A stretch of DNA of 56,713 nt from Planctomycetota bacterium (lineage in GTDB: Bacteria > Planctomycetota > Phycisphaerae > UBA1845). The DNA lies in the NCBI GenBank assembly GCA_016860685.1, contig BOJX01000007.1, positions 1-56,713 of the forward strand. The letters are read 5' to 3'. The notes under the pieces were generated by a model. It saw only the letters and a program-made list of their open reading frames with translations. It searched no databases and was not told the DNA's origin. The position numbers and the translations under genes were made by a program. Below are positions 1 to 56,713 of the stretch, in pieces (within the stretch, counting starts at the first letter, position 1; every line of letters starts with the position of its first letter).

Positions 1-602
1 CCCTTCAGAACGATCACCGCTCCGAATGCGTCGTGAAGATCCGCAGCCGCCTTCTGCCGGGCAGGCGAATCCGACCCGATCGGACCTGTCCCGAGCAGTC
101 GCCTCGCCTCCCCGGGGTGCGGCGTCATGACGATCCGACCCGCGTCTTGGAGCTTCGTACGCCCGTGTTCTGCAAGCCGGTTCAATCCGTCCGCATCCAG
201 TACAACCGGAACGCGACAACTCTGAACGAACTCGACCACCGCGGACGCGGACAAAGAGTCGCCCAGCCCCGGCCCCAACGCCACGACGTCGGCCTCGAAG
301 CGTTCGCAGATCGTCCTCAACTCTTTTGCGCAATCCCCTGATCCCGCCGGCAGCGTCTGCGTCGTCGCCATCGGAACCAGCGTCATCACCACCGGGTTCA
401 CCCGCTCGGGCGCAACCACCCGCACCAACCCCGCCCCGCAACGGAACGCTGCCCGAGCCGCCAGCGCCGGTGCTCCGAACATGCTCACCGGACCGTCGCA
501 ACCGCCGATGATCAGAACCCGCCCGACATCGCCCTTATGCGCGTCGTCCGCTCGCGCGGGCGGCGCCGCGACTTCCTGCGTTATGACCGGCTTCGATGAC
601 AT
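1..602 (-). CDS. nnrD: ADP/ATP-dependent NAD(P)H-hydrate dehydratase (YjeF C-terminal/NnrD-like), partial, runs off window start
   Basis: Own translation of minus strand: MSSKPVITQEVAAPPARADDAHKGDVGRVLIIGGCDGPVSMFGAPALAARAAFRCGAGLVRVVAPERVNP...VVLDADGLNRLAEHG...RIVMTPHPGEARRLLG; DADGLN and TPHPGE motifs. Absent from ORF track because no stop lies in the window. Confidence 0.85.
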   Translation of the reverse strand, partial: MSSKPVITQEVAAPPARADDAHKGDVGRVLIIGGCDGPVSMFGAPALAARAAFRCGAGLVRVVAPERVNPVVMTLVPMATTQTLPAGSGDCAKELRTICERFEADVVALGPGLGDSLSASAVVEFVQSCRVPVVLDADGLNRLAEHGRTKLQDAGRIVMTPHPGEARRLLGTGPIGSDSPARQKAAADLHDAFGAVIVLK

Positions 603-793
603 CAACCTTGAATGACGGGTAAAACGGGCGCGCGTCGCATGCCCCTTTGCGCCAATTGTAGCAGGCGGATCCTGGATTGCATCGCGCGGGTGTCGCTCGG
701 GCGGCGGAGTGGTATAACCGCACAACGAGCACGCGCGTCGGGACCGACGGACGGATCCCGCCCGCGCGATGCCCCTCGGAGGCAGGATCGGGC

Positions 794-1756
794 ATGTCAA
801 CGATGCTGGTCACCGGCGGCGCGGGCTTCATCGGATCAAACCTCGTCGACCGATGTGTGCGCGAGGGACGCCGCGTCGTTATCGTGGACAACTTCGACTC
901 GTTCTACGATCCCGCCCGAAAGCGGCTTAATCTTTCCGGCTCGCTCCAGTCTCCCCGGGTCACCCTGGTCGAAGCCGACATCCGCGACGCGCAAGCGATG
1001 CAGACGCTCTTTGAGAACCACCGCTTCGACACCGTGGTGCATCTGGCGGCCCGCGCCGGCGTCCGCCCCTCGATCCAGGATCCCCTTCTTTATGCCGACG
1101 TGAACATCACCGGGACCGTCGTCCTTCTCGACTGCGCGCGGCGGTTCGGCTGCCGGCGCTTCATCTTCGCCTCCAGCTCGAGCGTTTACGGCAACAACCG
1201 CAAAGTCCCCTTCAGCGAGTCCGACCCCGTCGATCATCCGATCTCCCCTTACGCCGCAACGAAAAAGGCCGGCGAACTGATCTGTCATACGTTTCACCAC
1301 CTGTATCAACTGCCTGTCACGTGCCTTCGATTTTTCACCGTGTTCGGTCCGCGCTGCCGGCCGGATCTGGCGATCGCCAAGTTCACGTCCCTGATCGACC
1401 GGGAGGAGGTCGTCCCGATGTTCGGCGACGGGTCGATGCGCCGCGATTTCACCCACATTGACGACATTCTCGACGGTCTGACCCGCGCGATCGACCGCTG
1501 CTCGGGGTTTCACATTTATAACTTGGGCGAATCCCGCCCGATCGAACTGCGCCGCATGATCGACGTGATCGCCGAAGCTCTTGGAAAACCGGCCCGGATC
1601 GAGCGTCACCCCCAGCCCCCTGGTGACGTCGACGTCACTTACGCGGATGTATCCCGCGCCCGGGCCGAACTCGGGTACGAACCGCGCATCAGATTCGAAG
1701 ACGGCATCGCCGACTACGTCGCCTGGTACCGATCGTTTCAGGGCGAGCGACGCTGA
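794..1756 (+). CDS. NAD-dependent epimerase/dehydratase (UDP-glucuronate epimerase-like SDR)
   Basis: MSTMLVTGGAGFIGSNLVDR (GGxGFIGS) and YAATKKAGE (YxxxK); internal ATG at 794 preferred over 677. Confidence 0.9.
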   Translation: MSTMLVTGGAGFIGSNLVDRCVREGRRVVIVDNFDSFYDPARKRLNLSGSLQSPRVTLVEADIRDAQAMQTLFENHRFDTVVHLAARAGVRPSIQDPLLYADVNITGTVVLLDCARRFGCRRFIFASSSSVYGNNRKVPFSESDPVDHPISPYAATKKAGELICHTFHHLYQLPVTCLRFFTVFGPRCRPDLAIAKFTSLIDREEVVPMFGDGSMRRDFTHIDDILDGLTRAIDRCSGFHIYNLGESRPIELRRMIDVIAEALGKPARIERHPQPPGDVDVTYADVSRARAELGYEPRIRFEDGIADYVAWYRSFQGERR

Positions 1757-1782
1757 CGCTCGGAAAGACGCGGACCGCCGCG

Positions 1783-2784
1783 TCAGGGCGCGGTCGGAAC
1801 CCGCGGGCGCAGACTCAGCAGCGCGGCCTGAATACAGCGCGCCAGGACGCGCGCGTCCGCGCGCCGGTGCAGGCTCCGCGCCCACTCCAGCGCCGCGACC
1901 CGGTGCTCGCCCCGAGCGTACGCGGACATCGCCAGGTCGCCGCGGACTCCTGCCAGACGGCGACGAATTTCGGCACGCGTTTCCCGATCCGCGTCCGCAA
2001 ACCGCTGCAACATCTCCTCCACAAGACTTGCGAGGTTTGTAAGATTCTCCGACTTCGACGTGCGCGACGCGCTGCCGGCGACGTGATGATGCAGGCACAG
2101 CGGCTCGTCTACGTAACCCGCTCGCGTCCGGCGCACGATCTCGAGATAAAAAAGCCACTCCTCCGCGTAACGGTGCGCCGTCGAGAAACGAAGGTCGTCC
2201 GCCAGCACTTCACGCCGAACCATCCCGACGATTGTCGCGATGAAATACTGCCGGGCGAGATGGCGGAAAAGATCCGGACTGCACACGCGCAGTCCCGGGG
2301 CGATCTCCTGCGACGGAACCCGCCGCGCTTCAGGCGCAAGCTCGTCGAACACGCTCTCGTGCCGCCGCCCTTCAAGATCGACAAAGGCGTAGTCGCCGAA
2401 AACCAGCCCCAACTCCGGCCGCAACCGGAACAGCGCCAACTGACGCTCCAGTTTCCCGGGAAGGTATTCGTCGTCCGCGTCCAGAAACGCGACGAACGCT
2501 CCGCGCGACTCCTCGATCCCGCGGTTCCGCCCTCCCGACGCCCCAGTGTTCTCCTGCTCGATCAGGCGAAGTCGCTCAGGGTTCCGCATCCGGCGCCGCG
2601 TCGTCCGGACAATCTCGACCGCGGCGGCGCGCTCCGGGGCTCCCGCGCCGGATTGTTCGACGAGAATCAGCTCCCACCCGGTGAACGTCTGCGCCAGCAC
2701 CGAGTCGATGCAGCGGGCGAGCGTCCGCGACGCGCGGTAGGTGGGAACGATCACGCTGACGAGCGGGTCCGACGGCATGTGCAA
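1783..2784 (-). CDS. Family 2 glycosyltransferase
   Basis: VSVIVPTYRASRTLARCIDSVLAQTFTGWELILVEQ...FLDADDEYLPGKLERQ GT-A signature. Confidence 0.88.
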   Translation of the reverse strand: MHMPSDPLVSVIVPTYRASRTLARCIDSVLAQTFTGWELILVEQSGAGAPERAAAVEIVRTTRRRMRNPERLRLIEQENTGASGGRNRGIEESRGAFVAFLDADDEYLPGKLERQLALFRLRPELGLVFGDYAFVDLEGRRHESVFDELAPEARRVPSQEIAPGLRVCSPDLFRHLARQYFIATIVGMVRREVLADDLRFSTAHRYAEEWLFYLEIVRRTRAGYVDEPLCLHHHVAGSASRTSKSENLTNLASLVEEMLQRFADADRETRAEIRRRLAGVRGDLAMSAYARGEHRVAALEWARSLHRRADARVLARCIQAALLSLRPRVPTAP

Positions 2785-2900
2785 CTCCCGCCGCGCCGCG
2801 CGGCGTCATCAGATCATCGGCGATGCCCCGCCCGACCTTGAAGGAACGCGCCTCGCCGGCATCAAGCCGCGCCCGTCGGAACCCGGGACCGCCCGGCGGA

Positions 2901-3716
2901 TCACGTCAGAAGCACGCCCGCCGCGCCGTGAATCATCCGTCCCGCGACGTAGATCAGGAGCATCACAAACCCGATCGCCAGCTTTCGCCTCGGCAAACGA
3001 TGCACCAGCGACGCCCCGAAAAGACTGCCCGCCATCGCCGTCGGGATCAGCAGCGCCGCCAGCAGAAAAGGCGACCTTGCGTGCGTCGCGCCCTCCGTGA
3101 GCACCGCCCAGTTCTTGACCGCCGCGCCGACGACGCTCGTCGCCGCGATTGTCGCCGACGAGTTCGCGATCGCCGTCGTCAGTTTCATCCCGAGAAACCG
3201 CCGCTGCATCGGCACCGCCACCACGCCGCCTCCGACCCCCAGCATGCCTCCGATGACGCCCGTCGGCACCGCCACAAAAACGGCGCGAGGCCACGTCAGC
3301 GCCGCCGCCGACTCGCCCCCAGTCCCGGAACCGCCAGGTCGCGCAAGCCGCGCCGCCTCGACGCCCGCGCACGCCAGCACGAACGCCCCGAAAAGCAGGC
3401 GCAACACCGCCTCCCCCTCGCCCTTGAAATACGACAGCTCGCTCAGCAACACTCCGACGATCATCGCTCCCAGCGCCGGAGGAATCAGCCGCGAGATCAC
3501 GCCCCGGTCGATCGCGCCAGCGCGCACATGATGCCGCACCGCAGGCAGGACGAGGAAGAAATTCACGATCATCGCCGCAGCCTGGTAAAGGTGCTGATCC
3601 GGTCCGAGCAGCCACGTCATCGCCGGGATCATGACAATGCTTCCGCCGATCCCGAACAAACCTCCCGCCACCCCGGCGACCAGACCCACGCCCAGGAGTA
3701 CGATCCCTTCGTTCAC
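2901..3716 (-). CDS. TauE/SafE (TSUP) family sulfite exporter-like permease
   Basis: Repeated GxxxGxxGGLFGIGGSIVMIPAM and GVIGGMLGVGGGVVAVPMQ halves; multi-TM. Confidence 0.85.
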   Translation of the reverse strand: MNEGIVLLGVGLVAGVAGGLFGIGGSIVMIPAMTWLLGPDQHLYQAAAMIVNFFLVLPAVRHHVRAGAIDRGVISRLIPPALGAMIVGVLLSELSYFKGEGEAVLRLLFGAFVLACAGVEAARLARPGGSGTGGESAAALTWPRAVFVAVPTGVIGGMLGVGGGVVAVPMQRRFLGMKLTTAIANSSATIAATSVVGAAVKNWAVLTEGATHARSPFLLAALLIPTAMAGSLFGASLVHRLPRRKLAIGFVMLLIYVAGRMIHGAAGVLLT

Positions 3717-3788
3717 GTTACGCCTTCGCTCCGCGTCTGCACGGATTCCGTGACCCTCAAGCTTCGCGCGCAGCGCGCCGACGGAGGT

Positions 3789-6728
3789 TCACTCGACCTG
3801 AAGCGCCTCCAGAACGTTGTCCTTCGCCGCCGTCCGGGCAGGCTGGATCGCCGCGCAAACGCACACCGACAACGTCACCAGCACCGCCTTGACGATCGTC
3901 CCCCACGGAATGATCCACGGAACCTCGACCCCGGCCACCGACAGCGAAATCGCGTTCGCAAAACGCGCCAGCGCGAACCCCAGCCCCACCCCCGTCACCG
4001 ACCCGAGCAGCCCCAGCGTCACCGCCTCGCTGAACACAAGCCGCAGCGTCTGCGACCGGGTCATCCCCACCGCCCGCAGCATCGCGATCGCCTTCGCCCG
4101 CATCCGCACCCGCACCATCATCAGGTTCGCGATTCCCAGCGACGCCACCGCCAGCGCGAACGTCGGCGCCCACGTGATCAGCGTCACGCCCCGCCGCAAG
4201 TCGCGCTCCAGCATCTCACGCATCCGCGAAATCGACCCGACGATCGCGTCCGGACGCTCCAGGGTGTACGCGATGTTCATCAGCACCAGCCGCTCGCGGA
4301 ACGCCTTCCAACGCTCTTCCGGAAGCGTATTCTCCCACCGTCGGCAGATATACCCGAACGCCCGGCGGAAACGTTCCAGCGCCGGAACCGCGCCCGCGGG
4401 AGGCATCCCTTCGGCGGAGGACGCCCACGCGAGAACCTCGCTCTCGAACCCCGACCACTCCTCGCGGATTTCCGGCAGCCGCGGCAGCCACTCCAGCGCA
4501 AGACGCGCGACCTCCCGCGGTGAAGATTCTGACGGTGGATCTTCCACCCGGAAAAGTTCGGGAACGTCCGACGGTTCGAGCCGGAAGTTGCACATCATCA
4601 TCGCCACGCGGTCCACCCCGAAGTGCTTGACCAGATCCTCACGCGTCCCCAGCACCGCGCTCGACGCGGCGAACTGCATGTAATTCTCCGCACCGAAAAA
4701 ATTGACCGCCAGATCCAGCGCCGGCGACTGCACCACGTCCGCCACCACGAATTCGCGCGAAATGTCGTTGATCGTCACCCGCACCCGGTCGCCCTTGCGA
4801 ATGCCCTTCGACCGGGCGGTCTGCGGAGGCACGAGCACGTGCCCGCCCGCGTGCATCAGAGATCGGATTTCCTCCGTGTCGCTTTCCGCAAAGCCCAGCT
4901 TCGCCAGATCGAGGAACGTGTCCACGTCCCCCGCGACGTAGACCGGCCGCGTCAGCTTGTCGAAGATCGCCGTCAGCAGCGGGTTCTGCCGCGAACCGTC
5001 CGCCCGCACCGGCTCGATCGTGCAGTCCACGTCCGTCGTCACCGTCATCTTCCCGACCCCGGGCAGACGCGACGCCGCCTCCACCGCCGAATACGGCACG
5101 TGATCGTACGTCCAGACAAAACCTTCCGGCAGGCGGCTCGGAAAATCCCAGAACACGAGGATGCCCTGCGACCGCACCGCCGTGAACACGATCAGCGACA
5201 ACCCCGCCATCAGAACCCAGCACACGCACGCCGAAAGCCACGGCGACTTCCCCACCTGGTCCCGTGACAGCGCAGGACGCAGCAGCAGCAGTCCGCCTCC
5301 CACCGCCGCGAACGCCGACCCGAGCAACGACACCACCGCCGGCGCCGTCAGGACAAAGCCGATCACCAGCGTCAACATCCCCGCAAAAATCCCGGGACCG
5401 CGCGTCCAGTGCGCCGGGTTCATCCCGCCGTGCGTGAGGTACTCGTGAACCGCGATCAGCAACGCTCCCGCGCCAAACGTCGCCCACAACAGCCGCCGCG
5501 ACGCCGGACGCGCTTCAGGCGTCGCCGCGCGCATCGGCGAAACCGAGCACACCTGCGTCATCAGGATCGCCTGGCTCAACGCCCAGACAATTCCGGCCGC
5601 CGTCATCGCGATCCGCACGCCCCACGCCGAAAGCGGAACCTCCCACCCCGCCGCCTCGTTGCCCTCGAACTTGACTTCCACTGCCAGCAGCAGTCCGAGT
5701 CGCACCAGCCCCCACCCCAGCGGCACGCCCAGCAGCGCCCCCAGCACCGTCGGCGGCGTCGTTTGTACCGCCACCAGCCCCGCGATCTGCGCGCGGGTGA
5801 ACCCGACGCAGCGCATCACGCCCAGCAGGCGGCTCTGCTTGTAAAGCGCCGCGCTCGTCGTCGTCAGCATGATGAAAAACGCCGCAAGCAGCGTCACCGA
5901 CGCCGCCAGCACGACGATCAGCCGCGTGATCCGCTCCGCCTCGTCCAACTGCGCCAGGCGCGTCGCCGCGGAGTGAACCTCATAAGGCTGAATCTCGCGC
6001 CGGATCAGGTCGCGCAGCGCCGCCTCGCACCGCCTCAGCCCCTCCTGCGACGGGTCGTTGACGCGCACCTCGATCACCGTCGCCTGTCCCGGCTGGCGCT
6101 TCAGCGCCTGAAGATCGGCGATGTGAACGTAGACGATCGGATGCTGGAACTCGGCGACGCGCCGACTCTCGATCAGCCCCGTGATCGTAAAAGGCGTGGG
6201 CGGCGCCGTGTCATAAGGTGCAAGCTCGACCGTGTCGCCGAGCGCGTACCCCAGCTCATCCGCGAGGGGCTTCTCCATCACCAGCGCCCCGCGCTCGTCC
6301 GCCCCCGGGATCCGGCCCGTCAAGCCCGACGGCGTCCAGAACGGCGCGATCGTCGCCGGATCGATCCCGATGATCTCGATCCAGTGGACCCGGTGATCCG
6401 GACCGACTTCCTCTTGCGCCTTCGGAAGCACGACGACCCGGCGGATCAGCTTCGCCGTTACCTCCCGGACGCCGTCAATCCGCGCGACCTTCTCGGCGAA
6501 CGAGGCTTCGAGCTGTCCCCAGTGCGCGCCGGGCGGCGCAAGGCTCAGGTGCGACTCCCCCAGCCAGCGCGTCACCACCTCGCGGCGGATCATCGTCAGC
6601 GCGGATTCGTAGAACGACGTGATCGCCAGCACGATCGCCACGCCCAGCGCCATCACCACCACCGTGGCGACCGCCGGACCCCGGTCAACCGACCAGTTCC
6701 GCGTACCGAGCTGCCACCAGCGACGCAT
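3789..6728 (-). CDS. ABC transporter permease, FtsX/MacB-like with two FtsX domains
   Basis: Long membrane protein with two FtsX-like segments (LGVMRCVGFTRAQIAGLVAVQ; IAMLRAVGMTRSQTLRLVFSEAVTLG); start taken at MRRWWQLG, overlapping the 3' end of the ATPase gene. Confidence 0.88.
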   Translation of the reverse strand: MRRWWQLGTRNWSVDRGPAVATVVVMALGVAIVLAITSFYESALTMIRREVVTRWLGESHLSLAPPGAHWGQLEASFAEKVARIDGVREVTAKLIRRVVVLPKAQEEVGPDHRVHWIEIIGIDPATIAPFWTPSGLTGRIPGADERGALVMEKPLADELGYALGDTVELAPYDTAPPTPFTITGLIESRRVAEFQHPIVYVHIADLQALKRQPGQATVIEVRVNDPSQEGLRRCEAALRDLIRREIQPYEVHSAATRLAQLDEAERITRLIVVLAASVTLLAAFFIMLTTTSAALYKQSRLLGVMRCVGFTRAQIAGLVAVQTTPPTVLGALLGVPLGWGLVRLGLLLAVEVKFEGNEAAGWEVPLSAWGVRIAMTAAGIVWALSQAILMTQVCSVSPMRAATPEARPASRRLLWATFGAGALLIAVHEYLTHGGMNPAHWTRGPGIFAGMLTLVIGFVLTAPAVVSLLGSAFAAVGGGLLLLRPALSRDQVGKSPWLSACVCWVLMAGLSLIVFTAVRSQGILVFWDFPSRLPEGFVWTYDHVPYSAVEAASRLPGVGKMTVTTDVDCTIEPVRADGSRQNPLLTAIFDKLTRPVYVAGDVDTFLDLAKLGFAESDTEEIRSLMHAGGHVLVPPQTARSKGIRKGDRVRVTINDISREFVVADVVQSPALDLAVNFFGAENYMQFAASSAVLGTREDLVKHFGVDRVAMMMCNFRLEPSDVPELFRVEDPPSESSPREVARLALEWLPRLPEIREEWSGFESEVLAWASSAEGMPPAGAVPALERFRRAFGYICRRWENTLPEERWKAFRERLVLMNIAYTLERPDAIVGSISRMREMLERDLRRGVTLITWAPTFALAVASLGIANLMMVRVRMRAKAIAMLRAVGMTRSQTLRLVFSEAVTLGLLGSVTGVGLGFALARFANAISLSVAGVEVPWIIPWGTIVKAVLVTLSVCVCAAIQPARTAAKDNVLEALQVE

Positions 6729-7425
6729 GCTCCTCTCCGCCCGGCGAAAACTCGCCCGCCACCCGACCGTCCCGCAACACGACGACCCGGTCGGCGAACG
6801 CCGCACCCCGCGCCTCATGCGTCACCGCGACCACCGTCGTCCCGTCCTGCCTCGCCAGCGACGCCAGCAAGCGCCAGATCTGCTCGCCGTGCTTTGAGTC
6901 CAGGTTTCCCGTCGGCTCATCCGCCAGCAGGATCGCCGGGTTCATCATCAGCGCTCGCGCCACCGCCACCCGCTGCTGCTCCCCGCCCGACATCGCCTGC
7001 GGACGGTGCGTCAGCCGTCCGGACAGCCCCACCCGGCCCAACAGCGACCGCGCTCGATCCGCGCAATCCTGTCCGTTCACGCCCTCCAGCATCCGCGGGA
7101 TCGTCACGTTCTCCAGCGCCGTCAACGTCGGCAGCAGGTTGTACGACTGAAACACCATCCCGATCCGACGGCGACGGAAAAGCGTCCGCTCGCGGTCGGG
7201 CATGCGCGCCAGATCGGCGCCGTCGATCAGAATCTCCCCGGACGTCGGCCGGTCCAGTCCGCCCATCAGATGCAGCAACGTGCTTTTCCCTGATCCGCTC
7301 GAACCCATCACCGCTACGAATTCGCCTCGGTTGACGATCAGGCTCACGCCGTCCAGCGCCGTCACAGCCGCTTCCCCGGCTTTGAACCGCTTGTGAACGT
7401 CGTTGACCTGGACGACCGCGCTCAT
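6685..7425 (-). CDS. ABC transporter ATP-binding protein (LolD/MacB type)
   Basis: Walker A GSSGSGKSTLL, signature MSGGEQQRVAVARAL, Walker B ILLADEPTGNLD; start MSAVVQVNDVHKRF. Confidence 0.93.
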   Translation of the reverse strand: MSAVVQVNDVHKRFKAGEAAVTALDGVSLIVNRGEFVAVMGSSGSGKSTLLHLMGGLDRPTSGEILIDGADLARMPDRERTLFRRRRIGMVFQSYNLLPTLTALENVTIPRMLEGVNGQDCADRARSLLGRVGLSGRLTHRPQAMSGGEQQRVAVARALMMNPAILLADEPTGNLDSKHGEQIWRLLASLARQDGTTVVAVTHEARGAAFADRVVVLRDGRVAGEFSPGGEEHASLVAARYAELVG

Positions 7426-7483
7426 CGCCTGCCATCGTACCGGCGGACCCGCACCGCAACTACGCGCAAAACCCCTGCGCGAC

Positions 7484-7520
7484 AAAAAGGGACGGCGAGC
7501 TCGACAGAGCATGCCGTCCC
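7484..7520 (-). terminator. Rho-independent terminator for the 7594..7929 gene
   Basis: On minus strand GGGACGGCATGCTCTGTCGAGCTCGCCGTCCCTTTTT: stem-loop followed by T5. Confidence 0.75.
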
Positions 7521-7593
7521 TGAAGATTCTTCGACGACGAAGGTTTCCTTCGTCGGTAGTTGTCACTCCTTCGCGATGATCGTCGCCCGGTCG

Positions 7594-7929
7594 TTACGCC
7601 GGCGGCGCCGTATTCAGCTTCTCCGGCGCGGGCTGGTTGCGACCACGCGTCGGCGCGCGTTCACCGTCATCGCTCGGCTGTCGCGTCGGTGCGGGCTCCT
7701 CCGCCGCACGCTCGCGCTGCACATCGCGGTCCGGTGCGCGACCGGCGGCCTTAGGCGCCCCCGCTTCCGGTGCAGCCGTCTCCACGACCGGCGTCTCCTG
7801 CACCGGTTCTTCTTCGTCTCCGCCGCTGTTCATCCACCAGACGCCGGCGATCGCCAGCACCAGTACCCCGAGAACCGCCCCCATCACGGTGTTCTTATTG
7901 CCCCCGCTTGAGCCGCCCTTTGCTGCCAC
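7594..7929 (-). CDS. Small single-TM hypothetical protein with low-complexity tail
   Basis: MAAKGGSSGGNKNTVMGAVLGVLVLAIAGVWWMNSGG; followed by a good terminator. Confidence 0.6.
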   Translation of the reverse strand: MAAKGGSSGGNKNTVMGAVLGVLVLAIAGVWWMNSGGDEEEPVQETPVVETAAPEAGAPKAAGRAPDRDVQRERAAEEPAPTRQPSDDGERAPTRGRNQPAPEKLNTAPPA

Positions 7930-8156
7930 GGTGGTTTCTCCTCATACCCGCGCCGGCCGCCCCTCACCTACGCGGAACATCCGCGTCTTTCCTCGGCTGG
8001 CGATATTGCCCTGATTATCCCTTTCAGGTTCGACCGGTCAATCAACCGCTCCGGTCAGACCTCGCAATCCGATCCTCATTAGACGCGCAGCTCCGCCGGG
8101 AGTTCGCGCCATCCCGCGACCGAGTTCCCGCGGAGTTTTTCACAACCTAAGTCCAG

Positions 8157-9179
8157 TTACGGTTCTAACACCCCCGAAAGCACCCCCGTCTCGTCCTTCG
8201 TCGCCCCCTGCCCCCGATATTTCGCGATCAGTTGTCGGATCCGAGGTTGATTCGAATCCAGCTCCAGCGACCGGTGCCAGTGTTCGATCGCCCGCTCCTT
8301 GCCTTCTACATTGGTAGAATCACTCAAATGCCTCAACATGAAGATCGAGCCCAACCCGGCATGACACCGCGGACGTCTCGGATCCTGAATCAACGCCTTC
8401 TGATACGCCTCAAGCGCCAAGTCATATTCCTTCCGCAGAAAGTGACAATACCCCAACGCCTCCAGCGCCTCGGCATATTCAGGATCAATCCGAACCGCCT
8501 GCTCCAGCGATTCCCGCGCCAGCAGCAAACGATCCTGCTTTAGATAGGCGTTCGCCAGGTTGACGAGAACCCGCGGCTGGTTGGCGTCTCGCTCCAACGC
8601 GTCCTTGTACGCCCGGATCGCCTCGTAATACTTCCCCTGCGCCGCGCACGCGACGCCGAGATTCACCAGGGCAAAGGGTGCGTCCGGCTGAAGTTCGACG
8701 GCCTTGCGGAATGCCGCCTCCGCTTGTGCGTAATCCCCCAGTTCCTGATAACAGACCCCGAGGTTGACCCGCGCTTCGGCATTATCCGGGCGTAACTCAA
8801 CCGCGTGTAAATATGCTTTCGTAGCTTCTGCGAGTCGCCGAGTTCTAAAATAAAGATGCGCAAGATCAAGCACATCTTTAAACGAGAAGGGGTTGCGCCT
8901 CACCGCCTCAACGAACTGCTCAATCGCACGGTCGTAATCGCCCAGCTTTCGGTAGACTGCTCCCAGCCGCGAAAAAGGCGTCGAGAGTTTCGGATCCCAG
9001 GCAGAGGCCCGCTGAAACTCGCGGATCGCGGCGTCGAGATTGTTTCGCGCAAGGTGCCGATCGCCCGACTCAACCAGGTTCTCCGCCGCAAGGCGGCTCA
9101 CGGGTTGGCAAGAGGCGCAGGTCAGTCCTAGAATCGCCAGAGCCAGCCGGAAACAGTGAATTCGCGGCCTTTGTGTCAT
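8157..9179 (-). CDS. TPR-repeat lipoprotein
   Basis: Signal/lipobox LAILGLTCASC; many TPR units (AEARVNLGVCYQELGDYAQAEAAFRKAVELQPDAP). Confidence 0.88.
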   Translation of the reverse strand: MTQRPRIHCFRLALAILGLTCASCQPVSRLAAENLVESGDRHLARNNLDAAIREFQRASAWDPKLSTPFSRLGAVYRKLGDYDRAIEQFVEAVRRNPFSFKDVLDLAHLYFRTRRLAEATKAYLHAVELRPDNAEARVNLGVCYQELGDYAQAEAAFRKAVELQPDAPFALVNLGVACAAQGKYYEAIRAYKDALERDANQPRVLVNLANAYLKQDRLLLARESLEQAVRIDPEYAEALEALGYCHFLRKEYDLALEAYQKALIQDPRRPRCHAGLGSIFMLRHLSDSTNVEGKERAIEHWHRSLELDSNQPRIRQLIAKYRGQGATKDETGVLSGVLEP

Positions 9180-9325
9180 GTCGCTTACCTTTCCGCTGGT
9201 TCGGACATCCAAGACGATCGGGAGGTCCGCTCGTTCTGGATATCGGACGAAAAAACCTCCCGGGTTTGATGCAGGAGGGCCGGCGGCTTCCGCCCCGGTG
9301 TCCCTCCAGATAAAGGGGAAATGCC

Positions 9326-10108
9326 GTGCCTTGCAAGCCTCTGGTCGCCGTACCGGTCTACAACGAGCAATCCAACGTCGGCGCCGTCCTGGACGCCGTC
9401 CGGCGGCAGATCCGCGACATCCTGGTCGTCGACGACGGGTCGACGGATGACACCCCCGCCCTCCTGCGCGCCATCGACGGCGCCCACGTGATTACCCACC
9501 CGGAGAATCGCGGCTACGGCGCGAGCCTCGCGACCGCATTCCGCTTTGCCGCACGGCGCGGGCATGACTGGCTGATTACGCTGGATGCCGACGGTCAGCA
9601 CGAGGCGGATCATATCCCGGAGTTTCTTGAGGCGGCCGCCCTGGGCGACGCCGACATCATCAGCGGAACGCGCTACGTGGACGGACATGACACGCCGCAG
9701 GCCCGACAGACTGCGCCGCCCGAGCGCCGCCGCATCAACCGAAGCATCACGGCCTTGCTCAACCGGGAGCTGGGCCTGACGCTGACGGACGCCTTCTGCG
9801 GGTTCAAGGCTTACCGCGTGGCGGTGCTTCCGAAGTTCGATATCACCGTTCCGGGTTACGCGATGCCGATCCAGCTCTGGGTGCAGGCTGCGCGCCTCGG
9901 ACTTCGGGTCCGGGAGATACCGGTCGAGCTTCGCTATCTTGATCCGAACCGTCACTTCGGCGGTTTGCTGGATGATCCGGCCGCCCGTCTGAAGCATTAC
10001 CTTGAGGTCTACCGGACTGAAACCGGGCGTGCTTTGCCCTCTGCGACGCCGATCCGCACGCCGGTCGAACCCTGCTCGTGCTGCGACGGAAGGGATGTCT
10101 CCTCATGA
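9326..10108 (+). CDS. Family 2 glycosyltransferase (dolichol-phosphate mannosyltransferase-like), GTG start
   Basis: PLVAVPVYNEQSNVGAVLDAVRRQIRDILVVDDGSTDDTPALL...WLITLDADGQH. Confidence 0.88.
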   Translation: MPCKPLVAVPVYNEQSNVGAVLDAVRRQIRDILVVDDGSTDDTPALLRAIDGAHVITHPENRGYGASLATAFRFAARRGHDWLITLDADGQHEADHIPEFLEAAALGDADIISGTRYVDGHDTPQARQTAPPERRRINRSITALLNRELGLTLTDAFCGFKAYRVAVLPKFDITVPGYAMPIQLWVQAARLGLRVREIPVELRYLDPNRHFGGLLDDPAARLKHYLEVYRTETGRALPSATPIRTPVEPCSCCDGRDVSS

Positions 10109-11670
10109 TCGACTTCGCCCGGCTGACGACACCCGTCGGCGACGGCGATCTTCTCCTTGAACCGCCCCCCGCCCGCTGGCAGGAGGTGTTCGCCGCGAAC
10201 GCCGCCGCCTTCACCGGCCTACGACCGGGAAAGGGTTTTGCGGCTCTTGCCGATCGTCGGCGGCGTACACGCGCGGCGCTGGGCTACGACGATCGAACGC
10301 CGCTGATCGTCGTCGGACACCAGCCCGAGTTCATGCATGCCGGCGTATTTGTAAAGAATATCGCCTCAGCATCGTTTGCGGGCACCTGCGGCGGATCCGT
10401 GTTGAATCTGGTGGTCGACAACGACGTGCCTCGTTCGCCGAACCTGCGCGTTCCCGTCGTCAGCGGCCCCTCCGTCGGCGTCGTAGACCTTCCGGTGCTG
10501 CCCGTCCGCGCCGGCATCCCCTACGAACACCTCGGGCGCGTTACGTCGGACGCGCTGACGCGGGTCGTCGACCGGACGCGCGATTTGCTGGGCGATGCCT
10601 GGCCGTCATCCTTGATGCCCCTCTTCATGTCCGGTGCGACGAAGCACGGCGACAAGGCGGACTGGGTGGACGCAATGTCGGCAGGAAGGCGCAACGTTGA
10701 GCGAGCACTCGGGCTGAAGCTCCGTGACCTGCGCGTCCGCGACCTTCCCTGGCACGACTTCGTTGGCGAGGTGTTGCTTCGGCGCGACGAGTTCGCGGAA
10801 ATTCATAACGCCGCACTTGCTGAATACCGACGCACCCAGGGCGTGCGCGGCGGCAACCGGCCGATCCCGGACCTCACGCGCCGTGGCGATCGGATCGAAG
10901 TTCCCTTCTGGTTGACGCGACCGGATGTGCCTCGCCGACGATGCTTCGCCCGGGGACGGGAGTCCCGCATTGAACTCATCGCAGAAGATGACGTCCTCTT
11001 TGACGTACCTGTCGCGGCGCTGTCGCCTCCTTGCGACGTGCTCCAGCGGGTCTTGACTGAAACCGGGTGGGCGATCCGGCCGCGAGCCCTGACCTTGACG
11101 ATGTGGGCCCGGGTGTTTCTCGCCGATGTCTTCATTCACGGCATCGGTGGGGCGAAATACGATCGGATCACCGATCAGATCATCCAGCGATTCTTCGGCG
11201 TGGCGCCTCCCGCGTACTTCTGCGTCTCCGCGACGCTCAGACTGCCGATCCCCGATCCACCTGGCGCCCCGCCCGACCTGAATCCGCGCGTTCCGACCCT
11301 CCGCGAGCTTCGCTTCAACCCGCAGCGGCACTTCCGCCCGGATGTGCAAACCTTGCCCCACCTTCAGGCGCGCGCCGCCGCCGTCGCCGAAGCCGTCCGT
11401 CTCCGCTTCGACCGCCCGCGCGACGCCCGCGCCCGACGGGCGGCCTTCGAACGCATTCGTGGAGCGGGCGAGGCCCTTCTTGCGTTGCGCCCGGAGGTCG
11501 TCGCCGCAGCGCGGGCGGCGGAAGCGTCGAATGCCGAATCCGCCCGCACGCGGGAGATTCGCTTGAACCGGGAGTACTTCTTCGCGCTCCACCCCCGCAG
11601 TCGGATCGAGGCGCTGGCCCGACGGATTGACGCCCTTATCCGCAGCCGGGCCGACACGGGTGGCTTTTGA
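10105..11670 (+). CDS. Uncharacterised conserved-looking protein; possibly very distant BshC-like
   Basis: ATGA overlap with upstream GT gene; VVGHQPEFMHAGVFVKN...NLVVDNDVP resembles the placement of GQQ...K and ED/D motifs of BshC-type proteins. Confidence 0.65.
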   Translation: MIDFARLTTPVGDGDLLLEPPPARWQEVFAANAAAFTGLRPGKGFAALADRRRRTRAALGYDDRTPLIVVGHQPEFMHAGVFVKNIASASFAGTCGGSVLNLVVDNDVPRSPNLRVPVVSGPSVGVVDLPVLPVRAGIPYEHLGRVTSDALTRVVDRTRDLLGDAWPSSLMPLFMSGATKHGDKADWVDAMSAGRRNVERALGLKLRDLRVRDLPWHDFVGEVLLRRDEFAEIHNAALAEYRRTQGVRGGNRPIPDLTRRGDRIEVPFWLTRPDVPRRRCFARGRESRIELIAEDDVLFDVPVAALSPPCDVLQRVLTETGWAIRPRALTLTMWARVFLADVFIHGIGGAKYDRITDQIIQRFFGVAPPAYFCVSATLRLPIPDPPGAPPDLNPRVPTLRELRFNPQRHFRPDVQTLPHLQARAAAVAEAVRLRFDRPRDARARRAAFERIRGAGEALLALRPEVVAAARAAEASNAESARTREIRLNREYFFALHPRSRIEALARRIDALIRSRADTGGF

Positions 11671-11720
11671 TGCCGGCTGCAGCGGCGCTCGAAAAGAACG
11701 CGCTGCGCTCACCCCTGAAC

Positions 11721-12998
11721 TCAGACGGCGCTGTTCTCTTCCGGTTTCGGAGGCACGAACGCGCGCGCATAAGGCGAGAGTCGCGGCAGGAACCGGTACA
11801 CGACGACAAGGTACCCCGCCCCGACCGCGAGGATCAGCAGCCCGGTGAACTGCGAGATGGTCAGTCCGGCGGTGTCGCGCGGGTTGTCCGCCCGGATGAT
11901 CTCCTCCATCACGCGGGCGATCGGGTACAGGACCAGCATCCACCCGAACACGGTCCCGTGACGCCGCCGCAGATAAAAAATCGAGGACAAAACCCCCGAC
12001 AGGATCATCGCGTTGATCGCCGCATAAATCTGAACCGGATGCACCGGGACAGATCGAAGCCCCGCCGCCAAGTCCGCCAGTTCCGTCAGCGAGGTCCGCG
12101 CCGCGTCCACAGGGAATCCTTCCGCCACGGAGAACCGCTCAGGGTGCTCCCGCGAAGGCAGCATCTGCGCCCGACGAAGAACCACCGCTTCCTCGGGCGG
12201 ACGGATTTTCCTCGCCTGCGCCACGAGTTGATCCCGACGCTGCTTGAGCTTGCGGACGTCCTCCTCTCCCAGCTTGTCGTGCTCCGCGAGACGAAGCTGG
12301 GTGTCGATCGCCCGCACCTCCTGCTCGATCGCGCTCGCCGCGGCAACAGCGCTTTGCAGCTTCTCCAGCGGAACCCGCAACGCCGCCGCCGGAACCAGCG
12401 TCGCCAGCGGCTGGTCCTTCGCGGTCAGAACCAACTCCGCAGGAACCGTTACCTGCCGCTGGTTCCACTGATGCACGAACGCCGGGCTTCCGTAAGGAAA
12501 CCGCACGGCCCACGCCTCCTCGCAGGGCGCGCCGAAGCAGCAACCGTTCAGGAAGCACCCGACCCGGCCGAACGCCAGCCCCCACATCAGACCCGGCGCA
12601 AGGATGTCGAGATAAACGCGGATCGACTCCTTTTTCCACCACAGGTACGCCGTCACCGCGGGAACTGCCCCGATCACCGAGCCAAGAAACTCGAACCCGC
12701 CCTGGCTGATGTCGAGGATCGCCGTGATCTTGTTCGCCGCCCCGGCGAATTGCGACTCCCAGTAATGAATGACGTAGAACACCCGCGACCCGAGCAGCCC
12801 CGCCACCAGCCCGACGAACGAGATGTTCAGCACCAGGTCCGGATCGGCCTTGACCCGCACCGCCCGGCGCATCGCGAACCACGCCGCGGTCAGGAAGCCC
12901 AGCATGACGCAGAAGCCGTAGCTCTTGACGCTGTACTGAACGCCCGGAATCGTGAAAAGTTCTGGATGCACCGCAGCTCCGCAATCCTTGGCGCCCAT
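11721..12998 (-). CDS. lgt: Prolipoprotein diacylglyceryl transferase with long central insertion
   Basis: QGGFEFLGSVIGAV...GLAFGRVGCFLNGCCFG...VHPVQIYAA...YPIARVMEEIIRADN. Confidence 0.88.
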   Translation of the reverse strand: MGAKDCGAAVHPELFTIPGVQYSVKSYGFCVMLGFLTAAWFAMRRAVRVKADPDLVLNISFVGLVAGLLGSRVFYVIHYWESQFAGAANKITAILDISQGGFEFLGSVIGAVPAVTAYLWWKKESIRVYLDILAPGLMWGLAFGRVGCFLNGCCFGAPCEEAWAVRFPYGSPAFVHQWNQRQVTVPAELVLTAKDQPLATLVPAAALRVPLEKLQSAVAAASAIEQEVRAIDTQLRLAEHDKLGEEDVRKLKQRRDQLVAQARKIRPPEEAVVLRRAQMLPSREHPERFSVAEGFPVDAARTSLTELADLAAGLRSVPVHPVQIYAAINAMILSGVLSSIFYLRRRHGTVFGWMLVLYPIARVMEEIIRADNPRDTAGLTISQFTGLLILAVGAGYLVVVYRFLPRLSPYARAFVPPKPEENSAV

Positions 12999-13379
12999 CG
13001 CCCGTTGACGTAGAATCCAGGTGACGGCGCCGTGATCGGCCGACGCTCATGCCCGCCTTGAGGCACGAACGGCGAGGGAGTCTACTCCCGCCACTCCCGA
13101 CGGGCAAGCGTGGTCATGACGTTGCGGGCGCGCCGCCCTGCGTCGTGTCCCGACCCTCATTCGTTCTGCAAATGCCGGATGCCAACACAGCGCTGCCGTG
13201 ACGCCGCTGCTGGCACGATCCCTGACGGTGTTCCTGGTTCCACTCATGGGCACATCCCCGCCCGCCACGGACGCTCCTCGCCGCTTTCGACGCGGACTGA
13301 TACGCTTCCGGCTCACGGGCAAGTGAGGGTCCCGCCCATCGAACGAGCCTGGGATTGGTGACTTGTTCGATGTCATTCG

Positions 13380-13850
13380 TGAAAAAGCAGCATCCTCCTC
13401 CATCGTTGTCGGATGAGTTGTTCGAAATCACGGAATCCTCAATGACGACCGATGCGCAGCCGTATGCGCTTATCGCACCGCCATGTCCATTGCCGCTGTT
13501 CTCGGCGCGGCTGGCGTTGATCGTGCAATTGCGCATCGTGAGCAACGTCATGCTCACCGCGTAGATGGTGCCACCGCTCTTGGCCTGATGAGGCGACTCG
13601 CTGAGAGGTTCGAAAATGCAATCCTCGATAGTCAACGAGGAACCGCTATGGACGTAGATCGCCCCGCCATTGTTCACAGCCGTGTTCCCTTCCTTCTGAA
13701 CACGCAGCCCTCGATCACGCGCGGGTATTTCTCAAGGTCGATGGCCCCGCCACTTTCAGCACGGCAGTTCTCGAAGATACCGTTTCGGATGGTGAAGCCC
13801 TGTCCATCCTCATCAGACTGTATCGCGCCGGAGAAGGTGTCATTCTCGCA
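13380..13850 (-). pseudogene. Frame-broken remnant of a parallel beta-helix repeat protein
   Basis: Beta-helix text in two frames: GFTIRNGIFENCRAESGGAIDLEKYPRVIEGCVFRRKG | NTAVNNGGAIYVHSGSSLTIEDCIFE...GGAISAYGCASVVIEDSVISNNSSDNDGGG, shift near 13680; sequence beyond both ends is not beta-helix-like. Confidence 0.65.
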
Positions 13851-13902
13851 TGGGGGCGACCGTTGCGAAACCTCCTGTGCGTTGAGCCGCGAGGGAAGGT
13901 CT

Positions 13903-16098
13903 CTACGGGCACTCATAGGGCACGTCCGAGGTAGCACCGCATCCCCAGGTGACGGAAACAGTCCCAGCGCTTTGACCCGGACTGTGAAACCGTTCGCGCG
14001 CGGCGCCATCGGGAAGCACGATTCCATTGCGCCTCGCTCCGCCCGCCAGCTTGATCAAGTAGGTGTCGCCCGGCGCTCCGCCTTCCATCCTCACGATAAG
14101 CAAGATCGAACCGTTGCGGTCTTTGCACTTAACGCGATCGATCTGCTCGCCGCCGGTGCACGCGGGCACGACATACTCATAGGCGCCAACGTCCACAACC
14201 GGCGAACGACCCTTGCCGCGATCGCGAACCGCGTGGTCGTCAACAAAGCGATCCGCACCGTCGAGATCCGTAGTCGCACTGGAGGGAACGGCGCGGTTGT
14301 TCCCCGCATCAACGAGAGGGGACAATGCACGTGGGCGGTAGTCATTATCCTCCACGGTGGACCGGTTGTTGTCCGCCCCGTCGAGGTCGGCGAATTGGGG
14401 ATCGTTTTCCGAGTTGTGCTGACTCTGATCTGAGCAGAAGGACGAACACCCCTGGATGATGGAGTAAGCGACGGCTACGTTTTCGTCTCCGGCGATCTGT
14501 GCCAGTTCTCCATCGCCGTTGATCTTATCGCTGTTGCCCCAGAGGATGCTGTTCTCCACGTTCAGCTGGCAGGCGCCTGACGAGTGGTAGATGCCGCCGC
14601 CTTCGTAGGAGGAATGGTTATCGACCACGGTGCAGTTGATGATCGAGGCGCAGGCCTCGTTGTGCAAGGCTCCACCGGTCTCGAAAGCAGTATCGTTACC
14701 GGCGAGGAGGGAGTTTGACAGGATCAACGTGTTGCCGGAGTGAAAGATCGCGCCGCCGAAGTTGTCCGCCGAATTGTTCAGCATCACGCAGCGGTCGATG
14801 GTGCACGTGCCCCAGATCGTCACCGCGCCGCCACTCCAGCCCAGTGCAAGATTGCCGATCAGTGTGCATGATTCAATTAACGCGACGCCATAAACTTCAA
14901 TCGCCCCGCCATATCCTTCGTTACCGCCGGAGTTCTTGAAAGTGCATTGACGAACCGTTGAATCAGTGCTGTTTAGCAGCAAACCACGTGCAGATCTGAA
15001 ATTGCATCGGCTGACCTCGGCCTCCTGCGAGCGCAGCTCCACGGACCCGGTGAAGTTAATGAACGTCGTATCCCGGATGGACACGTTCCGGCCGGAGAAG
15101 CAGATTGAGCCACAGTAGTCGGCCTGGTTATGGTCGAAGTTGCAGCCCCGAATCACAAGCTGGTCCGCCTGGACCAAGACACCGGCGCTATCCGAGTAAG
15201 CGCGATTGAGGAGGAAGTCGCACTGCATTAAGTTTACGAGTGTTCCAACAACGTTTACTCCCCCTCCATATTGGGCCGCATTCCTCGAGAATTCCGTGTT
15301 CTTCAAAAAGACGGGACGATTCGTCCACCCGCCCAGCCCGCCGCCATACCATGCAAAATTGTCGGCGAAGTCGCAGTTGCGCATCGTGAGGCCGGCGTCT
15401 CGAATGAACAGGCCGCCGCCTCCGTCGTCGACAGAGTTGCCGCTGAACATGCAGTCCGTGGCCGTGAGGGCGCCTCCCTGAACGAACGCGCCTCCTCCAT
15501 CCTGTGGAAAGCCATTGTTCGTGAACTGACAGCTCTCCAGTTCAACCTCGGCGTCCAGCGAGTACATCCCCGCGCCGTAACCTTCTCCGGTCAAGCCGGA
15601 ATCGTTTCTGTCGAATACGCAACGGCTGATCTTCAGGTTGCTCTGCGCAACGTACAAACCTCCGCCGAGCGGAGCGGAGCACCGCTCGAACCGGCAATCC
15701 TCGATCGTCGGAGCACTGGATTGGCACAGCACGCCGCCCCCGTTGTCCGCCTTGCCGTTGAGAAGGGTGAATCCACGCAGCACGGCCGATGAGTCCTCAC
15801 CGTTCAGGAAGACGAAGCCGCGAGCGGTCTGCTCGCAGTCCACGATACATGCGGCGGCGCCGTTTTCGGAGCGGACGGTGATGGACTTGCCGAGGAAGCT
15901 GATGTTCTGATTGCCGGGCCCGCGATACACGCCATCGCAGACAATGATCTCGTCGCCGTCCACGGCAGCGTCGATGGCTTTCTGGATCAAGGTAAAATCA
16001 CCATGGCCGCTGGCGCACACAGTAATGATGCCGCCCGCGGCCTGCGGCGCGAATCCGGAGCAAAGAGAAAGAAACAACATCACCCACTGGATCTTCAT
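13903..16098 (-). CDS. Secreted right-handed parallel beta-helix repeat protein
   Basis: Signal peptide MKIQWVMLFLSLCSGFAPQAAGG; repeated NNxADxGGAI / IxxCxFxxN units. Confidence 0.88.
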   Translation of the reverse strand: MKIQWVMLFLSLCSGFAPQAAGGIITVCASGHGDFTLIQKAIDAAVDGDEIIVCDGVYRGPGNQNISFLGKSITVRSENGAAACIVDCEQTARGFVFLNGEDSSAVLRGFTLLNGKADNGGGVLCQSSAPTIEDCRFERCSAPLGGGLYVAQSNLKISRCVFDRNDSGLTGEGYGAGMYSLDAEVELESCQFTNNGFPQDGGGAFVQGGALTATDCMFSGNSVDDGGGGLFIRDAGLTMRNCDFADNFAWYGGGLGGWTNRPVFLKNTEFSRNAAQYGGGVNVVGTLVNLMQCDFLLNRAYSDSAGVLVQADQLVIRGCNFDHNQADYCGSICFSGRNVSIRDTTFINFTGSVELRSQEAEVSRCNFRSARGLLLNSTDSTVRQCTFKNSGGNEGYGGAIEVYGVALIESCTLIGNLALGWSGGAVTIWGTCTIDRCVMLNNSADNFGGAIFHSGNTLILSNSLLAGNDTAFETGGALHNEACASIINCTVVDNHSSYEGGGIYHSSGACQLNVENSILWGNSDKINGDGELAQIAGDENVAVAYSIIQGCSSFCSDQSQHNSENDPQFADLDGADNNRSTVEDNDYRPRALSPLVDAGNNRAVPSSATTDLDGADRFVDDHAVRDRGKGRSPVVDVGAYEYVVPACTGGEQIDRVKCKDRNGSILLIVRMEGGAPGDTYLIKLAGGARRNGIVLPDGAARERFHSPGQSAGTVSVTWGCGATSDVPYECP

Positions 16099-16599
16099 GA
16101 TGTCCTCCTGTCCCGGTTCAGCCTGAAATGGAGAACCAGCCTTCCTGAGTTACACCTGTCCGGGAGACCCTCTCCAGGATTGAATACTGTTTCCTGTCCG
16201 CCGGCTTGCGGCTGCGCCGCGAGGGGTTTATCGCTTTGACCCCAATCCCGCAGGGGATGGGAAAGATGGGCGGTGCAGGCTTCCTGTTGCCCACTCTTCG
16301 GTCCTGGCTCCCCGGGTCGGTTTCCACCATTGCCCTAGTCTCCGCCCATACCGGTCGTTATCATACCCCTTCTCGTCTACTCCGACAATCAATTTTTCTG
16401 CTCAGGCCACCGCCGTTCGAGCGGCTTACCAGGTAGCCTTCCGACACGCCCGGGCCTCATCGAGCTTGCGATCCCGCTTGGCGAAGATGGCCGGCTGAAA
16501 AAAGGCGGCGTACTCTCGGGGCTTGAACGGGTTCCGAGCCGCCGAAGACGGGCAGAGGGGTACGCCGATGGTCTGAAGGTAACGAAGCGATCGCGACGA

Positions 16600-16693
16600 T
16601 TCGAGTGCCGAACGGGACGTGCTGACCGGTATTCTGCGGGAGGGTACCCAGCGGATGCAGGCTCAGACGATCGATACCGAGGTCGATGACTGG
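16600..16693 (+). pseudogene. Possible short remnant of an IS256/Mutator-type transposase N-terminus
   Basis: RDDSSAERDVLTGILREGTQRMQAQTIDTEVDDWI resembles the LREGAQRML..AIEAEV.. N-terminal motif; no further homology readable. Confidence 0.35.
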
Positions 16694-16943
16694 ATCACAC
16701 GGCCGCGCGGATTGCGGAAACCAGGGCGAGGATCGTGCGTCCGGTGCTACGGCCCCAGGTTTTTCAACGGGCTTTACATGAATTCGTCTGACGCCTTACG
16801 CAGGGGGAGGGTTGGGACGGGCGTAGCTGCAAATTCATGTTGATCTAAATGCAGTCGACCCGGCGAATGCGGCAGAAGAGGATGGCTAGAGACCGGGCGA
16901 TGCTAACGGGGCGCGGTTGGATGGTGGCTGGCTGGGTCGTCAA

Positions 16944-17228
16944 TTACTCCGCGACGAAGAACCGGGCCGACACGCCCGACGGTCCGACGCGGGCCCGCGC
17001 CTCGCGCCCGCAGCGCGGACACCGCCCGACGTACGCCGTCCCTTCAGGATTGCGGTAGACGCGCTGGTAGACCCCGCAGCAGTTGAACCGCACCCCGATC
17101 CAGGGACGTCCGGCCGGGTCGTCCGTCGTTGCCGACGCCTTCCGCGCAAGATCCGCAGCCTGGGGATCGTCGCTCGAGGACGCGCGAAGTCGGGATACGT
17201 CAAGAATGTAATCCGGTTCCTGCGGCAT
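16944..17228 (-). CDS. Small zinc-ribbon-like hypothetical protein
   Basis: FNCCGVYQRVYRNPEGTAYVGRCPRCGREARARV, CC and CPRC cysteines. Confidence 0.65.
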   Translation of the reverse strand: MPQEPDYILDVSRLRASSSDDPQAADLARKASATTDDPAGRPWIGVRFNCCGVYQRVYRNPEGTAYVGRCPRCGREARARVGPSGVSARFFVAE

Positions 17229-17284
17229 CAGAGGGTTGATCGGCTGACCGCCGGATCTCGCATGACCGGCCTGCCGCTGCGCGT

Positions 17285-17878
17285 TTATCCGACGGCGGGA
17301 AACGCTTCGATCGCCGCCGCCAGCGTCCGGGCGTGCGTCATGACGTGCTCCAGTTCGCTGGCCAGCCCGCTTCGGCTCGTGCTGCCCGCCGGCAGCGAGG
17401 GAAGATTAACCTTGACGAAGGTCTCCGCCGCCCGCGCCGCGGCGAACGCCAGCACGCCCGCCGCGCCCAGGTCGCTGAGGAGATGCTTATTCGATCGCGG
17501 CGCCAGCTCGTGCAGCAGCGCCAGCGCCGTCGAGACCGCCGCGGCAATCTCCAGCGGAACGCTCGCCGCCGCCAGCGCCGCCGTCTCCAGCGCCACGCGA
17601 TCACCTCCGCCGTCCCGCATCCGCGACCGCGCTTCCGTCAGCGCCTGATACGCGGCGGCGTCCTCATCCGCCAGCCGCCGCAGCATCGCGCGGCAGTTCG
17701 CCAGCCCGCTGCGAACATGCTCGATCTCGGATCGCGTTGTCGCGTCAGCGTCCTTCCGGATTGAATACGCCGCGACCATCTCGCCTAAGGCGCAGGCGAT
17801 CGCCCCCGTCGCCGCCGCCGCCGCGCCTCCTCCGGGTGTCGGAGTTTTCGCCGCCAGCGCGTCAAGGAAAGCGTCCAT
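17285..17878 (-). CDS. Stand-alone cyclodeaminase/cyclohydrolase family protein (FTCD-C like)
   Basis: LDALAAKTPTPGGGAAAAATGAIACALGEMVAAYS. Confidence 0.85.
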   Translation of the reverse strand: MDAFLDALAAKTPTPGGGAAAAATGAIACALGEMVAAYSIRKDADATTRSEIEHVRSGLANCRAMLRRLADEDAAAYQALTEARSRMRDGGGDRVALETAALAAASVPLEIAAAVSTALALLHELAPRSNKHLLSDLGAAGVLAFAAARAAETFVKVNLPSLPAGSTSRSGLASELEHVMTHARTLAAAIEAFPAVG

Positions 17879-17887
17879 CCCGGTCCC

Positions 17888-19138
17888 TCAATCCTTCGGA
17901 TCGCACGTCGAGCAAGGCTCACGCCCGGCCGCGCGAGCCTCCGCGGTGCTGCTGAAGATCACGCGGTTATCCGGCTTGATGTTCGTCGCCCAGCGGCAAC
18001 CGGGAACGTGAAACTTCGTTGAATTCTTACTGCCGATGAACGACACCGCGGGCTTCGTTTCCACCGTCGCGGCCGGTTTGGCGCCCGGTTCCGGACGACC
18101 CTGCGGCCTTGACCCGGCGAGCGCCTCCGGACGTGGCACGGTCGGCGATGCCCCGGCGACGACGTTCGGCCGCTCCATCCCCTTCGACGCCGCGTACACC
18201 AGCAATCCGGCGCAGAAGCACGCCGACTCGTCCAGACGGACACGCACGATCGGCAGCGCGTCGTGATCCAGTTCCGCCAGAAACGTCTCGCGCACCGCGC
18301 AGTACGACACTCCGTCCCGGATGTCCCACCGCAACAGCAACTCCCGATCCGCCTCCACCAGCGCGTCCAGCGCCGCCGAAGCCGCCAGCATCGAAGCAAA
18401 CGACGCCTCGACCACGTCATTCACCGCCGCGCAATGCGTCCCGCTTTCCTCAAGATGCGCCGCCAGCTCGCCTCGCCACCGAAGGATCAGGCCGTCCTGC
18501 GCCCGCCCCCGAGCGTCCGCGTCCAGCCTCCGCTCATCCTCGGGCTGGTTCTCGGGCAGGGTGAGCTGGGCCGCCGTCGGTCCGCGACGATGCACCGTGG
18601 TGTTGAAAGGAAGTCCCGCGTCCACCGCGAGGTGCAGGACAACGCCGCTGAGTCGGGCGATTTCAGGCTCGTTCCGCGCGCGGATCGCCTCCACCAGCGC
18701 CTCGCACTGTTCCGCCAGCGCCCACGGCAGCGCTCCGCCTTCCCGCTTCCCCCGGTCCGAAAGCAGTTTGCCCGCCTTGGTTCGCTCCCGCGGGAAATCC
18801 AGCGCCGCCCGCAGCCGTGCCGAGGGCGACGCCGACTCCGCCGCCGCGTCAAGCATCAGGTAGTGACTGTCCGCACGCGCTAATACCGGTGACCCGGCGA
18901 AGCGCCCGCTGCCCTGCCCCGTCGCATGCGCCAGCAGCGCCTCCCGATGCGGCAGGTAGACGGAGCGGAATTCGACCGGCAGTCGGGCCAGCGCCGCGTC
19001 GATCACGACCTCGTAAACGCCCGGAGGCTCGACATCGACGGCCCGGGCGACGCTTGAAACCAGCGCCGCCGCCAGCGCCGCCCCCACCGCCTGACGACGG
19101 CGACCACGCAAGGAACCCCGTGCGGAAAGGCGATGCAC
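17888..19138 (-). CDS. Exported protein, possible phospholipase C/S1-P1 nuclease-like helical domain with Ada-like Cys/His C-terminal module
   Basis: GTG start then VHRLSARGSLRGRRRQAVGAALAAALVSSVARA signal; HLAVDAGLPFNTT; C-terminal FIGSKNSTKFHVPGCRWATNIKPDNRVIFSSTAEARAAGREPCSTCDP. Confidence 0.65.
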   Translation of the reverse strand: MHRLSARGSLRGRRRQAVGAALAAALVSSVARAVDVEPPGVYEVVIDAALARLPVEFRSVYLPHREALLAHATGQGSGRFAGSPVLARADSHYLMLDAAAESASPSARLRAALDFPRERTKAGKLLSDRGKREGGALPWALAEQCEALVEAIRARNEPEIARLSGVVLHLAVDAGLPFNTTVHRRGPTAAQLTLPENQPEDERRLDADARGRAQDGLILRWRGELAAHLEESGTHCAAVNDVVEASFASMLAASAALDALVEADRELLLRWDIRDGVSYCAVRETFLAELDHDALPIVRVRLDESACFCAGLLVYAASKGMERPNVVAGASPTVPRPEALAGSRPQGRPEPGAKPAATVETKPAVSFIGSKNSTKFHVPGCRWATNIKPDNRVIFSSTAEARAAGREPCSTCDPKD

Positions 19139-19149
19139 GTCCGATCCTC

Positions 19150-20139
19150 CTAATGCGCCCGCAGCTTCCGGACCTCCTCCGTCACCAGCGGAACCAGCGT
19201 GAACAAATCCGCGACGCAGCCGTACGTCGCCACCTTGAAGATCGGCGCTTCCTTCTTTGTGTTGATCGCGACGATCACCTTGCTGCCGCGCATGCCCGCC
19301 AGGTGCTGGATCGCACCGTCGATCCCGCAGGCGAAGTAAAGCTTCGGCGTCACGACTTTCCCAGTCAGTCCCACCTGCCGCGAATGCGGCTGGTACCCCG
19401 CGTCGCACGCGGCGCGCGACGCCCCGACCGCCCCCTCCAACGCCTGCGCGAGGGGGAAGATGACCTTCTGAAAATTCTCCTCGCTCTTCAGCGATCGCCC
19501 GCCGGAGACCACCACGTCCGCCTCCGTGACGTCCTTGATCCCCGAACTCGTCGCGGTCACCGCCTTCACCGTCAGCCGTCGATCCGCATCCGACGGCGCA
19601 TACACCAACTTCTGGACAGCCGCGCTGCCCCCACCCGCCGCAGGCGCCGCGTAAACGTTCGACCGGATCGTCAGCACGCGCAGACGCGACCCGGACAAGA
19701 CAAAGGTCGCCTGCAGCTTCCCCGCATACATCGACTTCGACGCTGCCACATCCTCGCCGCGCGCCGACACCTCGGTGCAGTCGATCGCCAGCGCCCCGCG
19801 CTTCCGCGCAGCCGTCCGCGCGGCCCAGTCCCGACCCATGAAAGTCGTCGGGAAAAGCACGATCCCCGCCGACGCCGCCTCGACCGCCGACGTCACCGCT
19901 GACGTGTACGCGCTCGCCCGGTAGTGCTTCAGCTCCGCGTGCTCCACCACGTACACCGTCGCCGCCCCGTGCGCCCCGATCGTGTCCGCCAGACCGGACA
20001 CGCCTTCCCCCACGACGCAGGCGACGACCTGTCCCCCGGTCGCAGACGCCAGCGCCCGCGCCGGCGTGAAAAGCTGATACGACGCGGGTAGCACCTTCCC
20101 TTCACGCTGCTCAACCACGACCAGAATGTTCTTGCTCAT
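19150..20139 (-). CDS. etfA: Electron transfer flavoprotein alpha subunit
   Basis: C-terminal LYFACGIDGAIQHLAGMRGSKVIVAINTKKEAPIFKVATYGCVADLFTLVP. Confidence 0.93.
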   Translation of the reverse strand: MSKNILVVVEQREGKVLPASYQLFTPARALASATGGQVVACVVGEGVSGLADTIGAHGAATVYVVEHAELKHYRASAYTSAVTSAVEAASAGIVLFPTTFMGRDWAARTAARKRGALAIDCTEVSARGEDVAASKSMYAGKLQATFVLSGSRLRVLTIRSNVYAAPAAGGGSAAVQKLVYAPSDADRRLTVKAVTATSSGIKDVTEADVVVSGGRSLKSEENFQKVIFPLAQALEGAVGASRAACDAGYQPHSRQVGLTGKVVTPKLYFACGIDGAIQHLAGMRGSKVIVAINTKKEAPIFKVATYGCVADLFTLVPLVTEEVRKLRAH

Positions 20140-20290
20140 GACGATCCGTCAGACAGAAAAAACCGCGACCCGCACTCCGCGCTGCTCGAAGCCGCTCCCC
20201 TGCCGCGACTTAGAGGTCGTTTCCTAACCGAGCCGCGCCCGCAAGGAGATGCACCTTTCGGGCCTTTCACGCGCGCCGTGAAACAGCGTG

Positions 20291-21082
20291 TTATATGACC
20301 TTCGCTTCCTCTCGCAGCAGCCGAACCAACTCGCGGGCCATCTCCGCCGGCTCGCCCTCGATGAACCGGCAATCCGCCCTCGCCGGCGGAGGCGTCAGCG
20401 CCTCCACCACGGTTCCCGCCTCGGCCGCCGTCTCACCGGGCAGGTCCGCCGACGTCAGCACCTTCAGATCCTTCTTCTTCGCCTTCATCAGGTTCGGCAG
20501 CGACGGATACCGCGCTTCGACCAGCCCCTTCTCGATCGTCAGCAGCGCCGGAAGCGCCCCCTCGACGACCTCCTCCGCACCTTCGATCCGCCGTCGCGCC
20601 GTGAAACGCTTGCCCGCCTCGTCGAACTCCAGCCCCTGCACGGCGCCCACGTGCGGCAAATCCAGAAACTCCGCCAGCGCCGGACCCACCGCCCCGGCGT
20701 CGAGGTCGATGTTCTGCTTCCCGCAGACGATCAATTCGAACGACTCGCCCAGCTTCTTCACCGCCGCCGCAACCAGGTACGCGAAAAAAAGCTCGTTGGC
20801 GGAGTCGAACTTCGGATCGCACAGATGCACCGCCCGGTCCGCCCCGATCGCCATCGCCGTGCGCAACGCCTCCGCCGCCTTGTCGCCCCCCACGGTGATC
20901 GCCACGATCTCCGAGACCGGCTTGCCCTTCTCCCGAAGCTGGACCGCCAATTCAACTCCGAACTCGTCAAACGGGTCCACCACCAGCTTCAACCCCGCCG
21001 GATCGATGTCTTTGCCGTCCGCCCGCACGCGCACCGCGGCGTTCGAGTCCGGAACCTGCTTGATCACACACAGAATTTTCAC
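20291..21082 (-). CDS. etfB: Electron transfer flavoprotein beta subunit
   Basis: MKILCVIKQVPDSNAAVRV...VVDPFDEFGVELAVQLREKG...ELIVCGKQNIDLDAGAVGPALAEFL. Confidence 0.93.
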   Translation of the reverse strand: MKILCVIKQVPDSNAAVRVRADGKDIDPAGLKLVVDPFDEFGVELAVQLREKGKPVSEIVAITVGGDKAAEALRTAMAIGADRAVHLCDPKFDSANELFFAYLVAAAVKKLGESFELIVCGKQNIDLDAGAVGPALAEFLDLPHVGAVQGLEFDEAGKRFTARRRIEGAEEVVEGALPALLTIEKGLVEARYPSLPNLMKAKKKDLKVLTSADLPGETAAEAGTVVEALTPPPARADCRFIEGEPAEMARELVRLLREEAKVI

Positions 21083-21125
21083 GCCGACGTTTCTCCTGAG
21101 GGTCGCCGCCGGACCCGATGCAACG

Positions 21126-21162
21126 CGGGAGCGGGTCGAATCCTACGCTCGACCCGCTCCCG
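21126..21162. terminator. 14-bp perfect inverted repeat, likely terminator between the 21194..22084 gene and etfB
   Basis: CGGGAGCGGGTCGA-atcctacgc-TCGACCCGCTCCCG; no clear T-tract. Confidence 0.55.
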
Positions 21163-21193
21163 ATTCCACTTCATATGATCCGGATCGTCTTGG

Positions 21194-22084
21194 TTACGGG
21201 CACGACGCACCGGCCGACAGATCACACCCGTCCACCGTTACTTCATGCGACCCGGAACCCGCCGGACACCACTTCGCCACGGCCTTCCCGTTGGCGTTCG
21301 TCGTCCGCGTCTGCACGTCTCCGCCGTCGAGGCGGAAAATCGCGTCCGTGTTCGGGATCGCGTTCTTCAAAATGCCCTTAACGTAGTTTCCGCAGGCCCG
21401 CTCCCGGCAGCGCGCCTTGAGCTTCTCCCCGCCGTCGCACGGCGCGTCCACCGTCTCCCCCGACAGGTAGAACGCCCACTCATTGTCCGGCTGAAGGTTG
21501 AACACATCCATCGTCACCCACTCTCCGCCGACCGTCCCGTCGCGGAAAACGTCAAAGTTCCAGTACGCCCGCGACTCGTGGTTCGCCCAGCGCGTCGTCA
21601 GCAGGCTGTGCTTGCCTCCGCCGTTCGACAGTGTGATCAGGCTGCGCAGCGCGGCGAAATACCGCCCCGGCTCCAGCGTGACGTCGATGTCCATCGTGTT
21701 GCGGTACACGACCCCGAAGTTCGAATTGACGATCCCGCTGTCCTCATGCGCCAGGGGCAGCGTGTGTCCGCCGGCGATCAACGCTCCCGGCGCGCCGTCT
21801 CCGCCGACCTCGTAGAGGTACCAGTCTCCCCCGAGAATCTCCGCCTCGAAGTCCACGCTGTAAAACCCGATCTGGGTGATCCGCGTGCGCGACGTCAGCA
21901 CGAAGTCCTCCGCGGCGCAGCGGTACGAAATGAAGTCATCATCCTCGGCCCGCGCCGCCGTCCAGGCGTCCTCCGACGTCTCCAGGTCGTCCGGAAACAC
22001 GTTGACGTTGACCCACGTGAATTCATCCGCCCGGGCCGTCGCCGCTGTGAGCAACACCAGAACGACCAGACCTCGCTTGAACAT
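21194..22084 (-). CDS. Secreted hypothetical protein
   Basis: MFKRGLVVLVLLTAATARADEFTWVNVNVFPDDLETSEDAW signal peptide; upstream part of the track ORF is rejected. Confidence 0.75.
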   Translation of the reverse strand: MFKRGLVVLVLLTAATARADEFTWVNVNVFPDDLETSEDAWTAARAEDDDFISYRCAAEDFVLTSRTRITQIGFYSVDFEAEILGGDWYLYEVGGDGAPGALIAGGHTLPLAHEDSGIVNSNFGVVYRNTMDIDVTLEPGRYFAALRSLITLSNGGGKHSLLTTRWANHESRAYWNFDVFRDGTVGGEWVTMDVFNLQPDNEWAFYLSGETVDAPCDGGEKLKARCRERACGNYVKGILKNAIPNTDAIFRLDGGDVQTRTTNANGKAVAKWCPAGSGSHEVTVDGCDLSAGASCP

Positions 22085-22251
22085 GTTTCCTCCTCCAGAG
22101 AACTTTGTGTGATCTCTCTCATCCCTCTGCCGGAAAACCCGATTATAACAAAATGACCTGGCGGGTGAAGTCTGACTTGGGGCATGTGAGATCGCCGTCG
22201 AAGCCGTGGCGAGCAGGCGCGGGGAAACTGAAGACAGGTTTCGGGCGTCGG

Positions 22252-22279
22252 GGGGGCGGAAGATGCTCAATCCCCCGCA
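22252..22279. repeat. Dispersed repeat core copy 1 (intergenic)
   Basis: GGGGGCGGAAGATGCTCAATCCCCCGCA; differs at one position from 28341..28368. Confidence 0.8.
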
Positions 22280-22625
22280 CGAACGGTTTCCGTCGATCGC
22301 GGTTCGAACACCCGACGTTCGCACCGGTCTGCCCTGCGACCGTGGGACGGCGAACTGCGGCTCATCCGTTGTTCTGGGGCTCACGCGGTTCGGCCGGGGT
22401 AATTTGATAGCGTCAGACGCAATCCGGTCAGGCGTTTTGCAAAGCCGCGTGTTTGAGCGACCCAACCGGAACCGCTTCCCGGCAGACTCGACGGATCGTG
22501 GTGATCGCGAAGTCAGCGCTGCGCGTTCACGGGACAACGCCCTGCCCGACGGGTGCACCCGACAGCTTGTTGAAAAAGGGTAGCGCGTCCTTCCGGTCCG
22601 CCCGGGCGAAGCTCAATTCGGGAGC

Positions 22626-22642
22626 GCGGACCTCCGGACCGC
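22626..22642. repeat. Imperfect copy of GCGGACC-NNN-GGTCCGC palindrome
   Basis: GCGGACCTCCGGACCGC; one mismatch to reverse complement of 29301..29317. Confidence 0.6.
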
Positions 22643-23156
22643 ACGGGCGGAGCAGAACTCCGCGCTCCTCATCAAAGGCAAAGAACTTAATAACTCGCCT
22701 CGCTAACCAGGTTCGGTGCCCCTGACGGAGCCTGGCCCGTCGGTTCGGCGGGGATCGGGCTGGTCGCCCCGGAGATACCCCGGATGATCGATTCAGAGGC
22801 AACCCGGTTCTGTGATCCGACAGGTGGACTTTGTGCCCTCTCGCACGATGTTCCCGGGTTGATATAATCCCGCCTCCCGTGGCGCGGACGGGCGTGAGAG
22901 GTCGGCTTCCGGGTCCGTCAGGGGCGGGGGGAGTCCGCTCTGCGTTGTGACGCGAGGATAGCGCGGAGTCGAGCCTTGCCCGCCCTGCGATGCGGCGCGG
23001 GGGACGAGGTAGAAGCGGGAAAAGCCGGTCCTGTAGGCGCGGAGGACGGGGCGGCGAGCGGGGTGTACCCTGCGAGGGGCGCGTGCGGCGGATCAGGAAC
23101 TCAGGGAACCTGGCGCTGCGAGGCGCGTCGCGGGGGATTCGAGCCGCCGTCAGGTC

Positions 23157-24848
23157 GTGGAGAATCGGAGTCGAGCCTTGAGTCAGTTCAGCGTTCCTTG
23201 GACGGCGCGGTATCGGCCCAGCGGGAGCGTGTTCGCTCGGAATACGCTCGTCGTGGGAGCGCTGTTGGGGGGTTTCGGCGTATTCGGGCTGGGAGCCGCG
23301 GAGTCGGCGCTGGAGGGGCATCCGGCGGCGACGTTCCTGCTGGGGATCGGTCCGCTGGCGACGGCGGCGGCGCTCGTCGGCTTGGCGATCGTCATCAAGG
23401 CGTGGCGCGGGGTGGAATCATTCCTGATGCGGGCCGCGTTCCCGATCCTCCTCGGAGCGATCGCGGGGACGACGGTGGGCGTGTTCCTGGGCGCCTTGTT
23501 CTTCGAGTGGGTGCAGTCCCTGATCGGGCATGCCGCCAACGACCGCACGAGGTTCACGTATTTCGGCGGAGAACTTCTGCTTTCGGAGATCGCGGCGGCC
23601 TTGCCGAACCTGCCGAGGCTGGTTCACGGGGCGGTCTGGTTGTTCCAGTTCCCGCTGGTGCGCGACGTGGTGAACCTCGGGGTGATTTTCGGGGTGATCA
23701 ACGTGGTCCCCGCGTACATGATCTGGTGGGAGCGGAAGATCGCCGGGCGGATTCAGTCGCGCCTGGGTCCGATGCGGGTCGGTCGCTGGCACGGCTGGGC
23801 GCAGACGGTCGCCGACGGCGTGAAGCTGATCTTCAAGGAAGACCTGATCCCCGAGGGCGCGGACAAGCCGTTGTTCAAGCTGGCGGCGTACTTGGCGTTC
23901 GTGCCGGTGGTGCTGGCGTTCGTGGCGCTGCCGTTCGGGGCGACCTACGTATTCCGCGAGATGGACGTGGCGCTGGTGTTCATCCTCGCGATGATGGGCA
24001 TCGAGGTGGTGGGGGTGATCCTGGCGGGGTGGGCGTCGAACAACAAGTGGAGCGTGTACGGCGCGATGCGCGAGGCGTGCCAGATGGTGGCGTACGAGAT
24101 CCCGATGGGCCTCGCGCTGATCCTGCCGGTGATCGCGGCGGGAACGCTGAACCTGACGCACATCGTGTCGGCGCAGGACGGCGGGTGGTTCAACTGGCTG
24201 GCGTTCAGGAATCCGTTTCTCTTCGCGGGGTTCGTCTGCTACTACATCGCGTCGCTGGCGAGCTGCAAGCGGGCGCCGTTCGACCTTCCGGAATCGGAAA
24301 GCGAGCTGGTCGCGGGGTTTCACACAGAGTATTCGGGGTTCCGCTGGAGCCTGTTCTTCTTCGCCGAGTATGCGGCGATGTTCGTGGTGTCGGGTCTTGC
24401 GGTGATCCTGTACCTGGGCGGGTGGAACTCGTTCATCCCGCCGCATTGGGTGGCGGGCGTCGGCGAGGGGGTGCTGGGCCGGGCGGTCGAGGGGCTGCTG
24501 GTGAGCGGTCCGCTGTGGTTCTTCGCCAAGGTGATCTTCCTCCTTTATGTTCAGCTCTGGCTGCGGTGGACGCTGCCGCGCATCCGGATCGACCAGGTGT
24601 TGTATGCGTGCGTGCAAGTGATGCTGCCGCTGACGATGCTGCTGTTGATCGGGAACGTGCTGTGGGTCTGGGCGGATACGGCGTGGTTCGGCGGCGGATG
24701 GGCCGGGTTGTCGCGGGTCATGAACTGGGCGCTGGGAGGGATCGGCGCGATGTTCATGTTCGGGTTCGTGGCGATTGCGGCGTACGGCTTCTATCACCGT
24801 CGGCGGCTGGTGGGGAACCTGGTGGTGGACCCGTTGCCGGCGTCGTAG
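23157..24848 (+). CDS. nuoH: NADH-quinone oxidoreductase subunit H with N-terminal extension
   Basis: YMIWWERKIAGRIQSRLGPMRVGRWHGWAQTVADGVKLIFKEDLIPEGADKPLF; PFDLPESESELVAGFHTEYSG; start codon uncertain. Confidence 0.93.
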   Translation: MENRSRALSQFSVPWTARYRPSGSVFARNTLVVGALLGGFGVFGLGAAESALEGHPAATFLLGIGPLATAAALVGLAIVIKAWRGVESFLMRAAFPILLGAIAGTTVGVFLGALFFEWVQSLIGHAANDRTRFTYFGGELLLSEIAAALPNLPRLVHGAVWLFQFPLVRDVVNLGVIFGVINVVPAYMIWWERKIAGRIQSRLGPMRVGRWHGWAQTVADGVKLIFKEDLIPEGADKPLFKLAAYLAFVPVVLAFVALPFGATYVFREMDVALVFILAMMGIEVVGVILAGWASNNKWSVYGAMREACQMVAYEIPMGLALILPVIAAGTLNLTHIVSAQDGGWFNWLAFRNPFLFAGFVCYYIASLASCKRAPFDLPESESELVAGFHTEYSGFRWSLFFFAEYAAMFVVSGLAVILYLGGWNSFIPPHWVAGVGEGVLGRAVEGLLVSGPLWFFAKVIFLLYVQLWLRWTLPRIRIDQVLYACVQVMLPLTMLLLIGNVLWVWADTAWFGGGWAGLSRVMNWALGGIGAMFMFGFVAIAAYGFYHRRRLVGNLVVDPLPAS

Positions 24849-24912
24849 GACGTTCATTGCGAAGGGTGATCGGCGAATCACGAATGAATAACGAATGCTG
24901 AGAACAAGCATC

Positions 24913-25521
24913 ATGTCGCTGCATGTGGGGACGGTGTTGCTGTGCGTTACGGCGATGCCTGCGCTGGCGCACGAGGAGGCCGCCTCGGGCGTGGGGACGG
25001 GCGTGGTGTACGCCGTTCCCGGGGGCTGGTTCGAGGCGGTGATGTTCTACGTCTTCGCGGGGACGGCGGTGCTCTCGGCCATCGGGGTGTGTGTCTCGCG
25101 GAGCGTGGTGCGGATGGCGACGTGGTTGTTCTTCGCGCTGGGGGCGATCTCGGTTCTGTATTTTCTGCTGGCGGCGACGTTCATCGCGGCGATTCAGTTG
25201 ATTGTTTACGTCGGCGGCGTGCTGATTCTGCTGATTTTCGGCGTGATGCTGACGAGCCAGTCGCCGTGGGTGCGGTTCACGCCGAGCCGGTTGAACCTCG
25301 CGGTGGCGGGGGTGATCTGCGCGGGGCTGCTGGTGTGCCTGTCGTCGATCCTGCTGGAGGCGGACTTCGGGGCGCCGCTTGCGACGACGCCGGGCGTGAC
25401 GGTGGAGGCGATCGGCCGGCGGATGCTGACGCACTACCTCGTGCCTTTCGAGATTGCGGGGGTGCTGCTGATGATCGTGATGGTGGGGGCGGCGCACCTG
25501 GCGCGGCAGGAGAAGAGTTGA
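24913..25521 (+). CDS. nuoJ: NADH-quinone oxidoreductase subunit J
   Basis: FYVFAGTAVLSAIGVCVSRSVVRMATWLFFALGAISVLYFLLAATFIAAIQLIVYVGGVLILLIFGVMLT. Confidence 0.92.
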   Translation: MSLHVGTVLLCVTAMPALAHEEAASGVGTGVVYAVPGGWFEAVMFYVFAGTAVLSAIGVCVSRSVVRMATWLFFALGAISVLYFLLAATFIAAIQLIVYVGGVLILLIFGVMLTSQSPWVRFTPSRLNLAVAGVICAGLLVCLSSILLEADFGAPLATTPGVTVEAIGRRMLTHYLVPFEIAGVLLMIVMVGAAHLARQEKS

Positions 25522-25537
25522 GAAGAAGGAAATCCGG

Positions 25538-26020
25538 ATGGGGCTGAAGCACCGGCTGTCAGGTGGAGAGTGCATCTCGGGCTTCGAGCAGGCCCGTGAA
25601 GATCGGGTGCTTGACGCGTTGACATGCGCATTGGATCAGCGGAATTTCGCTGCCTGTTATCTTTTCGGCTATGCCGTTGAAATGATGTTGAAATGCGCAT
25701 ATTTCCGGTTTGCGGGGGTCGAACCGTATGCGGACATTGGTCCACACCGGGCCCAGGCGCGCAGACAGCAGGCTCGCCTGCGCCAGACGGAGCATGATCT
25801 GAGGGCGTGGGCTGAGGCTCTCGTTGAGGAGCGGAACAACCGCGGTCGAGCTTTGGATCCCGGGCTGGCTGGAGCCTTTCTACACCATGTTCTTACGATT
25901 GCGGACCATTGGAGCGAAGTCTTACGCTATCATCCGTCAATTCCAGCGGACTCCGAGGCCGCGGAGATGTGCAATCAGATTGACGAACTTCAGAAGCTTT
26001 ACCCCTTGTTATGGAATTAG
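25538..26020 (+). CDS. HEPN-like domain protein embedded in nuo operon
   Basis: NFAACYLFGYAVEMMLKCAYFRFAGV ... TEHDLRAWAEALVEER ... DHWSEVLRYHP; typical HEPN helix GYAvExxLK; no clear Rx4-6H motif seen. Confidence 0.7.
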   Translation: MGLKHRLSGGECISGFEQAREDRVLDALTCALDQRNFAACYLFGYAVEMMLKCAYFRFAGVEPYADIGPHRAQARRQQARLRQTEHDLRAWAEALVEERNNRGRALDPGLAGAFLHHVLTIADHWSEVLRYHPSIPADSEAAEMCNQIDELQKLYPLLWN

Positions 26021-26023
26021 CTC

Positions 26024-26338
26024 ATGGCTCGCAAACGTATTCCGGCTCGACCGCGCCACAGTCATCCAGAGTTGGTGAATATCCTGGCCGAGGAGCTTCG
26101 GAAGGAAGGTGTGAGCAGCACTCCGGAAATACCGACCATCTATGAAGAAGAACTGCCGTATGGTGCTGGGCTCCACGTGAAGGTCATCTGGAGTCGATGG
26201 GGGAAGGTGCCGCTCGAAGAGCGGGGCGCGATCATCCTGGACGCGTACGAACAGGCGGGCATGGGACAGGAGCGAAAGCGCATTCTCGTGGCGATGGGTC
26301 TTACGCCTGATGAAGCACAGCGCCTTCAGATGGCCTGA
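26024..26338 (+). CDS. Small unknown partner protein of the HEPN-like gene
   Basis: 3-nt spacing after upstream stop; HPELVNILAEELRKEGVSS...LHVKVIWSRWGKVPLEERGAIILDAYEQAGMGQERKRILVAMGLTPDEAQRL. Confidence 0.65.
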   Translation: MARKRIPARPRHSHPELVNILAEELRKEGVSSTPEIPTIYEEELPYGAGLHVKVIWSRWGKVPLEERGAIILDAYEQAGMGQERKRILVAMGLTPDEAQRLQMA

Positions 26339-26352
26339 CAGGTTGGATTCTC

Positions 26353-26664
26353 ATGCTGACGATTGAACTAACTCATTACCTCATCGTCTCCGCCGTGCTG
26401 TTCTGCGCGGGGGTGTTCACGATGGCGACGAAGCGGAACGCGATCGGGATTCTGATCGGCGTGGAGCTGGTGCTGAACAGCGCGAACGTGAACCTGGTGG
26501 CGTTCGACCGGTATCGGGCGGGCCTGATGGACGGGCAGATCGCGGCGTTGTTCGTGATCGTGCTGGCGGCGGCGGAGGCGGCGCTGGCGGTGGCGATCTG
26601 CATGAACTTTTACAAGAACCTGGTGACGGTGGACGTGGACCAGGGGGATGTGCTGCGGGGTTGA
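26353..26664 (+). CDS. nuoK: NADH-quinone oxidoreductase subunit K
   Basis: LTHYLIVSAVLFCAGVFTMATKRNAIGILIGVELVLNSANVNLVAFDRY. Confidence 0.95.
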   Translation: MLTIELTHYLIVSAVLFCAGVFTMATKRNAIGILIGVELVLNSANVNLVAFDRYRAGLMDGQIAALFVIVLAAAEAALAVAICMNFYKNLVTVDVDQGDVLRG

Positions 26665-26685
26665 CAGCGCCGAAACACCAGAAAA

Positions 26686-26722
26686 TCGAAAGTCGAAACG
26701 TCGAAAGTTGAACCCTCGAAAG
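26686..26722. repeat. Short degenerate tandem repeat (TCGAAAG-type) between nuoK and nuoL
   Basis: tcgaaagtcgaaacgtcgaaagttgaaccctcgaaag. Confidence 0.55.
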
Positions 26723-26805
26723 CCGGAGGACGCACGCTTGCCGTCCGGCGGTCAAGAGAAGGACATCACCGCGAACGGCTCATGGCGGACCGTTAACAGC
26801 AATCT

Positions 26806-29256
26806 ATGGAACCTGTTCTCGCAAAACTTCTGGCGGCATCGCTGATTACGCCCTTTCTGACCTTCTGGATCCTCGTTCTTTGGGGGCCGAAGATCGGCAA
26901 GCCGCGCGCCGGGTGGGTGGGGCTGATCGGCGGGATGGGCGTTCCGCTGGCGCTGTCGGCGGTCGTGTTCGCGACGTGGTTTTTCACGGGTCCGCAGCAG
27001 CGGGCGGAGCTGACCGCGGCGGCGCAGCATTCGCAGGTGTTCTGGGCGCAGCTCGGCAGCTTCGACGTCACGTTCGGCGTGAAGCTGGACTCGCTGACCG
27101 TCGCGATGCACTTCATGGTGTGCTTCATCGCGTTCTGGATCTTCTTCTTCAGCATCGGGTACATGTCGGGGCACGCGGACTGCGTGCATCATCAGAGCAA
27201 ATACTGGCGGTTCTTCGCCTACCTGGCGTTGTTTGCGTTCTCGATGCTGGGGCTGGTCATCTCGCCGAGTCTGCTGTTCCTCTTCATCTTCTGGGAGCTG
27301 GTGGGGTTGTGCAGCTACCTGCTCATCGGGTTCTACTTCGAGACGGACTACGCGCCGCCGGCGGCGATGAAGGCGTTCATCACCAACCGCGTGGGCGACT
27401 TCGGGTTCATCATCGGGCTGGGGATCGTCTTCACGTTTCTGGGGACGCTGGACCTGGAGGGCGCGGCGGCGGCGTTCAAGACGCAGCTCGCCACGAGCAC
27501 GGGGCTTTTCGCGCCGCAGGTGACGGTCCCGATCTTCGGGTGGACGTTCTCGGGAATGACGCTGGCGACGCTGATGGGCGTGGGCCTGTTCTGCGGGGCG
27601 ATGGGCAAGAGCGCGCAGTTCCCGCTGCACGTCTGGTTGCCGGACGCGATGGCGGGTCCGACGCCGGTGTCGGCGCTGATCCACGCGGCGACGATGGTCG
27701 CGGCGGGGGTGTACCTGGTGGCGCGGGTGTTCCGCCTGCTGACGCCGGATGCGCAGATGTTCATCGCGGTGATCGGGTGCATCACGCTGACCTTCATGGC
27801 GCTGATCGCCATCGTGCAGACGGACATCAAGAAGTGCCTGGCGTATTCGACGCTGTCGCAGCTTGGCTACATGATCTTCGGCATGGGCGTCGGGGCGTGG
27901 ACGGCGGCGCTGTTCCACCTGATCACGCATGCGTTCTTCAAGGCGATGCTGTTCCTCGGCAGCGGGCAGGTGATCGAAGGCTGCCACCACGTGCAGGACA
28001 TGCGGCGGATGGGCGGGCTTCGCACCAAGATGCCGGTGACGTGCTGGACGTTCTTCGTCGGCGTGCTGGCGATCGCGGGCTTCGGGATTCCGGGACTGCA
28101 CCTCGGGCACTGGAAGTTCGGTCTCGGCGGGTTCTTCAGCAAGGACGAGATTCTCGCCGTCGCGTATGACCGGGCTTACAACTGGGGACGGTTTGGCGGG
28201 CATTCGGACGGGCATGCGGAGGCGCGGGCGAAGGGCGAAGCGCGACGGGCGTATACCGAAGAGCCCGCCGGCGGCGGGGCGCGAAGGGCTGAAAGCGACG
28301 CCGGCGGGCGCGGGGTTCGGCTTGCGGCCTTCGCCGGTGAGGGGGCGGAAGATGTTCAATCCCCCGCAGCACGAGAGGGAGACGTTCACGGGGCCGAAGG
28401 CGGCGGACATCACGCAAGCGCGAAAGACGGTGTGGCGTCCGGGATCCGGGCGCTGCCGAAGTGGATGTTCTGGTTCGCCATCCTTACGGCCTACGTGACG
28501 CCGTTCTACATGTTCCGGGCGTGGTGGCTGACGTTCATGGGCAAACCGCGCGATCATCACGTCCACGAGCATGCGCATGAATCGAAGATGATGACGACGC
28601 CGCTGGTGGTGTTGGCGGTGGGGACGTTGGTTTCGAGTTACTTCCTGTTCCGCCCGATGCTGTCGCACGCCGCCGAGGCCGCGGCGGACGCTCCGCTGGT
28701 CGTCGCGGTGGACGGCGAGGCGCGTGAGCCCGCGGCAGCGCTGCTGTCGCTGGATCACACCCCGGAACGCGACCCGCACAAGAAGCTGGTCGGACTGGTG
28801 GGTTTCGCGTTCCTGATCGGTTTCGCGGTTTCGTGGGCGATCTATCGCAACGGGCTGGACGCGGCGTCGCGGATCAAGGCGATTCCGCCTTTCAATCTGC
28901 TGCACACGCTGCTGGAGCGGAAATACTACTTCGACGAGTTGTACGACTTCCTGTGGGTGCGCGGATGCCGGGCGGTGGCGGCGGTGTGTGCGTTCATCGA
29001 CACGTGGGTCATCGACCTGGTGTACAACCTGCTGAGCGGAGTGACGGAGCGGATTGCGGCGTTCTCGGGGCGGGTGCTGGACGCGCAGGGCGTGGACGGG
29101 TTCGTGAACGGGATCAGCGAGACGGCGAACGATCTGGCGGAGGTGCTGCGCAAGCCGCAGACGGGCGGGATCCGCAAGTATGTGTTGTGGAGCGTGGGTC
29201 TGGTGACGGCGGCGATCGCGGCGCTGATTGCGGCGATGCGTGTGAACGGGGGATGA
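26806..29256 (+). CDS. nuoL: NADH-quinone oxidoreductase subunit L with low-complexity insertion
   Basis: WELVGLCSYLLIGFYFETDYAPPAAMKAFITNRVGDFGFIIG; KSAQFPLHVWLPDAMAGPTPVSALIHAATMVAAGVYLVARV. Confidence 0.95.
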   Translation: MEPVLAKLLAASLITPFLTFWILVLWGPKIGKPRAGWVGLIGGMGVPLALSAVVFATWFFTGPQQRAELTAAAQHSQVFWAQLGSFDVTFGVKLDSLTVAMHFMVCFIAFWIFFFSIGYMSGHADCVHHQSKYWRFFAYLALFAFSMLGLVISPSLLFLFIFWELVGLCSYLLIGFYFETDYAPPAAMKAFITNRVGDFGFIIGLGIVFTFLGTLDLEGAAAAFKTQLATSTGLFAPQVTVPIFGWTFSGMTLATLMGVGLFCGAMGKSAQFPLHVWLPDAMAGPTPVSALIHAATMVAAGVYLVARVFRLLTPDAQMFIAVIGCITLTFMALIAIVQTDIKKCLAYSTLSQLGYMIFGMGVGAWTAALFHLITHAFFKAMLFLGSGQVIEGCHHVQDMRRMGGLRTKMPVTCWTFFVGVLAIAGFGIPGLHLGHWKFGLGGFFSKDEILAVAYDRAYNWGRFGGHSDGHAEARAKGEARRAYTEEPAGGGARRAESDAGGRGVRLAAFAGEGAEDVQSPAAREGDVHGAEGGGHHASAKDGVASGIRALPKWMFWFAILTAYVTPFYMFRAWWLTFMGKPRDHHVHEHAHESKMMTTPLVVLAVGTLVSSYFLFRPMLSHAAEAAADAPLVVAVDGEAREPAAALLSLDHTPERDPHKKLVGLVGFAFLIGFAVSWAIYRNGLDAASRIKAIPPFNLLHTLLERKYYFDELYDFLWVRGCRAVAAVCAFIDTWVIDLVYNLLSGVTERIAAFSGRVLDAQGVDGFVNGISETANDLAEVLRKPQTGGIRKYVLWSVGLVTAAIAALIAAMRVNGG
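28341..28368. repeat. Dispersed repeat core copy 2, inside nuoL coding sequence
   Basis: GGGGGCGGAAGATGTTCAATCCCCCGCA; 27/28 identical to 22252..22279. Confidence 0.8.
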
Positions 29257-29300
29257 CGGTTTGCGTAGAGCGGGAGGGTCCGCCGTCCGTGAGCATGGTT

Positions 29301-29317
29301 GCGGACCGGAGGTCCGC
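29301..29317. repeat. 3-nt-loop palindrome
   Basis: GCGGACC-GGA-GGTCCGC, identical 17-mer at 33286..33302. Confidence 0.8.
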
Positions 29318-29333
29318 GGTCCGGTTGTGGCAG

Positions 29334-29350
29334 GGCGGGCTTTGCCCGCC
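29334..29350. repeat. 3-nt-loop palindrome
   Basis: GGCGGGC-TTT-GCCCGCC. Confidence 0.8.
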
Positions 29351-29405
29351 GGGATGGGTCGGGTGCTGAGGTGGGTGTAACCCGCGAAGACGGGGCGCAG
29401 GCAGT

Positions 29406-29422
29406 GGCGGGCGTAGCCCGCC
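29406..29422. repeat. 3-nt-loop palindrome
   Basis: GGCGGGC-GTA-GCCCGCC, same stem as 29334..29350 with different loop. Confidence 0.8.
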
Positions 29423-29438
29423 CAACGGATGCGACGAT

Positions 29439-31097
29439 ATGTTGAGTTGGACGATTTTTCTTCCGGCGATTGGGGCGGGGCTGTGCTTGTTCGCGCCGAA
29501 GGGGCAGGTGAAGCGGATCGCGCTGGCGACGACGCTGGCGACGTTCGTGCTGTCGTTGTTCCTGCTCCCGACGTTCCTGGGCGGCGTTGAGAACCCTGAG
29601 GCGACGTTCGGCACGCGCTACGGCACGATGCACTTCGTCGAGCGGGCGACCTGGATCACGGCGGAGAGCTTCACGATCGAGTACTTCGTCGGGGTGGACG
29701 GCCTGTCGTTCCCGCTGCTGATCCTGACGACGCTGGTGAGCTTTCTGGCGTGCTGGGCGAGCTGGAACTTCGAGCACTGGAAGATTAACAAGGGGATCCG
29801 CACATATTTCATTCTCTTCCTGCTGCTCGAGACGGGCATGCTGGGGGTGTTCGCGGCGCTGGACTTCTTCCTGTTCTACGTGTTCTGGGAGGTGATGCTC
29901 CTGCCGATGTATTTCCTCATCGGTGTGTGGGGCGGTCCGCGGAAGGAGTACGCGGCGATCAAGTTCTTCCTGTTCACGCTGGCCGGGTCGGTGCTGATGC
30001 TGGTGGCGCTGGTGGCGATGTACTTCCAGAGCGCGGCGGCGATCGGGGCGGCGATGACGCAGGAGACGCTGCGGTCCGGGGCGCAGAGCGCGGGCATCGC
30101 CAGCGGTTACGTGCTGGGCAAGTTCCTGACGGGGGGCACGTTCGACCTGATCGAGATGGCGACGAACGACGCGATTGTCCAGCACTTCGCCTCGGCGGGG
30201 ACGACGTTCCTGGGGATCAAGTTCGCCCCGATCATGTTCATCTTTCTGTTCATCGGGTTTGCGATCAAGCTGCCGAGCTTTCCGTTTCATACGTGGTTGC
30301 CGGACGCGCACGTCGAAGCTCCGACGCCGATTTCGATGATTCTGGCGGGCGTGCTGCTGAAGATGGGCGGGTACGGGTTCCTGCGGTTGTGTTACCCGAT
30401 TTTTCCGACGGCGGGCGAGTTCTGGGCGTTCACGCTGGCGACGGTGGGGGTGATCAGCATCTTGTACGGGGCGTTGTGCGCGATGGCGCAGACGGACTTC
30501 AAGAAGCTGGTGGCGTACAGCTCGGTGTCGCACATGGGGTACGTGCTGCTGGGCGTGGCGATCATGTCGGCGGAAGGTTTTCAAGGGGCGATGTTTCAGA
30601 TGCTGGCGCACGGGATCAGCTCGCCGATGTGCTTTTTCCTCGTCGGGGTCGTGTATGACCGGGCGCATCACCGCGACCTGAACCGCTTCGGCGGGTTGTG
30701 GCTGACGATGCCGAAGTACGGGACGATGGCGACGATCGGGTTTTTCGCGTCGCTGGGGCTGCCTGGGCTTTGCGGGTTCATCGGCGAGGCGTGGGTGTTG
30801 ATCGGGACGTTCCGGGCGGGGGCGCGCTGGGACTGGGCGTATCCGATGGCGGTGCTGGCGGCGGCGGGGGTGATCCTGACGGCGGGGTACATTCTGTGGA
30901 CGATCAAGCGCGTGTATCTGGGACACCCGCACGAGGATCCGGATCACGACATGCCGGAAGCGACGGCTCGGGAGATGGGGATTCTCGCGCCGTTTGCGGT
31001 GCTGTGCATCGTGATGGGCGTGTTCCCGAGTCAGACGGTGTTCAACTACTGCAACGGGACGTTGAATCATATTCTGGCGATGATGGGGACGGGTTGA
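29439..31097 (+). CDS. nuoM: NADH-quinone oxidoreductase subunit M
   Basis: FFLFYVFWEVMLLPMYFLIGVWGGPRKEYAAIKFFLFTLAGS; KLPSFPFHTWLPDAHVEAPTPISMILAGVLLKMGGYGFLR. Confidence 0.95.
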   Translation: MLSWTIFLPAIGAGLCLFAPKGQVKRIALATTLATFVLSLFLLPTFLGGVENPEATFGTRYGTMHFVERATWITAESFTIEYFVGVDGLSFPLLILTTLVSFLACWASWNFEHWKINKGIRTYFILFLLLETGMLGVFAALDFFLFYVFWEVMLLPMYFLIGVWGGPRKEYAAIKFFLFTLAGSVLMLVALVAMYFQSAAAIGAAMTQETLRSGAQSAGIASGYVLGKFLTGGTFDLIEMATNDAIVQHFASAGTTFLGIKFAPIMFIFLFIGFAIKLPSFPFHTWLPDAHVEAPTPISMILAGVLLKMGGYGFLRLCYPIFPTAGEFWAFTLATVGVISILYGALCAMAQTDFKKLVAYSSVSHMGYVLLGVAIMSAEGFQGAMFQMLAHGISSPMCFFLVGVVYDRAHHRDLNRFGGLWLTMPKYGTMATIGFFASLGLPGLCGFIGEAWVLIGTFRAGARWDWAYPMAVLAAAGVILTAGYILWTIKRVYLGHPHEDPDHDMPEATAREMGILAPFAVLCIVMGVFPSQTVFNYCNGTLNHILAMMGTG

Positions 31098-31148
31098 GAG
31101 GCAACGGGTCACGAGGCGGGTTGACAGGGTTACCGGGGTGGCGGGCGA

Positions 31149-32792
31149 ATGTTAGCAGCGGCGAGCGACATCTGGACCGGGATCGACATCGGCGGACAAC
31201 TGTGGTTGTTCTCGCCGGAGATTGCGCTGGTGGCGACGATGCTGGCGATCGTGACGGCGCCGATGCTGCTGGGGCGCGGGGCGCGGACGATCGGAACGGT
31301 GGCGACGCTCGGTGTGCTTGTCGCGTTGGCGCTGGTGTTGCGCAACCTTGGGGCGACGGAGACAGAAGGGCAGGGCGTGCTCACGCCGGAGGCGGGGTCC
31401 GGGATGCTGATCGCGGACAACCTCGGGACGTTTTTCAAGCTGGTGCTGATTGTGTTTCTGGGCGGGGTGACGGCGCTGTGGTGGATGGGCAGCGCCTCGA
31501 CGGAGCGCGACGCGCCGGAGTTCTTCATCCTGCTGCTGGGCAGCGCGCTGGGCATGGCGCTGATGGTGAGCACGACCAACCTGCTGATGATGGTGATCGC
31601 GATCGAGACGGCGTCGCTGCCGAGCTACGCGATCGTCGGGTTCAACAAGCGGGATACGAAGGGCGCGGAAGGGTCGCTGAAATACATGGTGTTCGGGGCG
31701 ATCAGTGCGGCGACGCTGATCTACGGCGTGAGCCTGCTTTACGGATTGACCGGCGGGTCGCTGGAGATCGGCGACGTGGCGCGGGCGTGGTATGCGGAGG
31801 CATCCGGCGCGAACCGGTTAGCCCTGGGGCTGGGGCTGATCGGGCTGCTGGTGGGGATCGGGTTCAAGATTTCGGCGGTTCCGCTGCACTTCTGGTGTCC
31901 GGACGCGTTCGAGGGGGCGAAGACGGAAGTGACGACGTGGTTGTCGGTGGCGAGCAAGGCCGCGGGTCTGCTGCTGCTGGCGCGCGTCGTGCATGGGTTT
32001 ACGGTGAACCTTCCGATTACGAAAGCGGATGCGGGGTTTCTGCCGTATTGGTCGTCGGTGGCGCCGCTGGCGTGGGGCGTGGGTCTGATGTCGATCGTGA
32101 CGTGTACGTGGGCGAATTTCGCGGCGTACCGTCAGTCGAACGTGAAGCGGATGCTGGCGTATTCGTCGATCGCGCACGCGGGGTACATGCTGATGGCGGC
32201 GGCGGTGTTCCTCAGCCCGTCGGCGCCGGACGCGACGGCGGGGATGAGCGCGCTGCTGACGTACATTGTCATTTACATGTTCATGAACCTCGGGGCGTTC
32301 GGGGTGGTGGCGATGGTGGGATGGCGGACGGGCAGCGAGGAGATGTCGGCGTTCACGGGGCTGATCCGTCGGGCGCCGCTGCTGGCGGTTCCGATGATCG
32401 TGTGCCTGGTGTCGCTGGTGGGGCTGCCGCCGTTTGCAGGGTTCATCGGGAAGTGGTGGGTGCTGGTGGCGCTGGGTCGCCAGGGGACGCTGCTGTCGTG
32501 GGTTCTGATCACGGCGGCGGCGTTGAACACCTTGTTTTCGCTTTATTATTACATGCGGGTTGTTGTGCAGATGACGCTGAGAGATGACGGGCGGCCGGCG
32601 TTGTCGATCCCCGTGGGCGGCGTGGCGCTGGTGAACCTCTGCGCGGTGATCCTGTGCGTCCTCTTTGTTTTCGTGGATCCGGTGAAGCGGGCGTCGGAGC
32701 GTTATGCTTCGGGGTTGTTCGAGCCGCGCCCGACGGTGCGCGTTTCGTCCGGGGACGCGACCGTGCCGGCGTTTGCGGAGCGGGCGCCGTGA
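31149..32792 (+). CDS. nuoN: NADH-quinone oxidoreductase subunit N
   Basis: IETASLPSYAIVGFNKRDTKGAEGSLKYMVFGAISAATLIYGVSLLYG; KISAVPLHFWCPDAFEGAKTEVTTWLSVASKAAG. Confidence 0.94.
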   Translation: MLAAASDIWTGIDIGGQLWLFSPEIALVATMLAIVTAPMLLGRGARTIGTVATLGVLVALALVLRNLGATETEGQGVLTPEAGSGMLIADNLGTFFKLVLIVFLGGVTALWWMGSASTERDAPEFFILLLGSALGMALMVSTTNLLMMVIAIETASLPSYAIVGFNKRDTKGAEGSLKYMVFGAISAATLIYGVSLLYGLTGGSLEIGDVARAWYAEASGANRLALGLGLIGLLVGIGFKISAVPLHFWCPDAFEGAKTEVTTWLSVASKAAGLLLLARVVHGFTVNLPITKADAGFLPYWSSVAPLAWGVGLMSIVTCTWANFAAYRQSNVKRMLAYSSIAHAGYMLMAAAVFLSPSAPDATAGMSALLTYIVIYMFMNLGAFGVVAMVGWRTGSEEMSAFTGLIRRAPLLAVPMIVCLVSLVGLPPFAGFIGKWWVLVALGRQGTLLSWVLITAAALNTLFSLYYYMRVVVQMTLRDDGRPALSIPVGGVALVNLCAVILCVLFVFVDPVKRASERYASGLFEPRPTVRVSSGDATVPAFAERAP

Positions 32793-33253
32793 CCGATCGC
32801 CGCGAGGTTGTCGAGGTTCTGAACGATCTGCTGTCGCTGGAGCGTGGCAGTCTGATAGCACACCTTCTTGCTTCCACGATGTTCGTTTCACGGGCGGCGG
32901 CGCGCGGGGATTTGACGGTGCGCCGGATGGTGCGGGAGATCGACGAGCACCAGCGTTGGCTCGTGGACGCGATCGTCGGGTTGCGCGGCGGGGTCGCGCC
33001 GGGGCGTCCGGATCCGCGGGCGGCGGAGCTTCATTATCAGGAGCTTCGACATGTGCTGCCGCTGGTGATTCGCAACGAACAGCGGATCGTCGAGCAGTAT
33101 GAGCAGGCGCTGCCGAGACTGGGGGCGTGGCCGGAGGCGGCGGCGGTCGCATCGCGGATTCTGGCGCGGCATCGGGAGCATGTGCGCGAGCTGACTTCGT
33201 TCATGACGTCGGGTGCGTTATCCGCCGCTGGGTCTGTTTCGGCTGCGAAGTAG
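32789..33253 (+). CDS. Putative ferritin-like four-helix-bundle protein, GTG start overlapping nuoN stop
   Basis: GTGA overlap with nuoN; helical MTDRREVVEVLNDLLSLERGSLIAHLLAS...REIDEHQRWLVDAI...RNEQRIVEQYEQAL...RHREHVREL. Confidence 0.65.
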   Translation: MTDRREVVEVLNDLLSLERGSLIAHLLASTMFVSRAAARGDLTVRRMVREIDEHQRWLVDAIVGLRGGVAPGRPDPRAAELHYQELRHVLPLVIRNEQRIVEQYEQALPRLGAWPEAAAVASRILARHREHVRELTSFMTSGALSAAGSVSAAK

Positions 33254-33285
33254 GCCCGCGCGGCTCGATGCGGAATACGTGAGGT

Positions 33286-33302
33286 GCGGACCGGAGGTCC
33301 GC
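33286..33302. repeat. 3-nt-loop palindrome, second exact copy
   Basis: GCGGACC-GGA-GGTCCGC. Confidence 0.8.
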
Positions 33303-33338
33303 GGTCTGTAGTTCGCGGTCCGTAGTCCGCAGTCCGCG
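33297..33338. repeat. 14-bp degenerate tandem repeat, 3 units
   Basis: gtccgcggtctgta / gttcgcggtccgta / gtccgcagtccgcg. Confidence 0.75.
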
Positions 33339-33343
33339 AGACC

Positions 33344-35155
33344 GTGCAGGGATCATCGTTGACGACGCTGCGAGAACCGGCAATCGAGGCGAATCCGCAG
33401 CAGCGCTTGGATTTTGTTCTGGCGTGCGTGGCGGCGGCGGCCGCAGCGGGCGGCGTCATCCTTTTTTTTCTGCTGACGGATTCGCGCGCGGTGGATGATG
33501 ATGAGCTTCAGCACCTGCACTTTGCGTGGTGCCTGACGCAGGGTCTCGCGCCGTACCGGGATTTCTGGGACAATCATCCTCCGCTGCTTCATCAGTTGCT
33601 TTCCTTTCTGATTTCGCGGCAGGGAGAGCCTTCGGGCGTGCTCCTTTCCGGTCGCCGGTTATGTGCGGTGCTGGCGCTTCCCGGGGTGGCGGGCGTCTAT
33701 CTCCTGGGACGGGCGTGTGCGGGGCGCGGCGCGGGTGTGGCGGCGGCGGCGTGGCTGGCGTGCAGCGAGGTCTACCTGCTGAAGGCGGTGGAAATCCGCC
33801 CGGACGGAATTCTGCTGACGTGCATTGCTTTCAGTGCGTGGTTGATCTTGTCCGCGATGCGAGGTGCGTCATCGTCCGGCGAGGAAGGTTCCTCGGGAAC
33901 GAATTCGAAGCAAGGGCGGTGTGGTTCGGCGTGGCGGTGGGTGGCGGCGGGGCTGATTCTGGGGATCGGGGCGACGGCGACGACGAAGGCGTTGATTCCG
34001 CTGGCGGCGATTCTGGCTGCGGTGAGCGTCGGGTTCAGAGCGCGAGGGAGACGATCAGGGGTTTCGCGTGGCGGCGTGGCTTGGTTTGCGGCGGCGTTCT
34101 GCACGCCGGTGGGGGTCTGGCTGGTGGGCGAGGCGCTGCGCGGCGACGCGGGGGCGGCGTGGCGCATGACCGTGATGGAGAACGTTGCGTATCCGCAGCG
34201 TTTCAATCCGGGGTCGCTGATCCACGCGACGAACCCGTATCCGCTGCTTGCGGCGGCGGGCGTCGGGACGTGGGCGGCGTTCAGGCGGCGCGGGGACGGC
34301 GCGGAGCGTTCGCAGGCGCTGCGGGCAGCGGCGATCGGCGCGGGGGTTTCGGCGGCGGCGATCGCGGCGATGCCGGCGGCGTATCTTCAGTCCATCCTTT
34401 TGCCCCTGCCTTTTTTCTGCGTCCTGTCGGGCGCGGGAGTTGCGTCGCTGGTGGGTTGGGCGGCGCGGCGGTCGACGGAAAACGGGCGGTGGGCGGCGGG
34501 GATCGGACTGATCGGCGTGTTCGCGGCGGGGGCGGCGGTGGCGCCGGTGCAGCGCGTGGCGGCGACGATTCCCCGGCAGCGGGAGCAGCTTGCGGGTGCG
34601 ATGCATACCTTGGACGCGGTGTGCGTTCTGGTGGATCGTGACGCCACGGTGTTCGACGGCCGCTGTCAGGCGGTGTTCCGGAAACATGCCTACTTCTACC
34701 CGTCCCTGGTGCAAGGCGTGCTCATGCGTTATCGGGAGGGACGCCTCGGGGCGCCGGTACGCGAGGTGTTCGAGTCGACGGCGCCGACGATGATTCTGAA
34801 GGATTCGAGAAGCGCGGCGATCGGCGACGAAGACTGGGCGTGGATCGCGGCGAATTACGTGGCGCTGGCGGAGCCTTATGCGTGGGTCTATCTGCCGGGG
34901 TGGGATTTCGGCGCAACGGATTCGTCGGATGCGGTTGAGTTTGTGACGCGGTTTCCGGTGCGCGTGGCGGGGTGCTACCTTGTCGAGCGAAGCGACCCGG
35001 CGGTGCGCGTCACGATCGACGGGCAGGGGATCGGGGATGAGGTGGAGCTGCTGCCGGGAAGCAGCGTCATCCGGCTAGAAGGGCGAGGCGCGCGGGTGCG
35101 CGTGCGTTACTGCCCGCCCCCTTCAGGAGAGATCGGTGGAGGGGGGCTGCCCTGA
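33344..35155 (+). CDS. Integral membrane glycosyltransferase, ArnT/PMT (GT39-like) family
   Basis: DSRAVDDDELQHLHFAWCLTQGLAPYRDFWDNHPPLLHQLLSFLISRQGE; many TM segments. Confidence 0.8.
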   Translation: MQGSSLTTLREPAIEANPQQRLDFVLACVAAAAAAGGVILFFLLTDSRAVDDDELQHLHFAWCLTQGLAPYRDFWDNHPPLLHQLLSFLISRQGEPSGVLLSGRRLCAVLALPGVAGVYLLGRACAGRGAGVAAAAWLACSEVYLLKAVEIRPDGILLTCIAFSAWLILSAMRGASSSGEEGSSGTNSKQGRCGSAWRWVAAGLILGIGATATTKALIPLAAILAAVSVGFRARGRRSGVSRGGVAWFAAAFCTPVGVWLVGEALRGDAGAAWRMTVMENVAYPQRFNPGSLIHATNPYPLLAAAGVGTWAAFRRRGDGAERSQALRAAAIGAGVSAAAIAAMPAAYLQSILLPLPFFCVLSGAGVASLVGWAARRSTENGRWAAGIGLIGVFAAGAAVAPVQRVAATIPRQREQLAGAMHTLDAVCVLVDRDATVFDGRCQAVFRKHAYFYPSLVQGVLMRYREGRLGAPVREVFESTAPTMILKDSRSAAIGDEDWAWIAANYVALAEPYAWVYLPGWDFGATDSSDAVEFVTRFPVRVAGCYLVERSDPAVRVTIDGQGIGDEVELLPGSSVIRLEGRGARVRVRYCPPPSGEIGGGGLP

Positions 35156-35856
35156 GGGTCGGGCCACGTCACTTTCCGCTCCAGGTCGGAATCTCCGGCG
35201 AGCAGTCCGACCGTCCGGACTTCCGAGCATAATCCGTCCGCCGCGAAGCAGAGGATGATCAGCTTGGGCATCGATCCCGGAACGAACCCCGTGTCATCCC
35301 AGATCACGGCGCGATAACCGGTGGCGGCGCTGTTGACGTCGCGCAGCGGCGCGCCGAGGCGCGCCGTTTCGGCGCAGGCCTCCGGCGGGAGCGAGAAGCA
35401 GGCCGCCAGCAGGCGTTTCACGCGCCAGATGTCGGGCAGGCCGTCGCGGTTGCGCTTCCAGATACCGACGCCGTGGATGTGTTCGCCTTCGTCGAGATGC
35501 AGGACGATGAAAGACTCGCCCTTGCGGTTGCGCGGCGACGGGTAGATGACGATCGTGTCGCCAGCGTCGTTCGGGGTCAGGGTGTCGTTGCGCGGACCGA
35601 GGAGTTCGTCAGCGCGGGCGACGGGTTCGCCGATCAGCTTCGGTCGCCACTCCCGCAGGTCTTCCGCGGCCCAGCGGGTGGTAATCAGATCGACCGAGGC
35701 GCTGAAGGGGTTTCCGCGACAACCCGCAAGCAGGGCAGCGGAGAAGAACAAGAAAAAGTGCAGTATCACCCGTCGTCCCTGGGGCTGAACCAGGCGCGGG
35801 TTAAGGGCGAAACAAATAAACATAAACTTTATTTTTTTCATCATTGTATTAATCAT
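35107..35856 (-). CDS. Hypothetical lipoprotein
   Basis: Lipobox FFSAALLAGC; start codon uncertain (MINTMMKKIKF). Confidence 0.7.
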   Translation of the reverse strand: MINTMMKKIKFMFICFALNPRLVQPQGRRVILHFFLFFSAALLAGCRGNPFSASVDLITTRWAAEDLREWRPKLIGEPVARADELLGPRNDTLTPNDAGDTIVIYPSPRNRKGESFIVLHLDEGEHIHGVGIWKRNRDGLPDIWRVKRLLAACFSLPPEACAETARLGAPLRDVNSAATGYRAVIWDDTGFVPGSMPKLIILCFAADGLCSEVRTVGLLAGDSDLERKVTWPDPQGSPPPPISPEGGGQ

Positions 35857-36101
35857 GAATCAAGTTCCCTGCATGATGATGATCGGACGTTCACCGGGAA
35901 ACGCAAGATCGAAATCTGGGTGGGGTCCGGCATGAAGTTGCGGGGTGGGGAGGCGGACTCAGAAAGTCCGGAACGAAGAGACGTGTATTGCCTTGGGATA
36001 AGTCGCCTCACCGCGTGGAATAATGAGCGTGCGGCGGCGAAATCCCTGAGGGTGGGGACGGTCGGCGACGCCAGCCGGATCAGAACGCCACGAGAGGTGA
36101 T

Positions 36102-37697
36102 ATGTTGAGTCGCTTGGTATTCATGCGTCTACGTGCGGCGGAGCAGGCGTTAAGAGCCGGTCGTCTCGACGAGGCTTACCGCCTGGCGAGCGCGGCGGAC
36201 CTTCGGATTCATCCGCGTGGGAAAGCGGTGCTTGAGCAACTGGTGGAGCCGCTGGCGGAGCGGGCGCGCGGACATTTCCGCGGGGATCGTTTTGCGGAGG
36301 CGCTGTCGGACGTGGACCGAGCGCTACTGGCGGGAGTCCGGACGGATGAGCTTGCGGAACTTCGTCGGAACATTGAGACGGTGGCCAACGCCGTCCAGCG
36401 GAATCTTGCGACGCGCGAACACGTGCTGACCGAGGCGCGGCGTCGCGTCGAGGCGGGTTCGCTGGTCGCAGGTCGGCAGATTCTCGAGCACGGGGCGGTC
36501 GGAGATGCGGAGGCGGCGGTGATCGGTCAGACGATCGAGCGGCGTGCGGCGGAAGCGGCGACGATGATCGAGCAGGCGCGGCAGCGCCTGAAGGAGGGCC
36601 AGGTGTCGGCGGCGGCGGAGCGGGTTGAGGCTGCGCGTCGTCTTGATGCGCACAATGCCGCGGTCGTGTCGCTGGAAACGGCGGTGGTGAACGAAGGACT
36701 CGATCGCACGACCCGGGCGATCCAGGAAGGGCGGCTCGCGCGGGCGGCGGAGGAGTTGAAGGCGTTAAGGGGTCTTGCGTGTCAGGATCCGCGGCGGCTG
36801 GAGCTTGAGGCGTTTCTTCGGGAGGCGCGCCGGGCGGCGGATCATCTTCGGGGTCGTGCATTCGGCGAGGCGCGAAAGAGCGTGGCGGCGCTGGCGCAGA
36901 TGACGCCCGCACCGAAGTGGCTGGACGCGATGGCGAAGCGTCTGCGTGAGGCCGAGGACATCGACCTGGAGCTGCGGGTCGGACCGCTGGGGCAGTGGGC
37001 GACATGGGAGCCTGCGCCGGCGGGCGCTGCGCGGCTCGTGCCCGTCGGATACGAGGGACGCGCGGCGCTGGACGAGACGGTGATGCTGGCGGCGGGGGCG
37101 GTGACGCGCTCGCCGTCGGGTCCGCGGCAACTTCTGATGCTGGTGGACGGTGGCGGAAGCACCCTTCTGATCTTTTCGGATCGGTGCAGCATCGGGCGGG
37201 TGGCGACGGAGCATCCGGCGGACGTGACGCTTTTCGGAGACCTGGCAGAGCGGCACGCGGAGATCGCGCGGATCGACGAGGATTATTTCCTTTTCGGAAC
37301 GAGGGAAGTCGATATCGGCGGGCGGATGTACCGCCAGCAACTTCTGCGGGACGGCGACCGGGTGATGCTCGGGCGACGGGCGAAGTTCGAGTTCAGGCTG
37401 CCCAGCCGCAAGAGCCTGACGGCGGTGCTGACGTTGAGCGACACGACGAAGATGCCTCAGGACGTGCGCACGGTGCTGCTCTTCAAGGATCACGCGACGA
37501 TCGGAAACGGGTCCACCGCGCATGTGCGCTGTCGCCACGCCGAGCGGGCGATCGTGCTGATGAACCGAGGCGGACGGTTGTGGGCGCAGCCGAGCGGGTT
37601 GGAGGCGTCGAGCGGGCAGTGGGTGGAGGTCGGCGTTCCGGTGCAGATTGCGGGCGTAAGTTTTGTGCTTCAGCCGTGGCAGGCGAGGATGGCGTAG
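36102..37697 (+). CDS. Helical-repeat protein with C-terminal FHA-like region
   Basis: LLIFSDRCSIGRVATEHPADVTLFGDLAERHAEIARIDEDYFLFG...VNIGGRMYRQQLLRDGDRVMLGRRAKFEFR pattern. Confidence 0.7.
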   Translation: MLSRLVFMRLRAAEQALRAGRLDEAYRLASAADLRIHPRGKAVLEQLVEPLAERARGHFRGDRFAEALSDVDRALLAGVRTDELAELRRNIETVANAVQRNLATREHVLTEARRRVEAGSLVAGRQILEHGAVGDAEAAVIGQTIERRAAEAATMIEQARQRLKEGQVSAAAERVEAARRLDAHNAAVVSLETAVVNEGLDRTTRAIQEGRLARAAEELKALRGLACQDPRRLELEAFLREARRAADHLRGRAFGEARKSVAALAQMTPAPKWLDAMAKRLREAEDIDLELRVGPLGQWATWEPAPAGAARLVPVGYEGRAALDETVMLAAGAVTRSPSGPRQLLMLVDGGGSTLLIFSDRCSIGRVATEHPADVTLFGDLAERHAEIARIDEDYFLFGTREVDIGGRMYRQQLLRDGDRVMLGRRAKFEFRLPSRKSLTAVLTLSDTTKMPQDVRTVLLFKDHATIGNGSTAHVRCRHAERAIVLMNRGGRLWAQPSGLEASSGQWVEVGVPVQIAGVSFVLQPWQARMA

Positions 37698-37821
37698 GGA
37701 TTTCGGATCGCGGATGTCGGATTTGGAAAGGCGTGCGCGATCCCGGAAGCGGTGGGGGAGGGGTGCGGCGGGCGGAGCCCGCTCTGCGGAGGGGTCAAAG
37801 CGGATTTCAAGCAGGGCATTG

Positions 37822-39219
37822 ATGGCGTTTACGTTCAAACATGGTGATCGGCCGGTTGAGGGGTACACGATCCAGCGCGCGGTGGGGCGCGGAGGATTCG
37901 GGGAGGTGTACTACGCGGTCAGCGACGGCGGGAAAGACGTCGCGCTCAAATACCTGCGGGACAATCCGGAGGTGGAGCTGCGCGGGGTCGAGGCCTGCAT
38001 GAACCTGAAGAACCCGCACCTCATTTCGATCTACGATGTGCGCAAGAGCGCGGTTGGCGAGCCTTTCATCGTGATGGAATACGTGTCGGGGCCGTCGCTG
38101 CGCGACCTGCTGACGGCGGAGCCAGGCGGGCTGGGATCCGCGAAGGCGCTCTTTTTCCTCAAGGGGATGTGCGAGGGTCTGTCGTATCTGCACGATCGGG
38201 GGATCGTTCACCGGGACTTGAAGCCCGGCAACATTTTCTACGACGACGGGTATGTGAAGATCGGCGACTACGGGTTGTCGAAGTTCATGTCGGTGTCGCG
38301 GCACAGCGCGCACACGTCGAGCGTGGGGACGGTGCATTACATGGCGCCGGAGGTGGGGAGCGGGAATTACTCGCGGGCGATCGACGTGTACGCGGTGGGG
38401 GTGATGCTTTTCGAGATGCTCACCGGGCGCGTGCCGTTTGAGGGGGCGAGCATGGGCGAGGTGCTGATGAAGCACCTGACGCAGCTGCCGAACGTGGACG
38501 GCCTGCCCGAGCCTTTTGCGCGCGTCATCCGCAAGGCGCTGGAGAAAGACCCGCAGCACCGCTACGCGACGGTGGATGACCTGATGACGGACGTTCTGGG
38601 GGCGGAGGCGGCGCGGAGCAGTCTGTCGGTGTTCAACCCGGAGCTGAGTCTGTCCGGCGCGGCGGCGCGGGGCATTTCGGATCCGCGTCCCGGTCCGGTC
38701 GGGACGGGCGGCACCGCGTTCGGACCGCCGCCTCCTCCGCGGACGCCACCGCCGGCTGCGGCGCCCTACATTGCGGCGAGCGGAAAACCGCTGGCGCCGG
38801 AGGTTTCGACGGGGCGCGTGCGGTACGCGGGGTTCTGGATCCGGACGGGAGCGGTGATCATCGACAGCATCGTGCTGCTGCTGCCGACGGCGCTGGCCCA
38901 GATGATGCTGCCGGTGCTGGGGAGCGTGATTCTGTCGGTGGTGTACGAGGTCTGGCTGCTGGGTTCGTGGCGCGGGCAGACGGTGGGCAAGCGGGCGTGC
39001 GGGATCCGGGTGATCAACGCCGACGGGACGATGCTGGATTCGGGGGATGCGCTGCGGCGGACGCTGGCGAGCTTTCTGAGCACGTTCACGCTGGGGATCG
39101 GGTACGTCATGGCCGCGTTCGACGACCGCAAGCGCGCCTTGCACGACCGGATCGCCAACACGCTGCACATTTATGCGGACGAGGACGTGCCGGCGGGGGC
39201 GCGGCAGGCGGCGGCGTGA
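37822..39219 (+). CDS. Ser/Thr protein kinase with C-terminal RDD membrane domain
   Basis: [82 protein letters not shown]-like. Confidence 0.92.
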   Translation: MAFTFKHGDRPVEGYTIQRAVGRGGFGEVYYAVSDGGKDVALKYLRDNPEVELRGVEACMNLKNPHLISIYDVRKSAVGEPFIVMEYVSGPSLRDLLTAEPGGLGSAKALFFLKGMCEGLSYLHDRGIVHRDLKPGNIFYDDGYVKIGDYGLSKFMSVSRHSAHTSSVGTVHYMAPEVGSGNYSRAIDVYAVGVMLFEMLTGRVPFEGASMGEVLMKHLTQLPNVDGLPEPFARVIRKALEKDPQHRYATVDDLMTDVLGAEAARSSLSVFNPELSLSGAAARGISDPRPGPVGTGGTAFGPPPPPRTPPPAAAPYIAASGKPLAPEVSTGRVRYAGFWIRTGAVIIDSIVLLLPTALAQMMLPVLGSVILSVVYEVWLLGSWRGQTVGKRACGIRVINADGTMLDSGDALRRTLASFLSTFTLGIGYVMAAFDDRKRALHDRIANTLHIYADEDVPAGARQAAA

Positions 39220-39260
39220 GGGGATAGCGAAGGGCGAAGATCTGACAGCCGGGAATTACG

Positions 39261-41600
39261 ATGGCTTTTTCGTTCAAACATGGGGATCGCGTTCTGGATC
39301 AATACACGATCCAGCGCGCCGTGGGGCGGGGCGGATTCGGGGAGGTGTATTACGCGCTGAGCGACGGCGGTCGCGAGGTGGCGATCAAGCACCTGCGCGA
39401 CAATCCGGACGTGGAGCTGCGGGGCGTGGCGCACTGCATCAATCTCAAAAGTCCGCACCTGGTGTCGATCTTCGACGTGCGGAAGAATGAGGCCGGCGAG
39501 TACTTCATCATCATGGAGTACATTTCGGGGGCGTCGCTGCGCGATCTTCTGACGGCGGAGCCGCACGGGCTGGGCGTGGCGAAGGCGGTGTTCTTCCTCA
39601 AGGGGATCGCGTCGGGGCTTTCATACCTGCATGAGCGCGGCATCGTCCACCGGGATCTGAAACCGGGGAACATCTTCTACGACGACGGATACGTGAAGAT
39701 CGGGGATTACGGGCTGTCGAAGTTCATCTCGGTGTCGCGGCACAGCGTTCAGACGGCGAGCGTGGGGACGGTGCATTACATGGCGCCGGAGGTGGGGAGC
39801 GGATCGTACACGCGCAGCATCGACGTTTATGCGCTGGGTGTGATTCTTTACGAGATGCTGCTGGGCCGCGTGCCCTTCGAGGGGGCGAGCATGGGCGAGG
39901 TGTTGATGAAGCACCTCACCCAGCAGCCGGAGGTGGACCGCCTGCCCGCGCCCTTCGCGCAGGTGATCCGCAAGGCGCTGGCGAAGGATCCGAAGGATCG
40001 TTACGCGACGGTGGACGAGATGATGCAGGACGTGATGGGCGTGGAGGACGTTCAGCGCAGTCTTGCGGGGTTCAATCCGGAGTTGAGCCTGACCGTGGCG
40101 GCGCGGGCGGGATATGCGGAGCGGTTCGACTCGCCACGTCCGTCGCCGAACCCCAGGCCTGCGGAGCAGGGAGCGGCGTGGGCGCCTCCTCCGCCGCCGC
40201 TGATCCGCGCGCCGGACGTTCCGACGACCGCGATCCCGCGACGAGACCGGACGCAACGGATGCTGCTGACGGGATTGATGGCGGTCGGGATGAGCTTCCT
40301 GTCCGGACTGGCGACGGCGGCGGTGAGCGAGTTTCGGACGGAAGAACTGGCGGCATCAGCGGGTCTGATGACGCTGGCGGGATCGGGAGGGATTCTGCTG
40401 GGCCGGAAGGTACTGGGGTGGCTGGGGGCGAGTGCGTATCCGACGTGGGCGAAGCGCGTGGTGATGTTGGTGTGCGCGGGGTTGCCTCTGCTTTTCGGGG
40501 CGGCGCCGGCGCTGTCGGACTCCCGGGTGGACGGGGACGGCGGGGCGATGCTGCTGAGCCTGCTGATCCTCGTGATGTTCGCGGACTGGTCAAAGGCGAT
40601 TCATTTCGGGTCGTGCGGGGCGTTAAACGTGGGCGATGCGTTCCGCAAGGCGCTGGGCGCGTTTGCGGCGGCGGTCCCGCTCGCGGGGATGCTCGACGGA
40701 GAGCCGGCGGCGATGTTCGGGTCGGCGGCGATCGCGATGGCGATCACGCTGGTGCTTCAGGCGTCGGGGTGGTGGCTTCAGCCGGCGGGCGGAGCGGCGT
40801 CCGTGGCAACAAAGCCGATCGGACCTGGCGAGGTGGGCGAGGCGGTGCGCAGCCGAGTCGAGAAGCACTTCCGCGACGGCGCGGTGTTTTTCAGGATGCA
40901 GTCTTCGCGGACCGGCAATGAAGCAGGCCCGACGGCGCCGCCGGTCCGTCCGGCGCCGCCGTATTGGGCCGGCGCGCCGGAGGGGGCGGGCGTGCAGCCG
41001 GGTGGAGCCGGGTCTGCGGGGGAAGCGGGGGGGGAATTGCCGCTTCAGCCGGCGCTGCGATCGGGGTTTGCGCGGGGGTTCTGGAGCCTCGTGGCGTTCA
41101 CGCTGCTGATCGGGGTGGTGGTCAACGTGGCAGCGCTGGCGGTGATGGGTCGGACGATGAATACGCCGCAGGCGCCGATCATCGCGTTGATCGCGTGCGC
41201 GATGGGGTCGTTATTCGCGCTGAGCAAGACGACGGTGCGGCGGCGGGTTGGGTTCTGGCGCGAAACGATGCGGCCTTTCCTGCTGGCGGGGACGGCGACG
41301 GCGATCGGCGCGGCGATCACGCTGATCGCGGACCCGCCGATGTCGCGCGGATACCGACAGTTTTATGAGGGCGTCTATCCGAACGGGCAATACGTGTACC
41401 AGCAATACACGTGGCGGAACAATAATGTTCGCCCGGCGATGATTCCGGTGCTGGTCGCGTCGTCGCTGATGTTCGTGACGGTCGCGGCGGCGCGGGGGCG
41501 GAAGAGCGCTGCGCCGCGCCCGTTTCTGATGACGGATCCGTCGCATTCCGGCACCGCGTCGCCGCCGCGTCCGGCGGCGGGTCCGGCAGGGAACCTGTGA
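39261..41600 (+). CDS. Ser/Thr protein kinase, tandem paralog with a different multi-TM C-terminus
   Basis: Kinase domain closely parallels 37822..39219 ([37 protein letters not shown]...). Confidence 0.92.
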
Positions 41601-41646
41601 CAACGGCGCGTTTCCCCGCCGAAGCGTCGCCCGTATAATCGGCGTC

Positions 41647-42387
41647 ATGCCGAAGCTGGGCGTCAACATCGACCACGTCGCGACGGTGCGGCAGGCGCGT
41701 CGCACGGATGAACCGGACCCGGTCTGGGCGGCGGTCGAGGCGGAGTTGGGCGGCGCCGACGGGATCACCTTCCACCTGCGCGAGGATCGTCGTCATATTC
41801 AGGACCGGGACGCGCGCGTCCTACGTCAAACCGTGGGCGTCAAGCTCAACATGGAGATGGCGATCGCGGAGGAGATCGTCGCGCTCGCGGAGGAGCTTGC
41901 TCCGGATCAATGCACGCTCGTGCCTGAGCGGCGCGAGGAGTTGACGACCGAGGGTGGGCTGGACGTCGTGCGCTTTCACGGGCGCGTGAAGGAGGTTGTC
42001 TCGCGGCTGACGTCCCGCGGGATGATTCTCAGCGCGTTCATTGAGCCGCTGGACGATCAGATCCGGGCGTCGGCCGACGCGGGGTTTCAGGCGGTCGAGC
42101 TGTGGACGGGGCGGTATGCGCACGCGCCGAACGCTCGCGAGCACGAGCGGGCGCTGGATGAGATTCGTCGCGCGGTCGAGGTTGCGCGATCGGCGCGGCT
42201 GGAGGTTCACGCCGGACACGGGCTGACGTACCGGAACGTGCGTCCGCTGGCGGCGATTGCGGGGCTGTCGGAGTTCAACATCGGGCATTCGATCGTGGCG
42301 CGGAGCGTGTTCGTCGGGTTTCGGGAGGCGGTGCGGGAGATGAAGCGGTTGATTTCGCCCCCGAGAGGGGCGGAGGGAGTCAAATGA
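41647..42387 (+). CDS. pdxJ: Pyridoxine 5'-phosphate synthase
   Basis: [64 protein letters not shown]. Confidence 0.96.
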
Positions 42388-43274
42388 TGCGTGGGGGACC
42401 GCCGATGCAAGGGTCGATGACGGCGCTGGTGACGCCGTTCCGGGACGGTCGGGTGGACGAGGCGTGCCTGGCGCGTCTCGTGGAGCGTCAGATCGAGGGC
42501 GGAACGGACTGGCTGGTTCCCTGCGGGACGACGGGAGAGTCTCCGACGCTCAGCGAGGAGGAGCATGACCGAGTGATCGACGTGGTGATCGGCGCGTCGC
42601 GCGGTCGGCGACCGGTGCTGGCGGGGGCCGGGTCCAACTGCACCGAGAAGGCGGTGAAGCTGTCGAAAAAGGCGGCGGCGGCCGGGGCGTCGGGCATTCT
42701 TAGCGTGGTTCCGTATTACAACCGTCCGACGCAGGAAGGGTTGTACCGGCATTTTGCGGCGGTGGCGGAGGCGGTGGAGCTTCCGATTGTGTTGTACAAC
42801 GTGCCGCTGCGGACGGGGCAGTCGCTGGCGAACGAGACGGTGGTGCGGTTGCGGAACCGGTACTCGAACGTCGTGGCGTTGAAGCATGCGACGGGGTCGG
42901 TGGGGGGGGTGGATGATTTGCAGGCGCAGTGCGACATCATTGTGCTCAGCGGGGACGACTCGATCACCTGGCCGCTGATGGCGCTGGGGGCGCGAGGCGT
43001 GATCAGTGTGATCAGCAACCTGGTTCCGGCGTGGATGAAGGAACTGGTGGACGCGGCATTGCGCGGCGAGGGAGGTCGGGCGCTGGCGTGTCACCGGAAG
43101 CTTGCGGATCTGGCGGACGGGATCGGTCGTTTCGGACCGAACCCGCAGCCGATCAAGACGGCGATGGCGCTGTGCGGATTGCTGTCGGATGAGTTCCGGC
43201 TGCCGCTGTGCTCGCTGGACGCGAAGGCGAAGGGCGAGATCGCGGCGCTGCTGAAGAAGCATGAGATTGGTTGA
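42384..43274 (+). CDS. dapA: 4-hydroxy-tetrahydrodipicolinate synthase
   Basis: [17 protein letters not shown]...[18 protein letters not shown]...[17 protein letters not shown]...[13 protein letters not shown] overlap with pdxJ. Confidence 0.95.
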
Positions 43275-43313
43275 CGGGCCGGAGGTCGGAGGTTTGCGCG
43301 TTGAGGCAAGGGC

Positions 43314-44321
43314 GTGGCGGAGCTGACGGGACAGGACGTGGTGCAACGGCAGGAACACCGGTTCCCGGTCAAAGTTCTGTTGTATGCGGTCTGGATTGCG
43401 TCCGGGTTGCTTTTCTGGCATGCCGGGTATGCGTTGTGTGCGCCGGTGGATCCTGAGGCGAGCCTGAGCTGGGCGTCGGGGGGTCGGATTCTGGCGGGGT
43501 TTGTGCCCGTGGCGCTGCTGGCGGGATTGACGTCCGGCGCAGCGACGGCGGCGGCGGGGCGGTGGGCGGTGGACGCGGGGGTGTTCGCCGCAGCCGTGGG
43601 TTTGTCGACGCTGTCGGTGCGCGGCGGGACGGTTGAACATCTGCTCCTGCGGCGCGCGGATGCGGGCGCCGGGTCCGGGGGTCTTGCGGTCAGCTTCGCG
43701 GGAGAGGCGCTGGCGTGGATCGCGGTGTTCGTGTTCGCAGGGTGGATAAGCGGCCGAGTCGCGCGGGCGCTGGGGCTGACGCGGCAGGGTGAGACGAGCG
43801 GCGCGGCGACGAAGGCGACGATGCTCGACGGGTTCATCCCGCTGCGCGAGGCGTCGCCTTCGTCTCGCGCGGAGCGCGTGACCGGGTTGACGCATGCGGT
43901 GGTGGCCGGCGCGCTGGCGGCGGCGTTGACGATTGTGTTCTGCGTGGACCTGGCGCGGCGACCGGTCTCGCACGGACAGGCGATCTTTGTGTGTTCCGCC
44001 TCGGCGTGGCTGGCGACGTATTTCACGTTCAAGCGTTTCCCGGTGCGGACGGCGCTGTACCCGGCGGCGGGGGTCGCGGCGGCTTGCGTGGTCGGGTATC
44101 TGATCGCGATGCTTTCGGGGGGAAAAGCCGACCTGCCGCCGAATCTGCCTTCGTCGCCGTTTCTGCGGGCGTTGCCGATGCAGGCGGTGGCGGGCGCGAT
44201 CGGCGGGGCGCTGCTGGGATTCTGGTTCGCTTTCGATCCGGGCGCGTTTGCGGCGCGGGGAGGCGGCGAAGGCACACCGACGTCGCCCGATCCGTCGAAG
44301 AAAGCTCGAGGTCGCCGATGA
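43314..44321 (+). CDS. Hypothetical multi-TM membrane protein
   Basis: Several hydrophobic segments; no recognised family. Confidence 0.65.
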   Translation: MAELTGQDVVQRQEHRFPVKVLLYAVWIASGLLFWHAGYALCAPVDPEASLSWASGGRILAGFVPVALLAGLTSGAATAAAGRWAVDAGVFAAAVGLSTLSVRGGTVEHLLLRRADAGAGSGGLAVSFAGEALAWIAVFVFAGWISGRVARALGLTRQGETSGAATKATMLDGFIPLREASPSSRAERVTGLTHAVVAGALAAALTIVFCVDLARRPVSHGQAIFVCSASAWLATYFTFKRFPVRTALYPAAGVAAACVVGYLIAMLSGGKADLPPNLPSSPFLRALPMQAVAGAIGGALLGFWFAFDPGAFAARGGGEGTPTSPDPSKKARGRR

Positions 44322-44512
44322 GAATGCGCCGTCTGCCGCTCAGCGCGTACGACGAACTGCGCTTGCAGTTTCTGTGCGAAACGGAGCGGACGCTCGCTTA
44401 CGCCCTCGCCCATCCGGAGGAGTTTCCACGGATTCCGGCGGTGGAAGTCGGGAAAGGGCGGTTCAGTCGGGCGTTCGCGGAGCAGTTCTGGGCGGATGTT
44501 CTGGCGTCGTAG
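44318..44512 (+). CDS. Small hypothetical protein (64 aa)
   Basis: ATGA overlap with upstream gene; MRMRRLPLSAYDELRLQFLCETERTLAYALAHPEEFPRIPAVEVGKGRFSRAFAEQFWADVLAS. Confidence 0.55.
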   Translation: MRMRRLPLSAYDELRLQFLCETERTLAYALAHPEEFPRIPAVEVGKGRFSRAFAEQFWADVLAS

Positions 44513-44518
44513 CGTCGG

Positions 44519-45268
44519 TTATCGCTTGCGGAACCGCAGGACGTAGTTCTCCTTGAGGTAGGGCGTGTCGGGCGTCTCGATCAGCGTGAAACCGCCGGAC
44601 TCGATCTCGGCGATGACTTCCTCGCGCCCCGCGCGGATGTGATCGAGGATCCAGTCCCGGCTGACGCCCGGGATGCGGATGAAGTCAATGATGATGAGTT
44701 GGCCGCCGGGGCGGAGAGCGCTGCGGATCGACGCCATCGTCGAGCGCGGATACTCAAAGTGATGATAGGTGTCGCAGATGAAGGCGACGTCGATCGACTC
44801 CGGCGCAAGCTCGACCGAGTCCTCCTTGCAGACGACGGGCACGACGTTGGCGAGGCGTTCATGCTCGGCGAGGAGGCGGATATGCTCAACGAACCCGGGC
44901 ATGAGATCGACGGCGTACACCTTTCCGCTGCCGCCGACCGCGCGGCTGAAAAGAAGCGTGAAGAACCCGGTTCCCGCGCCGATGTCGGCGACGTGCTGCC
45001 CCTCCTTCAAGCCGATCCACGCCGTGAGGCGCTCGCGTTCGCGGTAGATCTCGCGGCTTTCCGCCTCGAACCGGGCAACCCAGGTTTCGACCGGCTCGGT
45101 CCGGTAGGGGTCGTTGATGCCGGGTTTGACGCTTTTTTCGCGCGGGGGGCTGACCTCGGCGGCGCGCGGGGCGAGGCAGCCGCCGACGGTTGTTGCGAGG
45201 GCGACGATCGCAACAAGGACGAGGGGAGCGCGATGACGGTTCAGCGATGTCAGACGGCGCTCGTTCAT
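44519..45268 (-). CDS. Lipoprotein-type class I SAM-dependent methyltransferase-like protein
   Basis: Lipobox LATTVGGC; HVADIGAGTGFFTLLFSRAVGGSGKVYAVDLMP. Confidence 0.85.
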   Translation of the reverse strand: MNERRLTSLNRHRAPLVLVAIVALATTVGGCLAPRAAEVSPPREKSVKPGINDPYRTEPVETWVARFEAESREIYRERERLTAWIGLKEGQHVADIGAGTGFFTLLFSRAVGGSGKVYAVDLMPGFVEHIRLLAEHERLANVVPVVCKEDSVELAPESIDVAFICDTYHHFEYPRSTMASIRSALRPGGQLIIIDFIRIPGVSRDWILDHIRAGREEVIAEIESGGFTLIETPDTPYLKENYVLRFRKR

Positions 45269-45419
45269 ATGATGATGAGGATCCTGGAAGGCGCGAATTG
45301 TCATCCCGCAAATATATATCGCGGGCGCTGCGTTGGAAAGCAGGGCGAGCCGGTCATAACATCGGGAAGTGATCGACGTCGCAGCGAAGCGCGCCGCCGG
45401 CTCGGAGTGAATACCTGAC

Positions 45420-46556
45420 GTGATGTACTTCGACCACGCGGCAACGAGCTGGCCGAAACCGCCCGAGGTTCTTGCGGCGATGCAAGCCTGTCTTGAGCGG
45501 GCGGGCGGAAACCCCGGCCGATCCGGGCACCGCGCCGCGTTGGAGGCGCACCGGACGTTGCGGGAGGCGCGGCGGAAAGTTGCGGGACTCCTCGGCAGCG
45601 TGGACCCGGACCGGGTCGTGTTCACGCTTAACGGTACCGACGCGCTCAACCTTGCGATCAAGGGAGCCGTGCGCCCCGGTGACCACATCGTCTACACCGC
45701 CGCGGACCACAACAGCGTGCGCCGCCCGGTGCATGCGCTCACGGTGCGCGGCGTCATCACGAGCACGTGCGTCGATGTCGGCGGTGACGGCGCCGCGGAC
45801 CCGGGTGACGTCCGGCGCGCGATCACAAGGCGGACGCGGCTCGTCGCCCTGCCGCACGCGAGCAACGTGACCGGCGTGATCCAGCCGGTGCGGGACGTGA
45901 TCCGGGCGGCGCATGAACATGACGCGCTGGTGTTGCTGGACGCCGCGCAAACCGCGGGAGTGCTGGACTTGAATGTCGGTGAGATCAGCGCCGACCTCGT
46001 CGCCTTTCCGGGGCACAAGGCGCTGCGCGGACCGACGGGCACCGGAGTGCTTTACGTGGGACCGCACGTCGAGCTTCAACCCCTCCGCGAGGGCGGAACC
46101 GGCGCCGAGTCCGACAATCCGCTTCAACCCGAGGCGCTGCCCACGAGGTTGGAGGCGGGCACGCCGAACACCGTCGGAGTTGCAGGATTGTCCGCCGCGC
46201 TGGACGTGGTTCGCCCCGAGGCGGCGCTGGCGCATGAGCGGGCGTTGCTTCGGCGGCTTGTCTTGCGCCTCGATGAAGCCCGGGGGATCCGCGTTTCCGG
46301 TCCGGCTGATGTCGAGCGCCGCGTTGGAGTTCTCTCGTTGACGATCGAGGGGGTCGATCCTCAGGACGCCGCCGCGATTCTTGACGAGTCGTTCGACATC
46401 GCGGCCCGCGCCGGACTGCATTGCGCGCCGAACCTGCACCGGGCGCTGGGCACCTACCCCACGGGGACGCTTCGGGTGTCCTTCGGGATCTCAAACACCC
46501 AGGCCGAGGTGGATGCTCTGGCGGAAGCCCTGATGCAGATCGCCGCGCAGACCTGA
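45420..46556 (+). CDS. Class V aminotransferase / cysteine desulfurase family protein
   Basis: YFDHAATSWPKPPEVL; LVAFPGHKALRGPTGTGVLYVG PLP-lysine context. Confidence 0.9.
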   Translation: MMYFDHAATSWPKPPEVLAAMQACLERAGGNPGRSGHRAALEAHRTLREARRKVAGLLGSVDPDRVVFTLNGTDALNLAIKGAVRPGDHIVYTAADHNSVRRPVHALTVRGVITSTCVDVGGDGAADPGDVRRAITRRTRLVALPHASNVTGVIQPVRDVIRAAHEHDALVLLDAAQTAGVLDLNVGEISADLVAFPGHKALRGPTGTGVLYVGPHVELQPLREGGTGAESDNPLQPEALPTRLEAGTPNTVGVAGLSAALDVVRPEAALAHERALLRRLVLRLDEARGIRVSGPADVERRVGVLSLTIEGVDPQDAAAILDESFDIAARAGLHCAPNLHRALGTYPTGTLRVSFGISNTQAEVDALAEALMQIAAQT

Positions 46557-46587
46557 CGGCGCTCCCGTCCGGGATGCCGCCCGCGCG

Positions 46588-47127
46588 TCACTCGTCTTGG
46601 ACGGAGGTGTGATCGTGGATAATCACCCACGCTCCCTCAATCCGGCGGAAGACGAGGCTGAACATGCCGCCGACCGGTTTGTCCCGATCAAGCCGCCAGG
46701 CGCCCAGCACAAGCGCCGCGTCCGATCCGAGCGCAGTGACTTCGAGGTTGTCGAAGGTCAGCCGCCCCATCGCGGTGCGATCAGGGTAGCGGGTCTTGAA
46801 CCCGTCCAGCGTTTCCTTCCAGCCGCGAGTGACGCGCCCGCCCGAACTGAACGTCAGGTTCGGCGAGTTCCAGTATCCGCGCATGAAACCGTCGACGTCG
46901 CCGCCGTTCCACGCTTCCTCCTGGTTCCTGAGAACGCGAATGACCTCGCTGGCCACCCCGGAGTCTGCGGGCGCGGCGGACTCCTGCGCCCAGGCCGGAA
47001 CGGGCGACGGCGCCGGTTCGGCTGCGGCGACACAAAACACCGCCGCCGCGCCAACCAGCATCGCGGCGACCACGCCCGACCGGAGACGGTTTCCGCCGCA
47101 TTGACAGGAACGTGTGTCTGCCATCAT
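46588..47127 (-). CDS. Secreted SnoaL/NTF2-like (DUF4440-type) protein
   Basis: LRNQEEAWNGGDVDGFMRGYWNSPNLTFSSGGRVTRGWKETLDGFKTRYPD plus N-terminal signal. Confidence 0.8.
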   Translation of the reverse strand: MMADTRSCQCGGNRLRSGVVAAMLVGAAAVFCVAAAEPAPSPVPAWAQESAAPADSGVASEVIRVLRNQEEAWNGGDVDGFMRGYWNSPNLTFSSGGRVTRGWKETLDGFKTRYPDRTAMGRLTFDNLEVTALGSDAALVLGAWRLDRDKPVGGMFSLVFRRIEGAWVIIHDHTSVQDE

Positions 47128-47172
47128 AAAGGCACTCCTTTCTCAGCCCGCCGGATTCGAGGCTTGTCATTG

Positions 47173-48417
<1,245 letters not shown>

Positions 48418-48740
48418 GCGTTCGTCTTCGGGCGCACCGTCAGGCCTCGTTGTCAGATCGGCGAATTCGGCAATTCACCCCGAGTACGAGTTTGCCGCCA
48501 GTCCCCCGCGGTATCTTAGGGGGGCCGAAACCTCTTAACACACTTCGTCCTTGGATCGGACACCGGGCTGGTCCGGGAGTTAGGGCGGTCCACCCAACGG
48601 GAGGCCGGAACCGGAGTCCGTCGTCCACGAGGACGGGCATCCACGGGGTCGGGTCGGTACAATCGACCGGGGAGCATGCAAAGGCCGGGGGGCAGGCGGG
48701 GCGGATCGCCGCCGTCTGCGCGGATCAGGGGACGAGAATC

Positions 48741-51700
48741 ATGACGTCATCTTCGGGCAGCGGTGAACGTCGGGCGCTCGATCCGTCGCGCGCCGCACTT
48801 TACAACGTGCGCCGATTGCGGACCGACATCTGGAACCGCCTGCGCGACGGGGCGCGGCGGCTGCGTCGCATCGGTCCCGACGACCTCGAAGTTCCGGAGC
48901 TGACGGCGCGGTGCGCCGAGGCGTTTGAGTTGCTGAGGATGATCGAGGCCTGCTGCGCCTTTCCGGGAGCGCGGGTGCTGGAGCCTTTGCGTCGCCGGTT
49001 CGAAGCCGGCGATTATGAGAGCTTTGCGAAGCTCTCGATCGGCGTCGTGCGTCTTCTGTCCAGCGGCGCTTACCGTCGCCTTGACCTTTCCGCCACGCGA
49101 TTCCGGGACTGGTCGGACCTGCTGGACGCGGCGCCGATCACCGACGCCGTCCTCTCACGTCTGGGCGAGGAGCAGCGACCGTATTTCGAAACCCTGTTCG
49201 TGGACGACATTCAACCGCACGAGGAGAGCGAACTGAGACAACGTCTGCGCGAGCTTCGGCGTCCCGAAGACGCCTTTATGTACGAGACCGTCGTCGTGCG
49301 CACGTTCGAGGACGCCCTGATCGCCGCCCTCGTCAACCCCAACGTCCAGAGCATCGTCGTCCGCTACAGCTTCCCGTTTCATTCCGCCGACCGGCCCGAA
49401 CTCCTGACCGGCGCGTACGCGCTCCTCGGGCAGGATCCGCAGCGGATCGAAGCGCTCAAAGCCAGCGAGCGAAGCCTTCTTCTGGGCGAACTGCTGCAGG
49501 CGTTGCGACCGGAGCTGGATCTCTTTCTCGTCACCGACGCTCCAGTGGAGAACGTCGCGGGTGACCCGAGCCGCGCGTTCCGGCGCGTCTTCTACCAGCA
49601 GGAAAACTACCGCGAGATGCACCTGAGCATCCTCAAGGGCGTTCACGAGCGCTTTGAGACGCCTTTTTTCTCCGCCCTGCGCGCCTACAGCCGCAAGCCC
49701 ACCGGCATGTTCCACGCCCTCCCGATATCGAAGGGCAGCTCGATCGACAAGTCGCACTGGATCAGCGACATGGCGCGCTTCTACGGACACAACGTCTTTC
49801 AGGCCGAAACCAGCGCCACGACCGGCGGGCTGGATTCCCTTCTTCAACCGCAGGGCACGATCAAGCGGGCGCAGGAACTCGCCGCCCGCGCGTTCGGCGC
49901 GAGGCAGACCTTCTTTGTCACCAACGGAACCTCGACCGCCAACAAGATCGTGATGCAGGGCCTGTGCCGACCGGGCGACATCGTTCTGCTGTCGCATGAC
50001 TGTCACAAGTCGCACCACTACGCCGTCATCCTCTCCGGGGCGAAACCGATCTATCTGGACGCCTACCCGATTCCCGCGTGCTCGATGTACGGCGGCGTGA
50101 CGCTCACCGAGATCAAGCGGACGCTTCTCGCCCTCCGCCGCGCCGGAAAGCTCGATCAGGTCCGCATGTTGCTCCTGACGAACATCACCTTCGACGGCCT
50201 GACGTACGATCCGCTTCGCGTGATGGAGGAGGTGCTGGCGATCAAACCCGACATGATCTTCGTCTGGGACGAAGCGTGGTTCGCCTACGCCCGCTTCTCG
50301 CCGACGCTGCGCCGCCGCACCGCGATGGACGCCGCCAACCGGTTGCGGGAGCGCCTCCGCGATCCGGGCGCGATCGCCGCCTACCGCGTGTTCAAAGCCG
50401 ACGCCGACCGCTGGGGTGAGGATGACGCGCGGCTCGCCGCGCACCGCCTCGTGCCCGATCCGGATCGTGCCCGCGTCCGCGTCTACGTGACGCAATCGAC
50501 GCACAAAACGCTCACCGCCCTGCGCCAGGGGTCGATGATTCACGTTAACGACGAGGATTTCGAGTCGCGCGTGCGCCACGCCTTTCACGAGGCATTCATG
50601 ACGCACACGTCCACCTCGCCGAATTACCAGATCATCGCCTCCCTGGACGTGGGCCGCCGGCAGGTCGAGCTGGAAGGATACGAACTCGTCCAGCAGAGCC
50701 TCGAACTGGCGATGATGCTGCGCGAGCGCGTCCACGGCGACCCGCTGCTGGCGAAGTATTTCCGCGTGATGGGCGCGTTGGACCTGATCCCCGCGGCGCA
50801 CCGCCCCAGCGGACTTGAATATTACTGGGACGCCCAGGCTGGCTTCACGCGCATCGAGCAGGCCTGGATGGGCGACGAGTTCGTGCTGGACCCCACACGG
50901 GTGACGATCCACGTCGGGCGGACGGGGATGGACGGCGACACGTTCAAGAAGCTGCTCATCGACCGCTTCGACATCCAGATCAACAAGACGTCCCGCAACA
51001 CCGTCCTGTTCATGATTCACATCGGCATGACGCGCGGCACGGTGGCTCATCTCGTCAAAGTCCTGACGCAGATCGCCCACGAACTGGATGAGAAGCTGCT
51101 TCGTCAAAGCGCCGTCGAACGCCGCCTGCACGATCGCAACGTCGTCTCCCTCACGCGCGAGCTTCCTCCTCTGCCGAACTTCAGCCGGTTTCACGACGCT
51201 TTCCGCGACCCGCACGGCGCCCCCACGCCGGAGGGCGACGTCCGCAAGGCGTTCTTCCTCGGCTGCGATGACGCCTCCTGCGAATATGTCCGCCTCGACG
51301 CGGCGCTGTCGGCGACGGCGATGGTCGCGGCGAAGACGGCGGACGTGAGAAACGCCGCAACCGCCGACGCAAAGAACACCTCTGTGGATGAGGGCATGAC
51401 CGCTTCGGCGCCGGCGTCCCCAGGGGGTCTGATGCTCGCACGCGAACTCGTCTCCGCCGCGTTTGTGACGCCTTACCCGCCGGGGTTTCCGATCCTGGTT
51501 CCCGGGCAGGTCATTACCGCCGACATTCTCGCCTTTCTTCAGGCGCTCGACGTCAAGGAGATCCACGGCTACGAGCCGGAGTTCGGTCTCCGCATCTTCA
51601 CCCGCGACGCCCTGGAAGCCCTGAACGGTCGCGATCTCGAAACCGACGCTCACCGCGACCGCCCGCCATCGCCCCCGCCCGTGACCTTGACCGAAGCTGC

Positions 51701-51782
51701 AACCCCCGCGGCCTCAGCGGGAGGCAGGCAGATTCCCGATCCGGTTCGAGCCGGGCGGATGTTCGAATCTCCCGAGACGTAA
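48741..51782 (+). CDS. Orn/Lys/Arg decarboxylase family (PLP fold I) protein
   Basis: FFVTNGTSTANKIVMQGLCRPGDIVLLSHDCHKSHHYAVILSGAKPIYLDAYP; VTQSTHKTLTALRQGSMIHV; ATG at 48741 preferred to 48450. Confidence 0.9.
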   Translation: MTSSSGSGERRALDPSRAALYNVRRLRTDIWNRLRDGARRLRRIGPDDLEVPELTARCAEAFELLRMIEACCAFPGARVLEPLRRRFEAGDYESFAKLSIGVVRLLSSGAYRRLDLSATRFRDWSDLLDAAPITDAVLSRLGEEQRPYFETLFVDDIQPHEESELRQRLRELRRPEDAFMYETVVVRTFEDALIAALVNPNVQSIVVRYSFPFHSADRPELLTGAYALLGQDPQRIEALKASERSLLLGELLQALRPELDLFLVTDAPVENVAGDPSRAFRRVFYQQENYREMHLSILKGVHERFETPFFSALRAYSRKPTGMFHALPISKGSSIDKSHWISDMARFYGHNVFQAETSATTGGLDSLLQPQGTIKRAQELAARAFGARQTFFVTNGTSTANKIVMQGLCRPGDIVLLSHDCHKSHHYAVILSGAKPIYLDAYPIPACSMYGGVTLTEIKRTLLALRRAGKLDQVRMLLLTNITFDGLTYDPLRVMEEVLAIKPDMIFVWDEAWFAYARFSPTLRRRTAMDAANRLRERLRDPGAIAAYRVFKADADRWGEDDARLAAHRLVPDPDRARVRVYVTQSTHKTLTALRQGSMIHVNDEDFESRVRHAFHEAFMTHTSTSPNYQIIASLDVGRRQVELEGYELVQQSLELAMMLRERVHGDPLLAKYFRVMGALDLIPAAHRPSGLEYYWDAQAGFTRIEQAWMGDEFVLDPTRVTIHVGRTGMDGDTFKKLLIDRFDIQINKTSRNTVLFMIHIGMTRGTVAHLVKVLTQIAHELDEKLLRQSAVERRLHDRNVVSLTRELPPLPNFSRFHDAFRDPHGAPTPEGDVRKAFFLGCDDASCEYVRLDAALSATAMVAAKTADVRNAATADAKNTSVDEGMTASAPASPGGLMLARELVSAAFVTPYPPGFPILVPGQVITADILAFLQALDVKEIHGYEPEFGLRIFTRDALEALNGRDLETDAHRDRPPSPPPVTLTEAATPAASAGGRQIPDPVRAGRMFESPET

Positions 51783-51842
51783 CCCCGGTCGCCGTGCCGA
51801 GACGCAGACAGTGCAGGCTCGATGCTGTCTCTGAGCCGCACG

Positions 51843-51925
51843 CTTCAGCCCGCGCGAACGCTTGACTTGTGGCATGCCGCGCAATCCAAAGCGACGATTC
51901 AGGATGCCGCGCCTCAGGACATCAG
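51843..51925. repeat. Diverged dispersed repeat copy A
   Basis: CTTCAGCCCGCGCGAACGCTTGACTTGTGGCATGCCGCGCAATC... aligns with 55338..55420. Confidence 0.6.
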
Positions 51926-51992
51926 AACCCCGCCCCCCCCCACGCCCAGACCTTGACTTCCCGCCCGCGCCGACGGACGTTGCACGCTCCCG

Positions 51993-52067
51993 CGGGGCGT
52001 AGCTCAGTCCGGCTAGAGCGCCTGGTTTGGGACCAGGAGGACGCAGGTTCGAATCCTGTCGCCCCGA
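51993..52067 (+). tRNA. tRNA-Pro (anticodon UGG)
   Basis: CGGGGCG acceptor pairs with CGCCCCG; CCTGG-TTTGGGA-CCAGG anticodon arm (TGG, G37); GCAGG-TTCGAAT-CCTGT T-arm; no encoded CCA. Confidence 0.95.
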
Positions 52068-52069
52068 GT

Positions 52070-52290
52070 TCGTTTTCAGCCGAAAAACACGGGTTTTTCC
52101 CGGTGTTTTCCCGGGGTGTCACCATCGTGGCACTTTTCACGGCCGTGTCAGCGCCTGCCACGTTTGTCCTTTGCCTGCCATCACGAAGTGCAACCGGGAG
52201 TGCAACGCGCCGCGCGTCCGGTTTTATCCAGCCCTTCACCCCTTGCACGCGCACGCGCGGGCTTCGACAGTCCGCCGTTGTCATCCGCCC
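52070..52290 (-). pseudogene. Possible C-terminal remnant of a tyrosine integrase abutting tRNA-Pro
   Basis: Minus frame reads RVALPVALRDGRQRTNVAGADTAVKSATMVTPRENTGKNPCFSAENELGATGFEPA then continues through the tRNA complement. Confidence 0.4.
52082..52110 (+). terminator. Hairpin just downstream of tRNA-Pro, likely terminator
   Basis: GAAAAACACGGG-TTTTT-CCCGGTGTTTTC, one bulge. Confidence 0.6.
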
Positions 52291-52315
52291 CACCCTCCGC
52301 TACGTTTCCCCCATC

Positions 52316-53836
52316 ATGGCGATCACCGTCTACAACACCCTTTCGGGGAAAAAGGAGCCTTTCGAACCGTTGCGCCCGGGGCACGTCGGCATCTATCTGT
52401 GCGGTCCGACCGTCTACAAACCGTCGCACATCGGACACGCCGTCGGACCGATCATCTTCGACACGATCAAGCGCTACCTCACGTTCCGCGGGTACAAGGT
52501 CACGTGGGTGGTCAACGTCACCGACGTGGACGACAAGCTTATCGACGAAGCCGCCAGGCAGGGCACGACCACGGTGGAGCTGGGCCGGCGGGTTCTCGCC
52601 GACTACCTCGCCGCGATGAAGAAACTGAACATCGGCTACCCCGGCGACGATCGCGCCCCTGGCGATCTGCGCACCGCCGGCGGCGGTATCGACCACATGC
52701 CCAAGGCCAGCGAGCACATCGGCGACATCACCCGCATCATTCAGACGCTCATCAACCGCAAGCACGCGTACGTCCTCGGCGGCGACGTGTACTTCGACGT
52801 CACCAGCGACCCGGATTACGGAAAACTCTCCCACCGCTCGATCGAGGATCAGGAAGGCCAGCGCGAACTGAAAAGCGGCGACAAGCGGCATCCCGGCGAC
52901 TTCGCCCTCTGGAAAGCCGCGAAACCGGACGAACCTGACGAAGTAAAATACGACTCGCCCTGGGGCAAGGGACGCCCCGGCTGGCACATCGAGTGCTCCG
53001 CCATGTCCGCGCGGCTGCTGGGCGAGACCTTCGACATTCACGGCGGCGGGATGGACCTCGTCTTCCCCCATCACGAGAACGAGATCGCACAATCCGAGTC
53101 CGCGACCGGTCGGGTGTTTGCGAAATACTGGCTGCACCACGGCCTGACGCGCTTCAACACGAAAAAAGTCTCCAAGTCCGACACCTCGCCGGAAGCCGTG
53201 GCGGCGATGAAGCGGATGACGTTGCACAACCTCCTCGCCGAGTTGACGCCGGAGCACGTCCGCTTCTTCGTGCTCAGCACGCACTATCGCCGGCCGATCG
53301 ACTTCTCGGATGATAATCTGGAAGCGACGAAGAAGGGTCTGGAGCGGTTTTACACGCTCTTCGAGCGCGTGCAGCGCGAGACGGGGCGTTCAGTCTACGA
53401 AGCCGTTGATCGCGCCGGACCGCTGGGCGGGTCCGGGTCGTCCGGCGACCCAGGGTCGGAGCATCACGCGAAGTTCGTCGAGGCGATGGACGACGACTTC
53501 AACACCGCCGGCGCCATCGCAGCGCTGCACGATGCCGTCTCTCCGATCAACGCTTTGATGGACCGCGGCGGCGCAACGCCCGACGATGTGCTGAGCCTCG
53601 CCGGCGGTCTGATGCAACGCGGTCGCCTCCTGGGCCTCTTCCTCATTCCCCCGGCGGCGGCGCCGGCGGCGTCGGATAAGAAGCTCGGCGAGGTCATGCA
53701 GGTGCTCCTCGAAGTCCGCCAGCGCCTGCGCAAAAAGAAGGACTTCGAGACCGGCGACTTCATCCGCGACGCGCTGACCAGGATCGGCATTACGCTCAAG
53801 GACCGGCCCGACGGCACGGATTGGAAGGTGGAGTAA
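52316..53836 (+). CDS. cysS: Cysteinyl-tRNA synthetase
   Basis: YLCGPTVYKPSHIGHAVGPIIFD; GWHIECSAMSARLLGETFDIHGGGMDLVFPHHENEIAQSE; KKVSKSD (KMSKS-like). Confidence 0.96.
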   Translation: MAITVYNTLSGKKEPFEPLRPGHVGIYLCGPTVYKPSHIGHAVGPIIFDTIKRYLTFRGYKVTWVVNVTDVDDKLIDEAARQGTTTVELGRRVLADYLAAMKKLNIGYPGDDRAPGDLRTAGGGIDHMPKASEHIGDITRIIQTLINRKHAYVLGGDVYFDVTSDPDYGKLSHRSIEDQEGQRELKSGDKRHPGDFALWKAAKPDEPDEVKYDSPWGKGRPGWHIECSAMSARLLGETFDIHGGGMDLVFPHHENEIAQSESATGRVFAKYWLHHGLTRFNTKKVSKSDTSPEAVAAMKRMTLHNLLAELTPEHVRFFVLSTHYRRPIDFSDDNLEATKKGLERFYTLFERVQRETGRSVYEAVDRAGPLGGSGSSGDPGSEHHAKFVEAMDDDFNTAGAIAALHDAVSPINALMDRGGATPDDVLSLAGGLMQRGRLLGLFLIPPAAAPAASDKKLGEVMQVLLEVRQRLRKKKDFETGDFIRDALTRIGITLKDRPDGTDWKVE

Positions 53837-54318
53837 TCGGCGCGGGGAGCCTCAACCCCCTGTGTGTTTTCCGCGTACGCGCTCATCAGGCACGAAGCAC
53901 GATGAGCCTCAGGGAAATCGTGCGCCCGTGCTCGGCAAAGCGACAGCCGTCCTCGTCATGGCTGAACAAAACACGGTTTCAAAACCAAGCCGCGCCTATA
54001 ACAGCCTGTTGAAGAACTCACGTTCGGCCTTTGTAGTGCCGGTTTTTCTTGGTGCAATTCGCGTTTCGGAGGGACGCACCACCGTTTCTTAAACGGGCGG
54101 GCGCGCGAGCGTTCTTCTTTCATCCTCCTGAGTCTCCCTCTGACGCCGGTGCTCGGCGTGCTCGATGCTCTGTCGTTGTGACGCGACATGCGCTGGGCCC
54201 TGGGAGGGACGGATGAATCCCGGTGAAGACGGAGGCACAACACGGCGTCCTTCAGCGTCCCTCCGGGGCGCCATGACTCGCCGCATCGCAACCTCACATC
54301 CATCAAGACGCCGTACCC

Positions 54319-54366
54319 CGGAGTCCTTCGGAGACTCCGTTTGGGGGACGAGTCCTTCGGCGAGTC
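54319..54366. repeat. Paired GAGTCCTTCGG phrase repeats with palindrome
   Basis: CGGAGTC-CTTCGGA-GACTCCG followed by CGAGTC-CTTCGG-CGAGTC. Confidence 0.65.
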
Positions 54367-54400
54367 AATCTCCCGGAGCCCCTTGTGTTAGAATGCATCG

Positions 54401-55291
54401 ATGGCTTCCCAGACTCCACGCTTCGGCGCTCACCTGTCCGTCGCCGGCGGACTTCACCTTGCTTTCGACGCGGCCAGGCAGGCCCGCTGCGACGCCCTGC
54501 AAATCTTCGTCAAGAACCAGCGGCAGTGGAACGCTCCGCCGCTGTCGGATGACGCCGTCCGCGCCTTCCGCGAACATCCCGAGGCCGCGCGCATCACCCC
54601 CGTCGTGGCGCATGCCTCCTACCTGTTGAATCTCGCCTCGGCGGATCGGGGTGTGCGTGCGAAGAGCCTCGCGGCATTGACCGACGAGTTGCAGCGATGC
54701 GAGGCGCTGGGGCTTGCCGGACTGGTTCTGCATCCCGGCTCGGCAGGTGACAGCGATATGTCATCCGCGATCCGGCGCATCGCCGCCGCCCTCAACGACG
54801 TGCTCGCCGCCGTCCCGGACGGACGCTGTGCGATTCTGCTGGAGACCACCGCCGGGCAGGGCAGCGCCGTCGGGTGGCGCTTCGAGCATCTGGCGGACAT
54901 TCTCGCGGGCGTCGAAGCGGAGGACCGTGCCGGCGTCTGCCTGGACACCTGCCACCTTTTCGCCGCCGGATACGATTTCCGCTCCGCGGACGACTACGCC
55001 TCGATGATCGGCGAACTGGATCGCCGGGTCGGCCTCCGGCGCATCCGCTGCATCCACGTCAACGACTCGGTCAAACCGCTCGCCAGCCGCGTCGATCGGC
55101 ACGCGCACATCGGCGAAGGCGAGATCGGCCTCGCCGGGTTCAGACACTTCGTCAACGACGCGCGCTGGGCCGGACTGCCGATGATCCTGGAGACGCCGAA
55201 GGGCGAGGATGACAGGGGCCGCGACTACGACGTCGTCAATCTGTCTCGTCTGCGACGCCTGATCCGCCGCACCCCGGCGCCCGACGCCTGA
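54401..55291 (+). CDS. nfo: Endonuclease IV (AP endonuclease)
   Basis: FGAHLSVAGGLHLAFDAARQARCDALQIFVKNQRQW; VCLDTCHLFAAGYDF; RCIHVNDSVKPLASRVDRHAHIGEGEIG. Confidence 0.95.
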   Translation: MASQTPRFGAHLSVAGGLHLAFDAARQARCDALQIFVKNQRQWNAPPLSDDAVRAFREHPEAARITPVVAHASYLLNLASADRGVRAKSLAALTDELQRCEALGLAGLVLHPGSAGDSDMSSAIRRIAAALNDVLAAVPDGRCAILLETTAGQGSAVGWRFEHLADILAGVEAEDRAGVCLDTCHLFAAGYDFRSADDYASMIGELDRRVGLRRIRCIHVNDSVKPLASRVDRHAHIGEGEIGLAGFRHFVNDARWAGLPMILETPKGEDDRGRDYDVVNLSRLRRLIRRTPAPDA

Positions 55292-55337
55292 AGCCTCCCC
55301 CTTTTCACGCCGGTGCAGCGCCGCACTGAGGCGCGGG

Positions 55338-55420
55338 CTTCAACCCGCGCGAATGCCCGTCTCGCGGCACGCCGCGGAATCGAGCTTGACGATCGGGGGG
55401 CGCGGCGCCTCGATGATCGT
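55338..55420. repeat. Diverged dispersed repeat copy B
   Basis: CTTCAACCCGCGCGAATGCCCGTCTCGCGGCACGCCGCGGAATC...; its 5' edge overlaps GCGCGGG-CTTCAA-CCCGCGC inverted repeat. Confidence 0.6.
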
Positions 55421-55554
55421 GAGGAGGCGACGCACGCGCCTGGCCGCCGCTCCGGGACGCAAGACGCCCCGTCGACCTCCCGGACAGTCGCAAGTTCCTT
55501 CGATTCCAACGCCCGGCGACCGGAGGCAAGTCGAGATTCCGGCGAAACGGAAGG

Positions 55555-56634
55555 TCACTCGACGGTCAGCTTCGGACCTTGGACCTGGAGCAGGTTGGCG
55601 ACGCTGACGCGCCCGGCGACTTTCTGCACCATCGCGTCCACCGCGCGGCGGACATAGTCCGGCGTCTCAGTGAAAAGCTTGTCCGGCGCACCAGCGTCGC
55701 AAAAGGCCCGCACCGTCGCGTTCAGCGGAATTTCGCCGAGGAAAGGCACGTCCATCTCCGTTGCCGCCCGGGCGGCGCCGCCGTGATCAAACAATTCATC
55801 CCGATGCCCGCACTTCGGGCAAAGGTAGTAACTCATGTTCTCGACGATGCCGAGGATGCCGACGTTGAGCTGGCGGAACATCATGATGGCGCGGCGGGCG
55901 TCGGCGAGCGCCACGTCCTGCGGGGTGCATACGATGACTGCGCCGGTCTGCGGGATCGACTGCGCGAGGGTGAGCGGGACGTCCCCCGTCCCCGGCGGAA
56001 GGTCCACGACGAGGTAGTCCAGCTCGCCCCACTCCACCTGGTCGAGGAACTGCCGCAGGATGCCGTGCAGCATCGGTCCGCGCAGCACCATCGGACGGTC
56101 GCGTTCGACGAGGACGCCGACGCTCATCGTGCGGATGCCCTGCACTTCGATCGGCAGGAGCATCTTGTCGCTGACCTTCGGCTGCACGCCTTCGATGCCC
56201 ATCAGGGTCGGGATGCTCGGTCCGTAAACGTCGGCGTCGAGCAGTCCGACGGAGGCGCCGGCGCGGCGCAGCCCCATCGCGATCATCGCGGCGATCGTGC
56301 TCTTGCCGACGCCGCCCTTGCCGGCGCCGACGCTGAGGATGTTCTTGACGCCGGAAAGCTGCGGGCGCGGTTGCGGCGCGCTGCGGACCTGCGCGCTCCA
56401 CTCCAGATCGACGCCGCGGACGCCGGGGATCGTGCTGACGGCTCGCTGGACGTCGGCGGCGATCTGGTCCTTCAGCGGACAGGCCGGGGTCGTCAGCTCG
56501 ACGTGGACCCGGACGCGTCCGCCCTCGATCGCCACCTCCTTGATCATGTTCAAGGAAACAAGATCCCGGTGCAGTTCGGGATCGTTGACCGTCCGCAGCT
56601 TTTCGAGAACCGCCTCTTTCGTCACCGTCGCCAT
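55555..56634 (-). CDS. apbC: Mrp/ApbC-type iron-sulfur carrier P-loop ATPase
   Basis: SVGAGKGGVGKSTIAAMIAMGLRRAGASVGLLDADVYGPSIPTLMG; YYLCPKCG; N-terminal MIP18-like NDPELHRDLVSLNMIKEV. Confidence 0.94.
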   Translation of the reverse strand: MATVTKEAVLEKLRTVNDPELHRDLVSLNMIKEVAIEGGRVRVHVELTTPACPLKDQIAADVQRAVSTIPGVRGVDLEWSAQVRSAPQPRPQLSGVKNILSVGAGKGGVGKSTIAAMIAMGLRRAGASVGLLDADVYGPSIPTLMGIEGVQPKVSDKMLLPIEVQGIRTMSVGVLVERDRPMVLRGPMLHGILRQFLDQVEWGELDYLVVDLPPGTGDVPLTLAQSIPQTGAVIVCTPQDVALADARRAIMMFRQLNVGILGIVENMSYYLCPKCGHRDELFDHGGAARAATEMDVPFLGEIPLNATVRAFCDAGAPDKLFTETPDYVRRAVDAMVQKVAGRVSVANLLQVQGPKLTVE

Positions 56635-56713
56635 CGCTGTCTCCGGGGTCGCCACTCCGTCACGCTTGTTCCGTATATACGGGCGGGCGCGCCGGGTTTC
56701 CAGCGCGGCGAGA

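Follow-up and report, generated by a model that had tools for sequence, protein, structure and literature searches.

Between nuoJ and nuoK of the complex I operon in the window (the whole 56,713-nt stretch of Planctomycetota DNA analysed here) lies a pair of small genes whose products are predicted to adopt a HEPN fold and a BolA-like fold. The sequence-only reading that drew attention to this locus had proposed looking for the same pair elsewhere, and homologous pairs were indeed found in other genomes, within many unrelated housekeeping operons. Our preferred interpretation, held with modest confidence, is that the pair constitutes a two-gene toxin-antitoxin (TA)-like HEPN module, possibly one of abortive infection, with a new type of partner and expressed from the host operon.

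The HEPN-fold protein is encoded by the first gene of the pair (25538..26020, forward strand, 160 amino acids) and the BolA-fold partner by the second (26024..26338, forward strand, 104 amino acids), which starts 3 nt past the HEPN stop. Upstream lies nuoJ (24895..25521, forward strand; Pfam PF00499, Oxidored_q3, 2e-31), and downstream are nuoK (26353..26664, forward strand; PF00420, Oxidored_q2, 8e-24) and nuoL (26806..29256, forward strand; PF00361, 4e-76). The gaps between nuoJ, the HEPN gene, the partner gene and nuoK are 16, 3 and 14 nt, so the co-directional ORFs and their seamless placement in the operon were exactly as first described. The cassette was also confirmed to be less GC-rich than the flanking nuo genes, with a GC content of 0.569 (HEPN gene) and 0.590 (partner gene) against 0.662 (nuoJ) and 0.625 (nuoK), and a GC3 of 0.62 and 0.64 against 0.90, 0.89 and 0.88 for nuoJ, nuoK and nuoL (~0.89). 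Neither a promoter-like site internal to the cassette nor an excess of terminator-like sequence was found, and the nuo genes and the pair are therefore likely, judging from sequence, to be co-transcribed. The window cassette showed no transposon-like ends. The source genome contains a single copy of each gene; both ORFs are taken to be genuine genes because homologous pairs, in the same order, are present in dozens of other genomes.

Two further observations concern the complex I genes themselves. The usual gene order is H-I-J-K; in the window nuoJ directly follows nuoH (24848-24895), with nuoI not between them. In addition, a second, divergent nuoK-like gene (33% identical) is present elsewhere in the source genome (G000:C90:11517-11804) and in most relatives, which suggests a second complex I-like or antiporter operon.

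The suspicion that the first protein is HEPN-like was supported by structure prediction. Its AF2 model, built from 3 sequences, was all-helical (pLDDT 72, pTM 0.69), and the top four Foldseek matches in the PDB were the HEPN structures 1wol, 1ufb, 2hsb and 1o3u, with sacsin (3o10) at rank 6; the HEPN matches had probabilities of 0.95-1.0 and E-values of 0.04-0.4, none reaching 0.001. Neither window protein matched Pfam or NCBIfam directly, and searches with the single proteins in Pfam, NCBIfam, PHROGs and the PDB gave nothing or weak matches only, as did the HEPN protein searched alone in 294 genomes of the phylum, in contigs from GTDB and from viruses, and in plasmids. Four homologues (L111, L107, L103 and L105) scored above the cut-off of the Pfam HEPN family PF05168 (31, 28, 29 and 23 bits, respectively, versus 22), the window protein having no match. 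The PADLOC defence-candidate model PDC-M28A matched many HEPN members (7e-11 to 1e-2) and, weakly, the window protein (E=0.0096). On this basis the first protein is predicted to have a HEPN fold.

Across the family (45 homologues), residues Y41, G44, E48, W125 and R130 never vary, and H86, Y131 and K52 hardly do. The corresponding forward-strand codons in the window are 25679..25693 for E48 to K52 of the GYxxExxxK motif (E in 45/45, K in 41/45), 25793..25795 for H86 (H in 44/45) and 25925..25930 for R130-Y131 of the W....RY motif (R in 45/45, Y in 44/45). The Rx4-6H catalytic motif is not universal in the HEPN superfamily. It had been reported as not evident in the window protein, and no Rx4-6H proved to be conserved across the 45 HEPN sequences, indicating that HEPN catalysis may be lost; H86 and R130 are conserved instead. 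In AF0298-type HEPN-T and AbiV proteins, as described by Anantharaman et al. (PMC3710099), the R is kept, the motif H is missing and a conserved upstream H provides a possible alternative active site. By analogy, H86 with R130 fits this H/R pattern, and H86 is a candidate alternative active-site histidine.

The partner had initially been said to match no nameable family; both fold and profile comparisons now identify it as BolA-like. Its AF2 model (pLDDT 81.5, from 6 sequences) has the order alpha-beta-beta-alpha-alpha-beta, which is the BolA topology, and the first 8 Foldseek matches were all BolA (probability 0.35-0.94, E 0.017-0.094, none reaching 0.001). The best match of a partner profile against the PDB was BolA1 (1v60, E=0.0074), three relatives matched Pfam BolA weakly (best 20.4 bits versus a cut-off of 25.7; the window partner had no match), and a broad partner profile picked up a true BolA beside a monothiol glutaredoxin. 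Taken together, these results mean that a predicted BolA (class II KH-like) fold is well supported. In the BolA R-H motif the conserved Arg is followed by a histidine, as in the four BolA references; 45 of 46 partners have Q, G, S, A or another residue in its place, and a BolA-like Fe-S function is not supported for the partner. Weak partner matches at L004, L005 and L006 were judged to be due to chance. A number of partners are extended at the C terminus by an additional domain of ~60-70 residues (L016:5899-6432, L018:2746-3267, L079:5986-6492, L082 and L083); an orphan partner located downstream of an RNase R-like gene also has this domain.

Among 40 close relatives, nuoK was found in 38, and the nuoJ-nuoK junctions were then read. 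In the sister species (G393), whose nuoJ-K-L proteins are 98% identical to those of the window and whose flanking DNA is ~95% identical, nuoJ and nuoK are separated by a spacer of 103 nt that contains no vestige of a cassette, and identity of the flanks continues up to both cassette edges. Three other genera of the window's family have the same HEPN and partner pair at this junction; it is present in G414 and G409 (junctions of 838 and 850 nt) and in G483. The site in G427, a member of a different family, retains the partner but no more of the HEPN gene than a C-terminal remnant. In G468 the partner stands without a HEPN gene and has another partner-like ORF behind it. Of the 32 genomes placed on a nuoJ-K-L tree, 26 were empty, including the sister species, four had the pair and two had the partner only, with five as the fewest changes; the empty sites that the sequence-only reading proposed to look for do exist, and the pair is patchy, although its position at this junction does not change within the lineage. 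Deletion scars at the empty G393 and G392 junctions were not significant (P=0.28 and 0.44), and no recombination tract was seen around the insertion site. Separately, G414 has a further small ORF between nuoK and nuoL (L084:6738-7046, SmpA/OmlA-like by eye), indicating that the nuo operon tolerates several extra genes.

Profile searches were run over the order (114 genomes) and over the phylum (392 genomes), and the DNA surrounding the matches was read. A search of the 392 phylum genomes with the partner returned three copies in one distant genome (G166), each with a HEPN-like ORF ahead of it as in the window, which established that the pair is a real two-gene unit; one of these pairs lies with tiny gaps between genes for an aldehyde dehydrogenase and a boxB-like protein. 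At least 45 HEPN copies were collected (a limited number of candidates was scored per genome, and counts are lower bounds). Consistent with the initial suggestion of a HEPN protein combined with a small partner, 42 of the 45 have a BolA-like partner immediately downstream, the two ORFs mostly overlapping or being spaced by 2-8 nt. The other three HEPN copies, by etfA, hutU and an unidentified gene, are followed by a different small overlapping ORF that is not BolA-like, and represent a sister HEPN set (L105:1462-2246, L108:794-1710 and L110:1450-2264). A HEPN gene with an overlapping ORF, similar to the etfA/hutU-linked set, was also observed on an Acinetobacter johnsonii plasmid, and the unannotated record of Klebsiella phage Kp4864-1 (L139, 14490-14903) contains a HEPN gene whose product shares 42% identity with the etfA-linked HEPN protein.

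Host-operon contexts were assigned by our own reading of translated neighbours. Besides nuoJ-nuoK, pairs were found in the nuo operon at nuoC-nuoD (G485, G468, G476, G465, G470 and G414, and separately G456) and at nuoB-nuoC (G394, same genus as the window). Elsewhere they lie at atpG-atpD (G445), atpA-atpG (G444), groEL-groES (G470), sat-nrnA-like (G435, G423 and G450) and asd-lysA (G266), between acyl-CoA dehydrogenase and 3-hydroxybutyryl-CoA dehydrogenase genes (G414 and G401; partner only in G468), behind icd (G417 and G427), behind the citrate synthase gene gltA (G361) and before sahH (G198). A minority of copies are not tightly embedded (e.g. G455, G167 and G320); G320 has two near-identical HEPN-partner pairs in tandem (L131:1046-2921). 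As a baseline for embedding, genes were called with a simple codon model in twenty 20-kb regions of related genomes, where 36% of junctions were same-strand with a gap of ≤100 nt. Compared with this expectation, 17 of 23 independent cassette groups start ≤100 nt behind a same-strand gene (binomial p=0.0003), and tight spacing on both flanks holds for 12 of the 23 (p=0.09); because the grouping was made by hand and the gene caller is crude, the test is supportive rather than final. The proposal that the pair had landed in the nuo operon therefore stands as regards insertion into an operon, but not as regards a one-off landing, since the same junction is occupied in three other genera and pairs reside in many unrelated operons. 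A TA pair freshly inserted only here is ruled out by the occurrence of the same pair at the same junction in other genomes.

In a tree of the HEPN proteins, clades follow the insertion site (support of 96/93 for nuoJK, 99/96 for nuoCD with nuoBC, 98/94 for sat, 100/98 for acad, 100/100 for icd and 98/87 for atp). The nuo cassette of G456 groups elsewhere in this tree, indicating at least three entries into the nuo operon, at three junctions. HEPN identity within the nuoJK site is only 39-57%; the key residues are retained despite this divergence, which argues for selection acting on the cassette. The data do not separate rare colonisation of each site, followed by persistence with many losses, from re-acquisition at the same site. 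A 77-nt direct repeat (97%), corresponding to the first part of the downstream gene, borders one G166 cassette on both sides and may be the trace of an insertion or duplication route. Decay is asymmetric: five loci keep the partner with the HEPN gene absent, reduced to a remnant or broken by a nonsense codon (which could be a sequencing error), and zero keep the HEPN gene alone (p=0.03). No transposase, integrase or phage/plasmid carriage of the pair was seen, and the type with a BolA-like partner had no homologue in the plasmids or viral contigs searched, which argues against ordinary mobile-element carriage.

We infer a defence or TA flavour for the pair from the HEPN fold, the similarity to PDC-M28A, the strict two-gene order, a trait shared with type II TA modules, and the asymmetric decay; the absence of plasmid and viral matches for the BolA-like type is unusual for a mobile TA system and counts against this reading, as do the family-wide lack of a canonical Rx4-6H and the failure of partner profiles to match any PADLOC antitoxin. 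Under the TA-like model, the HEPN-T-type protein with its alternative H/R active site would be the toxin-like component, and the BolA-fold partner would bind and restrain it. The cassette, apparently without a promoter of its own, would be expressed by riding within a housekeeping operon with strong transcription, in this case that of complex I, and, with the ORFs overlapping or 2-8 nt apart, the partner's translation would be coupled to that of the HEPN gene. If phage takeover or stress made host transcription or translation collapse, a labile partner would disappear before the HEPN protein, which, once freed, would act on RNA or translation. A bolder extension, which we put forward only tentatively, is that promoterless HEPN-BolA-like pairs form an undescribed class of operon-embedded sentinels that repeatedly entered essential, highly expressed Planctomycetota operons (those of complex I, ATP synthase, GroE and the TCA and lysine pathways), with host expression serving as both power supply and alarm; shutdown by phage or stress would make the BolA-like antidote vanish and the HEPN protein would arrest the cell.

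Several rivals to the TA-like model were weighed. An unlikely one, though the best of these, is a cis-acting regulator, in which a non-catalytic RNA-binding HEPN protein and a KH-like partner would bind the host polycistronic mRNA and tune their own operon. Persistence of the cassette at one site within clades, the KH-like partner fold and the missing Rx4-6H are all compatible with this idea, and a similar role has been proposed for MtlR, a largely inactive HEPN protein thought to repress its own mannitol operon (PMC3710099). However, most relatives keep the same operon without the pair (26 of 32 empty), one family serves many unrelated operons, and the near-invariant E/K/H/W/RY set resembles an active or nucleotide-binding site. 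More doubtful still is a selfish addiction pair, that is, promoterless TA-like cassettes that persist in operons costly to lose and bring no host benefit. Such a pair could account for the patchy presence, the clean empty site of the sister species, the three or more separate entries into nuo, the tandem copies, the direct repeat around one copy and the atypical GC3, but site clades in which all key residues are conserved suggest selection, and the mobility functions or carriage sought were not seen.

A role specific to complex I was strongly disfavoured. BolA proteins take part in Fe-S metabolism, and pairs at three nuo junctions would suit an accessory or maturation factor that helps to insert Fe-S clusters into Nuo subunits. 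The sequence-only reading had named conserved accessory subunits always located at this site as a finding that would speak against it. Instead, most relatives have nuo without the pair, homologous pairs occur in ATP synthase, groE, sat, asd-lysA and citrate synthase contexts, and the BolA histidine is replaced in nearly all partners; both a complex I-specific and an Fe-S role of the partner were rejected. Lastly, an assembly or binning artefact of the metagenome-derived source genome (437 contigs, 89.99% complete, 1.56% contaminated) is refuted by recurrence of the pair at the same junction in independent genomes and by flanks whose ~95% identity to the sister genome extends to each boundary of the cassette.

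Few effectors are as common in bacterial immunity and TA systems as HEPN toxins, whose usual partners are nucleotidyltransferases or proteins of defence islands. The present HEPN lineage has a new partner fold, and most of its members sit inside housekeeping operons or close behind them. If it is toxic, expression from an essential operon would be a built-in sensor of host shut-off, offering a testable answer to how chromosomal TA modules are triggered; if the TA-like model is true, BolA-fold proteins would gain a role outside Fe-S metabolism. A literature search, with most subscription journals and preprints outside its coverage, returned no relevant paper linking HEPN with BolA.

Among known systems, the pair resembles HEPN/MNT (HepT/MntA) in being a small two-gene module with a HEPN protein. 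A HEPN/MNT module has been reported as inserted in the lysine biosynthesis operon of Thermus thermophilus HB8 and absent in strain HB27 (PMC2701414), providing a precedent for a HEPN module inside a housekeeping operon. In contrast to HEPN/MNT, the partner here has a predicted BolA fold rather than that of a minimal nucleotidyltransferase (MNT), Rx4-6H is absent, and operon embedding is systematic, not sporadic. AF0298-type HEPN-T (PF05168; pdb 2hsb, the third structural match) and AbiV share the HEPN fold and the H/R pattern, but the available sections of PMC3710099 describe neither a BolA-like partner nor a housekeeping-operon context for them. The PADLOC candidate PDC-M28A is matched by HEPN members, whereas profiles of the BolA-like partners matched no antitoxin or other PADLOC model. 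BolA and IbaG (YrbA) share with the partner a class II KH-like fold and weak sequence similarity; the partner differs in lacking the conserved BolA histidine and in adjoining a HEPN gene or HEPN remnant, or being orphaned, rather than adjoining glutaredoxin. MtlR, too, is a HEPN protein that often lacks Rx4-6H and whose gene lies in a metabolic operon, but it has no BolA-like partner and is tied to one operon only. Relative to these systems, three features are new here: a partner of BolA-like type, embedding that is systematic, and entry into the complex I operon more than once.
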